Shown: positions 1 to 34,982 of the stretch, one piece after another
Layout of the letters: each line of letters starts with the position of its first letter
How positions within the stretch are numbered: position 1 is the stretch's first letter
Source of the DNA: a virus
Length of the DNA: 34,982 nucleotides
Reading direction: 5' to 3' (one strand)
IMG/VR virus record: IMGVR_UViG_3300027759_000020
Span: 1-34,982 of that record
Position numbers and translations under genes: made by a program
The notes under the pieces: model-generated
Databases searched by the model: none
Told to the model about the DNA's origin: nothing
The model's input: only the letters and a program-made list of their open reading frames with translations

Positions 1-127
1 GCCAAAGCCCCATTCGATTAGCCCCAGATGCGGCAAGCCATTTGTGGACGCATTGTGCTGAATCCGTACAAAACGTCAATACGGCAAGGCATACGGTCGT
101 TGTTGATGTCGTACTGACGAACAATAC
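1..127. repeat. Left copy of exact 127-bp terminal direct repeat
   Basis: This stretch is identical to bases 34856-34982. The repeat lies inside the end of the coat gene and its terminator. A length of exactly 127 is a common assembler k-mer size. It most likely shows a circular or circularly permuted genome written with its overlap, not a biological terminal repeat. Confidence 0.93.
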
Positions 128-1229
128 GCAAGCTGATGCCGTTGTGAACTGCGCGAGCAGCCATGTCAACACCTTGTGGCAGCAAGAGGTCAGCCGTAGC
201 AAAGGTGATAGCGTCTTTGTGGTAGACCAAGTTCTGTGCGTACTGAGTAGAAGCAGCACCCACGAAGGTTACGACACCGCCAGTTGCAGGCAACGCGTCC
301 ATAGTAGCCAAAGCATGTGCAGCAGAGTACATAGCAGCCACGGTCACAGTCCAAGTACCAGACGAAGCAGTAGCGTCAGCCAAAGCAACGAATTGGAACA
401 AAGAACCAGTTGACTCACGGGTCTGTGGGTTAACAGCATTGCAGGCGCTAATTGTGAACACGTCACCAGCTTTAATGGTAGTGCTTACAGAACCTTGTTC
501 CAACAAAATGGTTGACGCACCTTCGGAAGTGACGCCGGGGGTCTTGACCAGTGTAGAAGCGCTAGCGCTACGTGAGCCGGTGGTGTGTTGCTTGATTGAC
601 TGAGACATGTTGACTTCTTCAAAGCCCAACACGCCCATGCCCATCATGCCGTTCTTGAATTGCTTGCTGACAGTATCTGTTGGGTTAAACAGACCTTTCA
701 TGCCTTCAACCAAGCCAGCGTTAGCCGCAGGGTTTACGGTAGCGTAACGTGGAGACATCACAGCAGCGTTTTCGTTCAGCTTCTGTTGGGCTTGCAACAA
801 GACCAAAGAAGTTGCGGGTGTGGTGCCAGGTGTACCAACAGTGTTACCAATGGTTTTGTACGCATTGGCAACGTCAGCATCAATAGAAGATGCCAACTGG
901 CTGATACGAGGCTTGAGCACACGTTCTGCAAAGTCGTCCAACTGCATTGTCAATTCAGCAGATGTGAAGTTGACACCAATGTGCTTTTGTGAAGCAACAG
1001 TCAAAGTGGTGAACTGTTCGTTATCGTCCTGAACTTGCAGGGCGGCACCGTCGGTCACCAAAGCGCGATCGGGTAAGCGAATACGCAATGTAGAACCAAT
1101 TTTGGCTCCTTCGACCGCAAAGCTATCGTCATATTGACGATTCACGTTGCGGGTGATTACAAGGTTGTTCTCCAGAATTTCCAGAGCCTTGCGGGTGATC
1201 ATGTCGATCGTCAGAATGCTGTTTGACAT
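18..1229 (-). CDS. P22-like major capsid (coat) protein
   Basis: A 403-aa protein that forms the icosahedral shell. It resembles the P22 coat family (gp5 type): an N-terminal helical stretch (MSNSILTIDMITRKALEILE), a long central region with Ser/Thr/Ala-rich beta segments, and a C-terminal end (around SLRIRVRQYDIN to RPQMACRIWG) typical of that family. Length is near P22 gp5 (about 430 aa). The ATG has a good ribosome site, AAAGGA, six bases upstream. It lies 18 bp downstream of the scaffold gene, the usual P22 order. The gene is followed by a hairpin terminator that straddles the cut point of the contig. Family assignment rests on sequence pattern, order and size, with no database search. 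Confidence 0.9.
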   Translation of the reverse strand: MSNSILTIDMITRKALEILENNLVITRNVNRQYDDSFAVEGAKIGSTLRIRLPDRALVTDGAALQVQDDNEQFTTLTVASQKHIGVNFTSAELTMQLDDFAERVLKPRISQLASSIDADVANAYKTIGNTVGTPGTTPATSLVLLQAQQKLNENAAVMSPRYATVNPAANAGLVEGMKGLFNPTDTVSKQFKNGMMGMGVLGFEEVNMSQSIKQHTTGSRSASASTLVKTPGVTSEGASTILLEQGSVSTTIKAGDVFTISACNAVNPQTRESTGSLFQFVALADATASSGTWTVTVAAMYSAAHALATMDALPATGGVVTFVGAASTQYAQNLVYHKDAITFATADLLLPQGVDMAARAVHNGISLRIVRQYDINNDRMPCRIDVLYGFSTMRPQMACRIWG

Positions 1230-1247
1230 TTGAAGTCCTTTAAAAAA

Positions 1248-2021
1248 TTAGCGGTTGCGTTGTGCTTCGTACTTACGAATCTGGCGATTGCGCTCGGCTT
1301 CGATCCACTCCGATGTAGTCAGGGTTTTGATTGACCGTGGGTCAGTCGTGTCATGACTCGGGCTTCCCGAAGACCGCGCAGTTACCGGACTAATAGGCGT
1401 CGGCGCAGAAGTTGATTTCTTCACCGGAGGATTGTCAGCCAACCTGACCTCAATCTTTCCGATTTCCTTTGCTTGCAAAATAGGCGACAGACGGGCGATA
1501 CGTTCAGCTTCCTTCGGATTCGATCCCAGCCAATAAGCTAGATCGGGGCCGTTGTCAGATGACTGAATCGATTCGGCCATAACGTCGGTGATTCGCAGCT
1601 TGGGGTTGTAAACGACGTCTTCAAAGTCGTCGTATCTATCCCGTGCTTTTTCTTCACGTTCGCTATATGCCTCTACGACTTGAGCTTGTTCCTTTTGGCG
1701 ATCCCGTTGAGCAATCAATTCTTCAGCTTTTTTGAGTGCCAGTGCTTCCGCATAGGCATCAGTGCTTTCAAAATTGTCAATCGACGGCATTTCCTTGGGA
1801 ACAATTGGCACGGTTTGCCGTGCGGCTTGTTCGCGTTCCCATTTGCGCTGTTCTCTTGCGAGGCGCTTGCCAATAGCAGCGTCAAGTTCCTCTTGCGAGA
1901 ATGTCTTAACAGTCTGGTTATCAGCTACTTCCGGCAAATTTTCTGCAACTTCAGGTGTGGCCGTCACAACCTTTGCTGGCGCGGAGTCTACTTCCGCTAG
2001 GGCTTGGACTTCTTCAGTCAT
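1248..2021 (-). CDS. Scaffolding protein
   Basis: A 257-aa acidic to basic, highly charged, mostly helical protein just upstream of the coat gene, where P22-type phages keep their scaffold. Residues 45-65 and 90-130 are Glu/Arg/Lys-rich coiled-coil-like helices. A central SDNGPDLAYWLGSNPKEAER segment is typical of podoviral scaffold proteins. A Ser/Pro/Thr-rich linker (about 200-225) leads to a basic C-terminal helix (SEWIEAERNRQIRKYEAQRNR region), the part that binds coat protein in P22 gp8. It should act inside the procapsid and leave or be degraded before packaging. Ribosome site before the ATG is weak (AGAG). Confidence 0.85.
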   Translation of the reverse strand: MTEEVQALAEVDSAPAKVVTATPEVAENLPEVADNQTVKTFSQEELDAAIGKRLAREQRKWEREQAARQTVPIVPKEMPSIDNFESTDAYAEALALKKAEELIAQRDRQKEQAQVVEAYSEREEKARDRYDDFEDVVYNPKLRITDVMAESIQSSDNGPDLAYWLGSNPKEAERIARLSPILQAKEIGKIEVRLADNPPVKKSTSAPTPISPVTARSSGSPSHDTTDPRSIKTLTTSEWIEAERNRQIRKYEAQRNR

Positions 2022-2064
2022 GTTTTAACTCTGTTGAGTTCCCAGTGAACCTCACCGGTAAGGT

Positions 2065-2550
2065 TTAAAGCATTCGAGTCACTAATCGTTGACCGGCGGT
2101 AAGGCCGGTAGTAAAAGTGATTGTTGTCGTGTTGGTTTCAGTATAGTCGTAATTAAACTCTTTGATAAGTCCATCTACGATTACCATCAGATAGCCGCCA
2201 AGGCCGTATTCTTGAACAGTAAACACTGTTTGTGACGCGGCAGCAATTATTGGGGTGCTTTGAGCGCTTGGGCTGCTGTTAACGCCAGCCGCAGTCCAAA
2301 TCAAGTTATCCAATGAATCTTTAAGCAGCCATGTGTAGCGCGAAGGGCCAAGCCAGACGTTTGCTTCGCCGCGCGAATCTAAGATAACGGGGTTTGCGTT
2401 TTCAGTGGCCTTAGTGCTATCCGTGTAGGTAGCTAAAGGTGTAGTTGTGCCGCTGGCATACGTAAACAGTTTGCCGCCGACAAGGGGCACACCCGCAGCA
2501 GTAAAAAACTGCACTTTGGGCGATGGGCTGAGAGTGGCAATTTGTGACAT
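2065..2550 (-). CDS. Tail fibre/tailspike N-terminal-type protein
   Basis: A 161-aa protein built like the virion-attachment end of many podoviral tail fibres and spikes: SPSPKVQFFTAAGVPLVGGK, then TYASGTTTPLATYTDS, then NPVILDSRGEANVWLGPSRY and LKDSLDNLIW. In longer fibres this domain is followed by a receptor-binding or enzymatic region. Here the protein ends soon after a short beta-rich tail (residues 100-161), so it may be an adaptor that carries another fibre, or a fibre reduced to its anchor. It is the last gene of the fibre cluster, upstream of the scaffold gene, separated from it by 43 bases with two small inverted repeats. Receptor function is inferred. Confidence 0.75.
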   Translation of the reverse strand: MSQIATLSPSPKVQFFTAAGVPLVGGKLFTYASGTTTPLATYTDSTKATENANPVILDSRGEANVWLGPSRYTWLLKDSLDNLIWTAAGVNSSPSAQSTPIIAAASQTVFTVQEYGLGGYLMVIVDGLIKEFNYDYTETNTTTITFTTGLTAGQRLVTRML

Positions 2551-2552
2551 GT

Positions 2553-2927
2553 TTAGGACTGAGTTGGTACAGCTAATTCATATTTAGTTAAAAGTTCCCA
2601 AGCCTTTTCTTGAGAAATTTCTGGCAATACTACATCATCAAGCCCATCACCATCGCGTATTGCATGAATGCAACAAAATACCGTATTAGGTTCTTTAGCC
2701 GTAAATTGATGGGAAATTCCTTTGGGCGTGACAATCAATGTTGGCGCTTTGTATTCTTGTTCTCCCTTGTCATGCTTCATCAAAACTGAACCGGTTGCCA
2801 ACAATGTCACATGATCAAACGCATGTGCATGGCCTTGGTGAGTGTCACCGGCTCTTAAAAATTGATGTAGTTTTACAAAAACATTGTCAACTACTTGCAT
2901 GGCCTCAACAACTTCAGACACGTTCAA
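2553..2927 (-). CDS. Small cupin-fold protein
   Basis: A 124-aa single-domain protein with a cupin pattern: histidines at 30, 33, 35 and 39 in the first motif (GDTHQGHAHAFDH), a glycine turn (LLATGSVLM), and a second motif with His73 (VTPKGISHQF). These would bind a metal inside a beta barrel. No substrate can be named. It overlaps the upstream gene by 14 bp and lies 2 bp before the fibre-anchor gene, so it is made with tail-fibre proteins. Small cupins of this type occur in aquatic phage fibre clusters, and a structural or sugar-binding role is as likely as enzymatic activity. Confidence 0.7.
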   Translation of the reverse strand: MNVSEVVEAMQVVDNVFVKLHQFLRAGDTHQGHAHAFDHVTLLATGSVLMKHDKGEQEYKAPTLIVTPKGISHQFTAKEPNTVFCCIHAIRDGDGLDDVVLPEISQEKAWELLTKYELAVPTQS

Positions 2928-3273
2928 CCCCTATTGTTATTGGTTCATACAAAGGATCGTACCAAATACATTTGTCTTCATCAAAGACATATTCATCGCC
3001 ATTTGGTCTTGGTGCTATAAAAGCATCACGCTGTGCGTCATAAGAATAACCAATAGCAGCGTAGTTTTTACGAAAAGGTGTTCCACCCAAACTATGCGTA
3101 TTTGCATAAGTGTTGTAGCTTGTTTGAATCCAGCGCCCGCCTAATAAATTTTCACAAAACGCAATTCCACAGGCTTCGCTTGGGGCGCCGCTTTCATCTA
3201 AAGTGCTTTCGTCATTTACAACAATAACTCGAAGCACAATATTGTTGCTATCTAATTCCGCAAAGTGAGCCAT
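2914..3273 (-). CDS. Conserved phage protein of unknown function (MAHFAELD family)
   Basis: A 119-aa protein starting MAHFAELDSNNIVLRVIVVN and containing GGRWIQTSYNTYANTH, FRKNYAAIGYSYDAQRDAFI and a C-terminal CIWYDPLYEP. This pattern is very common in cyanophages and other aquatic phages, usually beside tail-fibre genes, with no known function. The start at 3273 overlaps the upstream stop as TAATG and has GGAG upstream. A longer form from 3288 (MEIPI) is less likely. The compact, aromatic-rich beta character suggests a virion part such as a fibre connector. Confidence 0.75.
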   Translation of the reverse strand: MAHFAELDSNNIVLRVIVVNDESTLDESGAPSEACGIAFCENLLGGRWIQTSYNTYANTHSLGGTPFRKNYAAIGYSYDAQRDAFIAPRPNGDEYVFDEDKCIWYDPLYEPITIGVERV

Positions 3274-4109
3274 TATTGGAATCTCCATTTAATTATCACA
3301 ATACCGGAACCACCAGCACCCGAAGTAGAGTTGGAACCGCCGCCGCCGCCGCCTCGGTTTGCTGTTCCAGAAGTAGCACCACTACCCCCTATACCACCAC
3401 CGCCAGCCCCGCCAGCACTATCGGGCGAACCTTGACCGCCACCGCCGCCAGCGTAAGTAACTGAACTACCGCTAATTGAAGATGCAGTACCGGCACCGCC
3501 AGCGCCGCCGCTGCCACCGCTTGTATCACCGCCTACAGCGCCCGCGCCACCACCACCACCACCACGGCGGCCTAGTGACCCCGTATACGCGCCAGTGCCG
3601 CCAGCATTACCTTGACCCGATGTGCCAGCAGCGCCAGCAAATGCGGCGTTTCCAGTGCCACCACCACCTGATCCACCAGAATTTGGGCTGACATTAGACC
3701 CGCCGCCGCCGCCGCCGCCAGTAGAAACAATTAAAGACCCAAAAGATGAATCAGTACCATTACCGCCAACAAATGGCCCCGATCCGGTTGCAGCAGTTCC
3801 ACCTCCACCAATGGTAATCGTGTAGGCTTGTACAGCAACGGTCAACCCCGTATTAGTACGCATACCGCCTGCACCGCCACCACCAGCGTAAGTGTTACCA
3901 CCACCACCACCGCCAGCGACTACTAGGTAATCAACTGCCGAGCCTTCTGATGGGTTACCACCAAGTTTATTTACAGTAAAAGTACCAGTACCAAGAAAAG
4001 TTGCAATTTTGTAATTTGCAGACGTGACTACGGTCGCGCCTGTTGTGGACGCGTCCATAAACTGAGGGCCACCAGCAGCGGCAAGAAAAGAGCAAAGAAT
4101 GCCCGTCAT
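3273..4109 (-). CDS. Glycine-rich tail adhesin
   Basis: A 278-aa protein with a short N-terminal part (MTGILCSFLAAAGGPQF), a beta segment (ATFLGTGTFTVNKLGG) and DYLVVAGGGGGGNTYAGGGG, then about 190 residues dominated by runs of glycine separated by Ser, Ala, Thr and Asn, ending GSGIVIIKWRFQ. This is the glycine-rich fibre family seen in many environmental phages. Its Gly runs resemble the polyglycine-II sandwich of the T-even phage gp38 tip adhesin. It probably sits at a fibre tip and contacts the cell surface. The chosen ATG overlaps the previous stop (ATGA) and has AGGAA upstream. The DNA is rich in GCC/ACC triplet runs, which could change length by slippage. Confidence 0.8.
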   Translation of the reverse strand: MTGILCSFLAAAGGPQFMDASTTGATVVTSANYKIATFLGTGTFTVNKLGGNPSEGSAVDYLVVAGGGGGGNTYAGGGGAGGMRTNTGLTVAVQAYTITIGGGGTAATGSGPFVGGNGTDSSFGSLIVSTGGGGGGGSNVSPNSGGSGGGGTGNAAFAGAAGTSGQGNAGGTGAYTGSLGRRGGGGGGAGAVGGDTSGGSGGAGGAGTASSISGSSVTYAGGGGGQGSPDSAGGAGGGGIGGSGATSGTANRGGGGGGSNSTSGAGGSGIVIIKWRFQ

Positions 4110-4738
4110 GCTACGTTTCCTGTCACCACGCAAACTGTGCCGCTGATAAACAAAACATTACAAACACCGCGAGTTGCTAGTGAAAGTGTTGCTTTATCTG
4201 CGTCAGTGCCTGCCAAATACGCCGTTGTAATTGTTAACGTAATAGTAATTGCACCAGACGTATTGTTAAAAATTACAACCGCATCGCCCGCCGAAAATGT
4301 GGCGTCGGGAACAATAATTGAGCCGCTTGTACCAAGCTCAATAAATCGGCCCACATCAGCGGTTGTCAATGTGTAACTGGCTACTTTAGCCGAACCAGAC
4401 TGAGAAATTGCACGGACTTTACCGTATGTATCGTTATACGTAGATCCGTTAGTAACTACGCCCGTGCCCTTGGGTGTAAGTGTTACGCTGATATTTGTGT
4501 CCGTACCGCTAGCAACAACACTTGTGCCCGACACTGTAAGTTTTGCCGCCGCCACGTTTGTGTCTAAATTACCTAAAAGCGTTGTTGCAGTCACCGTACT
4601 AGCTGAAACAGCTTTGCCGGTAGTCAAGTTATCAACAGACACTTGCTTGGTTGTGCCCGATTGGACGATAGGCAAAACCTCAGTACCGGCAAGGGGAACT
4701 GTTGCCGCTGTTAACTGGGAAATTTTTAAGTCAGCCAT
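4106..4738 (-). CDS. Tail fibre-like protein
   Basis: A 210-aa beta-rich protein. The start MADLKISQLTAATVPLAGTE with VLPIVQSGTTKQVSVDNLT is a well-known opening of phage fibre and head-fibre proteins. The middle is Thr/Val/Ser-rich repeated beta sequence (VSVTLTPKGTGVV), and the C-terminal third (YTLTTADVGRFIELGTSGSI, FNNTSGAITITL) resembles a fibre head domain. It lies just upstream of the glycine-rich adhesin, overlapping by 4 bp, and the two probably assemble together. No enzymatic motif is seen. Confidence 0.72.
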   Translation of the reverse strand: MADLKISQLTAATVPLAGTEVLPIVQSGTTKQVSVDNLTTGKAVSASTVTATTLLGNLDTNVAAAKLTVSGTSVVASGTDTNISVTLTPKGTGVVTNGSTYNDTYGKVRAISQSGSAKVASYTLTTADVGRFIELGTSGSIIVPDATFSAGDAVVIFNNTSGAITITLTITTAYLAGTDADKATLSLATRGVCNVLFISGTVCVVTGNVA

Positions 4739-4742
4739 TTAA

Positions 4743-4907
4743 TCACTCCAAAAGAATATAGTCGCCATTTTCTTGCACAAGATTTTCACCAGATTCTGTC
4801 AGCAAATTATCTACCGTCAAGCTGGCATCAAAAGTGCCTGAAAAGAGCGTGGCGATACCGCCAAGCCCGATTGATACAGCATTTCTGACAGCAATCCCAA
4901 AACTCAT
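4743..4907 (-). CDS. 54-aa protein with LVQENG motif
   Basis: A short ORF starting MSFGIAVRNAVSIGLGG and ending with LLTESGENLVQENGDYILLE. Its ATG overlaps the stop of the 100-aa gene (ATGA), and its stop lies 4 bases before the next gene, so coupling supports it as real. The C-terminal motif recurs in the gp10-like protein, where a 19-base DNA stretch is identical (4763-4781 and 31586-31604). The hydrophobic N-terminus could lie in a fibre core. Function unknown; probably a small virion or fibre part. Confidence 0.65.
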   Translation of the reverse strand: MSFGIAVRNAVSIGLGGIATLFSGTFDASLTVDNLLTESGENLVQENGDYILLE

Positions 4908-5206
4908 TGGATGTTTACCGGCTTACAGTAAATTGATCCGGTCGCTGATACCTGAATAGCACTCACCCTCCACTGCCCGCCAGAGCCATTAGGCACAGCA
5001 AACGGAATGGGGGTAAAAGCTGGAATTGGGGTGCTGGCAGTAGTAGCGGTGACGCCCTCGCCGACTACAACGTAGGCGGGGGTTGTTGACCACACTACAA
5101 CGCCTTGTGGGCCTGCGGCCCAAGTAGAAGTCGATCCAGCCGTGCCCGTATACGAAACAGTCGCGGCGGGGAACACCGTGTCGGCTAGAGGTTTTAAAAG
5201 TTCCAT
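4904..5206 (-). CDS. Small beta-rich protein of the fibre cluster
   Basis: A 100-aa protein rich in Thr, Val, Ala and Pro (MELLKPLADTVFPAATVSYT ... GSIYCKPVNIQ), with no recognised family. The composition and its place at the head of the fibre cluster suggest a virion surface or fibre component. The start has a strong AAGGAG ribosome site, and a putative promoter lies just upstream at 5226-5234, so the cluster may be transcribed separately from the portal genes. It is coupled to the 54-aa gene by an ATGA overlap. Confidence 0.6.
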   Translation of the reverse strand: MELLKPLADTVFPAATVSYTGTAGSTSTWAAGPQGVVVWSTTPAYVVVGEGVTATTASTPIPAFTPIPFAVPNGSGGQWRVSAIQVSATGSIYCKPVNIQ

Positions 5207-5225
5207 GATGGCTCCTTGTGCCTTA

Positions 5226-5234
5226 AATATACCA
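5226..5234 (-). promoter_or_regulatory. Putative extended -10 promoter for fibre cluster
   Basis: On the minus strand the bases read TGGTATATT, an extended -10 (TGn plus TATATT, five of six matches). They lie in the 39-base gap between the DUF5856-like gene and the 100-aa gene. The -35 region is weak (TTTAGC-like). It would allow separate expression of the fibre cluster. Confidence 0.35.
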
Positions 5235-5245
5235 TAGCGCTTAAA

Positions 5246-5608
5246 TTACGCTAAAAATTTCAACTTGTAAAGCGTTCGCAAATAGACCTCAACAATGTTG
5301 TCAATCAATTGCTGCAATGAGGTATCTTCTTTGTCGCACACTTTGTACCGCGCGTCTTCAATTTCTTTAAGTGAATCTTCTAAAAACTCAATGACATTGG
5401 TTGTCTTTTTAGCTGAATGCAACGAAATTGGGCCAATCAGCCCATACCGTCCTTGGTACGCTTCAGCAAAATCATCTGCCGCACCAATAATTCGGTCGTA
5501 GAAAATGCCTAACGCAATATGCTTGGAATAGCTGCGTGTGTTCAGATGCACACTGTGGGTAACATCTCTCGCTAAAAATAGCAAACCTACAAATTCAGCG
5601 GCTTTCAT
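5246..5608 (-). CDS. DUF5856-like phage protein
   Basis: A 120-aa all-helical protein (MKAAEFVGLLFLARDVTHSV, HLNTRSYSKHIALGIFYDRI, FAEAYQGRYG, then a helix ending VYLRTLYKLKFLA). It matches the phage family usually labelled DUF5856. The spaced His/Glu/Asp residues in helices look like a ferritin- or Dps-type bundle, but metal binding is unproven. Its ATG overlaps the portal stop (ATGA). In other phages the gene also sits near portal or terminase genes. Role in the particle or cell is unknown. Confidence 0.7.
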   Translation of the reverse strand: MKAAEFVGLLFLARDVTHSVHLNTRSYSKHIALGIFYDRIIGAADDFAEAYQGRYGLIGPISLHSAKKTTNVIEFLEDSLKEIEDARYKVCDKEDTSLQQLIDNIVEVYLRTLYKLKFLA

Positions 5609-7809
5609 TGTGGCATTCCTTGTGGTGGCATCATTTCAGGTGGCGGCATCTCACCACCCATTGGCTGCATATCTTGCATCGGATCACGGCCAGGCATTTC
5701 GTTGACAAGATCACCACTGGTAATCATGCCGTGAACTGTGCCCATAACAATGTCTTGAATTTGCTCCGGCGACATGCTGGCTTGAACCGCAGAGATACGC
5801 TGAGTTTCGGCAGAAAACGCCTTGACCATTGCTTCAAACTCTTTAATTTCATTCGTGCGAACAATTTCAGAATTCTTCACATTGTCCAGCATTCCGGCCA
5901 TTTGTTCCATCTGCTGACCCATTGCTTGGATCTGTTGTTGCGCGGCTTGCAATTCAGGCGATGCTTGATCGTCGCTAAGGAATTTAGGATCAATGGTTTT
6001 GGCAAAGCGTTTGGCCATTTCTTGCGCGCCAGGCCAATCCATATTTTTCACAAACAAGTCGCCAGCAACTTGCCACAATTGTGGGTTGCCTTGCAACATC
6101 TGGCCCATCGCAGCCAAGGCTTCTTGACGCTTGGTTGCGTAGCCTGGGCCAGTGGTTGCCACTACGTCGTATTTGCCAATGGTTGGGTTGTAGATCTTAT
6201 CAATAACAATGTTGTCAGCGTTGCGAACTTCCCGCACTGGCATGGGTTGATCTGGATCAATCTTTGCCATCTGTGTCTCGCCGTCTTCACCGATGGTTCG
6301 GGCGATGCGTTGCGTGTCATAGATTTTAGGGATCAGATCAATCAACTGACGTGCAATGTGACGAACGCCGCGAGTCAGGTTGTCGCCGTAGTGGTACGTA
6401 CCAACGTCGCCTTCACGCTGGCGCGCAAGAATAGCTTTTCCAGACCGTTCGTTGCCGCCTTGGCCAAGGGACGCGTTGTATTGACCGGTTGTAGCCTTGA
6501 TGTCTTCCGCAGCGCCTGCTTTTGCTTGCAAAAGACCGCTTGAAGCCATTGGTGGCTGTGACCGCTGGGGCAACGGCAATGCGCTACCTTGGCCGTCTGT
6601 AACGTCAGGGTTGACTTCCAGATATGGCCAATTGGTTGTGTTAGCGGTTTTCCACTTGTCTTCGTAACCTTCAAACTGACCGCCATACCCAATGAACGGG
6701 GCTTTGGGAGCCAGCGCCAGCATCTCAGCTTCTTGGCTGACCCAGTAGTTGTACATGCGCTGGGCGTCTTTGGCGTTACGCACAAGGCCAGACACGTATA
6801 GTCTACCGTCTACCTCAAACTCATTGCCAACAATGCGGATTACAGGGATCCACTTGCCCGCCCATTCGTTTTGCTCAAGAATTTCGTATCCGTTGATCTT
6901 GCAGTACCGCACCCGTGTGCGGTCAGCCTCACGCGAACGCTTGGGCTTGCCGTAGGTTTGGCGCAGCATCTTGTCTTCGGGCGTACCATCAAAAGCTGTG
7001 GTGTTGCCGGGGTACATATTGAGCGTAGCCGTGTCGTAGTCAACGTAGTAGTAATCCGCAATGCGGACTGTATCTTCATTGAGCCAATTGGAGATTGACT
7101 GATCGCCTACGCCCAGCGATTGCAGCGTTGATATAGGCGCGGCGTCTGGGTACATACGCATGTAATCATCTTTGGTCACGTCTTCAGTAACAAAACACCA
7201 CTTGGCGTCTGAGCCAGTAGGGTCTTGGATCGTTGGGTCCATGTAGACCGAAAACGAGTTGCGAATGCGGCCAATCTTGATGTCTTGATCAAACGTGTCG
7301 TCGTCGCAGTACTCGGTCAACAAACGGATGTAACCTTCGCCGTAGGCCACTTGGTTTTCGCAGGCGGTGTCGTATGCAACGTCAGCGTCTGAAATGTACT
7401 CAATGTGCCGAATCATGCCGTTGAAAATTTCAGCGACTTGGATGTCAGCTTTGTCGTCTACGGGGATGACTTTTGCACCTGGGCGGTTCTGCCGCATGTC
7501 GTTGGTCACTTGACGAACGTGCTGCGGCAGCTTGTTGATTGTCAGGCAAGGACGTGCATTGATTGTTTGGCCTTGCACCGCGCCGCGAGTGGCCAGCACA
7601 TCAGCAGGCCACTGCCAATGGTTGTCCGGTGAGCCAGCGTAAAACTTCAAGTCGTCATTCTCATCTTCACGCGACTCAGAATAGCAAGACATAGCCATAT
7701 CCAACCGAGAACGCGCGGTCGCCAAGATGTCCGCATTGCTCTTAGCTTTTTTTGACCCGCCGACAGCAACTGCCGCTGCCGCTACGATTCCTGTTGGATC
7801 TTGTGCCAT
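5605..7809 (-). CDS. P22-like portal protein
   Basis: A 734-aa protein (start MAQDPTGIVAAAAVAVGG) forming the dodecameric DNA entry ring at one capsid vertex. The P22-like portal pattern is clear: a helical N-terminus with DLKFYAGSPDNHWQWPADV, PCLTINKLPQHVRQVTNDMR, then DVAYDTACENQVAYGEGYIR, a wing with the FSVYMDPTIQDPTGSDAKW box, and a long helical C-terminus with Gln/Met-rich coiled segments (residues about 630-690), like the P22 barrel. The far end is Pro/Met-rich. A start 45 bases upstream exists, but this ATG directly follows the stop of the 45-aa gene and fits the family. Length is close to P22 gp1 (725 aa). Confidence 0.92.
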   Translation of the reverse strand: MAQDPTGIVAAAAVAVGGSKKAKSNADILATARSRLDMAMSCYSESREDENDDLKFYAGSPDNHWQWPADVLATRGAVQGQTINARPCLTINKLPQHVRQVTNDMRQNRPGAKVIPVDDKADIQVAEIFNGMIRHIEYISDADVAYDTACENQVAYGEGYIRLLTEYCDDDTFDQDIKIGRIRNSFSVYMDPTIQDPTGSDAKWCFVTEDVTKDDYMRMYPDAAPISTLQSLGVGDQSISNWLNEDTVRIADYYYVDYDTATLNMYPGNTTAFDGTPEDKMLRQTYGKPKRSREADRTRVRYCKINGYEILEQNEWAGKWIPVIRIVGNEFEVDGRLYVSGLVRNAKDAQRMYNYWVSQEAEMLALAPKAPFIGYGGQFEGYEDKWKTANTTNWPYLEVNPDVTDGQGSALPLPQRSQPPMASSGLLQAKAGAAEDIKATTGQYNASLGQGGNERSGKAILARQREGDVGTYHYGDNLTRGVRHIARQLIDLIPKIYDTQRIARTIGEDGETQMAKIDPDQPMPVREVRNADNIVIDKIYNPTIGKYDVVATTGPGYATKRQEALAAMGQMLQGNPQLWQVAGDLFVKNMDWPGAQEMAKRFAKTIDPKFLSDDQASPELQAAQQQIQAMGQQMEQMAGMLDNVKNSEIVRTNEIKEFEAMVKAFSAETQRISAVQASMSPEQIQDIVMGTVHGMITSGDLVNEMPGRDPMQDMQPMGGEMPPPEMMPPQGMPQ

Positions 7810-7810
7810 A

Positions 7811-7948
7811 TTATTTTTTCTTCGGTGGGGCCGCGCGCTTGACAGCGTAAGCAATTGCCACGGCCTGCTTCACAGGCTTGCCAGCAGCCACTTCGGCCTT
7901 GACGTTCTTGCGAAATGCTTCAGGTGTTTTTGATTTAACAAGTGGCAT
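7811..7948 (-). CDS. 45-aa basic phage protein (DUF6496-like)
   Basis: A short ORF reading MPLVKSKTPEAFRKNVKAEV then AAGKPVKQAVAIAYAVKRAA and ending PPKKK. The sequence matches a small basic family often annotated DUF6496 near phage portal/terminase genes. The ATG overlaps the upstream stop (TAATG), and the portal start follows its stop by 1 base, so it is embedded in a translated operon. The strongly positive charge suggests nucleic-acid or capsid-interior binding, but no function is known. Confidence 0.72.
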   Translation of the reverse strand: MPLVKSKTPEAFRKNVKAEVAAGKPVKQAVAIAYAVKRAAPPKKK

Positions 7949-8100
7949 TATTTTTTCTTCGCAGTTTTAGCTGAGTCTTTGAAATCTTTGGCTGTAGGTG
8001 CGCCGGGGGTGCCAGGCTTACGCATCTTCTCTTTAGAGCCAGCGGCTATACGTTCACGTTTTGCCGCAATATTTGCGTAAAGTCCGGGTTTGGTGGCCAT
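7948..8100 (-). CDS. 50-aa basic phage protein
   Basis: A short ORF starting MATKPGLYANIAAKRERIAA, with GSKEKMRKPGTPGAPTAKDF and ending KTAKKK. Small Lys/Arg-rich proteins of this pattern are recurrent neighbours of terminase and portal genes in aquatic podoviruses. It starts 2 bases after the preceding stop and ends in a TAATG overlap with the next gene. Function unknown. A role in packaging or as an internal basic protein is a guess from charge and position. Confidence 0.7.
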   Translation of the reverse strand: MATKPGLYANIAAKRERIAAGSKEKMRKPGTPGAPTAKDFKDSAKTAKKK

Positions 8101-8102
8101 GA

Positions 8103-8357
8103 TCAACACTTCCATCGTTTAAGGGCTGCTTTAGCGCGTTCGCCATCTTTAGCGTTAGCCGCTACAGCGCCCATTCTTGCACAAAATGAATCTTTGCGGC
8201 CTTGGTCGGCCTTAGTCTTTGGATTGGGTGCTGGCGCTTTAAGATTAGAGCCAGTTTCGCGGTTGTACTTCTCACGGCCTTTGGCAGTCAAACCCGCGCC
8301 CTTAGATACCGGCAATTTCTCGCCACGACCGACAGATAATGAAACGCTTTTTTTCAT
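8103..8357 (-). CDS. DUF6321-like small basic protein
   Basis: An 84-aa protein with the conserved core KGAGLTAKGREKYNRETGSN, LKAPAPNPKTKADQGRKDSF and a C-terminal FCARMG ... ALKRWKC. This pattern is known in phages as DUF6321, function unknown. I chose ATG 8357 (MKKSVSLS) because it overlaps the terminase stop as ATGA; the longer reading would need a TTG 12 bases upstream. It is the first of three consecutive small basic genes between terminase and portal, and the two conserved cysteines might bind metal. Confidence 0.75.
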   Translation of the reverse strand: MKKSVSLSVGRGEKLPVSKGAGLTAKGREKYNRETGSNLKAPAPNPKTKADQGRKDSFCARMGAVAANAKDGERAKAALKRWKC

Positions 8358-9880
8358 GAACCCATCCAAGAAGTTGCACTTTCAGCCGAGCCAGCATACA
8401 CCCGCCGCGTAGTTTGTTTATTGTACTCTCTGTGCGCCACAGGAAAAGCAAACGTCACGCAGATAGCGTCTGCTGCGTCTGGTGAGGCAAGGCCGCGCGC
8501 TTTCATGTCTTTTTTAGATTCCAAAAAGATTGTTCCACGTGAATCAGGCTTCATCATAGGCGAAATTAAATCAGTTTTCAAGAACCGATCATTAGGAATA
8601 CTGGCCGTTTTCAGCCATTCCCGCATGTCACCCCACATCTGTGCCCGCATATTACCGTACATAACTGGGTTTTTAGACTTATTGCCAAAGTTCACGCCCT
8701 TGATCTTGTACCGCTGCTCTTTTAAGCGGTCGACAATCCCTGCGCCTAAGCCGCCTTCGTCAATAACCACCAGTGTGGGCTTGAATTCCTCAATTGCTTC
8801 GATCACATACCCCACCACCGTCATGGTGTCGTCGCCCCGATGCCGCATTATCTTGACAATATCGCGCCCTTGCCTGACAGCTATCACGGTTGCGTCCGCA
8901 CCAAACCGTGCGGGGTCTACGCCGATCACAATCGGCGCGCTCAAATCCTGATATTTCGTCCTGGCCATAGCGTCGTCCACCACGTTAGCCCCGATGAACT
9001 GGTCATCCCCCGCGTTGGGAAACTGACCGTACACCTCGACGTGCGATTGTGCTGAGTCTGGCCCGTATTCGTCAATGATGCGCTGATAAACCGCCTTGTC
9101 GGTGCCCTCAACCGTGCGGGCGTCCACCACGCGGGTTTTCCAAAAGTCCCGCTTACTGTGGAAAGCCTCGTAAAAGTACCCCGTATTGCGCCGTGGGTTG
9201 CTAAAAGCCATCCAAAAACGATTCGGCGTGTTTTCCGTAAAGAAGCCACCTGTCACCGCCCAGATTGAGTCGTCAATACCAGACGCCTCATCAAAGATCA
9301 CCATTACACCGTCAAAGTTGTGCACACCCGCGTAAGCGTCGGGGTTCTCCGCTGACCACAGCCGCCCTTCAACGCCCCAGTAACGTGTGCCCTTTTTCAA
9401 ATCCCGCTCGACTAGCTCAGTCAGCCACTTGGCAGGCATCACTCTGGTAGCCGACACCTCAAACCAGTGCGAGTTAATTGCCATCGCCAGCCACTTTGTG
9501 ATCTCGGCCCAGGTGATACTGCGTAGTTGGGACTCTGAGTTAGCCGACACAATGGTCGTCGAGCCGATCCGCGTGGTCATCATCCAGATCACCAACCAAC
9601 TGACCAACGCCGACTTACCAATACCACGGCCAGACGAAATAGCTTCTTGCAATACACCAAAGTCCATCTTGCCTTGGTTGAGCTTGATGTGCTCCGCAAT
9701 ATCCAGCAGCACCTCGCGCTGCCATTTGCGCGGGCCGGAGAAGTTTTCCAGCGGCGTACCCTTGACGCCCCAAGGGAAGGTAAGCATTACAAACGCCAGC
9801 GGATTGTCTTTGATCTGTGGACTCCACAGTCTGGCCATCAGTTCCTGTTCATCTTCAGCGCTGTAGATGGTGCTCTGCAT
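8354..9880 (-). CDS. terL: Terminase large subunit (packaging ATPase-nuclease)
   Basis: A 508-aa motor protein that pumps DNA into the procapsid and cuts concatemers. The ATPase half has a Walker A-type loop at residues 82-91 (SSGRGIGKSA), Walker B and catalytic Glu at 191-198 (GVMVIFDE), and a coupling-type segment around SNPRRNTGYF. The RNase H-like nuclease half shows the three acidic positions: Asp322 (IGVDPARFG), Asp374 (VVIDEGGLG) and the Asp468/Asp471 region (ASPDAADAI). All key residues appear intact. The gene overlaps terS by 26 bp. The headful or cohesive mode cannot be read directly, but P22-type context favours headful packaging. Confidence 0.95.
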   Translation of the reverse strand: MQSTIYSAEDEQELMARLWSPQIKDNPLAFVMLTFPWGVKGTPLENFSGPRKWQREVLLDIAEHIKLNQGKMDFGVLQEAISSGRGIGKSALVSWLVIWMMTTRIGSTTIVSANSESQLRSITWAEITKWLAMAINSHWFEVSATRVMPAKWLTELVERDLKKGTRYWGVEGRLWSAENPDAYAGVHNFDGVMVIFDEASGIDDSIWAVTGGFFTENTPNRFWMAFSNPRRNTGYFYEAFHSKRDFWKTRVVDARTVEGTDKAVYQRIIDEYGPDSAQSHVEVYGQFPNAGDDQFIGANVVDDAMARTKYQDLSAPIVIGVDPARFGADATVIAVRQGRDIVKIMRHRGDDTMTVVGYVIEAIEEFKPTLVVIDEGGLGAGIVDRLKEQRYKIKGVNFGNKSKNPVMYGNMRAQMWGDMREWLKTASIPNDRFLKTDLISPMMKPDSRGTIFLESKKDMKARGLASPDAADAICVTFAFPVAHREYNKQTTRRVYAGSAESATSWMGS

Positions 9881-10319
9881 GTGCTTCTTGCTCTAGGTGA
9901 GGACTCGGTTCATGGGCCAATACGTCAATGACGCGGGACTCTGCTTGGCGCAAAGCGCCCAGGATTGAGATGCGCTGGTCAACATCAATGCTGATGGACT
10001 GCTTGGCCACCCAGCCGTGCGAGTGTTGCAGGATTGCCAGCGCCGCTTTGGCGTCGCCTTCTTTGGCTGCTTTGTGCAAGCACATGGACATTTCCAACTC
10101 GCCGTCAGCTTTTCCCTTAAGCGCCGCCATGTCTGCTATGGGGTCTAGCTCACACAATTGGCGGTACTCGGTTGGCAACATGCCGGAGGCCAGCGCCAAC
10201 GCGTCGCCTTTAAGGCCAAGCTTGGCAGCTTCGTAGATTTTATTTAACCGTGCTTCGGTTGCAACAACCTTGCGCGGCTCAAATGGAAGACTGTGAAACA
10301 TTTGCGAATTGTAGGTCAT
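9855..10319 (-). CDS. terS: Terminase small subunit
   Basis: A 154-aa helical protein directly upstream of terL. The N-terminal region (RLNKIYEAAKLGLKGDALAL, ASGMLPTEYRQLCELDP) looks like the helix-turn-helix DNA-binding part of phage small terminases. The middle (ALKGKADGELEMSMCLHKAA, KEGDAKAALAILQHSHGW) is the usual oligomerisation region. It would recognise the packaging site and load TerL. It is the first late gene, next to the 657-bp control region. No clear Shine-Dalgarno lies before ATG 10319 nor before an in-frame ATG six codons later. Confidence 0.8.
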   Translation of the reverse strand: MTYNSQMFHSLPFEPRKVVATEARLNKIYEAAKLGLKGDALALASGMLPTEYRQLCELDPIADMAALKGKADGELEMSMCLHKAAKEGDAKAALAILQHSHGWVAKQSISIDVDQRISILGALRQAESRVIDVLAHEPSPHLEQEAHAEHHLQR

Positions 10320-10416
10320 GTAGGCAATTTAAAAAATAAAAAAAAATTGTTCGTAAACCCTTCGTCACCGGCTGGCCCTGTCGTCGGCCCTGCCACCCCC
10401 CACCCCCGACCACTAA

Positions 10417-10604
10417 GTTAGTAAGCGCTAACTAACAACCTTAAGTTAGTGAGTGCTAACTAACATAGCTAAGTTAGTGCTTACTAACTTAAGCGAAGTG
10501 AGTACACACTAACTTAACTTCGGGGTGGTAGGTTAGTGGCCACTAACATAGCTAAGTTAGTGACTACTAACATGGCCATTTGACCTAAGTTAGTGGCCAC
10601 TAAC
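10417..10604. repeat. Array of seven 16-bp palindromes, GTTAGTnnnnACTAAC
   Basis: Copies start at 10417, 10445, 10473, 10498, 10532, 10556 and 10589. Copies 3, 5, 6 and 7 have both half-sites perfect. Copies 5 and 7 are full palindromes with a GGCC centre. Copies 1 and 2 have five-base arms (GTTAG/CTAAC), and copy 4 has one mismatch. Spacing is 28, 28, 25, 34, 24 and 33 bases. Such arrays are typical of iterons at origins or of cooperative operators bound by a dimeric protein. The binding protein is not identified. Confidence 0.9.
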
Positions 10605-10805
10605 ATGATGGCCATATAGTTATCAAAACCATAATGTAGGCAATGTAGGCAATATTGTCATATGGTTTTAGTCGCTGGCTAAACGTGCACCCATACCTAA
10701 TTATTAGCTATTAAGTATTACATATATTTTTTGATTGTCTCAAACAAAACAAATGACAATATGACCTACAAAACAGCAAAAACCTAGTATCCATGCGGCC
10801 TACAC

Positions 10806-10857
10806 GTGGGCAATTCTCGGACCGTGCAACTTGCCCACAACTTGCCCAACTTGCCCA
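10806..10857. repeat. Cluster of TTGCCCA repeats
   Basis: Three direct copies of ACTTGCCCA start at 10829, 10840 and 10849, and one inverted copy (GTGGGCAA) lies at 10806-10813. They are 34 to 85 bases before the early promoter. The CCCACA part also matches the arm of the inverted repeat at 10923-10948, so one regulator could bind both. Function inferred. Confidence 0.65.
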
Positions 10858-10890
10858 CACCGAATAGGGTAAACACCTAGAAAATAAGTG

Positions 10891-10919
10891 TTGACAATTG
10901 CAAGGCAATGCCTTACATT
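10891..10919 (+). promoter_or_regulatory. Strong sigma70-type early promoter
   Basis: A perfect -35 TTGACA (10891-10896), a 17-base spacer and a -10 TACATT (10914-10919, four of six matches) point rightward into the early genes. The transcript would start about 10926. It is the best promoter seen in the window and should be read by host RNA polymerase at once after infection. Confidence 0.75.
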
Positions 10920-10922
10920 ATG

Positions 10923-10948
10923 TGTGTGGGCGCGAAATGACCCACACA
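10923..10948. promoter_or_regulatory. Operator-like inverted repeat over the early start site
   Basis: TGTGTGGG (10923-10930), ten bases, then CCCACACA (10941-10948) form a perfect 8-bp inverted repeat covering the predicted transcription start. It could be a repressor operator that shuts the early promoter, or a 5' RNA hairpin just upstream of the first early leader. The sequence alone does not decide between these. Confidence 0.6.
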
Positions 10949-10976
10949 ATCAACTAACCTAAACGAAAGTAAAACC

Positions 10977-11165
10977 ATGACAAAATCAGAATCAAACGAA
11001 ATTAAAAAAACCGTGCAATATTTCGCAGCCGGTTTAGGCTTAGATTATTTGGCGCGCGCATTGTCCGCGATCCATCGCGCAGCGCGCGGCCAAGATACCA
11101 AGCGCGCTATTGAAGCGCTGGCCACCGAGCACAGCATCACACAGCACCCCGAATTTAAAATCTAA
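10977..11165 (+). CDS. First early gene, 62-aa unknown protein
   Basis: A 62-aa helical protein (MTKSESNEIKKTVQYFAAGL, GLDYLARALSAIHRAARGQD, then TKRAIEALATEHSITQ). No family recognised. It is the first gene after the strong early promoter, with a leader carrying ACTAAC and CGAAAGT. Small early proteins in this position often act on host polymerase or other host targets, but nothing in the sequence proves that. The gene is followed by a GC-rich hairpin. Confidence 0.65.
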   Translation: MTKSESNEIKKTVQYFAAGLGLDYLARALSAIHRAARGQDTKRAIEALATEHSITQHPEFKI

Positions 11166-11170
11166 ACCCC

Positions 11171-11191
11171 GGCCCGGCGCGCAGCCGGGCC
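11171..11191. other. GC-rich intergenic hairpin 1
   Basis: GGCCCGGC, five bases, GCCGGGCC: a perfect 8-bp stem between the first and second early genes. No T-run follows on the plus strand (ACCAAAATAAA), so it is probably not a full terminator. It may mark an mRNA end or a processing point. Confidence 0.6.
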
Positions 11192-11225
11192 ACCAAAATA
11201 AACTTAACTAAACGAAAGTCACACA

Positions 11226-11885
11226 ATGCAAGTACATCTAACACTTAAAAGCGCGAACGTCAAAACCGGCCCGATACCGGTTAGCACCACCGAAAAAACC
11301 TCATGCCCGCCGGATTGTGCCGTGCGCGACGCATGCTATGCGGCCAGCGGCCCGCTCGCATTGCATTGGGCCGCAGTGTCAAACGGCACGCGTGGCACGT
11401 CATGGGGCCAATTTGTGGCCACCATTGCAGCGCTGCCCGCTGGCCAATTGTGGCGCCACAATCAAGCGGGTGATCTGCCCCAGGTCGACGGCACCGTTGA
11501 CGCGGTAAAGCTTGGCCAATTGGTGGCCGCGAATGCTGGCCGTCGCGGGTTTACTTATTCACACCACCGCGACGCGGCCTCAATTGCATGGATTAGACAC
11601 GCGAATGCATGGGGTTTCACCGTAAACCTAAGCGCGAATGATTTGGCCGACGCCGACGCGCTGGCCGATCACGCGGCCGGTCCGGTGGTGGTGGTGTTAC
11701 CGTCAACCACCACACAAAACACCACCACACCGGCCGGGCGCGCTGTGGTTATTTGCCCGGCCACGCAACGCGATGACGTGAGCTGCGCGACGTGCCAATT
11801 GTGTCAACGTCAACGCGCGGCCATTGTCGGTTTTCCGGCCCACGGTACGCGTAAGCGCGTTATAGATATCAAATTGGCCGCGTAA
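11226..11885 (+). CDS. Cysteine-rich early protein (gp88/DUF7227-like)
   Basis: A 219-aa protein with an N-terminal C-x3-C-x5-C (Cys27, 31, 37; SCPPDCAVRDACYA) and a C-terminal C-x9-C-x2-C-x2-C cluster (ICPATQRDDVSCATCQLCQ), plus RHNQAGDLP, FTYSHHRD and the closing GFPAHGTRKR. This layout matches a widespread phage and plasmid family sometimes labelled gp88 or DUF7227. Two cysteine clusters with a central alpha/beta region suggest a metal- or Fe-S-binding protein of TIM-barrel type. The C-x3-C-x5-C is not the classical radical-SAM motif. The exact job is unknown. Codon use is very GC-rich, like the following small genes. It has its own leader like the first early gene. Confidence 0.6.
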   Translation: MQVHLTLKSANVKTGPIPVSTTEKTSCPPDCAVRDACYAASGPLALHWAAVSNGTRGTSWGQFVATIAALPAGQLWRHNQAGDLPQVDGTVDAVKLGQLVAANAGRRGFTYSHHRDAASIAWIRHANAWGFTVNLSANDLADADALADHAAGPVVVVLPSTTTQNTTTPAGRAVVICPATQRDDVSCATCQLCQRQRAAIVGFPAHGTRKRVIDIKLAA

Positions 11886-11896
11886 TGCTTGACTGT

Positions 11897-11917
11897 ATGC
11901 GGCCACACCGGCCGCAT
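11897..11917. other. GC-rich intergenic hairpin 2
   Basis: ATGCGGCC, five bases, GGCCGCAT: a perfect 8-bp stem just after the cysteine-rich gene. It has the same stem and loop sizes as hairpin 1 and lacks a strong T-run. It precedes the third copy of the early leader motif. Confidence 0.6.
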
Positions 11918-11959
11918 ATGGGCGCGTATTTGCGTCGATTAACTAACCGAAAGTAAATT

Positions 11960-12178
11960 ATGAACACGAAAGATAGGCACAATTTGGCGGACGCGTATAT
12001 GTCCGCATGGCATGCGGTGAAGGGCGCGCATGATCGCATGGTAATTAATCCGGAGGCCAATGGCTGGTATGAAATTATTCAAACCACCGGATCGACGCGC
12101 ACCGCGCGCCGCGTCCGTTGCGCCGCGCTTTTAAGCGGATTGGCCGCGCTGGCTGCTCAATTGGAAAGGGCCGCGTAA
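11960..12178 (+). CDS. 72-aa unknown early protein
   Basis: A 72-aa protein (MNTKDRHNLADAYMSAWHAV ... RRVRCAALLSGLAALAAQLE), mostly helical, with a short middle part GWYEIIQTTGSTRTARR. No family recognised. It is the third early gene with the ACTAAC-CGAAAGT leader. Its stop overlaps the next start (TAATG), and from here on all genes to 13561 are tightly coupled. Confidence 0.6.
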   Translation: MNTKDRHNLADAYMSAWHAVKGAHDRMVINPEANGWYEIIQTTGSTRTARRVRCAALLSGLAALAAQLERAA

Positions 12179-12420
12179 TGCAAAAACTAAAATTTAATGT
12201 CGGTGATAACGTGGCATTCGCGCGTCACGTCGTTAAGCGCTTAGGCCACGATAAACCCACGGCCGACGCGCGCGGCCATGTTGTGGCCGTTGACGGCCCG
12301 GTGGTGGCCGTTGACTTCGCGGGCACGTGGGCACCACACGAAAACGGTGGCACCGTGCGCCACGTGCCAGCGGGTAATTTGACAAAAATTATGTCGAATG
12401 GGGTGGTTTATGACTATTAA
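12178..12420 (+). CDS. 80-aa SH3/KOW-like small protein
   Basis: An 80-aa protein from ATG 12178 (MQKLKFNVGDNVAFARHVVK), then GHVVAVDGPVVAVDFAGTWA and a C-terminal HVPAGNLTKI. The FNVGDNVAF ... GHVVAVDGPVVAVDF pattern looks like a small SH3-type barrel as in KOW-type proteins. Binding partner unknown. A longer ORF starting at 12118 is only a frame extension; the TAATG overlap fixes the start. Confidence 0.62.
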   Translation: MQKLKFNVGDNVAFARHVVKRLGHDKPTADARGHVVAVDGPVVAVDFAGTWAPHENGGTVRHVPAGNLTKIMSNGVVYDY

Positions 12421-12646
12421 AACAATGATCGCAAAATACCCCGGCCGCGATGCGCGGACCGGCGCGCCTATACGGCCAGGCGACGAAATACATTACGACA
12501 CGGCCACGCGTAAGGCATGGATAACCGACGAAGACGACCGGCCGCGCACGTATCGATCCGACGTTTTCCAATTTAGTGGCCACGAATACTACCAAAACAA
12601 AAACGGCCGGTGCATCGACGCGCCATGTTGCGGGTGCTGCTCATGA
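12410..12646 (+). CDS. 78-aa unknown protein with Cys-rich tail
   Basis: A 78-aa protein (MTIKTMIAKYPGRDARTGAP, then IRPGDEIHYDTATRKAWITD) ending CIDAPCCGCCS. Five cysteines are packed in the last eleven residues, suggesting metal binding or disulfide-type chemistry. The start has GGGGTGG upstream and overlaps the previous gene by 11 bases. No family recognised. Confidence 0.58.
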   Translation: MTIKTMIAKYPGRDARTGAPIRPGDEIHYDTATRKAWITDEDDRPRTYRSDVFQFSGHEYYQNKNGRCIDAPCCGCCS

Positions 12647-12801
12647 TCGATAAACCCGAAACCCTACGCGAAGCGCTTGAAGCGCTTATTTTCTACGCCG
12701 ACCAGGCGGCGCCGGACCTGCCCGACACGGCCAGGGTCGAGGGCCTAGCGTATGCGATGGACCGCGCGCGCGAAGCGCTGGCCAGGGAGCAGGCGCCATG
12801 A
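12643..12801 (+). CDS. 52-aa helical unknown protein
   Basis: A 52-aa protein, MIDKPETLREALEALIFYAD then QAAPDLPDTARVEGLAYAMD and ending EALAREQAP. Two amphipathic helices are likely. The start overlaps the previous stop and its own stop overlaps the next start, both as ATGA, strong evidence of translational coupling. Function unknown. Confidence 0.58.
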   Translation: MIDKPETLREALEALIFYADQAAPDLPDTARVEGLAYAMDRAREALAREQAP

Positions 12802-12953
12802 CCTATTACATGACGAAAGCGGCCGCGCAAGCATTGGCCGACGAACTAACTAACCAGGATCGCGACGCGTGGCGGTATGAAGTACACGGGGCCGCGCGCG
12901 GGTTTTACGTCGCGGTATTTGACGACGACGGCCACTTTTTGGGGAACCTATGA
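12798..12953 (+). CDS. 51-aa unknown protein
   Basis: A short ORF starting MTYYMTKAAAQALADELTNQ and ending FYVAVFDDDGHFLGNL. A helix followed by two beta strands is likely. ATGA overlaps on both sides support it. Function unknown. Confidence 0.55.
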   Translation: MTYYMTKAAAQALADELTNQDRDAWRYEVHGAARGFYVAVFDDDGHFLGNL

Positions 12954-13033
12954 AAGATTATTTTGCTGCTTTGATAATCGCGGCCGCGCTGTGCGCGCTG
13001 GCCTTGGAATATTTTGACGTTTTGATTAAATAA
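12950..13033 (+). CDS. 27-aa single-span membrane peptide
   Basis: A very short ORF, MKDYFAALIIAAALCALALE and then YFDVLIK. Residues 6-19 are hydrophobic and could cross the inner membrane. It overlaps the previous stop (ATGA). Its size leaves some doubt, although coupling supports it. Confidence 0.45.
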   Translation: MKDYFAALIIAAALCALALEYFDVLIK

Positions 13034-13042
13034 GGGGAAATT

Positions 13043-13339
13043 ATGAAAATTATCATTTTGGGGAAAACACGCTACACCGTGCGCGACGATCGCACGGACA
13101 TTATGGCCGCGCATGCTAAGTGCACCGGTAAGCATAAGCGGGTGAAGTCTAAAGGGGCAGAGAAGCGCTTATATCCGCCATACTGGGCCGAAACGTCAAC
13201 GGCCGAATACGTGGCCGCATATGAGAAGTTGAATTCTAAAATTATGCCGTGGGACTGGCAGGCGTTGCGCGCCGATCCATGCATGGCCCCAGTGGGTGAA
13301 GATAGTATGTGGGAGGTCGACCATGCATCCGATATTTAA
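13043..13339 (+). CDS. 98-aa basic unknown protein
   Basis: A 98-aa protein (MKIIILGKTRYTVRDDRTDI, then a basic stretch CTGKHKRVKSKGAEKRLYPP) with a Trp-rich C-terminal half (IMPWDWQALRADP). The ATG has a strong AAGGGG ribosome site. No family recognised. The Lys/Arg patch at residues 27-42 might bind nucleic acid. Confidence 0.6.
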   Translation: MKIIILGKTRYTVRDDRTDIMAAHAKCTGKHKRVKSKGAEKRLYPPYWAETSTAEYVAAYEKLNSKIMPWDWQALRADPCMAPVGEDSMWEVDHASDI

Positions 13340-13511
13340 ACAAGCGCTGGCCCCTTGGACACCACCGGCGCCACCGGTAACGCTGGCCACCGGTCGCGTG
13401 GTGGTGCATACTAGGCAACCGAACGGGTCGCAGTTGGCCACACCGACACCGGGCCCTAAAGAAATGACCCCGGCCGAATGGGCCGAATACAAGGGGACCG
13501 TATGGCGATAA
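13323..13511 (+). CDS. 62-aa proline-rich unknown protein
   Basis: A 62-aa protein from ATG 13323 (MHPIFKQALAPWTPPAPPVT) ending PAEWAEYKGTVWR, with a GGAGGT ribosome site. It overlaps the previous gene by 17 bases. Proline makes up much of residues 11-18 and 42-55. No family recognised. Confidence 0.55.
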   Translation: MHPIFKQALAPWTPPAPPVTLATGRVVVHTRQPNGSQLATPTPGPKEMTPAEWAEYKGTVWR

Positions 13512-13561
13512 TTTGCGCGGTCATTTTGGCCGCTATAATTGCTGTACTGCTTGGTTTATAG
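13502..13561 (+). CDS. Possible 19-aa membrane peptide
   Basis: A minimal ORF, MAIICAVILAAIIAVLLGL, entirely hydrophobic. It overlaps the previous gene's end by 10 bases and stops 20 bases before the terminator. It could be a tiny membrane peptide, the last gene of the early unit. The short length means it may be chance. Confidence 0.3.
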   Translation: MAIICAVILAAIIAVLLGL

Positions 13562-13580
13562 CAGTTGCCAAAACCCTCAC

Positions 13581-13608
13581 GGGCCCCTTAACAGGGGCCC
13601 TTTTTTTT
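13581..13608 (+). terminator. Rho-independent terminator of the early unit
   Basis: GGGCCCCT, loop TAAC, AGGGGCCC and then eight T. A perfect 8-bp GC-rich stem with a full T-run, reading rightward. The T-run touches the stop codon of the convergent primase gene. Confidence 0.92.
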
Positions 13609-15871
13609 ACCCTTCGACCATGTCGCGCAGATCTGATTTGCTGGCGCGCGCATGTTCAGGGGCGCAAAATATATGTTTTTTGGTGCCATGCGTACGCGAC
13701 GCGACGCGGCCCATGTCGACCCAGTTGGCCTCCTTCAGCGCGTGCAGCAGCGCTGCCTGCACTATCTTGACCCCACTGGGGGCCATGCCTTGCAGGCGGT
13801 CGCATACACCGTGGAAGGGGGAGGCGATGGCGCCACGCGAGAATTCACCGACGCGGCGGCGCAGTTGGTCGACCAGGAATGACTCGGCCGTGCTCATGCC
13901 GTGCTCGACCATGATGGCCTTGGCCTCGGTCATGGGGGGCGGCGCGCTGGGGTTCCAATCTGACACGTCGCGGGTGTGTAGGTAATGGGCGACGGCCTCA
14001 AAACCACCACGGTGCTGGTACCAGTTCCACAAGCTCACGGCCTGAGCTTCTGGCAATTTAAGGGCCGCGCACCATATGACGAACCACCGGCGGTCCTCAC
14101 TGGGGAGCGATATGGCCACGCGCTCATTTGAGAATGCAATTACAAAAACACGGTTCAGGGCCATGTAGGGATGCAGGCCCTTACGGTTGACCATGAGAAG
14201 CTCAGGGGGCGCTGCAATGATGGGTTTTAGGGTGTTTTCTAATGCGCGGCGGTCCTTGGCCTCTGATTGGCGAAGCTCTGCAATTTCCATCACTTCGCAT
14301 TCCAGCGCATAGCCCCACTGGGAGTTAAGGTCTTCGTTTTTGACCAGGGAGCAATTGGTCTTGGCGTCGCCACCAATGGCCCAAAAGAAGGGGGCGAAGA
14401 GGGTGTCTTTGCCACTGCCGTGGTTGCCACCCATCAGGATAGCGTGGTTGATCTTATGGGCGGGGAATTGGACCTTATGCGCCAGCGCGTTGAGTAGGTG
14501 CTCGCGCTCAAACTGCTCAGGCACCATGCGCTCGACGTGCGCCAGCCACATGGACACGTCACCGGCTGCGGGTGCGGGGCGGGCGTTGCGCCAGCGGTTA
14601 CCGTAAACCAGGCCGTCGCGGGCGACCAGGATGGTCGCGCCTGCTGCGTAGGTGATACCGGCCAGCGCTTTGGCTCCCTTAGCTTGGCGGTTTTCGTCGA
14701 ACGACGTAGCGGCCTCAACGCGGCGCTTGGCATTGTGAACCGACTTGCAGTCGATATGCCGAAACAAAGCGTTGAAGGTATACCGGCTGATTTCGCGGCG
14801 GTCCTGCATGTCAAAAAATGCGTCGTCTGCTTGGACGTACGCAAAGCGGTTCCACCACTCTGACTTCTCAATGCGGCCAAGCTCTTTGCGCTCGACCTCG
14901 GCGACGATTTTGGCCGCTTCGTTGGGGTATTCGACCGTGGGGGTGATCTTGGACAGTGCCGCGTCCATCGCCTGCGCCAGCAATTCTTCACGCAGGCCGG
15001 GGGTGTGGGCGGGGCCGTCATTGTCGGCCACCCACTGCAAAAACAAGCGGGAGTCAAAGTCTACGCAGTGCGAGTGCAGGCAACAATATGCGCGGTTGGC
15101 GGGCATGTAGCGGCCTTCGGGGTTGCCGTCGCTGTGCTCTGCTGAGTTGGGGCAGATCACGCCAGCCCAGCCCTCACCGTTGGGTCTAGACAGCAGCAGG
15201 CCCTGCTGGGACAGCCACGCCATGACGTCGTCGGCGCCATCATCGGACAGCCTGATGGGGCGTAGGGTGAGCGAGTCGGCCTCGACCGGCACCACACCCA
15301 AAGCGGTGCAGATGTCAGTCAGGGTGTAGTCACGATCAGGGTGGAACTCGACCAAGCGGGACTCAAATTGGTTGCGCTCAGGCTTCAAATTAACCGAGCC
15401 TGGGAGCCTGAAGTTACGCACAGGGTTGCAGGCGCCTGGGTCGGTGTAGCCTGCATCAGCAATGGCGCGAATGGCGGCGCTGAACTCGGTTTTGGTCGGC
15501 TGCTCACTGAAGACGTAGCCCCACTGGAAGGAACCCTCGGACGTTTCCATAATCCAAGTGGGCGCAAGCGGGGGCGTCTTGGATTTGGTGCCGATGTCGT
15601 CCAGCATCATCACCAGGATGTACTCGCAATTGACTGCTGACGCTGACACGCGGCCATCGGTAAAGCGGTCAACAATAAAGCTAGCGGTGTTGCCGTACCA
15701 TGCTTGGCCTGCCTTGGTGCCCTTGGTGGGTAAGTGCGCTGGCCATGTGCACTTGACTGCGCCGTCGGCGTGGAGTTGAATTTCGCCGTTTTTCAACTGT
15801 GGTTTTTGATGCACAATAAGTGCAGTCTCGCCGGTCGGGGCGAGTTTTATGATAAAGTCCAAAAAGTTCAA
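13607..15871 (-). CDS. Primase-helicase (RepB-like/AEP primase plus SF3-type helicase)
   Basis: A 754-aa replication protein. The N-terminal 200 residues look like an archaeo-eukaryotic/RepB-type primase, with the acidic motif LVMMLDDIG at 86-94 and a VRNFRLPGSVNLK box (151-163) typical of this fold. A Cys/His cluster (Cys240, His246, Cys263, Cys264, His268, Cys269) forms a zinc-binding region. The C-terminal half is a DUF5906/VapE-like ATPase with Walker A GGNHGSGKDT at 481-490, followed by a wing-like DNA-binding end. The start is TTG 15871, preceded by AGGGAG at good spacing. Last gene of the replication unit, convergent with the early genes. Confidence 0.85.
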   Translation of the reverse strand: MNFLDFIIKLAPTGETALIVHQKPQLKNGEIQLHADGAVKCTWPAHLPTKGTKAGQAWYGNTASFIVDRFTDGRVSASAVNCEYILVMMLDDIGTKSKTPPLAPTWIMETSEGSFQWGYVFSEQPTKTEFSAAIRAIADAGYTDPGACNPVRNFRLPGSVNLKPERNQFESRLVEFHPDRDYTLTDICTALGVVPVEADSLTLRPIRLSDDGADDVMAWLSQQGLLLSRPNGEGWAGVICPNSAEHSDGNPEGRYMPANRAYCCLHSHCVDFDSRLFLQWVADNDGPAHTPGLREELLAQAMDAALSKITPTVEYPNEAAKIVAEVERKELGRIEKSEWWNRFAYVQADDAFFDMQDRREISRYTFNALFRHIDCKSVHNAKRRVEAATSFDENRQAKGAKALAGITYAAGATILVARDGLVYGNRWRNARPAPAAGDVSMWLAHVERMVPEQFEREHLLNALAHKVQFPAHKINHAILMGGNHGSGKDTLFAPFFWAIGGDAKTNCSLVKNEDLNSQWGYALECEVMEIAELRQSEAKDRRALENTLKPIIAAPPELLMVNRKGLHPYMALNRVFVIAFSNERVAISLPSEDRRWFVIWCAALKLPEAQAVSLWNWYQHRGGFEAVAHYLHTRDVSDWNPSAPPPMTEAKAIMVEHGMSTAESFLVDQLRRRVGEFSRGAIASPFHGVCDRLQGMAPSGVKIVQAALLHALKEANWVDMGRVASRTHGTKKHIFCAPEHARASKSDLRDMVEG

Positions 15872-15887
15872 GTTAGTGCTCCCTTAC

Positions 15888-15909
15888 AAGCCCGCCTGCC
15901 AGCGGGCTT
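15888..15909. terminator. Hairpin between polymerase and primase genes
   Basis: AAGCCCGC, six bases, GCGGGCTT form a perfect 8-bp stem. On the plus strand it is followed by TTATTT, as in a terminator. On the minus strand, the direction of the genes here, no T-run follows, so it may instead slow or process the mRNA just before the primase ribosome site. Confidence 0.5.
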
Positions 15910-17835
15910 TTATTTGCCATATACAGACATGATCGCCACCTCTGCACCAAGGGGTAAACCCTTAGCCCAGTTAGGTGGCGTACACATCACACGTTCCAAT
16001 CTTTCGGCCATTTCCTGTGGCCTGTCAGTTTCTAACACTATTTCGTCATGCACATGAAGTACCACGTCATCAAGCTGGCGCAAGGCGTAACGCAGTAAAT
16101 CGTTGGCGGTGGCTTGGGTGATATTCTCACACGCCAGCCCTTTCCACAACCTTGCGCGCGGCCATTCTTTTGCATCTGCTGCCGGTTTCCAAGCGGCCTT
16201 GGCGTAGGTCACGCCGTCGGTTTCCAGCTTGGCAAAAGGGTAGCAAAGCACACGTCCAGAGGGCAAAGCATACCAAAGGTGCTGACCGTCAAACAGATAG
16301 GTAACCCGCCCCACGCTGAATTCATGGCCTTTGTTTCGCATGGCGCGGGTGTAGGCTTCTTCTAGGTTTTGCCAGTACGGCACCGACCAGGGGTTGGCTC
16401 TGCGCCAGCCGTCCACCATGCGCTTGGCGTCCGATTCAGGTAGATGTACGCCGTACACGCGGCCCATCGCAGCAAAGGCACCGATGCCACCGGCAAAGCC
16501 GCAGGCTAACTCTTGGACTTTGCCAATTTGGCGCTGTTCACCGGTTACCTGATCGACCGACACGCCAAAGGTAGCGGCGGCGTTGACCTTGTACACGTCG
16601 TCACCTTGGGCAAAGATGGCCAGCTTACGCTCGCCTGCCGCGCAGTTGGACAGCCACGGGTTGGCGCGGGCTTCGATGGATGACCAGTCGGCCACGACTA
16701 GGGACTTTCCCTTAGCTGGTATCAGTGCGGGCCTGAGCATTCCTCGGAGGACATCAGTAACGCGCTTTCCAAATTGTGGAACAATTGAATGGCCTCTGAC
16801 CATTGCAACTCTAACGTCTTCGGGCGATTTAGCACATTTCCGAGTGAAATTATGAACTTGGGCTCCGTAGCTTGAAGCTCTACCAGTGGCTGACCCTCCC
16901 GCGAATACGAAAGCACCTCGCACTCGGTGGTCTTCGACGTCTGCAAGGCTTGCAAGGCGGCTGAACTTCGCAACCGAAGACGCCCATAGGTCGTCGGCGC
17001 ATTGGATGACCTCGGCAACAGCGGGCGGTATCTCATCGGCGTTCTCCATCGCAAGCAAGTTAGCCCGCACAGTTTTGTCAATCGAATATTTCTTCTCGCC
17101 GTCCTTGTAAGACTCCATCAGCTTGAGCGCTTGTGGCCCTACACGGTCAATCACCCACTGACGCATCTTAGGGGATCTGACGCTAGTGATCGCGCCTTCG
17201 GTGACCTCGGCCACGATCTGCTCAATCTCAATCAATTCGTCACTGGCAAACTTGACGGCTGCATGGCACAAAGGCACGTCCACTAACACGCCACGGTCGT
17301 TGATCCGCTCGTTGACGTGGTAGTCGGCCAGTTCATCTTCTGACAGCGGGCGCAGGGCTTTGCTGATCGAACGCATGGCACGGACATCCTGCTCACAGTA
17401 TTGGATCATCTCGGCCATGAGCGCGGGATCTTCTTTAAATGGGGGTATGCACAACAAGCGGATCAGTTGGGCACCACGGTGGTCTTTCTTCATAGACGCG
17501 CCAGCAAAGCGGCCAACGTCTTCCAGCGAGCCAGGCGCGCAATTGGCGCGGGCTTGCGAAGCGGTGCAGTAGAACTGCTCCAGCTTAAAATTTATTTGCA
17601 ACACGTACCAAAAGATCAGGCGCTCAAACGCTGCGTTGTGGGCGTAGATCATGCCGGTGTGGTTGCGTAATGCTTCGGGGAAAGGCTGGCTGGGTAGCCA
17701 TGTCTGCACATCATCTTCACCAAAAGCGTAGGACATGCACAGCACCTCGGTGCTGGCGTCCTGAGCGTAGTTGTAAACGCCTGCGGCTTTTAGGTCGCAG
17801 GCGCTACGGGTTTCAAAGTCAACCCAAAGAGTCAT
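15910..17835 (-). CDS. Family A DNA polymerase with proofreading domain
   Basis: A 641-aa replicative polymerase. The 3'-5' exonuclease domain has DFE (Asp6, Glu8), NAAFE (67-71) and YCEQD (146-150). The polymerase domain shows motif A VVADWSSIEAR (Asp383), motif B RQIGKVQELACGF (from Arg435, Lys439) and motif C HVHDE (Asp597, Glu598). No 5' nuclease domain is present, as usual for phage enzymes. The catalytic residues appear intact. It overlaps the stop of the ssDNA-binding gene (TGATG), so both are made together, and primase-helicase follows. Confidence 0.95.
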   Translation of the reverse strand: MTLWVDFETRSACDLKAAGVYNYAQDASTEVLCMSYAFGEDDVQTWLPSQPFPEALRNHTGMIYAHNAAFERLIFWYVLQINFKLEQFYCTASQARANCAPGSLEDVGRFAGASMKKDHRGAQLIRLLCIPPFKEDPALMAEMIQYCEQDVRAMRSISKALRPLSEDELADYHVNERINDRGVLVDVPLCHAAVKFASDELIEIEQIVAEVTEGAITSVRSPKMRQWVIDRVGPQALKLMESYKDGEKKYSIDKTVRANLLAMENADEIPPAVAEVIQCADDLWASSVAKFSRLASLADVEDHRVRGAFVFAGGSATGRASSYGAQVHNFTRKCAKSPEDVRVAMVRGHSIVPQFGKRVTDVLRGMLRPALIPAKGKSLVVADWSSIEARANPWLSNCAAGERKLAIFAQGDDVYKVNAAATFGVSVDQVTGEQRQIGKVQELACGFAGGIGAFAAMGRVYGVHLPESDAKRMVDGWRRANPWSVPYWQNLEEAYTRAMRNKGHEFSVGRVTYLFDGQHLWYALPSGRVLCYPFAKLETDGVTYAKAAWKPAADAKEWPRARLWKGLACENITQATANDLLRYALRQLDDVVLHVHDEIVLETDRPQEMAERLERVMCTPPNWAKGLPLGAEVAIMSVYGK

Positions 17836-18464
17836 CAGGCAGACCGACGACGACGGCCTGCTGGTGCTTCAACCTTGGGGGCGGGCTCAGGCTCGCCGTC
17901 CATGCTGATCCACTCGACTACCTCAAAGACAGGCGTATAGATCTTGCCGTAGGACTTGTGGGCGTAGTGGTCTTTACGCAGACGCACAATAGCCACTGGC
18001 TTGGTTTGATCTTTATCGACTTGTTCGGCCAAGGCGACTGCAATGGCTTGAACCGCTTTCTTACCGCCGACCGAGGTCGTGGTGTAACGCGCTTCCATTC
18101 CTTTGTCTTCGCCACTGATGCACTTCAAGCTTAGGCCCACTTGAGTTTCCCAACCCTTCTTAGCACCTGGGGGCGCTTCGTCGAGTTCGGGCAATGGCTG
18201 GCTGACGCTGGCCATTTTCTCGGCCAACACCTCACCATCACCCCAAGCAATAAAGCCGTGGACGAAAGAGAAGGGGTTGACTGCCCACTTGCTGTCGTCT
18301 TCGACTTCGGTTTGATCAGCACCAAAGACCCAGTGGCCAGTTTTATCCATTTTAAGGATAGCTGTACCGGCTGGGCCGACATCGGATTGGATCGCGCGCA
18401 AAGCGGAAGAGAGGGTGGTGACTGCTGGCAAGCCAGCTTGAGAGAACGCTACTAGATTGGACAT
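17835..18464 (-). CDS. Putative ssDNA-binding replication protein
   Basis: A 209-aa protein between the PD-(D/E)XK gene and the polymerase. The N-terminus SNLVAFSQAGLPAVTTLSSA leads into a beta-rich body (GHWVFGADQTEVEDDSKWAV, FVHGFIAWGDGEVLAEKMA) and ends in a Pro/Glu linker with a basic end (GRRRRSA). A matching protein is regularly found in this slot of phage replication modules and is thought to be a single-strand binding protein. No classical OB motif can be proven by eye, so the role is inferred from position and size. Confidence 0.6.
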   Translation of the reverse strand: MSNLVAFSQAGLPAVTTLSSALRAIQSDVGPAGTAILKMDKTGHWVFGADQTEVEDDSKWAVNPFSFVHGFIAWGDGEVLAEKMASVSQPLPELDEAPPGAKKGWETQVGLSLKCISGEDKGMEARYTTTSVGGKKAVQAIAVALAEQVDKDQTKPVAIVRLRKDHYAHKSYGKIYTPVFEVVEWISMDGEPEPAPKVEAPAGRRRRSA

Positions 18465-18474
18465 GATTTTTCCT

Positions 18475-19602
18475 TTATTGAAGTTTAGAGAGGGCAGCGG
18501 TCAATTGCTTACCCAAGATCATCACTTCGGGGCGCGGGTCGTCTGCGCTGGCCAAAGTGTTACCCGAAGAGATGGCGACGACTAGATCGTCCGGCAATGC
18601 CTTCTTGCGCTTTTTGAGCGCCTTTTCAGCCTTGGCCGGAGAGACTATCGAAGTCTCCATCACTTCAGATTCTGTCAGACCGAACGCAAACAAAGCGACC
18701 TTAGCCTTGTCTTCGTCAGTCCATTGTCTGATGGCACGTTTGGCCACCAACTTGTAGTCGGGGAGTCTTGCGCCTGAGTCAAGCATCTGCAACGCTAAGG
18801 CTCGCAAGTCAGTGATCCACTGCTCTAGCATATCAGCATTCTTTAAATACGCGCTGATTGTGGGCGCGTCCAAACCATCGATGCTGGTCTTCAAAGCGCG
18901 GTCTACTGCGCCGGTCATCTGTGGGCAGATGGGCTTGGCCGCGCACCAGCGGCAGTGGTCGCCGATCTTCAGTTCAGCATTCGGTTGTTGCGCCAGCTTG
19001 ACTGCTTTTATCAAGTCTTTTTCAAACTGGGCAATGCGAGCGGGTGTGGTCACCCAGCGCTTGACTTGGGGTGGCTGCACGATCACGCATTCGATTTCTT
19101 CGACACCATCAAACGCCCACTTGGTTTCTTCGGTACGCATGGCGGCAGCGGCGTAGAACATCAGTTGCGGATTTTCTTCTACCTCTACAGCAACGCCGTC
19201 GCCAAACTTCCAATCAAGTACAACAGCGCGTTTGCCAATGCGACCGATAAGATCAGTGCTACCAAACACGTCAGGTAGTAAATCGCCAAAGCCAACGCGT
19301 GTTTCAGCTTCAATTTCCATCTCCTTGTTGGGGTCGATTACGTCCAGCGCCGCAAGGGCTGGCACCAGCTTGTTGTCGATCAATTCCAAGGTAAGGATTT
19401 GATCGTTGTACTTGGTGTGCAAAAACTCTTCAGGGTGTTTGTCCGACATCACAAGTTCAGCGATGACGTTGTGCAACAGCGTACCCTCATCGGCGTACTT
19501 GTTGCTGGGCTGGGGTGGCATCTTTTGCACCAAGGCTACTGAGCCTGGGCAGTTCATAACACGCTTGGCGGTTGAGCCGCCGACAATATTACTGTGGTTC
19601 AC
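18475..19602 (-). CDS. DUF2800-like PD-(D/E)XK nuclease (Cas4/RecB type)
   Basis: A 375-aa protein with nuclease-fold residues: His44 (EGTLLHNVIAEL), Asp117 (DVFGSTDLIG), Asp130 and Lys132 (VVLDWKFG), and Gln146/Tyr150 (NPQLMFYAAA). Four cysteines, Cys18 near the start and Cys217, 220 and 226 (DHCRWCAAKPICP), can hold an Fe-S cluster, as in Cas4 and AddB-type enzymes. It belongs to the DUF2800 group seen beside phage polymerases. It probably trims or recombines DNA during replication. First gene of the leftward unit, with an AAGGAG ribosome site. Confidence 0.85.
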   Translation of the reverse strand: MNHSNIVGGSTAKRVMNCPGSVALVQKMPPQPSNKYADEGTLLHNVIAELVMSDKHPEEFLHTKYNDQILTLELIDNKLVPALAALDVIDPNKEMEIEAETRVGFGDLLPDVFGSTDLIGRIGKRAVVLDWKFGDGVAVEVEENPQLMFYAAAAMRTEETKWAFDGVEEIECVIVQPPQVKRWVTTPARIAQFEKDLIKAVKLAQQPNAELKIGDHCRWCAAKPICPQMTGAVDRALKTSIDGLDAPTISAYLKNADMLEQWITDLRALALQMLDSGARLPDYKLVAKRAIRQWTDEDKAKVALFAFGLTESEVMETSIVSPAKAEKALKKRKKALPDDLVVAISSGNTLASADDPRPEVMILGKQLTAALSKLQ

Positions 19603-19671
19603 TGAACTCTCCTTTAGTTGATTGAGACTGAACTATAGCATAGAAAATAAAACTGTGCTAAACTTTTTGAC
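19603..19671. promoter_or_regulatory. Divergent promoter region
   Basis: This 69-base AT-rich gap separates the leftward replication unit from the rightward VRR-NUC unit. On the minus strand TGCTATAGT (19640-19632) is an extended -10 with five of six matches. On the plus strand TTGATT (19618-19623), 17 bases and TAGAAA (19641-19646) form a weaker promoter. The two overlap, so transcription in one direction may hinder the other. Confidence 0.5.
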
Positions 19672-19950
19672 ATGAGAGAAAAAATAATTGAAAATCATTT
19701 TGTATGGGCGGTTGAGCGCATTGGTGGCAAGACGTACAAGTTCACGTCACCAGGTCGCAAAGGCGTCGCTGACAGGATTGCGTGTTTTCCTGATGGCAGT
19801 ACATGGTTTGTGGAGTTGAAGACCAAGGGTGGCAGGCTGTCGGGGTTGCAAAAGCTGTTTGCGGATGACATGACGGCCTTAAATCAGAAGTATGCGTGTT
19901 TGTGGACAAAGGAACAGATTGACTTATTCATTACGACCTTACCAAAATGA
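19672..19950 (+). CDS. VRR-NUC domain nuclease
   Basis: A 92-aa protein consisting of one VRR-NUC domain: helix with Glu7, GVADR (31-35), VELK (47-50) and Gln60. These are the metal-binding and catalytic positions of this PD-(D/E)XK subfamily, also found in the eukaryotic FAN1 nuclease. Stand-alone phage versions can cut Holliday junctions or flaps. It is followed by the SNF2-like helicase gene, an often-seen pairing. No clear ribosome site before the ATG. Confidence 0.88.
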   Translation: MREKIIENHFVWAVERIGGKTYKFTSPGRKGVADRIACFPDGSTWFVELKTKGGRLSGLQKLFADDMTALNQKYACLWTKEQIDLFITTLPK

Positions 19951-21232
19951 GGCGGCTGACTTTTTGTATGAGCGCGACCGGGCCATGATCTTGGCACCTG
20001 TTGGCGCTGGCAAGACGGCCATCACCCTCACAGCCATGCAGGACATGCTGGCCGACGGTGTGGCCAAGCGCTTCCTTGTTCTGGCGCCCAAGCGCGTCTG
20101 TACCGACGTGTGGCCAGTTGAGCAACTCAAGTGGGCACCCAACGTACCGTTGGCCGTGGCGGTGGGCACACCTAAGCAGCGCTTGGCTGCGTTACGTTCT
20201 GACGCGCAGATTGTGGTCAGCAACTACGACAACATTGCTACGCTACCCACAGCAAGTTTTGATGCAATTGTGTTTGACGAATTGACGCGCTTGAAGAACC
20301 CATCAGGCGCGCGTTTCAAGGCGCTCAAAATTGACCACATCAATATCCGCTGGGGCTTGACCGGTAGCTTCACCAGCAACGGATTAGAAGACGTCTTTGG
20401 CCAGTGCAAGATAGTATCTACTGCTTTATTGGGTCGATCCAAAGGCGCGTTCATGCAACAGTATTTTGTGCTGATCAACAAAGACTTTGGTGAGTGGGCG
20501 CCGCGTGTTGGATCGCTGGCCAAGGTCATGGAGCGCATCAAGCCTGCAACTTATGTCTTGGATGCTGGCGAGTACAAGGACAAGCTGCCGCCCCTGCACG
20601 TCGTCGAGGTGCGGTGCGACCTAGACGACCGCGAGCCCTACGAAAAGATGAAAAAAGACTTTCAAGCGCTGGACGTCACCGCGATAAATGCGGGTGTGGT
20701 AACTGGCAAATTGCAACAGATGGCCAGTGGGTTTGTGTACGACACACGTAGGACTGCCTCCGAAATTGCCGGTAGGTTCGATTCTACGCAAACCGCCGTA
20801 TGGTTTAGCGCCCATAAATTTGACCGGCTTGAGGAGTTACTAGATGAAAACCAACATGCCAATACTATCTTGGTCTACCAGTACCAAGAAGAACTCGCCG
20901 AGATTCAACGTCGATTTAAAGTCACCACGCTGGACGACGCTGATGCAATCACGCGATGGAATAACGGTGACGTGCGACTGCTTGCCGTTCACCCTAAGTC
21001 AGCAGGCCACGGACTTAACTTACAACATGGAGGATGTCACATGGTGTTTTTGTCCTTGCCGTGGAGTTTGGAATTGTACGAACAGACCGTTGGTCGTCTG
21101 CACCGGTCAGGCCAATCACACGCTGTGTGGGTCTACGTGATGATGACCAACAAAACTATTGACGAAAAGATTTGGGGTGCGCTGCATGACAAACGCGCCG
21201 TATCGGATATTGCAATGGAGGAACTGAAGTGA
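19919..21232 (+). CDS. SNF2-family DNA helicase/translocase
   Basis: A 437-aa superfamily 2 ATPase starting MTYSLRPYQNEAADF. The RPYQ segment acts as the adenine-recognition motif, Walker A is PVGAGKT (27-33), motif II is VFDE (118-121), and the C-terminal RecA-like half has SAGHGLNL and the motif VI QTVGRLHRSGQ. It should move along duplex DNA using ATP, with the VRR-NUC partner cutting. I prefer TTG 19919, with AAGGAA upstream. An ATG at 19892 would lengthen it by 9 residues into the nuclease gene. Overlap with the nuclease gene is 32 bases. Confidence 0.88.
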   Translation: MTYSLRPYQNEAADFLYERDRAMILAPVGAGKTAITLTAMQDMLADGVAKRFLVLAPKRVCTDVWPVEQLKWAPNVPLAVAVGTPKQRLAALRSDAQIVVSNYDNIATLPTASFDAIVFDELTRLKNPSGARFKALKIDHINIRWGLTGSFTSNGLEDVFGQCKIVSTALLGRSKGAFMQQYFVLINKDFGEWAPRVGSLAKVMERIKPATYVLDAGEYKDKLPPLHVVEVRCDLDDREPYEKMKKDFQALDVTAINAGVVTGKLQQMASGFVYDTRRTASEIAGRFDSTQTAVWFSAHKFDRLEELLDENQHANTILVYQYQEELAEIQRRFKVTTLDDADAITRWNNGDVRLLAVHPKSAGHGLNLQHGGCHMVFLSLPWSLELYEQTVGRLHRSGQSHAVWVYVMMTNKTIDEKIWGALHDKRAVSDIAMEELK

Positions 21233-21399
21233 GATTAAATAACTGGAAGACCCAACTCAGGGCTGAGAAGTCTATCAACAAAATATACCAACGCGACTTC
21301 AATGCCGCTTGGCGTAAGTTGAACAAGAGCATGAAAACAATCAAACAACTGGAGGACAAAATTGCAACTCACCTGGCGACAATTAAACAAGGAGCTTAA
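21229..21399 (+). CDS. 56-aa basic helical protein
   Basis: An ORF starting with GTG, which overlaps the helicase stop as GTGA and has GGAGG seven or eight bases upstream. The product (MRLNNWKTQLRAEKSINKIY, then QRDFNAAWRKLNKSMKTIKQ) is basic and helical, ending HLATIKQGA. Function unknown. Confidence 0.62.
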   Translation: MRLNNWKTQLRAEKSINKIYQRDFNAAWRKLNKSMKTIKQLEDKIATHLATIKQGA

Positions 21400-21553
21400 G
21401 ACTTTTGATGAGCAAGAGGTTTTAGACATGCTGACCCATGAACGAGGCAACGCCAAGCGCGTGGCGGTGTTGGAGCGTCTGCACCAACGCTACACCGTGC
21501 TGCGGGCGTCGCGTGAACGTATTGAACTTTTACAGGAGGCTAAACGGCCATGA
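21362..21553 (+). CDS. 63-aa coiled-coil unknown protein, TTG start
   Basis: A 63-aa helical protein (MQLTWRQLNKELKTFDEQEV, LDMLTHERGNAKRVAVLERL, then VLRASRERIELLQEAKRP). The start codon is TTG, with GGAGG six bases upstream, better supported than an internal ATG. It overlaps the previous gene by 38 bases and the lipoprotein gene by 4. Function unknown. Confidence 0.6.
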   Translation: MQLTWRQLNKELKTFDEQEVLDMLTHERGNAKRVAVLERLHQRYTVLRASRERIELLQEAKRP

Positions 21554-21825
21554 GATATTTTCTTTTTTTACTTTTAAGCGGCTGCGCCGCAGGATCATCT
21601 TGGAACGCCAGTCTTTTTGATGACGCGCCAAGCGGCACTACGCAACAGAAGTTGATCTTGGACAAGGACATTCAAGCCATGAGCCGCAACGAAGTGATCT
21701 TGGCCGTGCAGGAATGCGAAGTCTCTGGCCTTCGCGCCGTGATGATTTTTTCTAAGCGCAAGATTAACAACCACACAGCAGACGTTGTTGTTGACGTGAC
21801 TTGCGCGCCTAAGTACAGGTACTGA
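21550..21825 (+). CDS. Lipoprotein
   Basis: A 91-aa protein with a short signal MRYFLFLLL and lipobox LLSGC, so Cys12 should be lipidated. The remaining part (QKLILDKDIQAMSRNEVILA, VQECEVSGLRAVMIFSKRKI, DVTCAPKYRY) is soluble, with two more cysteines that might pair. The family is seen in phages without a function. It might block superinfection from the envelope or work as an outer spanin, but it lies far from the lysis genes and on the other strand. Coupled to its neighbour by ATGA. Confidence 0.72.
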   Translation: MRYFLFLLLSGCAAGSSWNASLFDDAPSGTTQQKLILDKDIQAMSRNEVILAVQECEVSGLRAVMIFSKRKINNHTADVVVDVTCAPKYRY

Positions 21826-21837
21826 GAAGGGGACGCC

Positions 21838-22026
21838 ATGATTGACCGACTTATTCTCAGTGCTGTGCTAGGCACAGTGGGGTTCAATGGTTTGTTCCCT
21901 GACCCGCCGCCACCCCCGACGCTAAAACAAAAAGCAAAAGAGAGATCCATTAGTGAAATGTGCGACCAAAAGCCAAAGAGCAAGGAAGCAAAAGATTTGT
22001 GTAAACGATGGAGGACACATGCTTGA
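21838..22026 (+). CDS. 62-aa protein with N-terminal membrane helix
   Basis: A 62-aa protein: hydrophobic start (MIDRLILSAVLGTVGFNGLF), a proline run (PDPPPPPTLKQ) and a charged end with two cysteines (MCDQKPKSKEAKDLCKRWR). A single membrane span or signal peptide with a short exposed tail is likely. AAGGGG ribosome site. Function unknown. Confidence 0.6.
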   Translation: MIDRLILSAVLGTVGFNGLFPDPPPPPTLKQKAKERSISEMCDQKPKSKEAKDLCKRWRTHA

Positions 22027-22213
22027 ACGTATAAGAACATTTTTTGGCAGGATTAAAAACAAAACGACTGTCGTTGCACAAGGGGCGGCGTGGTATTGCA
22101 CCGATTGCAAGCTGGTGTTCTTAACTAAACAAGCTGGCGACAAGCACAGTTGTGAGTACAGATTTCAAGATTCAATAGTGAAGATGAGAAAAGATGCCGA
22201 GACAAAAAACTGA
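22019..22213 (+). CDS. 64-aa zinc-ribbon-like protein
   Basis: A 64-aa protein starting at ATG 22019 (MLERIRTFFGRIKNKTTVVA) with a Cys-x2-Cys ... His-x-Cys pattern (WYCTDCKLVF, then KHSCEYRF), typical of a single zinc finger. GGAGG stands just before the start. It may bind nucleic acid or protein. An ORF extending upstream to 21953 lacks such a ribosome site. Confidence 0.65.
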   Translation: MLERIRTFFGRIKNKTTVVAQGAAWYCTDCKLVFLTKQAGDKHSCEYRFQDSIVKMRKDAETKN

Positions 22214-22340
22214 GTTAACTAAAAGCGGCAAGGCCATTGGCGTTCGTTTGACGCAAAGCGAATACGAACAATGGGTGAAGCTAGGGGGAGGCAAATGGTT
22301 AAGAAAACTTCTACAGGAGAAAAAAGATGCCCGCGTTTAA
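22194..22340 (+). CDS. 48-aa ribbon-helix-helix-like protein
   Basis: A short ORF, MPRQKTELTKSGKAIGVRLT then QSEYEQWVKLGGGKWLRKLL, ending QEKKDARV. A beta strand (AIGVRLT) followed by two helices fits the Arc/CopG-type RHH DNA-binding fold, which binds palindromes as dimers. It overlaps the neighbours on both sides by 20 and 14 bases. It is the only recognisable candidate for a DNA-binding regulator in the genome. Fold by pattern only. Confidence 0.55.
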   Translation: MPRQKTELTKSGKAIGVRLTQSEYEQWVKLGGGKWLRKLLQEKKDARV

Positions 22341-22476
22341 CACATGGAGCCAAGAGAACTTGGCCAAGTTTGCTGCTGAGGCTTACGCCAAGATGCAAGA
22401 GCAGCAAAACCACATTGAACAATTGCAGAATGATTTGAAAGATGCCATGAACGCTTATAGGAGTTTAATTAAATGA
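22327..22476 (+). CDS. 49-aa coiled-coil protein
   Basis: A short ORF, MPAFNTWSQENLAKFAAEAY then AKMQEQQNHIEQLQNDLKDA, ending NAYRSLIK. Heptad-like spacing in the second half suggests a coiled coil. GGAG eight bases before the ATG and an ATGA overlap with the next gene support it. Function unknown. Confidence 0.58.
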   Translation: MPAFNTWSQENLAKFAAEAYAKMQEQQNHIEQLQNDLKDAMNAYRSLIK

Positions 22477-23102
22477 GTTATATCGTGGCGTCATTGCCAC
22501 CGATTAAATGTTTTGTAAAGCGTGAATTTTTATACAACGACCACAAAGGGCACGGCGAATTAGAGCCTGCAATTTGGGTCAGCCTTAAAGCCCTGCGCGG
22601 CCAGGTGTTCCGCATTGAGTCACTACTGCCAGCGTATGGCGCGCTGTACGACAAGCTACCTATCCACGCCTACGTGTGGAAAGAAGATCACGGTAGTTTG
22701 TCCATCGACGCATTGCAGTTGTGGGACTGCATGGGTTACCGGTTTACCATTATTGAAAAAATTGGCTTGCGTAACTTAGGCGTGAAGTTTTTAGGCAAAG
22801 ACAAAGAATGGTATTTTGGTCGTTACTTGTTTACCGTGGACTTCTGCGCTGATGGCATGGAAGTGGATACGGGCTTTACCGAGCAGGCCGAAGAGCACAA
22901 GTCCTTTAACTGGATTGCGCTTGACAACGGCCAGTTTGCCTGTCAACCTAACAACAGGTGCCTGTGGTATGACCAGAGCCTGATCCCTGCCGAGACAAAG
23001 TTCCCAGACTTTCAGGCCGCAAAAGAATTTTGGACGGTAGACGGCACACGCAAGTGGAGCGCGGGGGACGATTGGTTTTACGACTTTAAGGAGAAGACAT
23101 GA
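22473..23102 (+). CDS. 209-aa conserved phage protein of unknown function
   Basis: A 209-aa protein (MSYIVASLPPIKCFVKREFL, YNDHKGHGELEPAIWVSLKA ... DYGTRK-like end WSAGDDWFYDFKEKT). It is rich in Trp, Tyr and Phe (LQLWDCMGYRF, EWYFGRYLFTVDFC) and mostly beta. I do not recognise a function. Proteins of this kind recur in phage accessory regions. It is coupled on both sides by ATGA overlaps in the run of small genes downstream of the SNF2 helicase. Confidence 0.65.
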   Translation: MSYIVASLPPIKCFVKREFLYNDHKGHGELEPAIWVSLKALRGQVFRIESLLPAYGALYDKLPIHAYVWKEDHGSLSIDALQLWDCMGYRFTIIEKIGLRNLGVKFLGKDKEWYFGRYLFTVDFCADGMEVDTGFTEQAEEHKSFNWIALDNGQFACQPNNRCLWYDQSLIPAETKFPDFQAAKEFWTVDGTRKWSAGDDWFYDFKEKT

Positions 23103-23296
23103 TTGCAACCATATTTGCCTTGGCCATTGGGGCCGTCATCGGCGCGGGGACGCTGATTCTTTTTGTTATGGTGCTGGCACACGTTCAAAGTGAGGACAAT
23201 CCACCAGATTGGAGAAGTTCCCACCCCAACGATTCTTTGGATACAACGACTCCCAGTACGCGCCGAGAGGCGCAAGAACCGCTTTATCCCAAATAA
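23099..23296 (+). CDS. 65-aa single-span membrane protein
   Basis: A 65-aa protein with an N-terminal membrane helix (MIATIFALAIGAVIGAGTLI, LFVMVLAHV) and a hydrophilic tail rich in Asp, Ser, Thr and Pro. The start overlaps the previous stop (ATGA) and has GGAG upstream. Its last 131 bases run antisense to the 3' end of the endolysin gene. Function unknown. Confidence 0.6.
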   Translation: MIATIFALAIGAVIGAGTLILFVMVLAHVQSEDNPPDWRSSHPNDSLDTTTPSTRREAQEPLYPK

Positions 23297-23510
23297 TCTG
23301 GCCGTCCTTGAAGAAGTTCAAGTCTATGGCGCAGCGTTTTAAGTGGATGCTGTTCATAGTCTTGGAGCGGCCAGTTTTAAAGTAGATGGCTTGCTGTTCG
23401 GGGGTACGCGCCAGTTCGCCGCCGGTGACCACAAAGCCTTGGTCGGTGGCGTATTGGATCAGTTTGCAGGCATCCAACAGGAATGCAGCTTGTTCAGTGC
23501 TTAAGCTCAT
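23166..23510 (-). CDS. Endolysin, M15-type peptidase
   Basis: A 114-aa cell-wall peptidase. The zinc motif is present: His56 and Asp63 in SIHLKRCAIDLNFF, and His107 in VDCPHFE. Around them lie GGELARTPEQQ and GAYWESLYPKNRWGGNFSN, the usual surroundings in M15 L-alanyl-D-glutamate or D,D-peptidase endolysins. It would cut peptidoglycan cross-links at the end of infection. No signal peptide is seen, so it needs the holin. It overlaps the holin stop (ATGA), and its 3' part is overlapped by a gene on the other strand. Confidence 0.87.
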   Translation of the reverse strand: MSLSTEQAAFLLDACKLIQYATDQGFVVTGGELARTPEQQAIYFKTGRSKTMNSIHLKRCAIDLNFFKDGQIIWDKAVLAPLGAYWESLYPKNRWGGNFSNLVDCPHFERVPAP

Positions 23511-24016
23511 TTCTTCCTCATTTCTGCGAGTTTCTCAACCGTGCGTCCACCAAAGTACGCGCCCATGATTAACATGCCCCAGTTACCCAGCAAGGTGACG
23601 TAGGACTCGTTTGCGTTGTACCCAAAGGCAGACATCATGGCAAACAAGAAGTAACCCGAAAAGATGGCGATCAGCGACATGGGTCGGATGTTCTTAGATA
23701 GCCAGGAGTCAGACGCCATATCCGCTTCCCAGCGGTCGGTGATGTTATCCGCGTCGTTCTGCGCGGCCTTGGCAAACAGTTCTAGTTCAGCCAACTCCAT
23801 CTTGGCCTTCTCAATGCCTAGCTCAAGCAAGCGCTCTTCGTGGTCATACTGCAATTGGCGCAGCTTGCTGACCTCTTCAGGGCTTGGGTTGTCAGAGATC
23901 TTCACGCCAAGCGTCTGCTCGACGACTTCTTTGCCCTTGGCTTGGATAGCGCTGGATAGCAACGTCAACCCGTTTTGGGCTAGGCTACCGAGGAGGGATG
24001 CAACTATTGGAATCAT
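23507..24016 (-). CDS. Holin (3TM, GTA-holin type)
   Basis: A 169-aa membrane protein of the 3TM holin family: N-terminal hydrophobic stretch (MIPIVASLLGSLAQNGLTLL), a long charged coiled region (EEVSKLRQLQYDHEERLLEL, GIEKAKMELAELELFAK), a conserved RWEADMASDSWLSKNIRPM segment, then two membrane helices (about 112-130 and 140-156) and GRTVEKLAEMRKK. It forms pores in the inner membrane that let the endolysin through. Directly upstream of the endolysin gene. Confidence 0.82.
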   Translation of the reverse strand: MIPIVASLLGSLAQNGLTLLSSAIQAKGKEVVEQTLGVKISDNPSPEEVSKLRQLQYDHEERLLELGIEKAKMELAELELFAKAAQNDADNITDRWEADMASDSWLSKNIRPMSLIAIFSGYFLFAMMSAFGYNANESYVTLLGNWGMLIMGAYFGGRTVEKLAEMRKK

Positions 24017-24017
24017 G

Positions 24018-24371
24018 TTAGTCCTTTCCTGTCAAAGTTTTTATGGGTTTGCTGACAACGGTTTTTTCTTCCAAAATGGCAATGTGCATTCTATTTTCTG
24101 CAATCTGGTCACGGTTGCGTTGGATTTCTTTTTCCAAGTCTTGGCGTAACTTTTCCCTAGCCAACTCAGCACCTGTATTGCTGGCTTGCTTGTTGTCTGA
24201 AGTCACCACCAAGCTAATTTTGCTGTTAAGGATGGTGACCTCATGGGCTAGATTAGACAACGCCGACATAAGGTAAACGACGCAAGAAAACAATAAAGGC
24301 AACAAAGCAAATGTGATTTTTTCAATCAACTGTCCTTTGCTTTCCATTGCTTGAATTTTTTCTTCGCTCAT
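24018..24371 (-). CDS. Membrane-anchored coiled-coil protein of lysis cassette
   Basis: A 117-aa protein with an N-terminal membrane helix (LIEKITFALLPLLFSCVVYL) and a long charged helix (REKLRQDLEKEIQRNRDQIA). This resembles an inner spanin or a hemolysin XhlA-type helper, but no signature proves either. It overlaps the preceding gene (ATGA) and ends 1 base before the holin start. It probably takes part in lysis. Confidence 0.6.
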   Translation of the reverse strand: MSEEKIQAMESKGQLIEKITFALLPLLFSCVVYLMSALSNLAHEVTILNSKISLVVTSDNKQASNTGAELAREKLRQDLEKEIQRNRDQIAENRMHIAILEEKTVVSKPIKTLTGKD

Positions 24372-24646
24372 TGTTTGTCCTTTTTCTCTAATTCTTTCAA
24401 CATCTTCTCAATCCTAGTCTCTATGCGTTCCGCTTTCTTTTGTATTGTGAGGGTATCAAAATACAAGCTGACCATCAAAGGCAGGAAAAGACAGATCAAG
24501 ATCATCAACAATATGATGAGAACTATATTTCCCGACTGCGATGAATTAGGTACATCAACGCCCAGATTTCCAGAATCACGATCAGGGCTGCTCCGAAAAT
24601 TAACGCTTCGTCCGCCAGTTTGTCGAGCCGCTTTTGACGTTGCCAT
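24368..24646 (-). CDS. 92-aa membrane protein nested in its neighbour
   Basis: A 92-aa protein with a central membrane helix (residues about 41-61, IVLIILLMILICLFLPLMVS) and a charged C-terminal coiled coil (KKAERIETRIEKMLKELEKK). Its first 41 codons lie inside the 170-aa gene in another frame, like nested spanin genes. GGAAAAG precedes ATG 24646. An internal ATG at residue 48 would avoid most of the overlap but has no ribosome site. A lysis role is inferred from location. Confidence 0.5.
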   Translation of the reverse strand: MATSKAARQTGGRSVNFRSSPDRDSGNLGVDVPNSSQSGNIVLIILLMILICLFLPLMVSLYFDTLTIQKKAERIETRIEKMLKELEKKDKQ

Positions 24647-25035
24647 TTTCTTTTCCGTTCTGCAATTACTTCCTGCTTTATTTCTTCCTCATGCTTCTTT
24701 GCCAACTTGGCGTATTCTGCTTCATACCTTGACCAGACTGCACCCAACGCTGGATCTGTGTGGTAAATCAAAAACTCACGCAACTCAATTGACTGTCTTT
24801 CAAGTTCAATCTGGTTGAACACGTTTTCAAGTGCCTGCGCCTTGAGAGATTTTTCTTTTGGTGGGTTAAGTTCTTGGCGCTTAACTTCTTTCTTGACTTC
24901 TTCATGCGCCTCAAAGAACTGCCCAATAAACCCAGAAATTTCTTTGGTTACTTTATAAAGGTCTGAGCCTGTAGCCTTGGCGTCTTTGTAAATTGCAATT
25001 CCTTGCTTGATGCCAGCAATTGCGGTAAGAGCCAA
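24523..25035 (-). CDS. 170-aa helical protein with C-terminal membrane span
   Basis: A mostly helical protein (ALTAIAGIKQGIAIYKDAKA, KVTKEISGFIGQFFEAHEEV), with a long basic coiled region (KHEEEIKQEVIAERKRKW) and a membrane helix near the end (ALIFGAALIVILEIWALMYL). Related proteins occur in aquatic phages without function. The given start is TTG 25035, which lacks a ribosome site. Five codons upstream an ATT at 25050 follows the previous stop directly, has GGGG six bases before it and gives the natural-looking opening DPITLALTAIAG. It is therefore the probable true start. Confidence 0.65.
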   Translation of the reverse strand: MALTAIAGIKQGIAIYKDAKATGSDLYKVTKEISGFIGQFFEAHEEVKKEVKRQELNPPKEKSLKAQALENVFNQIELERQSIELREFLIYHTDPALGAVWSRYEAEYAKLAKKHEEEIKQEVIAERKRKWQRQKRLDKLADEALIFGAALIVILEIWALMYLIHRSREI

Positions 25036-25050
25036 GGTGATCGGATCAAT

Positions 25051-25248
25051 TTACAACCCCAAGATTTTTTTGATAAGCTCGCCAGCAACGCCTGGGCCAA
25101 ACAGCACGGCAACAATCACAATGTAGATTAGGTACTCAATCCGCGTCATACGCTTGTCGCCGTCAATGAATGACTTCTCAATGGCCGCGTAGCGTTCGGC
25201 GCAAACCGCTTCGTGTACTGCTATCTTGGTGGGTGTATCGTCAATCAT
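25051..25248 (-). CDS. 65-aa membrane protein, holin or XhlA-like
   Basis: A 65-aa protein (MIDDTPTKIAVHEAVCAERY, AAIEKSFIDGDKRMTRIEYL) with one membrane helix (IYIVIVAVLFGPGVAGELI). Small proteins with this N-terminal helix plus single span resemble hemolysin XhlA-type lysis helpers. The start lies 8 bases inside the end of the ejection-protein gene. A longer ORF from 25311 is not needed. First gene of the lysis cassette. Confidence 0.62.
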   Translation of the reverse strand: MIDDTPTKIAVHEAVCAERYAAIEKSFIDGDKRMTRIEYLIYIVIVAVLFGPGVAGELIKKILGL

Positions 25249-27073
25249 ATTGTGGCGCCATGCCGCGCAGTTCAATTCGCATTGCGTTTTGGTTTTCTTG
25301 CGCGGGCGCAAGGGCGTTTTGTGTTTGCGTGATGACGTTTAACTTAGTTGGGCTTAAGTTGGCTTGGCCAAGAGCCCTAAGCACATCAAGGCGTTGCGAC
25401 GCAGGGACTTTTTTCAGAAGTGTTTCAAAGTCTTTTGCAGACGCAAAACCTTTTTCAAGTTCCTTCAGCACGTTTGCGCTCATTGTGTCTTTTAAAATGT
25501 CCAGCATTTGGTTTGTCACCGTTACTTTGACATCTAAAAAGCTAGGCAAACGAAACTTGGATTGGTTAGCTTCCATGATTATTTTCATGGCATCTGCGCC
25601 AGCTTGCGTTTGACGCACAACTTCGGCGTTGCGTTTTAACTCAGACTCAATACCTTTGACCACACCCATTTGTTGTGGCGACAGTACTTGACTTAGATCG
25701 TCGTACCTTGCCGCACCAGTTGATTTCTTGAGCAGTGCAGTTTCGCCGCGCCCTAATGCAGTCATAAATGGCCCAGCGCGTTCACCAGCGCCGAGGGGTT
25801 GCGCGAGGACGTCTTGCATTGCGCCCAAAACTTTAGCTTGGTTAACTGGGGGCGATGCGGCGGCAAAGACTTGCTGGGCGCGTTCATACCCTGGCAAGGC
25901 TTGCTCAATTGTTTTCTTAACGTCAACCAAGTTGCTAACGATAAATTTATTGTCTTTACTAGAAATCAAATCTTTAAGGTTATCTAGCACCGAAGACACT
26001 TGTTCTGCGCTACTGCTTGCTTGTAAACCTGTTTTTACTTGTTCTAACGCAGACACCAGCTTAGTGTTGCCGGGGTTTGCCGCCAAAATTGCATCAACTT
26101 GTTGCGTCAGCGGCGCGGTGTTAACCGGCGTTAATGGTAATGTGGCTGCGTTATAAAGCGGCCTAGACGCATTTGTCCGCGCAAGTTCTGCGGCTTGCAA
26201 ATCAGGTGTGATCCCTTGCAACTGCGCCATGCGGTTTGTTTCTTGTGCTTGCGCTACGGACAGCGCGTTACCAGGTGCGGTTTTAGCTTGAACAGTTTCG
26301 CCAAGATATTGAACTTGTGGTGACGGCACATCGGCCAAAGCCTGTCGCACGGTCATATCTGGGCGCGCATTAGCCAACGCATTTTGCGCGGCGGCTAAGT
26401 TTTGCGGCGCTCTGCCGTCTTCAGTCAACGCATTACGCACAATACTGCCTGCGCGTGTTGCTGCACGTTCGCCCGATATTGCGTCAATTACATTGCCTGC
26501 GCCTTTGGCACCCAGCGCCAGCCCATAGTTAGCCGCCGCAGTAACAGGTGCCAATGGGTTGGTGAACTTGGCCGCAGTGCCCATTACTTTAGACGCTGCG
26601 GGTGCTAGGCGGGCCGTTGCTGACGCGCCACCACTAAACAATGTGGACAGGTCAGCCGCTGCGCCAACAGGGTCAGTGGCCAAAGTGTTTTTTAGCGCTT
26701 CGACGCTACCGTAGCGGTCTTTAAACATGCCGCCAACAGCGTTTGCCGTATCAACGGCGCGTTTGGCTGCTTCAGGGTTGTTGTCAATTTGGTTGACCAA
26801 AGTAACAAGTTCTTTAGGCAACAAATTTTGCAGCGCGCCCGCGCCAACATCTAATATGCCTGTTGCTGTTTGCACAGGGTTTGTAATTGCGGTAATCAAA
26901 CCTTTATAAAAATTTGCCGCGCTTGTCCCTACGTTAGCTAACGCTTCACCTGGTACATCTGAAAATGATCGGCGCTTCGTAGGAATGCCGTCGCCGCTTG
27001 ACGCTGGTTTTGCGGTGCTAAGATCAAATCCACCAGTTGCGACTGGCGCGGCGGTGCTGAGATCAAAACCCAT
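25241..27073 (-). CDS. Ejection (internal virion) protein, 610 aa
   Basis: A 610-aa Ala/Gln/Asn-rich, helical protein at the place of the P22 gp20/gp16-type ejection proteins. The N-terminus carries a tandem motif GFDLSTAAP ... GFDLSTAKP, then a helical region (VPGEALANVGTSAANFYKGL, AITNPVQTATGILDVGAGAL), and the C-terminus is a long coiled stretch. It should be packed in the head and enter the cell with the DNA to help it cross the envelope. No enzymatic domain seen. It is coupled to the upstream gene by TAATG. Confidence 0.7.
   Translation of the reverse strand: MGFDLSTAAPVATGGFDLSTAKPASSGDGIPTKRRSFSDVPGEALANVGTSAANFYKGLITAITNPVQTATGILDVGAGALQNLLPKELVTLVNQIDNNPEAAKRAVDTANAVGGMFKDRYGSVEALKNTLATDPVGAAADLSTLFSGGASATARLAPAASKVMGTAAKFTNPLAPVTAAANYGLALGAKGAGNVIDAISGERAATRAGSIVRNALTEDGRAPQNLAAAQNALANARPDMTVRQALADVPSPQVQYLGETVQAKTAPGNALSVAQAQETNRMAQLQGITPDLQAAELARTNASRPLYNAATLPLTPVNTAPLTQQVDAILAANPGNTKLVSALEQVKTGLQASSSAEQVSSVLDNLKDLISSKDNKFIVSNLVDVKKTIEQALPGYERAQQVFAAASPPVNQAKVLGAMQDVLAQPLGAGERAGPFMTALGRGETALLKKSTGAARYDDLSQVLSPQQMGVVKGIESELKRNAEVVRQTQAGADAMKIIMEANQSKFRLPSFLDVKVTVTNQMLDILKDTMSANVLKELEKGFASAKDFETLLKKVPASQRLDVLRALGQANLSPTKLNVITQTQNALAPAQENQNAMRIELRGMAPQYD
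27012..27070 (-). repeat. Short tandem repeat encoding GFDLSTA twice
   Basis: Two 20-base copies with two mismatches (27012-27031 and 27051-27070) are spaced 39 bases apart, encoding GFDLSTA[KA]P. They lie at the very start of the 610-aa ejection protein. Confidence 0.75.
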
Positions 27074-28428
27074 TATTTTGCCTCTTTAAATGATTTACGG
27101 TCTGGGCTTACCCATGCTTTGTTGCCGCTTGCGTCGCTTTCATATGTCCAATTAGGGCCAACGCCTTCTGGGCGTGACGCGCTGTTTTTGACAGAAGATA
27201 ACGGCGGCACGTCGGGGGCAGTACGAAGCCCCATACCTTCAATTGACGATTGAGGTATATCTTTAAACCGAGTGTTCCAAGCTTGTACGCTGCGAGTAGC
27301 AGCTTGGTGTTGAAGCGTGGCCAACCGCGTAAGTGCCTGCGGCGTAAGGTCAATTGTGCCCCCTGCAATACCTTGCAAGAAGACAAGATCTTTGTCGGTA
27401 AAGCCCTGCCCAGTACCCAAACCAGCGTCTTTAATTGCGTTCAAAGTGCCTTGCCCTGAAGCGGAGATAAGCGATTCGGTGTTGGCAATTTTCTCTTCGT
27501 TGCTTGCGCCTGCTACGTTTAGCGCGCGCGCAATGTTTAACTTAATAGTTGAAGCAGGGCCAACAAATAAGTTGCCTTGTTTTACCAAGTCAATAATTCG
27601 ATTGGCACCCGCCGCCAATTCAGGCGCTTTTTCTGCTGCACCTAACTTAGCATCATCGCGATCTGCTATGTTTCCTGCTAATTTTTCACCATATTTTTTC
27701 TCAGTGCTAAGAGACACTTTTGTTGCACCTTTTTCAGCGACTGCCATTTTTTGTGCTTGAACAGCAGCAGGCAACGGAACATCGGCAAAGGTGCCAAGCG
27801 GTGTGACTTTGTTAGTGAACGGTGCTATTTGCATTACGTCAGTTTGACCGTATCGGTTAACTTGTATATTTGACGGTTTCAATTCGCTTGCGCTTGCGCC
27901 TTGACTTGCCATAAATGCTGTTCGTTGGTCAACCGGCATAGCCAAAATTCGGTCAACACTTGCAACCATCTGCGCCTTTTCAGCGTCAGTAAACAGGTCG
28001 TTAGCCATCAAGTCTTCTTTATACGCTGTAATATTGGCGTCAGAAGGGTTTTGACTTGTGTCGCGTTGCACCTGTGCAAGAAAATCTTTTCTTGCTTTTT
28101 GGATTTTGAACTTTGTTTCTTTTTGCGTCAAGCCCGCCGTTTCGGCTTCGGTCAAGGCTTTGCCATAAGCTAAACCAGTTTTGCCAAATCTATTAACCCC
28201 CGTTCGCCCTTCGGGAGTAGACAAATCAGCTTTTTCCAAATAAGTACGCAAGCCTTCTTCTTCATTACGCGCGCGCTCATACTCTTGCAGTTTTAGCGCG
28301 TTCATTTGGCTTTCTTGGTCAGCCTGTTTAAACTTCATCACGTTTGTCAACGCGTTCATTGGCGAAAGCTGCGCAAAGTCAATTTGCGGGGGTCTTGCGC
28401 CAAGAATAATGTTGGGATCGAGTGGCAT
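27073..28428 (-). CDS. Ejection (internal virion) protein, 451 aa
   Basis: A 451-aa helical protein (MPLDPNIILGARPPQIDFAQ, LSPMNALTNVMKFKQADQES) with a long coiled N-terminal half rich in Gln, Lys and Glu. The C-terminal half (GNLFVGPASTIKLNIARALN, SLISASGQGTLNAIKDAGLG, TGQGFTDKDLVFLQGIAGG) resembles the conserved part of podoviral ejection proteins. It ends SDASGNKAWVSPDRKSFKEA. Position between the other two ejection-type genes supports this. No catalytic motif seen. Confidence 0.7.
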   Translation of the reverse strand: MPLDPNIILGARPPQIDFAQLSPMNALTNVMKFKQADQESQMNALKLQEYERARNEEEGLRTYLEKADLSTPEGRTGVNRFGKTGLAYGKALTEAETAGLTQKETKFKIQKARKDFLAQVQRDTSQNPSDANITAYKEDLMANDLFTDAEKAQMVASVDRILAMPVDQRTAFMASQGASASELKPSNIQVNRYGQTDVMQIAPFTNKVTPLGTFADVPLPAAVQAQKMAVAEKGATKVSLSTEKKYGEKLAGNIADRDDAKLGAAEKAPELAAGANRIIDLVKQGNLFVGPASTIKLNIARALNVAGASNEEKIANTESLISASGQGTLNAIKDAGLGTGQGFTDKDLVFLQGIAGGTIDLTPQALTRLATLQHQAATRSVQAWNTRFKDIPQSSIEGMGLRTAPDVPPLSSVKNSASRPEGVGPNWTYESDASGNKAWVSPDRKSFKEAK

Positions 28429-28440
28429 TTTTGTTCCTTA

Positions 28441-29739
28441 CTATAAGGCTACGCGGGGTGTGCTTAAATATTTGTTCAACAACGCGTTTTGCTGGTTCAT
28501 GCCATATAAGTTTAAGCCCATACCAATACCGGAGTTAATTGCATTTGCAGAACCAATTTGTCCCGCTGCCCTTGCGTTGGCCGCACCAGTAATTGCATTG
28601 ATCTGACCCGCGCCTTGATTGCCGTAGATATTGGTTAAGTTGCTGCCAAAATTACCGTAAGCACTTTGACGCGCGGCACCAGAACCAGCATACGCGTTTG
28701 ACATGCTATTTCCAAAATTACCGTAAGCAGCAGCATTACCCGCACCTTGCTGTGCGGCGATATTGCCCGCAGCCCCACCGTAATTACCATACGCGTTGCT
28801 TGCGCCTGCGCCAGCACTTTGAATAGCTTGTGAACCGCCAGCAGACAAGCCACCCGCAGCAGCAGCTTGCCCCGCAGCAGCAGCTTGACCTACGCCTTGC
28901 AATGACTGCAATGCGCCTAATTGATTTCCGCGCTCGGTAGTAAAGCGGTTAAAAGCGTTGCTGTACTCTTGCGCTTGAAAAGCTTTATTGGCTTGAAAAC
29001 GGTCAAACGCGGCGGCAGTTGCGGCTTGGGAACGGTTAAACGCGTTTTGGTATTCTTGCGAACCCATAGTCTGCCCGTACTCAGCAGCCGCCTTGAGCGC
29101 AGCGCCAGACTGCAAACCGCCTCTAGCCGCAGTCGAACGCTCAATAGCTTTTTGACCTTCGGCCAAACGAAACGCATAGCCGGGGTCTGCTTCTTGTTTT
29201 GTTGTATCAACAAATTCTTTAAACAGTGTGCTGGGATCAAACCCTTCAAGCTTAAAAGCAGTAGTGGCAGAGCCAAAACCTGGCGCTTTTTTGTCGCCGC
29301 CCAAACCCAACAATTCCAATAAACGAGTTTGGCCTGCTTCGCCTGCCTCTTTGTACGAGCTTAGATTTTCAATTTGCTTATTGAACATCTCTCGTTGCAA
29401 TCCAAGCGTTTGGTCAAGCGCTCTTTGCTGCGCGCCTAACTGCTGGTTCAACATGTCTTTAGCTACCGTGTTTCCGGTATCTGCTGCTAACTTTTGAGCC
29501 GCTAACGTCCTATCAAGTGCGGTTTGTTGTGCAGCAAGTTGTTTATCAAGCGATTCTTTTTCAGCCGCAAGTTGCGTCGTCAATGTTTCTTTTTGAGCAG
29601 CAATTTGCTTTTCAGCAACTTCTAGCGATACATCGCCCGCCGCAGCAGCGGCGGCGGCTTGGGTGTTGGCCGCGCTTTTTGACGCGTTCGATGTAATAAC
29701 GGAACCAACAACTACTGCGCCAGCAACCCATGCACTCAT
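28441..29739 (-). CDS. DNA transfer/ejection protein, gp7-like, 432 aa
   Basis: A 432-aa protein with a hydrophobic start (MSAWVAGAVVVGSVITSNAS), a long Ala/Gln/Lys coiled coil (residues about 35-125), the conserved block PGYAFRLAEGQKAIERSTAA and RGGLQSGAALKAAAEYG, and a Gly/Ala/Asn/Tyr-rich end with repeated AYGNFG and AYGNYG units. This layout is typical of phage DNA-transfer proteins in P22-like and related podoviruses. It would be expelled into the envelope to make the channel. Coupled to the SET gene by ATGA. Confidence 0.75.
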   Translation of the reverse strand: MSAWVAGAVVVGSVITSNASKSAANTQAAAAAAAGDVSLEVAEKQIAAQKETLTTQLAAEKESLDKQLAAQQTALDRTLAAQKLAADTGNTVAKDMLNQQLGAQQRALDQTLGLQREMFNKQIENLSSYKEAGEAGQTRLLELLGLGGDKKAPGFGSATTAFKLEGFDPSTLFKEFVDTTKQEADPGYAFRLAEGQKAIERSTAARGGLQSGAALKAAAEYGQTMGSQEYQNAFNRSQAATAAAFDRFQANKAFQAQEYSNAFNRFTTERGNQLGALQSLQGVGQAAAAGQAAAAGGLSAGGSQAIQSAGAGASNAYGNYGGAAGNIAAQQGAGNAAAYGNFGNSMSNAYAGSGAARQSAYGNFGSNLTNIYGNQGAGQINAITGAANARAAGQIGSANAINSGIGMGLNLYGMNQQNALLNKYLSTPRVAL

Positions 29740-30575
29740 AATGTTTCTCCTTGCATCGTAAAGCCAAAATTGACTCTCATTGATGCTCTGTAGTCAACTA
29801 ACAATTCATCGCCTGCGGTGATTTTACGCGAAGCAACGGCAAATATGTTATCCCCAACCAACTCTGGCCGAATGTTACCGTTTAAGGAGTGATTGATAAA
29901 TCTTCCGCCAGGGGTACGCTTTCCGTCAAGTCTACCCGGACAAACAGTGTCACCCGCCTCAAAGTCTTTGGTCGCAAAAAGCCCAAGGCCGTGAATGCTG
30001 GAAGGTTTAAGTTCTACAAAGAACCCCTCTGGCATGTCAATCAGGTCTGATTCAATTTGCGCTATCTTGGCTACGTCGGCGTCTGTTATGCCTAACTGGT
30101 GCAAAAATAATCCGTAATCAATTTGTGCTTTTTGAACATCTGTCCGACTGTCGGCCAACCCGCACTTGGGGGCAACGTACAGCCGGTCTTCAAGAACCGC
30201 AAGGTCGGTGCAGTTGTCAGGGTTGTCGTAAATGTCTACCCAAACTACTTCTTCATCAAAAACGCGGCCTGCACGTTGCATTCCAGCTTTAGATTCAAAC
30301 TCACACGGCGCGGTAAAAACCTTGACGCCGTCGTCTGTGTTGACAGCAATTGTGCCTTTTTCTAACCGCACACGATATGAAGTCTTGTGTTCTGCGCCCG
30401 TCAGCACGGTCCAAGCGGGGATCGTAATCGCTCGCTCATAGATGCCCAGCAGAAACGTGTGCGTTGTAACAATGTCAGCCTGTGGCATTTTTAGTAGTTC
30501 GTTTTGAAGCGCCGTGACTTTTTTGGCCATAGGCAACGCAAAATCAAATCCTTTACCGTAGGTTACTGTGATCAT
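29736..30575 (-). CDS. Fusion of a cupin-like domain and a SET methyltransferase domain
   Basis: A 279-aa protein. Residues about 30-140 look like a small beta barrel seen in other phage proteins (LLGIYERAITIPAWTVLTGA, EHKTSYRVRLEKGTIAVNTD). Residues 184-265 are a compact SET domain: SSIHGLGLFATKDFEAGDTV (Gly196, Gly198), GGRFINHSLNGNIRPEL (Asn228, His229) and KITAGDELLVDY (Tyr262). These match the S-adenosylmethionine and catalytic motifs, so lysine methylation is plausible. The target is unknown: a virion protein by context or a host protein. It sits between a fibre-like gene and the ejection genes, coupled to both by ATGA. Confidence 0.85.
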   Translation of the reverse strand: MITVTYGKGFDFALPMAKKVTALQNELLKMPQADIVTTHTFLLGIYERAITIPAWTVLTGAEHKTSYRVRLEKGTIAVNTDDGVKVFTAPCEFESKAGMQRAGRVFDEEVVWVDIYDNPDNCTDLAVLEDRLYVAPKCGLADSRTDVQKAQIDYGLFLHQLGITDADVAKIAQIESDLIDMPEGFFVELKPSSIHGLGLFATKDFEAGDTVCPGRLDGKRTPGGRFINHSLNGNIRPELVGDNIFAVASRKITAGDELLVDYRASMRVNFGFTMQGETL

Positions 30576-31285
30576 GATGCCATCACCACCCAGTTTGTGC
30601 CGTCAGATACAAGCGTCGCCCATGCACCCACGGTGGCGGCAAGGATTGCTGTGCCCGGCGTGGCGCTGCCAATAGGTGCGACGTTGCTCGACGCTGATAC
30701 CAGCGTCTGAGTTTGCAAATTCTTAAACGTCACCACGCGGCCTGGCGCTGATGACGCAGCAGGAAGTGTGACCGTACAAGTCGAGCCGGACTTGTTGTTG
30801 ATGACCCAGCCTTCAGTATCAGCAAGCGTAAAGTCGGCGACTTTGGTGACAACCGTAGGGCGCACTGTTAAACCTGTGCCGCCATTGGCAATGGGCACGG
30901 CACCATCAAGTCGAAGTGAGGCGTCTAAGTTGCCAGTTGTTTGCGAAGGTAAACTAATATTTGATAACGTACCACCTAACGTCAAATTACCCGCAGTTGT
31001 TACAGTACCTGTCAAAGTAATACCGTTTGCACCTCCAACGCCAGTTACGCTTGTAACGCTTCCATTACCTGTACCCACACCTAAATTTATACGTGCTTGC
31101 GTTGCGTTATCCGCGCCTGTTCCCCCATTGGCTATTTGGGCAACACCTAATGTAGAACCGCCTGATACCACATATATGTTGTTAAAAAATCGAAACCATT
31201 CCCGCGAAATTAAACCCGTCTGCGTGTCAAGCAATGCCACTCGCGCAGAAGGTATCTTGGTAATGTTCGGTGAGGTATCAGGCAT
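30572..31285 (-). CDS. Fibre-like structural protein, 237 aa
   Basis: A 237-aa beta-rich protein. It starts with MPDTSPNITKIPSARVALLD, TQTGLISREWFRFFNNIY, a collar-attachment-like opening, and has the fibre-type repeats ANGGTGADNATQARINLGVG and PIANGGTGLTVRP. The end is beta-rich (VTLPAASSAPGRVVTFKNLQ). It takes the place held in P22 by the tail needle gp26, so it could be a needle replacement or an appendage. Overlaps gp10 by 8 bases. Confidence 0.68.
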   Translation of the reverse strand: MPDTSPNITKIPSARVALLDTQTGLISREWFRFFNNIYVVSGGSTLGVAQIANGGTGADNATQARINLGVGTGNGSVTSVTGVGGANGITLTGTVTTAGNLTLGGTLSNISLPSQTTGNLDASLRLDGAVPIANGGTGLTVRPTVVTKVADFTLADTEGWVINNKSGSTCTVTLPAASSAPGRVVTFKNLQTQTLVSASSNVAPIGSATPGTAILAATVGAWATLVSDGTNWVVMAS

Positions 31286-32936
31286 TGGTTGCGCTTACAT
31301 TTAGTTCAGCGCCCATGATTGCAATTTTTACGGTATCAGTGCCCGACACTTCGTAAACACGGTCGCGCAGCTTTAACGTCATGCCCAACCTACGCCAGAT
31401 CACGCGTCGTCCCCATTGACCGGTTAGACCCATTGACCGCCAGTGTTCGTTACTCCAAGTGTGCCCGCCGTCATCAGACCAACGCAACATAACTTGAGGA
31501 TCAATAGCAGTTGATGTAGGAAGCCCAGTTTCTACTAGCATTCTGCCGCCCGTAACAGCAGGCCCGTCAACAATTACAAGTTGACCGCCATTTTCTTGCA
31601 CAAGCTCACTGCCACTTTCGGTCAGTATTACATCGTTAGACGCAGGGTCAACATACTCCCACACAAGAAAATCACCATTTTCAGCAAGCAAATCATCATT
31701 TGGGCTTGAAATGTCAACAATGACAATTGGCGTAGTGACATCAGAATTGATAGCGCCTGTCTCTGCGTCAAGCTGAAGCGAATGCTGGGCAGTGCGTTTT
31801 AAATCATTTGTGCCGACCGGCAGCGCTCTCCATGACCGAAGCCACTTTTGCACTGCGCCAGCATCTGAGAACACATCTAAATCAAACGCGTAGATGTTGC
31901 CAAGTTCATGGTCGCCCACAACAATTTCGCCGTTATACGCCATTTGGCAGTTTGAGCGATGACGGGTAAACGAGCCATTAATAAACGCAGCGCGCTCATG
32001 CCACAACGCGGTAGCAACGTCAAACACCCAAGTAACATTAGCTGACGGAAAAATCAGCACATAGAACGAATGGCCGTCTTGCTGGTATGTGTATGCAATA
32101 GCATCTGAAAGGTTTTCGTACTGTTGAATTTGCCACTCTACGGCGTGTGTAGATATTCGTTCGGCGGTGTAACCATTGGCGCGGTAGACAATACCCTTGC
32201 CGCGCGCATCGGCACCCAACCAAAAAAGGCCGTTGTCTAGCTTGGCAACCGAGAAAGCTGCAATACAGCCAACCTCGTTGAACGCGCCTTGAACGGGAAC
32301 TAACGGGAACGGAGATGTGCCCGCGTCGTACCAGACCTCAACTGAATTGGTTCCAAACAACCATATCTCGCGGTGGTCAACAATAAGCGACACCAAGCCA
32401 TCAGGAGAGCCTTCAGCGCTTGCAAAGTCAAGTGGGTCTATGGATGTGCCATCCAACAATTGCGTGATCCATATTCGCTGGCTATTTGGCTCATTGAACA
32501 CAAAGTAGCCGTTGATGTAACCTACCGTAACCGCGCCTGGAAAGTCAGGATCAGTGATCTGTTTAAACTCTAACGTCAGACTGTTGTAGATAAAACTGGG
32601 GCCGTTACAAGCAATAAATAGCTGTGTGCCGTTGTCGGACATGCTGACGGGGCCGGACGATCCCGCAACAGTGCCAATAAACTTAACATTCCAAATACTG
32701 TCAACTCTGTACAGTGTTTCACCAGACACAACGTATCCGTACCCGCCAAATTGCCACAACCCACGAATTGGCCCATCGCCCATGTTTGCCAAAAGGCGCA
32801 GCCCAGGCGCGCGGTTTAAAAACCCCGGCTCTTTACCGCCGTCGGGCACGGCCTCTGGAAAAAGGTTGACCATCCGCGCGTCGGCAGCGTTAACGCTACG
32901 CGCTACATAGGCCGACCCAAGAATAGGTGTCTTCAT
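31278..32936 (-). CDS. gp10-like packaged-DNA stabilisation protein (tail hub)
   Basis: A 552-aa protein with the P22 gp10 pattern: MKTPILGSAYVARSVNAADA, RMVNLFPEAVPDGGKEPGFL, RAPGLRLLANMGDGPIRGLW, then a beta-propeller-like body (SVEVWYDAGTSPFPLVPVQG, WLGADARGKGIVYRANGYTA) and DPQVMLRWSDDGGHTWSNEH near the end. It binds gp4 below the portal and closes the head after packaging. Two ENG/ESG motifs (residues about 413-455) resemble the 54-aa protein. ATG 32936 overlaps the gp4 stop; a TTG one codon upstream is less likely. Confidence 0.88.
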   Translation of the reverse strand: MKTPILGSAYVARSVNAADARMVNLFPEAVPDGGKEPGFLNRAPGLRLLANMGDGPIRGLWQFGGYGYVVSGETLYRVDSIWNVKFIGTVAGSSGPVSMSDNGTQLFIACNGPSFIYNSLTLEFKQITDPDFPGAVTVGYINGYFVFNEPNSQRIWITQLLDGTSIDPLDFASAEGSPDGLVSLIVDHREIWLFGTNSVEVWYDAGTSPFPLVPVQGAFNEVGCIAAFSVAKLDNGLFWLGADARGKGIVYRANGYTAERISTHAVEWQIQQYENLSDAIAYTYQQDGHSFYVLIFPSANVTWVFDVATALWHERAAFINGSFTRHRSNCQMAYNGEIVVGDHELGNIYAFDLDVFSDAGAVQKWLRSWRALPVGTNDLKRTAQHSLQLDAETGAINSDVTTPIVIVDISSPNDDLLAENGDFLVWEYVDPASNDVILTESGSELVQENGGQLVIVDGPAVTGGRMLVETGLPTSTAIDPQVMLRWSDDGGHTWSNEHWRSMGLTGQWGRRVIWRRLGMTLKLRDRVYEVSGTDTVKIAIMGAELNVSATNA

Positions 32937-33652
32937 CAATAGTTACCGGCATAGACGTTAAAACGCTGGCGTGTGGCAACAAGCGCGTAGGGCATCGACA
33001 TGATGTCGTCAGGATTGTTGATGCGTTTTAGATTGCGTTTGCTGGTCATAGCAATCCGTTGCACTTGAGGGCTTGGCTCAACGCCAAACTCTGGCGCTAT
33101 TTCCATTGCCAAGTTGTAAGCAAACGCCCGCAAATAGCCCGGTGGAAACAGTATTTGCGTTGCCAACGTGGCAGGCTCATCTAATTTTTCAACGGATACA
33201 AAGTGCCATTCCAAGTCCCGTGTGGGCTTTGGATAGACCGTCATTGTGATATTTGGGTATTCCATGTTTATCCACATAACCTGTGGATATGTGGATGTCA
33301 CGGTTTTAACCGCAATACCGCTGTATTGCTGCTGATTAATAAACTTAATGCCAAACGACACGTTTGTACCCGGATCACGGAAATAAGTAGCGTCGTCCAG
33401 CAACACTGGGCGCAAGCCCACAAAGTCACCAGTTGGGCCAAGTGTGCGGGTAATTTGACTAGCGGGCCAAGTAAAGACTTGGTCTTGTGTGTTAAAAACC
33501 GACAATCGCTCGGTGTCCCACGAATCAATCATTTGATTGAGCGCCATCAACGCGTCATTTGACATGTCTGCCGAAGGTGTCTCACCTTCAGCTAGTACAC
33601 CTAACAAGCGCAATGCTCGGTTGATTTGATCGCCAGCGGTGTACGTTGCCAT
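32936..33652 (-). CDS. gp4-like tail accessory factor
   Basis: A 238-aa protein with the P22 gp4 (tail accessory factor) pattern: TAGDQINRALRLLGVLAEGE, MALNQMIDSWDTERLSVF, FPPGYLRAFAYNLAMEIAPE and KRNLKRINNPDD. It builds the first ring below the portal. P22 gp4 also has muramidase activity, but I cannot identify that site here. It is followed by gp10 with a TGATG overlap, the P22 order. Confidence 0.88.
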   Translation of the reverse strand: MATYTAGDQINRALRLLGVLAEGETPSADMSNDALMALNQMIDSWDTERLSVFNTQDQVFTWPASQITRTLGPTGDFVGLRPVLLDDATYFRDPGTNVSFGIKFINQQQYSGIAVKTVTSTYPQVMWINMEYPNITMTVYPKPTRDLEWHFVSVEKLDEPATLATQILFPPGYLRAFAYNLAMEIAPEFGVEPSPQVQRIAMTSKRNLKRINNPDDIMSMPYALVATRQRFNVYAGNY

Positions 33653-33654
33653 GC

Positions 33655-33846
33655 TTAGATTCCTTCGGTTGCTGCCTTGCGAGTATATTTGCGCTTAACT
33701 TCCAGCACGTTTACAGGAGCCGCTTCAGGTTCCGAAGGCGTGTCTGGATTGTAGCGTGTCCAGCCATTTTTTTCGTCGTACTCAGCTTCAAGTTCCATAG
33801 TGGCAACTTTGCATCCGTGATCAGGGTGGCTAAGATAAATGTTCAT
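33655..33846 (-). CDS. 63-aa conserved small phage protein
   Basis: A 63-aa protein (MNIYLSHPDHGCKVATMELE, AEYDEKNGWTRYNPDTPSEP) with a Pro/Glu linker and a basic end (LEVKRKYTRKAATEGI). A recurrent small protein upstream of gp4 genes in aquatic podoviruses, function unknown. No ribosome site is seen: the hairpin with its T-run stands directly before the ATG, so it may be made at a low level. Confidence 0.65.
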   Translation of the reverse strand: MNIYLSHPDHGCKVATMELEAEYDEKNGWTRYNPDTPSEPEAAPVNVLEVKRKYTRKAATEGI

Positions 33847-33850
33847 ATGA

Positions 33851-33877
33851 AAAAAGGGGGTAATTAGCCCCCTTTTT
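33851..33877 (-). terminator. Terminator-type hairpin after the 164-aa gene
   Basis: AAAAAGGGGG, seven bases, CCCCCTTTTT. A ten-bp stem with A and T tracts on both sides, so it can work in both directions; for the leftward genes the T-run lies at 33851-33855. It comes 3 bases after the 164-aa stop. Confidence 0.8.
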
Positions 33878-33879
33878 GG

Positions 33880-34374
33880 TTAAGACGCGCCGTGAATGAT
33901 GGAAAAATTGATGATCACTGCTTCAGAGTATGAAGTAGCAGCAGTCAAATTCCGCAACGTGATCAAAGCAGAGCCAGCAGCCAAATACGAAACGTAAGTG
34001 GTGTAAGCCCCCGCAGCGCTACCAGTAGTATTACTAGAAACGCACACAACAATCGTGTCATTTGTAGAAATCAAACTGTTAGTCAAGATGAACGAAACAG
34101 CGGTGGCTCCTGCCAAGGCGGCGGCATCCATAGTAATGCGGCCAGCAGACTTGTTTAAAGTCACACCAGTCGATTTGCTAGTTGCCTGAGTTACTGTGCC
34201 TTGTGCTGCTGTGCTGTAGCCGATTTCGGTGGTAGCGTAAACGGTAGTTCCAACAACTGTAGACGGCGTGGTTGCGCCGATTGTGCTGCTATCAATTACC
34301 GCACCGCTTAAGGTAGTGCCCGAAGTCAATTCGGGGTCGCTAAACGCAACGCCAACAGGTTTTGTATTTGCCAT
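33880..34374 (-). CDS. 164-aa probable virion surface protein
   Basis: A 164-aa Ser/Thr/Ala-rich protein (MANTKPVGVAFSDPELTSGT, GYSTAAQGTVTQATSKSTGV, TLNKSAGRITMDAAALAGAT) ending EAVIINFSIIHGAS. The GTVTQATSKSTGVTLN box is very common in aquatic phage structural proteins of unknown exact place. All-beta character and position after the coat gene suggest a head decoration or fibre. AAAGGA precedes the ATG, directly after a hairpin. Confidence 0.68.
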   Translation of the reverse strand: MANTKPVGVAFSDPELTSGTTLSGAVIDSSTIGATTPSTVVGTTVYATTEIGYSTAAQGTVTQATSKSTGVTLNKSAGRITMDAAALAGATAVSFILTNSLISTNDTIVVCVSSNTTGSAAGAYTTYVSYLAAGSALITLRNLTAATSYSEAVIINFSIIHGAS

Positions 34375-34386
34375 GATTGTTCCTTT

Positions 34387-34410
34387 AAAAACGGGGGCCG
34401 AAGCCCCCGT
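34387..34410 (-). terminator. Terminator-type hairpin after the 134-aa gene
   Basis: Read leftward: ACGGGGGC, TTCG tetraloop, GCCCCCGT, then TTTT. A near-perfect intrinsic terminator. The ribosome site AAAGGA of the 164-aa gene directly follows the T-run. Confidence 0.88.
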
Positions 34411-34415
34411 TTAAT

Positions 34416-34820
34416 TTAACCCGCAATGCGGTACAAAGTCCAAGAACCATCGCCAGTTTTACGAGCGCGGAACAAGGCGCCGGTGTTTTCCAACACCACC
34501 ATGTTACCGAGCAAAGTCCAACCAGTAGCGGTAGCCAATGTGAGTTGATAAGCAGTGTCATCAACAGCAACGGCAAAATCAAACGCAGCGTTGACTTTTT
34601 GAGCGCTAGAAATCTCAGCTTCAAGCAGTGCAACCGTAGGCAACGTAACCACGGTGTCAGCCGAAGTGTTGCTGGTAATCAACCCAACGGCCATTTGAGC
34701 GCCGGTTAAAGTTGCAGTTGTTGCAGTGATCGCAGTAGGTGCGCCTTGAACCATCAGCAGCGCTTCGCTTGTATTGCCTGCGCCGACTTGATAGCCACTA
34801 GAACCATTAGGTAATGCCAT
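34416..34820 (-). CDS. 134-aa probable head decoration protein
   Basis: A 134-aa beta-rich protein (MALPNGSSGYQVGAGNTSEA, LLMVQGAPTAITATTATLTG, KTGDGSWTLYRIAG). It is the first gene after the coat gene on the circle, with its own good ribosome site AAAGGA and terminators on both sides, which suggests high expression like that of the coat. A head decoration or fibre role is likely, but the family is not certain. Confidence 0.65.
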   Translation of the reverse strand: MALPNGSSGYQVGAGNTSEALLMVQGAPTAITATTATLTGAQMAVGLITSNTSADTVVTLPTVALLEAEISSAQKVNAAFDFAVAVDDTAYQLTLATATGWTLLGNMVVLENTGALFRARKTGDGSWTLYRIAG

Positions 34821-34845
34821 GATATTTTCCTTTAAAAGATGTTAC

Positions 34846-34866
34846 AAAAAACGGGGCCAAAGCCCC
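34846..34866 (-). terminator. Terminator after the coat gene
   Basis: Read leftward: GGGGC, TTTG, GCCCC, G and six T. It lies across the artificial contig end and just after the coat stop (the same stem arm is seen at 7-11). Transcription from the coat would drop here before the 134-aa gene. Confidence 0.82.
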
Positions 34867-34982
34867 ATTCGATTAGCCCCAGATGCGGCAAGCCATTTGT
34901 GGACGCATTGTGCTGAATCCGTACAAAACGTCAATACGGCAAGGCATACGGTCGTTGTTGATGTCGTACTGACGAACAATAC
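34856..34982. repeat. Right copy of exact 127-bp terminal direct repeat
   Basis: Identical to bases 1-127. Removing one copy gives a circle of 34,855 bp in which the coat-gene end joins the 134-aa gene at 34820. The bases seen here are the 3' end of the coat gene read on the minus strand. Confidence 0.93.

Follow-up and report, generated by a model that had tools for sequence, protein, structure and literature searches.

The window analysed here, a 34,982-bp circular virus record taken at its full length, carries seven copies of a palindrome between its late and early genes. The locus raises the question of which protein reads these copies and what the phage gains from them. The terminal overlap of the record is 127 bp, which is probably the assembly k-mer, and the phage is a 35-kb circular freshwater podovirus. 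It encodes an A-family DNA polymerase and a DUF5906 primase-helicase, and P22-like portal and coat genes are present in an annotated relative. The terminase large subunit (TerL, 8354..9880, minus strand) was identified by its match to phrog_2. The gene directly upstream of TerL, the first of the late operon (9855..10319, minus strand), had no PHROG or Pfam match and was named TerS by position. The array separates this leftward terminase operon from the early genes, which run rightward. A GC-rich block with a pyrimidine tract (GGCCC..GGCCCTACCCCC, 10360-10412) is situated between the array and TerS, and nearly all relatives keep it, whether or not they have the array. Some relatives carry a tRNA-Met(CAT) gene between the array and TerS (L060:5923-5997, L068:2505-2579, L070:5921-5995, L071:5899-5973, and L067:1944-2018), and the window has no such gene.

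The dyads start at 10417, 10445, 10473, 10498, 10532, 10556, and 10589, at steps of 24-34 bp. The initial annotation had placed seven palindromic units, four of them perfect, at 10417-10604, and it was correct in coordinates and copy number. Motif scoring and shuffles defined the array (10417..10604, no strand assigned, as for its units) as seven palindromes resembling the binding site (SBS) of SlmA, the nucleoid-occlusion protein of the TetR family. The site model was the 20-bp pattern GTNAGTNAGYRCTNACTNAC, a form of the published consensus AAGTAAGTGAGCGCTCACTTACGT with 16 informative positions. Unit 1 (10417..10436, GTTAGTAAGCGCTAACTAAC) and unit 2 (10445..10464, GTTAGTGAGTGCTAACTAAC) are 20-bp dyads with an 8-nt centre, and both score 16/16. 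Unit 3 (10469..10488) scores 15/16 and contains a perfect spacer-4 dyad at 10473-10488. Unit 4 (10494..10513, CGAAGTGAGTACACACTAAC) is degenerate and scores 13/16. Units 5 (10532..10547), 6 (10556..10571), and 7 (10589..10604) are perfect spacer-4 dyads that score 13/16 in the 20-bp model. The perfect dyad GTTAGTnnnnACTAAC thus occurs four times, at 10473, 10532, 10556, and 10589. For units 1 and 2, a 20-bp dyad is a better description than the 16-bp unit given previously.

The seven-unit array is far beyond chance expectation. Eight sites of at least 13/16 were found in the window, and seven of them are inside the array. With dinucleotides shuffled across the whole window, the mean was 0.37 such sites, at most one per 200 bp, and shuffles of the 211-bp array region gave a mean of 0.03 against the seven observed. 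The exact palindrome is absent from the rest of the 34,982-bp genome.

The half-site GTNAGT and the nested 20-bp palindrome are those of the SlmA-binding site. Published sites include the consensus oligo and the sites SBS17 (TCAACGTTAGTGACCATTTACTTACTTTTG) and SBS12 (CGCGAAGTGAACGCTAACTCACTG) (PMC4423959; PMC7468209), with primers in PMC4117426. On the model applied to the phage units, E. coli SBSs that have served in experiments reach 16, 14 (SBS17), and 13 (SBS12). The likeness extends to the centre of the site. In 51 distinct spacer-8 units, picked by their outer half-sites alone, the central 8 bp read GAGYRCTN, as in the consensus, and this check does not use the site definition itself. 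Solved SlmA structures exist, and SlmA binds DNA as a dimer of dimers (PMC4423959). Going by that arrangement, the half-site offsets of 0, 4, 10, and 14 in the 20-bp unit would suit two TetR-type dimers, 10 bp each and offset by 4 bp. A spacer-4 unit, with two half-sites 10 bp apart, would suit one dimer. Many units are such spacer-4 forms, unlike the E. coli 12-bp core consensus GTGAGTACTCAC, which counts against reading them as SlmA sites. Judged from the sequence, the palindromes are nevertheless very probably SlmA-binding sites.

The spacing of the half-sites was examined in 61 nonredundant arrays, in which half-site pairs were counted at 11/12 matches or better. Spacers of 4 nt (312 dyads) and 8 nt (90 dyads) accounted for nearly everything, and each other spacer occurred 0-6 times. 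The spacers are therefore essentially 4 or 8 nt, which fits one TetR-type dimer or the dimer of dimers of SlmA. A stem of 6-7 bp could be drawn for each unit, so that the leader of the late or early transcript might instead carry the units as RNA hairpins. This possibility can be judged from the half-site, which varies at position 3. Both sides of position 3 were changed in 13 of 363 units, where 35.7 would be expected if the sides varied independently, and two of the 13 were complementary. Double changes that are rarer than under independence and almost never complementary argue against RNA or cruciform stems, and a hairpin function is extremely improbable. A structured RNA element was rejected on the same ground, its stems lacking compensatory base changes. 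The uncompensated changes point to a protein site, and the pattern at position 3 suits a dimeric protein able to bind when one of the two half-sites is weak.

About 150 loci were collected from IMG/VR by TerS and TerL searches, and 108 distinct loci had sufficient upstream sequence for scoring. The array was at the same place in 66 of the 108 loci, absent from 37, and ambiguous in five. It comprised 2 to 9 units, mostly 5-7, usually 22-34 bp apart from centre to centre, and in whole genomes of relatives the palindromes were limited to the array region. The array was present even where TerS identity was just 54-68%. Both the unit and its place are thus conserved, as the initial annotation had proposed to check by a search of relatives. 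Its reading is borne out in part, since the results support an array of several sites, read by a dimeric DNA-binding protein, where early and late genes diverge. The array is also optional. It was missing from relatives in which TerS is 90-92% identical and the rest of the intergenic blocks can be recognised as alike, and the array state on the TerS tree required at least eight changes, of which at least four were forced by strongly supported branches. It has therefore been gained or lost repeatedly.

This distribution bears on two further functions. The first is an origin of the lambda type, in which the units would be iterons bound by a phage initiator, as the initial annotation had considered. 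In lambda-type origins, O binds iterons, which are palindromic sites of about 18-20 bp arrayed near AT-rich DNA. The phage array resembles them as an array of palindromic sites close to AT-rich DNA. It differs in being optional and in having the sequence of a host factor's site. Its absence from 37 of 108 loci, including relatives with near-identical TerS, and the four or more forced gains or losses mean that it is not the origin, and iteron function is highly improbable. Other intergenic repeats look more like an origin. Iteron-like 9-bp repeats (TTGCC[CT]ACA / TGACC[CT]ACA) occur at 10310-10330, 10634-10660, 10746-10772, 10827-10860, and 10938-10948. They flank a conserved AT-rich core (about 10670-10745), with opposite orientation on its two sides. 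They were found in every near relative, with a sequence flavour that differs by genome (GTGGACAAT, TTGGGTCAA, and GTAAGTCAT). These repeats and the AT-rich core are the best candidate for the replication origin, and the SF3 primase-helicase is a possible partner.

The second function is packaging, in which the array would mark or protect the start site of the terminase (pac/cos) or serve the DNA ends. The array adjoins TerS or TerL in several lineages, and in two of them (L264 and L317) it follows closely on the 3′-end of TerS. However, it is missing beside TerS that is 90-92% identical, and phages with unrelated terminases use the same motif. A packaging role is very improbable.

The proteins of the phage itself did not follow the array. 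Among 21 genomes, 13 with the array and eight without, no phage DNA-binding gene tracked it. The partners proposed earlier, namely the 48-aa RHH-like protein, the 62-aa protein, and the primase, were not borne out, as their presence does not follow the array, and neither does that of other small genes. The primase-helicase was rejected as the cognate initiator because genomes of both kinds have it, and TerS was rejected because nearly identical copies occur in array-less relatives. The 48-aa RHH-like protein (22194-22340) evolves fast (44-79% identity), occurs whether or not a relative has the array, and is missing from two relatives that have it. The 62-aa protein is encoded by the first early gene (10977-11165), and its relatives lie beside the same region in phages of both kinds. 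Relatives of the 62-aa protein also adjoin arrays in phages with no more than about 30% identity in TerL.

On the host side, contigs with TerL relatives were binned in MAGs of Rhodoferax and other Burkholderiales. As phage contigs are prone to mis-binning, this host evidence is weak. In the probable host family assigned from these contigs, SlmA was above the curated cut-off in 35 of 40 genomes, and the MAG that supplied the family (G028) gave no SlmA match above the cut-off. The recognition helix VSEAALYRHF was unchanged from E. coli in two aligned SlmA proteins of the family. SlmA of the host of the window phage is predicted to bind the array. The chromosomes of the family are the weakest link in the case for SlmA. 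The SBS core and 20-bp patterns were mostly below control there, with enrichment in one genome only (G063, 15 vs 6). The exact palindrome occurred in two of 150 genomes, once in a phage contig. Possible reasons for the low enrichment are high GC, degeneration of the sites on the chromosome, or avoidance. The low enrichment also favours a different protein with SlmA-like specificity, such as another host TetR-family regulator or an undetected phage repressor, for which the array would be a cooperative operator. The preference for T at position 3 in the phage form, against A or G in the E. coli consensus, points the same way. Against such a protein, the match to the SBS extends to the centre and to the 4-bp nested geometry, and no phage gene tracks the array. 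We regard this alternative as improbable.

Isolate phages related by terminase were also scored. No site of at least 13/16 was found near TerL in those of Pelagibacter, Planktothrix, Caulobacter, and Roseobacter, nor in DSL-LC04, the host of which is labelled Gammaproteobacteria. The four named host groups are not known to carry SlmA, and if they lack it, site-free phages are expected. Because of DSL-LC04, however, the absence of sites speaks neither for nor against SlmA.

Arrays were also found outside the family of the window phage. A scan of IMG/VR for the site model gave at least 120 matching stretches, compared with 12 for the reversed palindromic control. Among the matches listed, 30 of 87 newly fetched loci had at least three sites within 500 bp, and 17 of these 30 showed no terminase or primase match to the family of the window phage. 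Two of the 12 control loci likewise carry three control-pattern sites, and a weak cluster therefore does not settle the matter by itself. Among the clear arrays are those of L369 with three perfect 24-bp tandems, L403 with six sites at 28-bp steps, and G191 with ten sites. Twelve such array records have 2-10 sites each and zero control matches. The array adjoins terminase genes in several lineages with different terminase families (L348, L365, L369, L278, L401, L264, L317, and the L379/L247 split-terminase group). Exceptions are L296, with an array near a primase-helicase gene, and L275 and L298, in which the tested neighbours were not recognised. The split terminase (L247, L379, L385, L392, and L423) consists of an ATPase-like protein of about 330 aa and a nuclease-like protein of 452-481 aa, and phages of this group carry, beside the SlmA-site arrays, other short repeats such as GCACCAATnTGGTGC. 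BLAST of the array sequence against cultured phages and plasmids gave no convincing match. A search of the open-access literature found no paper on SBS arrays in phages. SlmA and its sites are already known, and going by the literature searched, the natural phage arrays are the new part.

The occurrence of SBS arrays in unrelated phages suggests that phages probably recruit SlmA with DNA sites alone. SBS-bound SlmA antagonises FtsZ in E. coli. A multicopy plasmid that carries tandem SBSs blocks division with lethal effect, and this block requires SlmA and works through complexes dispersed in the cell (PMC3573117). We prefer a division block as the function of the array because of this plasmid effect. 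Replication of the phage would provide many genome copies with seven sites each, and SlmA would be drawn to phage DNA across the cell. SlmA activated by these sites would then prevent Z-ring assembly, and the infected cell would not divide before lysis. An E. coli cell contains 300-400 SlmA molecules (PMC4423959), and about a dozen phage genomes could bind all of them if each unit takes four molecules. A replicating phage with seven sites may thus be a natural counterpart of the tandem-SBS plasmid. We consider it somewhat probable that the array recruits host SlmA and that the block of division is what selection has favoured.

The recurrent place beside terminase genes is left unexplained by a division block alone and counts against it. 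SlmA could bind the array while the selected trait is control of transcription, with activation or repression of the flanking late (terminase) or early operon. The array could even be a copy-number timer, since each genome could take up as many as 28 SlmA, and roughly a dozen genomes would then titrate a few hundred molecules. We treat late-operon control by SlmA as the main rival because SlmA can activate transcription, as it does at V. cholerae Pchb when bound 167 bp upstream of the start (PMC5519180), and because the terminase-side place recurs, in several unrelated lineages and here at the early/late divergence. In E. coli, however, SBSs upstream of a promoter left lacZ expression unchanged, and repression required a site between -35 and -10 (PMC3573117). 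No clear sigma-70 promoter was found within or right beside the array, and array-less relatives retain the same operons. Transcription control as the selected function is rather unlikely.

The division block is thus the preferred reading. More broadly, SBS arrays may be a widespread and convergent phage device, by which the DNA-activated FtsZ antagonist of SlmA-bearing hosts is turned on them by DNA sites alone, with the block (and perhaps, in view of the terminase-side location, late-gene or packaging timing) tied to genome copy number; we hold the chances of this wider proposal to be evenly balanced. If it is true, division would be blocked by a cis-acting DNA array coupled in dosage to replication, a form of host takeover that is invisible to gene-centred annotation. 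SlmA would gain a role in infection, the recurrent intergenic array beside terminase genes of unrelated phages would be explained, and phages dependent on SlmA would become predictable.

The phage array can be compared with known systems. Chromosomal SBSs of E. coli and V. cholerae share its half-site GTNAGT and nested 20-bp palindrome, and phage units score equal to SBS17 and SBS12. The chromosomal sites are single, dispersed, and outside the Ter region, numbering 24-52 in E. coli, whereas the phage array has 5-9 units clustered in one intergenic region, many of the spacer-4 form. The laboratory plasmids pHC534 and p2SBSK likewise place several SBSs on a multicopy replicon, from which activated SlmA is expected to spread through the cell. 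These plasmids were built for genetics, whereas the array occurs naturally in the phage, with a larger number of sites, and is amplified during infection. Lambda Kil and other phage-encoded division inhibitors antagonise FtsZ in infection, which is the outcome proposed for the array. Those inhibitors are proteins, whereas the array consists of DNA sites only, and its effector would be a protein of the host.

Follow-up and report, generated by a model that had tools for sequence, protein, structure and literature searches.

The leader of phage T7 gene 10 consists of a hairpin, an unstructured A/U-rich stretch and a Shine-Dalgarno sequence, in this order, and its hairpin presumably lies at +1. 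T7 also carries hairpins between its early genes, where the early RNA is cut by RNase III, an enzyme whose stems as a rule span about two helical turns. In one report on Cupriavidus necator (PMC6146998), adding the gene 10 stem-loop gave 1.5- to 3-fold more reporter protein with three ribosome sites; the stem-loop or the A/U-rich stretch before the Shine-Dalgarno sequence each raised reporter mRNA, and the A/U-rich stretch raised protein significantly with only one of the three ribosome sites. According to a second report, a 5' hairpin impedes RppH and stabilizes bla mRNA, and other messages did not respond (PMC3997798). The nearest described pattern is that of the SAS and ESAS repeats of cluster K mycobacteriophages, as outlined in PMC3203893. 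PMC12699233 places these repeats a few bases before the start codons of some non-structural genes, and close upstream of about half of them lies an inverted repeat. SAS consists of 13 bp in a fixed sequence, ESAS is an imperfect repeat of 17 bp for which a consensus exists, and both stay with gene families. Phage DSL-LC05 (OR003940) has a near-identical leader, CCGTAACCGTAAAGGAACC, before three small genes. Our literature search, mostly at the level of listings, found no paper on the leaders described below.

The window, that is, the whole stretch of DNA analysed here, is the 34,982-base virus record IMGVR_UViG_3300027759_000020. On its + strand, a run of small genes, which we infer to be early genes, has a promoter at its front and is closed by a terminator-like stem with a T run (Table 1). 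Each of the first three genes is preceded by a hairpin and a leader; past these three, the genes are mostly overlapping or near-touching neighbours. Three 8-bp inverted repeats and three CGAAAGT leaders had been listed by the first-pass annotation, and all of them are present at the positions it gave. Genes 1 and 3 matched no protein family in the family libraries searched. The DUF7227 protein encoded by gene 2 is common to many Pseudomonas phages (PAK_P1 etc.), cyanophages and a Roseobacter phage (181 records).

Table 1. Features of the small-gene run and its three leaders in the window
Feature	Position	Strand	Remarks
Sigma-70-type promoter TTGACA-17-TACATT	10891..10919	+	10/12 consensus bases; same place in relatives
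19-bp imperfect dyad TGCAAGG-N5-CCTTACA	10899..10917	.	In promoter spacer; candidate operator; arm-swap test
Hairpin 1, predicted transcript 5' end	10923..10948	+	Arms TGTGTGGG (10923-10930) and CCCACACA (10941-10948); stem GTGGG/CCCAC from +1
Predicted transcription start	10926	+	Inferred from promoter spacing
Leader 1	10949..10976	+	Unstructured AATCAACTAACCTAAA, then CGAAAGT (10964-10970)
Gene 1	10977..11165	+	62 aa; start of small-gene run, which extends to about 13560
Hairpin 2	11171..11191	+	8 bp, arms GGCCCGGC (11171-11178) and GCCGGGCC (11184-11191); 5 nt past gene 1 stop codon
Leader 2	11192..11225	+	With AACTAAACGAAAGT; CGAAAGT at 11213-11219
Gene 2	11226..11885	+	DUF7227 protein (PF23872, phrog_2554)
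Hairpin 3	11893..11921	+	Arms ATGCGGCC (11897-11904) and GGCCGCAT (11910-11917); 12 bp (11893-11904 with 11910-11921) incl. two G-U pairs; 7 nt past gene 2 stop codon
Second hairpin of leader 3, GCGC-GTATTT-GCGT	11922..11935	+	Small; alternative to longer outer stem
Leader 3	11936..11959	+	With AACTAACCGAAAGT; CGAAAGT at 11948-11954
Gene 3	11960..12178	+	72 aa
Terminator-like stem with T run	13581..13600		Closes small-gene run

Hairpin, unstructured A/U-rich stretch and Shine-Dalgarno sequence come in the same order as in the T7 gene 10 leader, and for copy 1, by its predicted start, the likeness extends to the place of the hairpin at the transcript 5' end. The window differs from T7 in that the leader is repeated before three genes and has another sequence, two of the copies lie inside the operon, each behind a stop codon, and the promoter is of the host type rather than a phage polymerase promoter. 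The leaders also differ from SAS and ESAS: here only fold and layout are constant, the stem is free to vary in sequence, and the unit goes with the slot and not with the gene family. The 13-bp SAS sequence GGGATAGGAGCCC had no match in the window with up to 2 changes allowed, and no ESAS-type 17-bp inverted repeat with a shared consensus was found, the stems differing between copies and relatives. In DSL-LC05 no hairpin was seen at the CCGTAACCGTAAAGGAACC leaders, which also have another sequence; its three genes lie at 1929-2735 of the record, and its promoter spacer has ACCC-AGT-GGGT. By analogy, the leaders of the window would work like the T7 gene 10 leader; we class them as a variant of phage start-associated leaders and not as members of SAS or ESAS.

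Folded individually, hairpins 2 and 3 are more stable than each of 200 shuffles (z -3.7 and -3.6). Hairpin 1, folded from the predicted start, is weak alone (z -1.8, with 12 of 200 shuffles equally good), and its case therefore rests on relatives. No + strand site resembling an intrinsic terminator (GC stem and T run) was found at the three hairpins. Rfam gave no match above the gathering cut-off in 13 sources, and in the window region 10300-13650 nothing fell on the three hairpins with E up to 10.

Relatives were collected by DUF7227 and DNA polymerase A searches of virus contigs, which yielded 80 loci each, with some contigs in both. MW202483, the named record that comes closest in its terminase and polymerase, carries a hairpin leader before one gene; at about 2958-3008 a 10-bp hairpin lies over one gene's end and is followed by leader and ATG, and no promoter with a hairpin at +1 occurs in the stretch read. 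Curvibacter phage P26059B, under the accession that we take to be its own, is an Autographivirus whose layout differs, and it was set aside. A perfect stem of at least 6 pairs starting at +1 to +3 is present in 23 of 61 distinct promoters, and others have broken stems. When a 5-base arm was slid along 58 promoters, none of them excluded, a downstream complement was found in 20 from +1 and in 22 from +2; the counts were 8-11 at -3 to -1, 13 at +3 and 9 at +4, and only 0-4 when the arm began at -6 to -4 or at +5 to +9. The arm met its complement in 29 of the 58 in its own sequence, as compared to a mean of 11.2 and a maximum of 20 in 500 swaps. The arms themselves are diverse, including GTGGG, GTAGGTCG, CTGGCTTG, CTGACGC, ACTGGGT, CCGCGCG and CATGGC. 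Hairpin 1 thus appears as a fold locked in position and free in sequence, which would fit an RNA 5' hairpin and not an operator. The same promoter stands before a first gene without hairpin in L005, L006, L009, L012, L148 and L152. Unbiased RNAalifold on the aligned leaders 1 and 2 returned no consensus pairs, probably owing to differing loop lengths; the hairpin 1 alignment left out 11 promoter sequences that were hairpin-less or of other groups, the hairpin 2 alignment consisted of 23 hand-picked leaders, and for leader 1 the position-locked swap test took the place of RNAalifold.

Ahead of DUF7227, a hairpin scores above 95% of shuffles in 27 of 69 distinct leaders, a few of them probably by chance. 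Often, these leaders run from a GC-rich hairpin through an A/C/U-rich stretch like TCAATCAACTAA to CGAAAGT or TAAAGG and the ATG. Another group of relatives has a gene of about 32 codons coupled to DUF7227, and there it is this small gene that the hairpin leader precedes. Of 69 distinct stretches that follow DUF7227, 35 were counted as having hairpin 3: 37 reached 8 bp or more, four of these (L020, L036, L052 and L057) were dropped as judged to lie in coding sequence, and L012 and L059 with 7 bp were added. Among these 35 sequences 90.8% of cells are paired, compared to 76.1% in shuffles, a share raised by their having been picked for a hairpin. Double-change cells number 60 against 16.9 in shuffles (0 of 500 reached this value), a slid partner gave at most 10, and both sides changed in 9 of 12 pairs. 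An unaided consensus fold also finds the core of hairpin 3, with 6 of 7 pairs doubly changed. The share of G-U among the non-Watson-Crick cells, 0.53 as compared to a shuffled mean of 0.37 and maximum of 0.41, points to RNA. We conclude from these comparisons that the hairpins are RNA structures under selection, at fixed places, while their stem sequence varies. Whether leaders diverge freely in relatives, a point on which the first-pass annotation had staked its proposal, has a divided answer: the stems diverge in sequence, whereas structure and layout are kept.

A covariance model built from the hairpin 3 sequences was searched against 79 sources, which are not all the loci. It produced 42 matches, 11 of which coincided with sense matches as their antisense images and were disregarded. 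The 31 sense matches, in 25 of the sources and with up to three per contig, are partly non-independent since the sources overlap training loci (e.g. L087/L006, L097/L010 and L098/L047); each of the 31 is followed, 7-17 nt past its end, by an ATG that opens a frame of 28 codons or more. In L154, three copies of hairpin 3 stand before three different genes at 8827-10059, and TGGAGT replaces GAAAG.

Hairpins between genes raise the question of processing. Like the T7 early RNA, the operon message could be cut at hairpins 2 and above all 3 to give single-gene messages, which we regard as unlikely but worth keeping in mind. In its favour, 15 of the 35 sequences have a minimum-energy fold in which the hairpin 3 region forms a single imperfect stem of 16-22 pairs, the stem taking in the previous stop codon in 10 of these, and each of the 31 model matches stands just before a start codon. 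In the remaining sequences the core stem forms, accompanied in almost all cases by a small second hairpin. Against it, the window itself folds in this latter way, with 12 pairs in hairpin 3 plus the second hairpin; hairpin 2 with its 8 pairs is short for RNase III, and hairpin 1, at the 5' end, would need no cut.

The same folds bear on a role in translational operon control, in which a phage or host protein would bind the hairpins and shut or open the genes together. A similar leader precedes all three genes (our family D5), and hairpin 3 can adopt either of two folds that exclude each other, between which a terminating ribosome or a protein could switch it; at the place of its second hairpin, many relatives have a small hairpin of other sequence. 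The stems, however, differ among the three hairpins and among relatives and the loops are not conserved, so that a protein could read little more than shape, and no candidate binding protein was identified. This makes joint control by a bound protein very unlikely in our judgement.

The leader goes with the operon slot and not with the gene filling it. Grouped by blastp at 1e-3 with single linkage, the 60 proteins behind the promoter, some of these promoters being hairpin-less, fall into 22 families, and the 33 behind hairpin 3 (slot 3) into 12. Families F4 and F5, whose window members begin at 12178 and 12410 and have no such leader there, fill slot 3 in relatives. For the two families together, a hairpin of at least 9 bp precedes 17 of 18 slot-3 cases versus 5 of 47 elsewhere, with L017 and L018 being near copies and the cut-off chosen afterwards: 7 bp had been tried first and failed to separate the slots, 23 of 38 later F5 copies passing. 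The family of window gene 3 (F3) is placed in front of DUF7227 in L058 and L062, where its leader is of the type seen at that place. Hairpin conservation and slot data thus support the earlier suggestion of a separate, cassette-like leader unit for each of the three genes, and covariation, G-U excess and position lock make control at the RNA level the most plausible form of it. That gene families change slot while the leader stays would also be expected if the shared leaders were recombination joints for swapping small genes between slots. Here selection keeps the fold while the sequence diverges, and recombination needs sequence, not fold; a joint function is extremely unlikely, and recombination via leaders may be a by-product.

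Regulation at the DNA level was weighed as well, in the form of a regulator that binds the inverted repeats or ACTAAC half-sites as operators. Between the terminase operon and the early promoter (10417-10604) lie seven to eight GTTAGTNNNNACTAAC palindromes, and ACTAAC had been read as a half-site of this array recognized by a regulator. This link is rejected: ACTAAC occurs in 4 of 25 leaders at array-bearing loci and in 12 of 66 without array (counted among loose-pattern leaders at loci with a DUF7227 start at 1600 or later), GTTAGT palindromes are found at least twice in 24 of 161 sequences, and several loci carry leader modules without the array. Hairpin 1 does overlap the transcription start, and the dyad in the promoter spacer, TGYAAGG-N5-CCTTACA in relatives, does resemble an operator. 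Over 58 promoters, its arms show complementarity at 5.17 of 7 positions, as compared to a mean of 4.72 and a maximum of 5.09 in 2000 arm swaps; kept in relatives, it is a candidate operator of a repressor. For the leaders themselves, varying arms between copies and relatives, the G-U pair excess, complementarity beginning at +1 and the missing tie of ACTAAC to the array leave DNA operators barely credible.

Other elements were noted near the promoters of the window. Two TTGCCCACA plus a variant TTGCCCAAC at 10831-10859, which we take to resemble DnaA boxes, mark a possible origin; DnaA-box-like words number 3 in the window versus 1.1 expected, which is not significant. In L020, TTGTCCACA runs lie ahead of its early genes. 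The replication operon on the minus strand has a promoter-like region with an imperfect dyad around TAGCACA...TATGCTA (19602-19665), and its leader TCAATCAACTAAAGGAGAGT is without hairpin.

All three CGAAAGT motifs end 5-6 nt before the ATG. CGAAAGT alone is not rare, with 4 occurrences in the window versus 4.8 expected; AACTAA-N(1-5)-CGAAAGT has 2 matches versus 0.02 expected, the gap in leader 1 being longer than this pattern allows. The last 20 bases of the three leaders have equal anti-Shine-Dalgarno pairing energy, -4.6 kcal/mol (GAAAG with CUUUC), as compared to a mean of -1.5 kcal/mol (sd 1.4) in their shuffles. GAAAG had been proposed as an unusual ribosome site. A ribosome site it is, and because it pairs with the CUUUC end of the CCUCCUUUCU anti-Shine-Dalgarno tail, it is a weak variant of the usual Shine-Dalgarno sequence and not an unusual site. 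The tail CCTCCTTTCT was taken from one genome, of the same family as a Rhodoferax MAG, where it was read in two 16S copies. A genome scan with the polymerase as a route to the host reached 5 metagenome-assembled contigs (Rhodoferax, Armatimonadetes, a proteobacterium, an actinobacterium and Beijerinckiaceae) and gave no safe host call. Relatives have CGAAGGG, TAAAGG, GGAAAGT or TGGAGT in the place of GAAAG. The stretch ahead of the Shine-Dalgarno sequence is predicted to be unstructured and A/U-rich, leader 3 having an alternative weak pairing. On the other strand, the leader of the exonuclease gene, ATCAACTAAAGGAGAGTTCA, has a like layout with a strong site (-9.4 kcal/mol).

Together, we favour as the probable explanation one kind of mRNA 5' leader in which a hairpin shields or insulates each message, and an open stretch with a modest Shine-Dalgarno sequence gives independent and similar translation per slot. 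The unit would consist of the hairpin, about 15-25 unstructured A/C/U-rich bases and a modest Shine-Dalgarno sequence 5-6 nt before the ATG. With copy 1 at the transcription start, the message would open with the hairpin; copies 2 and 3 come immediately behind the stop codon of the previous gene. From the hairpin-stretch-Shine-Dalgarno order of the T7 gene 10 leader and the RppH effect, protection of the 5' end may be proposed for copy 1, and it would extend to copies 2 and 3 if the message were cut upstream of them. By the same analogies, copies 2 and 3 would insulate against the sequence upstream of them and may also be processed. Neither of them lies at any known transcript 5' end, and internal RNA processing there is plausible. 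The hairpin would set the ribosome site apart both from the sequence upstream and from translation termination at the preceding stop codon, the unstructured stretch would keep the site open, and the modest Shine-Dalgarno sequence would set initiation. Each small gene would then be translated independently and at a similar, moderate rate, whatever gene fills the slot; the overlapping or near-touching genes downstream seem to use coupling or stronger Shine-Dalgarno sequences. A bolder and doubtful version makes the promoter-hairpin and stop-hairpin leaders standing expression slots that swap unrelated small, probably host-directed genes, and makes leader 3 a switch, thrown by the terminating ribosome or a phage protein between two exclusive folds involving the previous stop codon.

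For the biology of these phages, the finding matters in that a structured leader persists among diverse uncultured freshwater phages and is tied to operon position. It may help to explain how phages take in new small early genes without adjusting them one by one. As a marker, the leader could be used for short early genes missed by gene callers, and a portable leader for expression work is a testable idea.

Follow-up and report, generated by a model that had tools for sequence, protein, structure and literature searches.

The window, meaning the whole 34,982-nt virus record analysed here, carries a gene for a 279-aa protein (P0001; 29736-30575 including the stop, minus strand) in which an N-terminal cupin domain is joined by a helical linker to a SET domain. 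Profile, fold and catalytic residues place the protein in the SET superfamily. Both folds, the invariant catalytic residues, purifying selection and a fixed gene order are demonstrated below. In the explanation that we favour, it would be a protein-lysine methyltransferase that uses AdoMet, is anchored at the tail/ejection assembly through its cupin and modifies proteins of the virion, those of ejection or others; to this complete reading we assign a probability of about 0.45.

An exact direct repeat of 127 bp at its termini (1-127 and 34856-34982) makes the genome appear complete; the late operon continues across both genome ends. The window is P22-like, with a P22-type portal (Pfam, 5e-180) and genes for gp10/Hc3 head closure, gp4/Ad3 head-tail adaptor, gp7-like DNA ejection, scaffold and major head proteins. 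Read along the minus strand, the head-closure gene (gp10/Hc3; 31278-32939; phrog_578, 2.7e-130; Pfam Phage_stabilise, 8.9e-7) is followed by a gene for a 237-aa fibre-like protein (30572-31285; weak match to tail fiber family phrog_5481, 2.4e-4), the cupin-SET gene and the gene of a 432-aa gp7-like protein (28441-29739; phrog_598 DNA ejection, 4.7e-19). Two further ejection genes on this strand, at the gp20 (27073-28428) and gp16 (25241-27073) positions, are without family match and are assigned by gene order as in P22 only. ATGA overlaps of 4 bp flank the cupin-SET ORF, with the fibre-like ORF upstream (30572-30575) and the gp7-like ORF downstream (29736-29739), in agreement with the coupling to fibre-like and ejection-protein genes that an earlier note on this DNA had described. 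Elsewhere in the window, a 120-aa ORF adjoining the portal gene (5246-5608, minus strand) matches phrog_858, a "starvation-inducible transcriptional regulator" (4e-24). At 18475-21232, near a family A DNA polymerase gene (15910-17835), opposite strands encode an SNF2-type helicase and a DUF2800 protein that resembles PD-(D/E)XK nucleases.

The SET domain spans residues ~181-270 (29766-30035, minus strand). The match of Pfam SET (PF00856) to residues 223-262 (E = 2.3e-9) scores 38.1 bits and clears the 22.4-bit cutoff, as do most further members tested; P26218 and ctfPj964 lie below it at 16.2 bits. Searched against the PDB, a profile built from the SET segments of the phage proteins extends the homology to the SET domain of MLL1 (3.8e-12) and to vSET of virus PBCV-1 (2.9e-8), and a single-sequence search with P0001 reaches SET8 (2.3e-4). 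The GxG, Asn-His and catalytic Tyr of the phage domain align with their counterparts in MLL1 and SET8. The motifs that the earlier note had read are all there on the minus strand, namely GxG (G196-L-G198; 29982-29990), NHS (N228-H229-S230; 29886-29894) and ELLVDY (E257-LLVD-Y262, with the predicted catalytic Tyr; 29790-29807); the span bounded by the first Gly and the Tyr is 67 residues long.

In the AlphaFold model of P0001, pLDDT is 81-97 in the SET domain and residues 172-279 match SET structures in Foldseek and VIA-align (VIA Z 10-11.4). A second model was built from a more diverse alignment for a distant member, L112, which is 29% identical to L001, the locus whose protein is 100% identical to that of the window; it matches both the cupin and the SET folds again with pLDDT 94. 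Across the two models, Z-scores to MLL1, EZH2, SET8 and vSET range from 8.8 to 11.4 and SET-domain pLDDT is mostly 90-98. Superposing vSET (3kma) on the L112 model aligns 80 residues, at 1.9 A and 36% identity. The P0001 model is unsure of the domain arrangement (pTM 0.49), whereas the L112 model is confident (pTM 0.89). Profile search and structure prediction, of the kind that the earlier note had proposed as checks, both return SET. Its structural claim of a SET domain behind a cupin-like domain in a virion operon is upheld by the family profiles, by two models built independently and by the conserved catalytic residues. The functions that it had inferred, methylation of virion proteins or travel in the particle to act on a host protein, are plausible. 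An accidental resemblance, or a different fold, would have to be reconciled with the Pfam and MLL1 profile scores (2.3e-9 and 3.8e-12) and with two high-confidence models at Z 10-11; no point in its favour was found in this analysis and its probability is negligible.

P0001 belongs over its full length to phrog_34170, an unnamed family of unknown function (1.1e-38). Its relatives in IMG/VR number 243 by window-specific patterns and at least 521 by broad alignment, and a SET-only profile finds relatives on at least 471 contigs, the last two sets overlapping. The fusion is found in cultured or complete phages, which are Rhodoferax phage P26218, Pseudoalteromonas phage PH1, zth2-2 and the Manatee Spring podoviruses. 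The expectation in the earlier note that SET domains are unusual in small podoviruses has to be given up: P22-like aquatic podoviruses, the cultured P26218 and PH1 among them, widely carry the cupin-SET proteins, which form an unnamed family. The family looks viral because the motif occurs at only 15 loci among 84,980 bacterial and archaeal genomes, mostly in metagenome bins and prophages. One relative (MW202744) carries the annotation "pbcV-1 histone H3-lys 27 methyltransferase structure". The literature yielded no account of a cupin-SET protein in phages, a weak absence since only open-licence papers were covered; methylation is not mentioned in the P26218 genome paper, and "set domain" in two phage papers designates immunoglobulin I-set/C2-set domains, not SET.

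Among 123 distinct proteins with a median pairwise identity of 32% (minimum 21%), S192, G196, G198, R220, G224, N228, H229, E257 and Y262 are invariant; the Ser of NHS is kept in 113 and replaced by Ala in 10. The Asn, His and Tyr whose loss in relatives would, according to the earlier note, speak against a SET domain are thus retained in 123/123. All 174 loci measured share a spacing of 32 residues between GxG and Asn. For the three closest pairs, in which synonymous sites are unsaturated, dN/dS is 0.04-0.10 in the SET domain and 0.08-0.11 in the cupin. Invariance combined with low dN/dS is what an AdoMet enzyme that is active would show, catalysis not being proven thereby. Cofactor binding and catalysis are predicted with good confidence, and the protein is probably a real, overlooked phage protein-methylating enzyme.

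The catalytic unit is unusually compact in one region. The phage SET core is ~35 residues shorter than that of MLL1 and ~20 shorter than PBCV-1 vSET, itself called the smallest histone methyltransferase (PMC7019647). From the GxG strand to NHS there are ~9 phage profile positions against 44 residues in MLL1, and ~13 phage positions against ~34 in vSET. The full SET-I insert, which forms the substrate groove in KMT2/EZH/SET8, is absent from the phage SET profile, most of it being missing. For this reason we file the protein as SET superfamily only and not as a histone methyltransferase; since SET-I helps to form the groove in the enzymes studied, the substrate site must be completed otherwise. 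A family-specific R-T-P-x-G-R element lies ahead of NHS, and R263 directly follows the Tyr. Two positions before the catalytic Tyr, SET enzymes often have a Phe/Tyr switch. The cupin-SET family has Val or Ile at that position, so no prediction of mono-, di- or trimethylation is made. Such a reduced SET could instead belong to a tail protein as a structural part or AdoMet sensor devoid of catalysis: the loss of most of SET-I and the constancy of the cupin speak for it, and PMC5094779 presents MLL5 as an example of a SET protein without activity. However, a catalytic Tyr and Asn-His that stay invariant at identities down to 21% are hard to explain without catalysis, and we consider this role quite improbable.

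The cupin domain covers residues ~32-136 (30168-30482, minus strand) and matches phrog_12032 (4.2e-22) and phrog_24280 (9.2e-20), labelled short tail fiber and tail fiber adhesin. Its fold is a double-stranded beta-helix (cupin/RmlC-like), with a Foldseek match to TM1459-type cupins (4e-6) and VIA Z of 9-10.7 for both AlphaFold models. In the P0001 model the barrel strands lie at 36-118, with pLDDT mostly 80-94; together with the cupin structure matches they substantiate the beta-barrel that the earlier note had placed ahead of SET. The metal-binding motif HxH(x)3-4E and the His of the second motif are absent from the P0001 sequence, where motif 1 keeps only H63 and motif 2 is devoid of His. 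By these motifs it is a metal-less cupin and not of the metal-dependent enzyme type. A second, stand-alone cupin ORF of 124 aa (2553-2927, minus strand; phrog_12032, 1.7e-6), situated among fibre-like genes of the window, has a metal-type HxH...H motif, unlike the SET-linked cupin. The "tail fibre" label of the family appears untrustworthy because no experimental basis for it was found in open-licence literature, and because of the cupin gene's neighbours in phages BPP-1, where it lies between a GNAT gene and bbp22, and vB_AspP-H4/4, where it is near a head-tail adaptor gene. Between cupin and SET, the helical linker (residues ~146-177; 30045-30140, minus strand), defined by AF2 secondary structure and conservation, has D153 conserved at 98%, G162 at 95% and D177 at 99%, and is retained in SET proteins that lack the cupin.

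Cupin and SET behave as separable modules. Cupin-only proteins occupy the same gene slot in Vibrio VvAW1, VPMS1, Thalassomonas BA3, Shewanella X14 and others. On a tree of cupin domains the SET label needs 6 changes, at least 4 of them forced by supported branches, with bootstrap not fully settled; this topology indicates that SET was gained or lost repeatedly on a cupin scaffold. Cupin and SET distances are correlated (Mantel r 0.72, 0/2000 permutations), as a single ancient fusion with subsequent losses would predict, and shared whole-genome ancestry would add to the correlation. SET is present in 75/76 IMG/VR loci from a cupin-pattern search, a list biased to full-length matches and not a frequency. 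The survey of relatives suggested by the earlier note finds the fusion recurring, alongside cupin-only and split versions. The split version is in a Paraburkholderia ferrariae prophage (L166, 7081-8561), first taken as a candidate cupin-less SET and rejected as such since the cupin is the adjacent gene: the two domains are encoded there by separate ATGA-coupled genes and are fused elsewhere, which argues that they work together. No cupin was detected near the SET module and helical linker of two small integrase/primase islands in Comamonadaceae and Rhodocyclales (L171, 2164-13844; L176, 98-8447), which have a protein of 215-230 aa in common. The stretches examined showed no capsid genes, and these islands may be phage satellites. 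In L171, from Comamonadaceae, the SET module precedes a gene with a gp7-like leader.

The position of the gene is stable. The downstream ORF matches the gp7-like profile in 144/170 loci, many of the remaining ones share the short Gly/Ala-rich MS-leader of that protein, and short overlaps dominate at the junction. In the explanation that we favour, the metal-less cupin, which belongs regularly to the tail/ejection block of genes in many podoviruses, would be a component of, or a chaperone for, the tail/ejection assembly. It would bring to this assembly a minimal SET domain acting as an AdoMet-dependent protein-lysine methyltransferase, which would methylate lysines of virion proteins translated alongside it; the likeliest substrates are the gp7/gp20/gp16-like ejection proteins or a neighbouring tail protein. 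Lysine as acceptor is a step that we infer, and the substrate class is the least certain one. The modification would not be generally required, because many phages have the cupin without SET. Besides the missing SET-I and the phages with the cupin alone, further points count against this explanation. No SET-specific lysine stands out in the neighbours: K197/K216 of the gp7-like protein are invariant and were rejected as candidates, since they belong to a family motif whose position is sometimes Arg, and no conserved lysine was found in the fibre-like neighbour gene. Against a tail/ejection role, the cupin sits beside GNAT or head-tail adaptor genes in BPP-1 and vB_AspP-H4/4 with no annotated ejection gene.

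The main rival follows the analogy of PBCV-1 vSET, which is packaged in the virion (PMC3946773) and methylates algal histone H3. The cupin-SET protein would likewise be carried in the particle and enter the bacterium together with the ejection proteins, where it would methylate a host protein of transcription, translation or defence. Its gene does lie between tail and ejection genes, and a patchy SET, with at least four forced changes on the cupin scaffold, fits a host-dependent function. However, the two domains are predicted to form a single rigid unit (pTM 0.89) that would need to travel through the tail conduit, and we hold host delivery to be possible and rather doubtful. Its broadest version, a large unrecognised class of podoviruses with a virion-borne, delivered SET, among the smallest active ones, methylating a bacterial protein as the prokaryotic counterpart of vSET, is unlikely. 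Virion proteomics for a member of the cupin-SET family was not found in the literature.

The gene slot would also suit a late-expressed enzyme outside the virion that, during infection, methylates a protein of the host or of the phage within the cell, for instance in particle assembly or counter-defence. P22 gp14, in the same slot, is annotated as head morphogenesis, and GNAT acetyltransferase genes adjoin the cupin-SET gene in zth2-2 (L085, 4102-4590) and in an IMG/VR contig (L130, 3010-3492), and the cupin gene in BPP-1 (bbp24; L268, 1980-2444), as if this were a place for modifying enzymes. However, gp14 is of a different family, and a general GNAT association was rejected, L085 and L130 being the only cases among the SET loci examined. 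P22 gp14 was also discarded as a cupin relative, since it is a DUF2824 protein (6e-53) and the cupin-SET proteins have no DUF2824 match; a link of gp14 to acetyltransferases was looked for and none could be demonstrated. An enzyme outside the virion is clearly unlikely.

Phage protein lysine methylation is almost unexplored and the cupin-SET family provides hundreds of natural examples, experimentally accessible through the cultured Rhodoferax P26218 and Pseudoalteromonas PH1. A SET domain without most of SET-I bears on how small the catalytic unit can get, and its fixed place by DNA-ejection genes raises the question of whether phages inject a methyltransferase or chemically alter their own ejection apparatus.

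Among known systems, PBCV-1 vSET (A612L, PDB 1n3j/3kma) is likewise a minimal viral SET with GxG, Asn-His and catalytic Tyr. The phage protein differs by its N-terminal cupin and helical linker, by a core ~20 residues shorter between the GxG strand and NHS, by hosts that are bacteria without nucleosomes, and by an activity that is so far a prediction. KMT2/MLL1 and SET8, the best sequence matches, share fold and catalytic residues; the phage protein has DYR where MLL1 has DYK and SET8 DYG, lacks a Cys-rich post-SET and misses ~35 SET-I residues. The stand-alone mini-SET proteins of phrog_28741 have a similarly shortened SET with RTPxGxxxNHS and no cupin. One of them is gp27 of Pelagibacter phage Kolga (102 aa, annotated hypothetical; L270, 2459-2767), which does not lie in a tail block in the region examined. 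P22 gp14 occupies the same slot as cupin-SET, between needle and gp7, and belongs to the different family DUF2824. The cupin proteins of phrog_12032/24280, such as VvAW1 gp04 and BPP-1 Bbp23, are homologous to the cupin of P0001 and have no SET; VvAW1 gp04 stands, like cupin-SET, in the slot ahead of the DNA-ejection gene.
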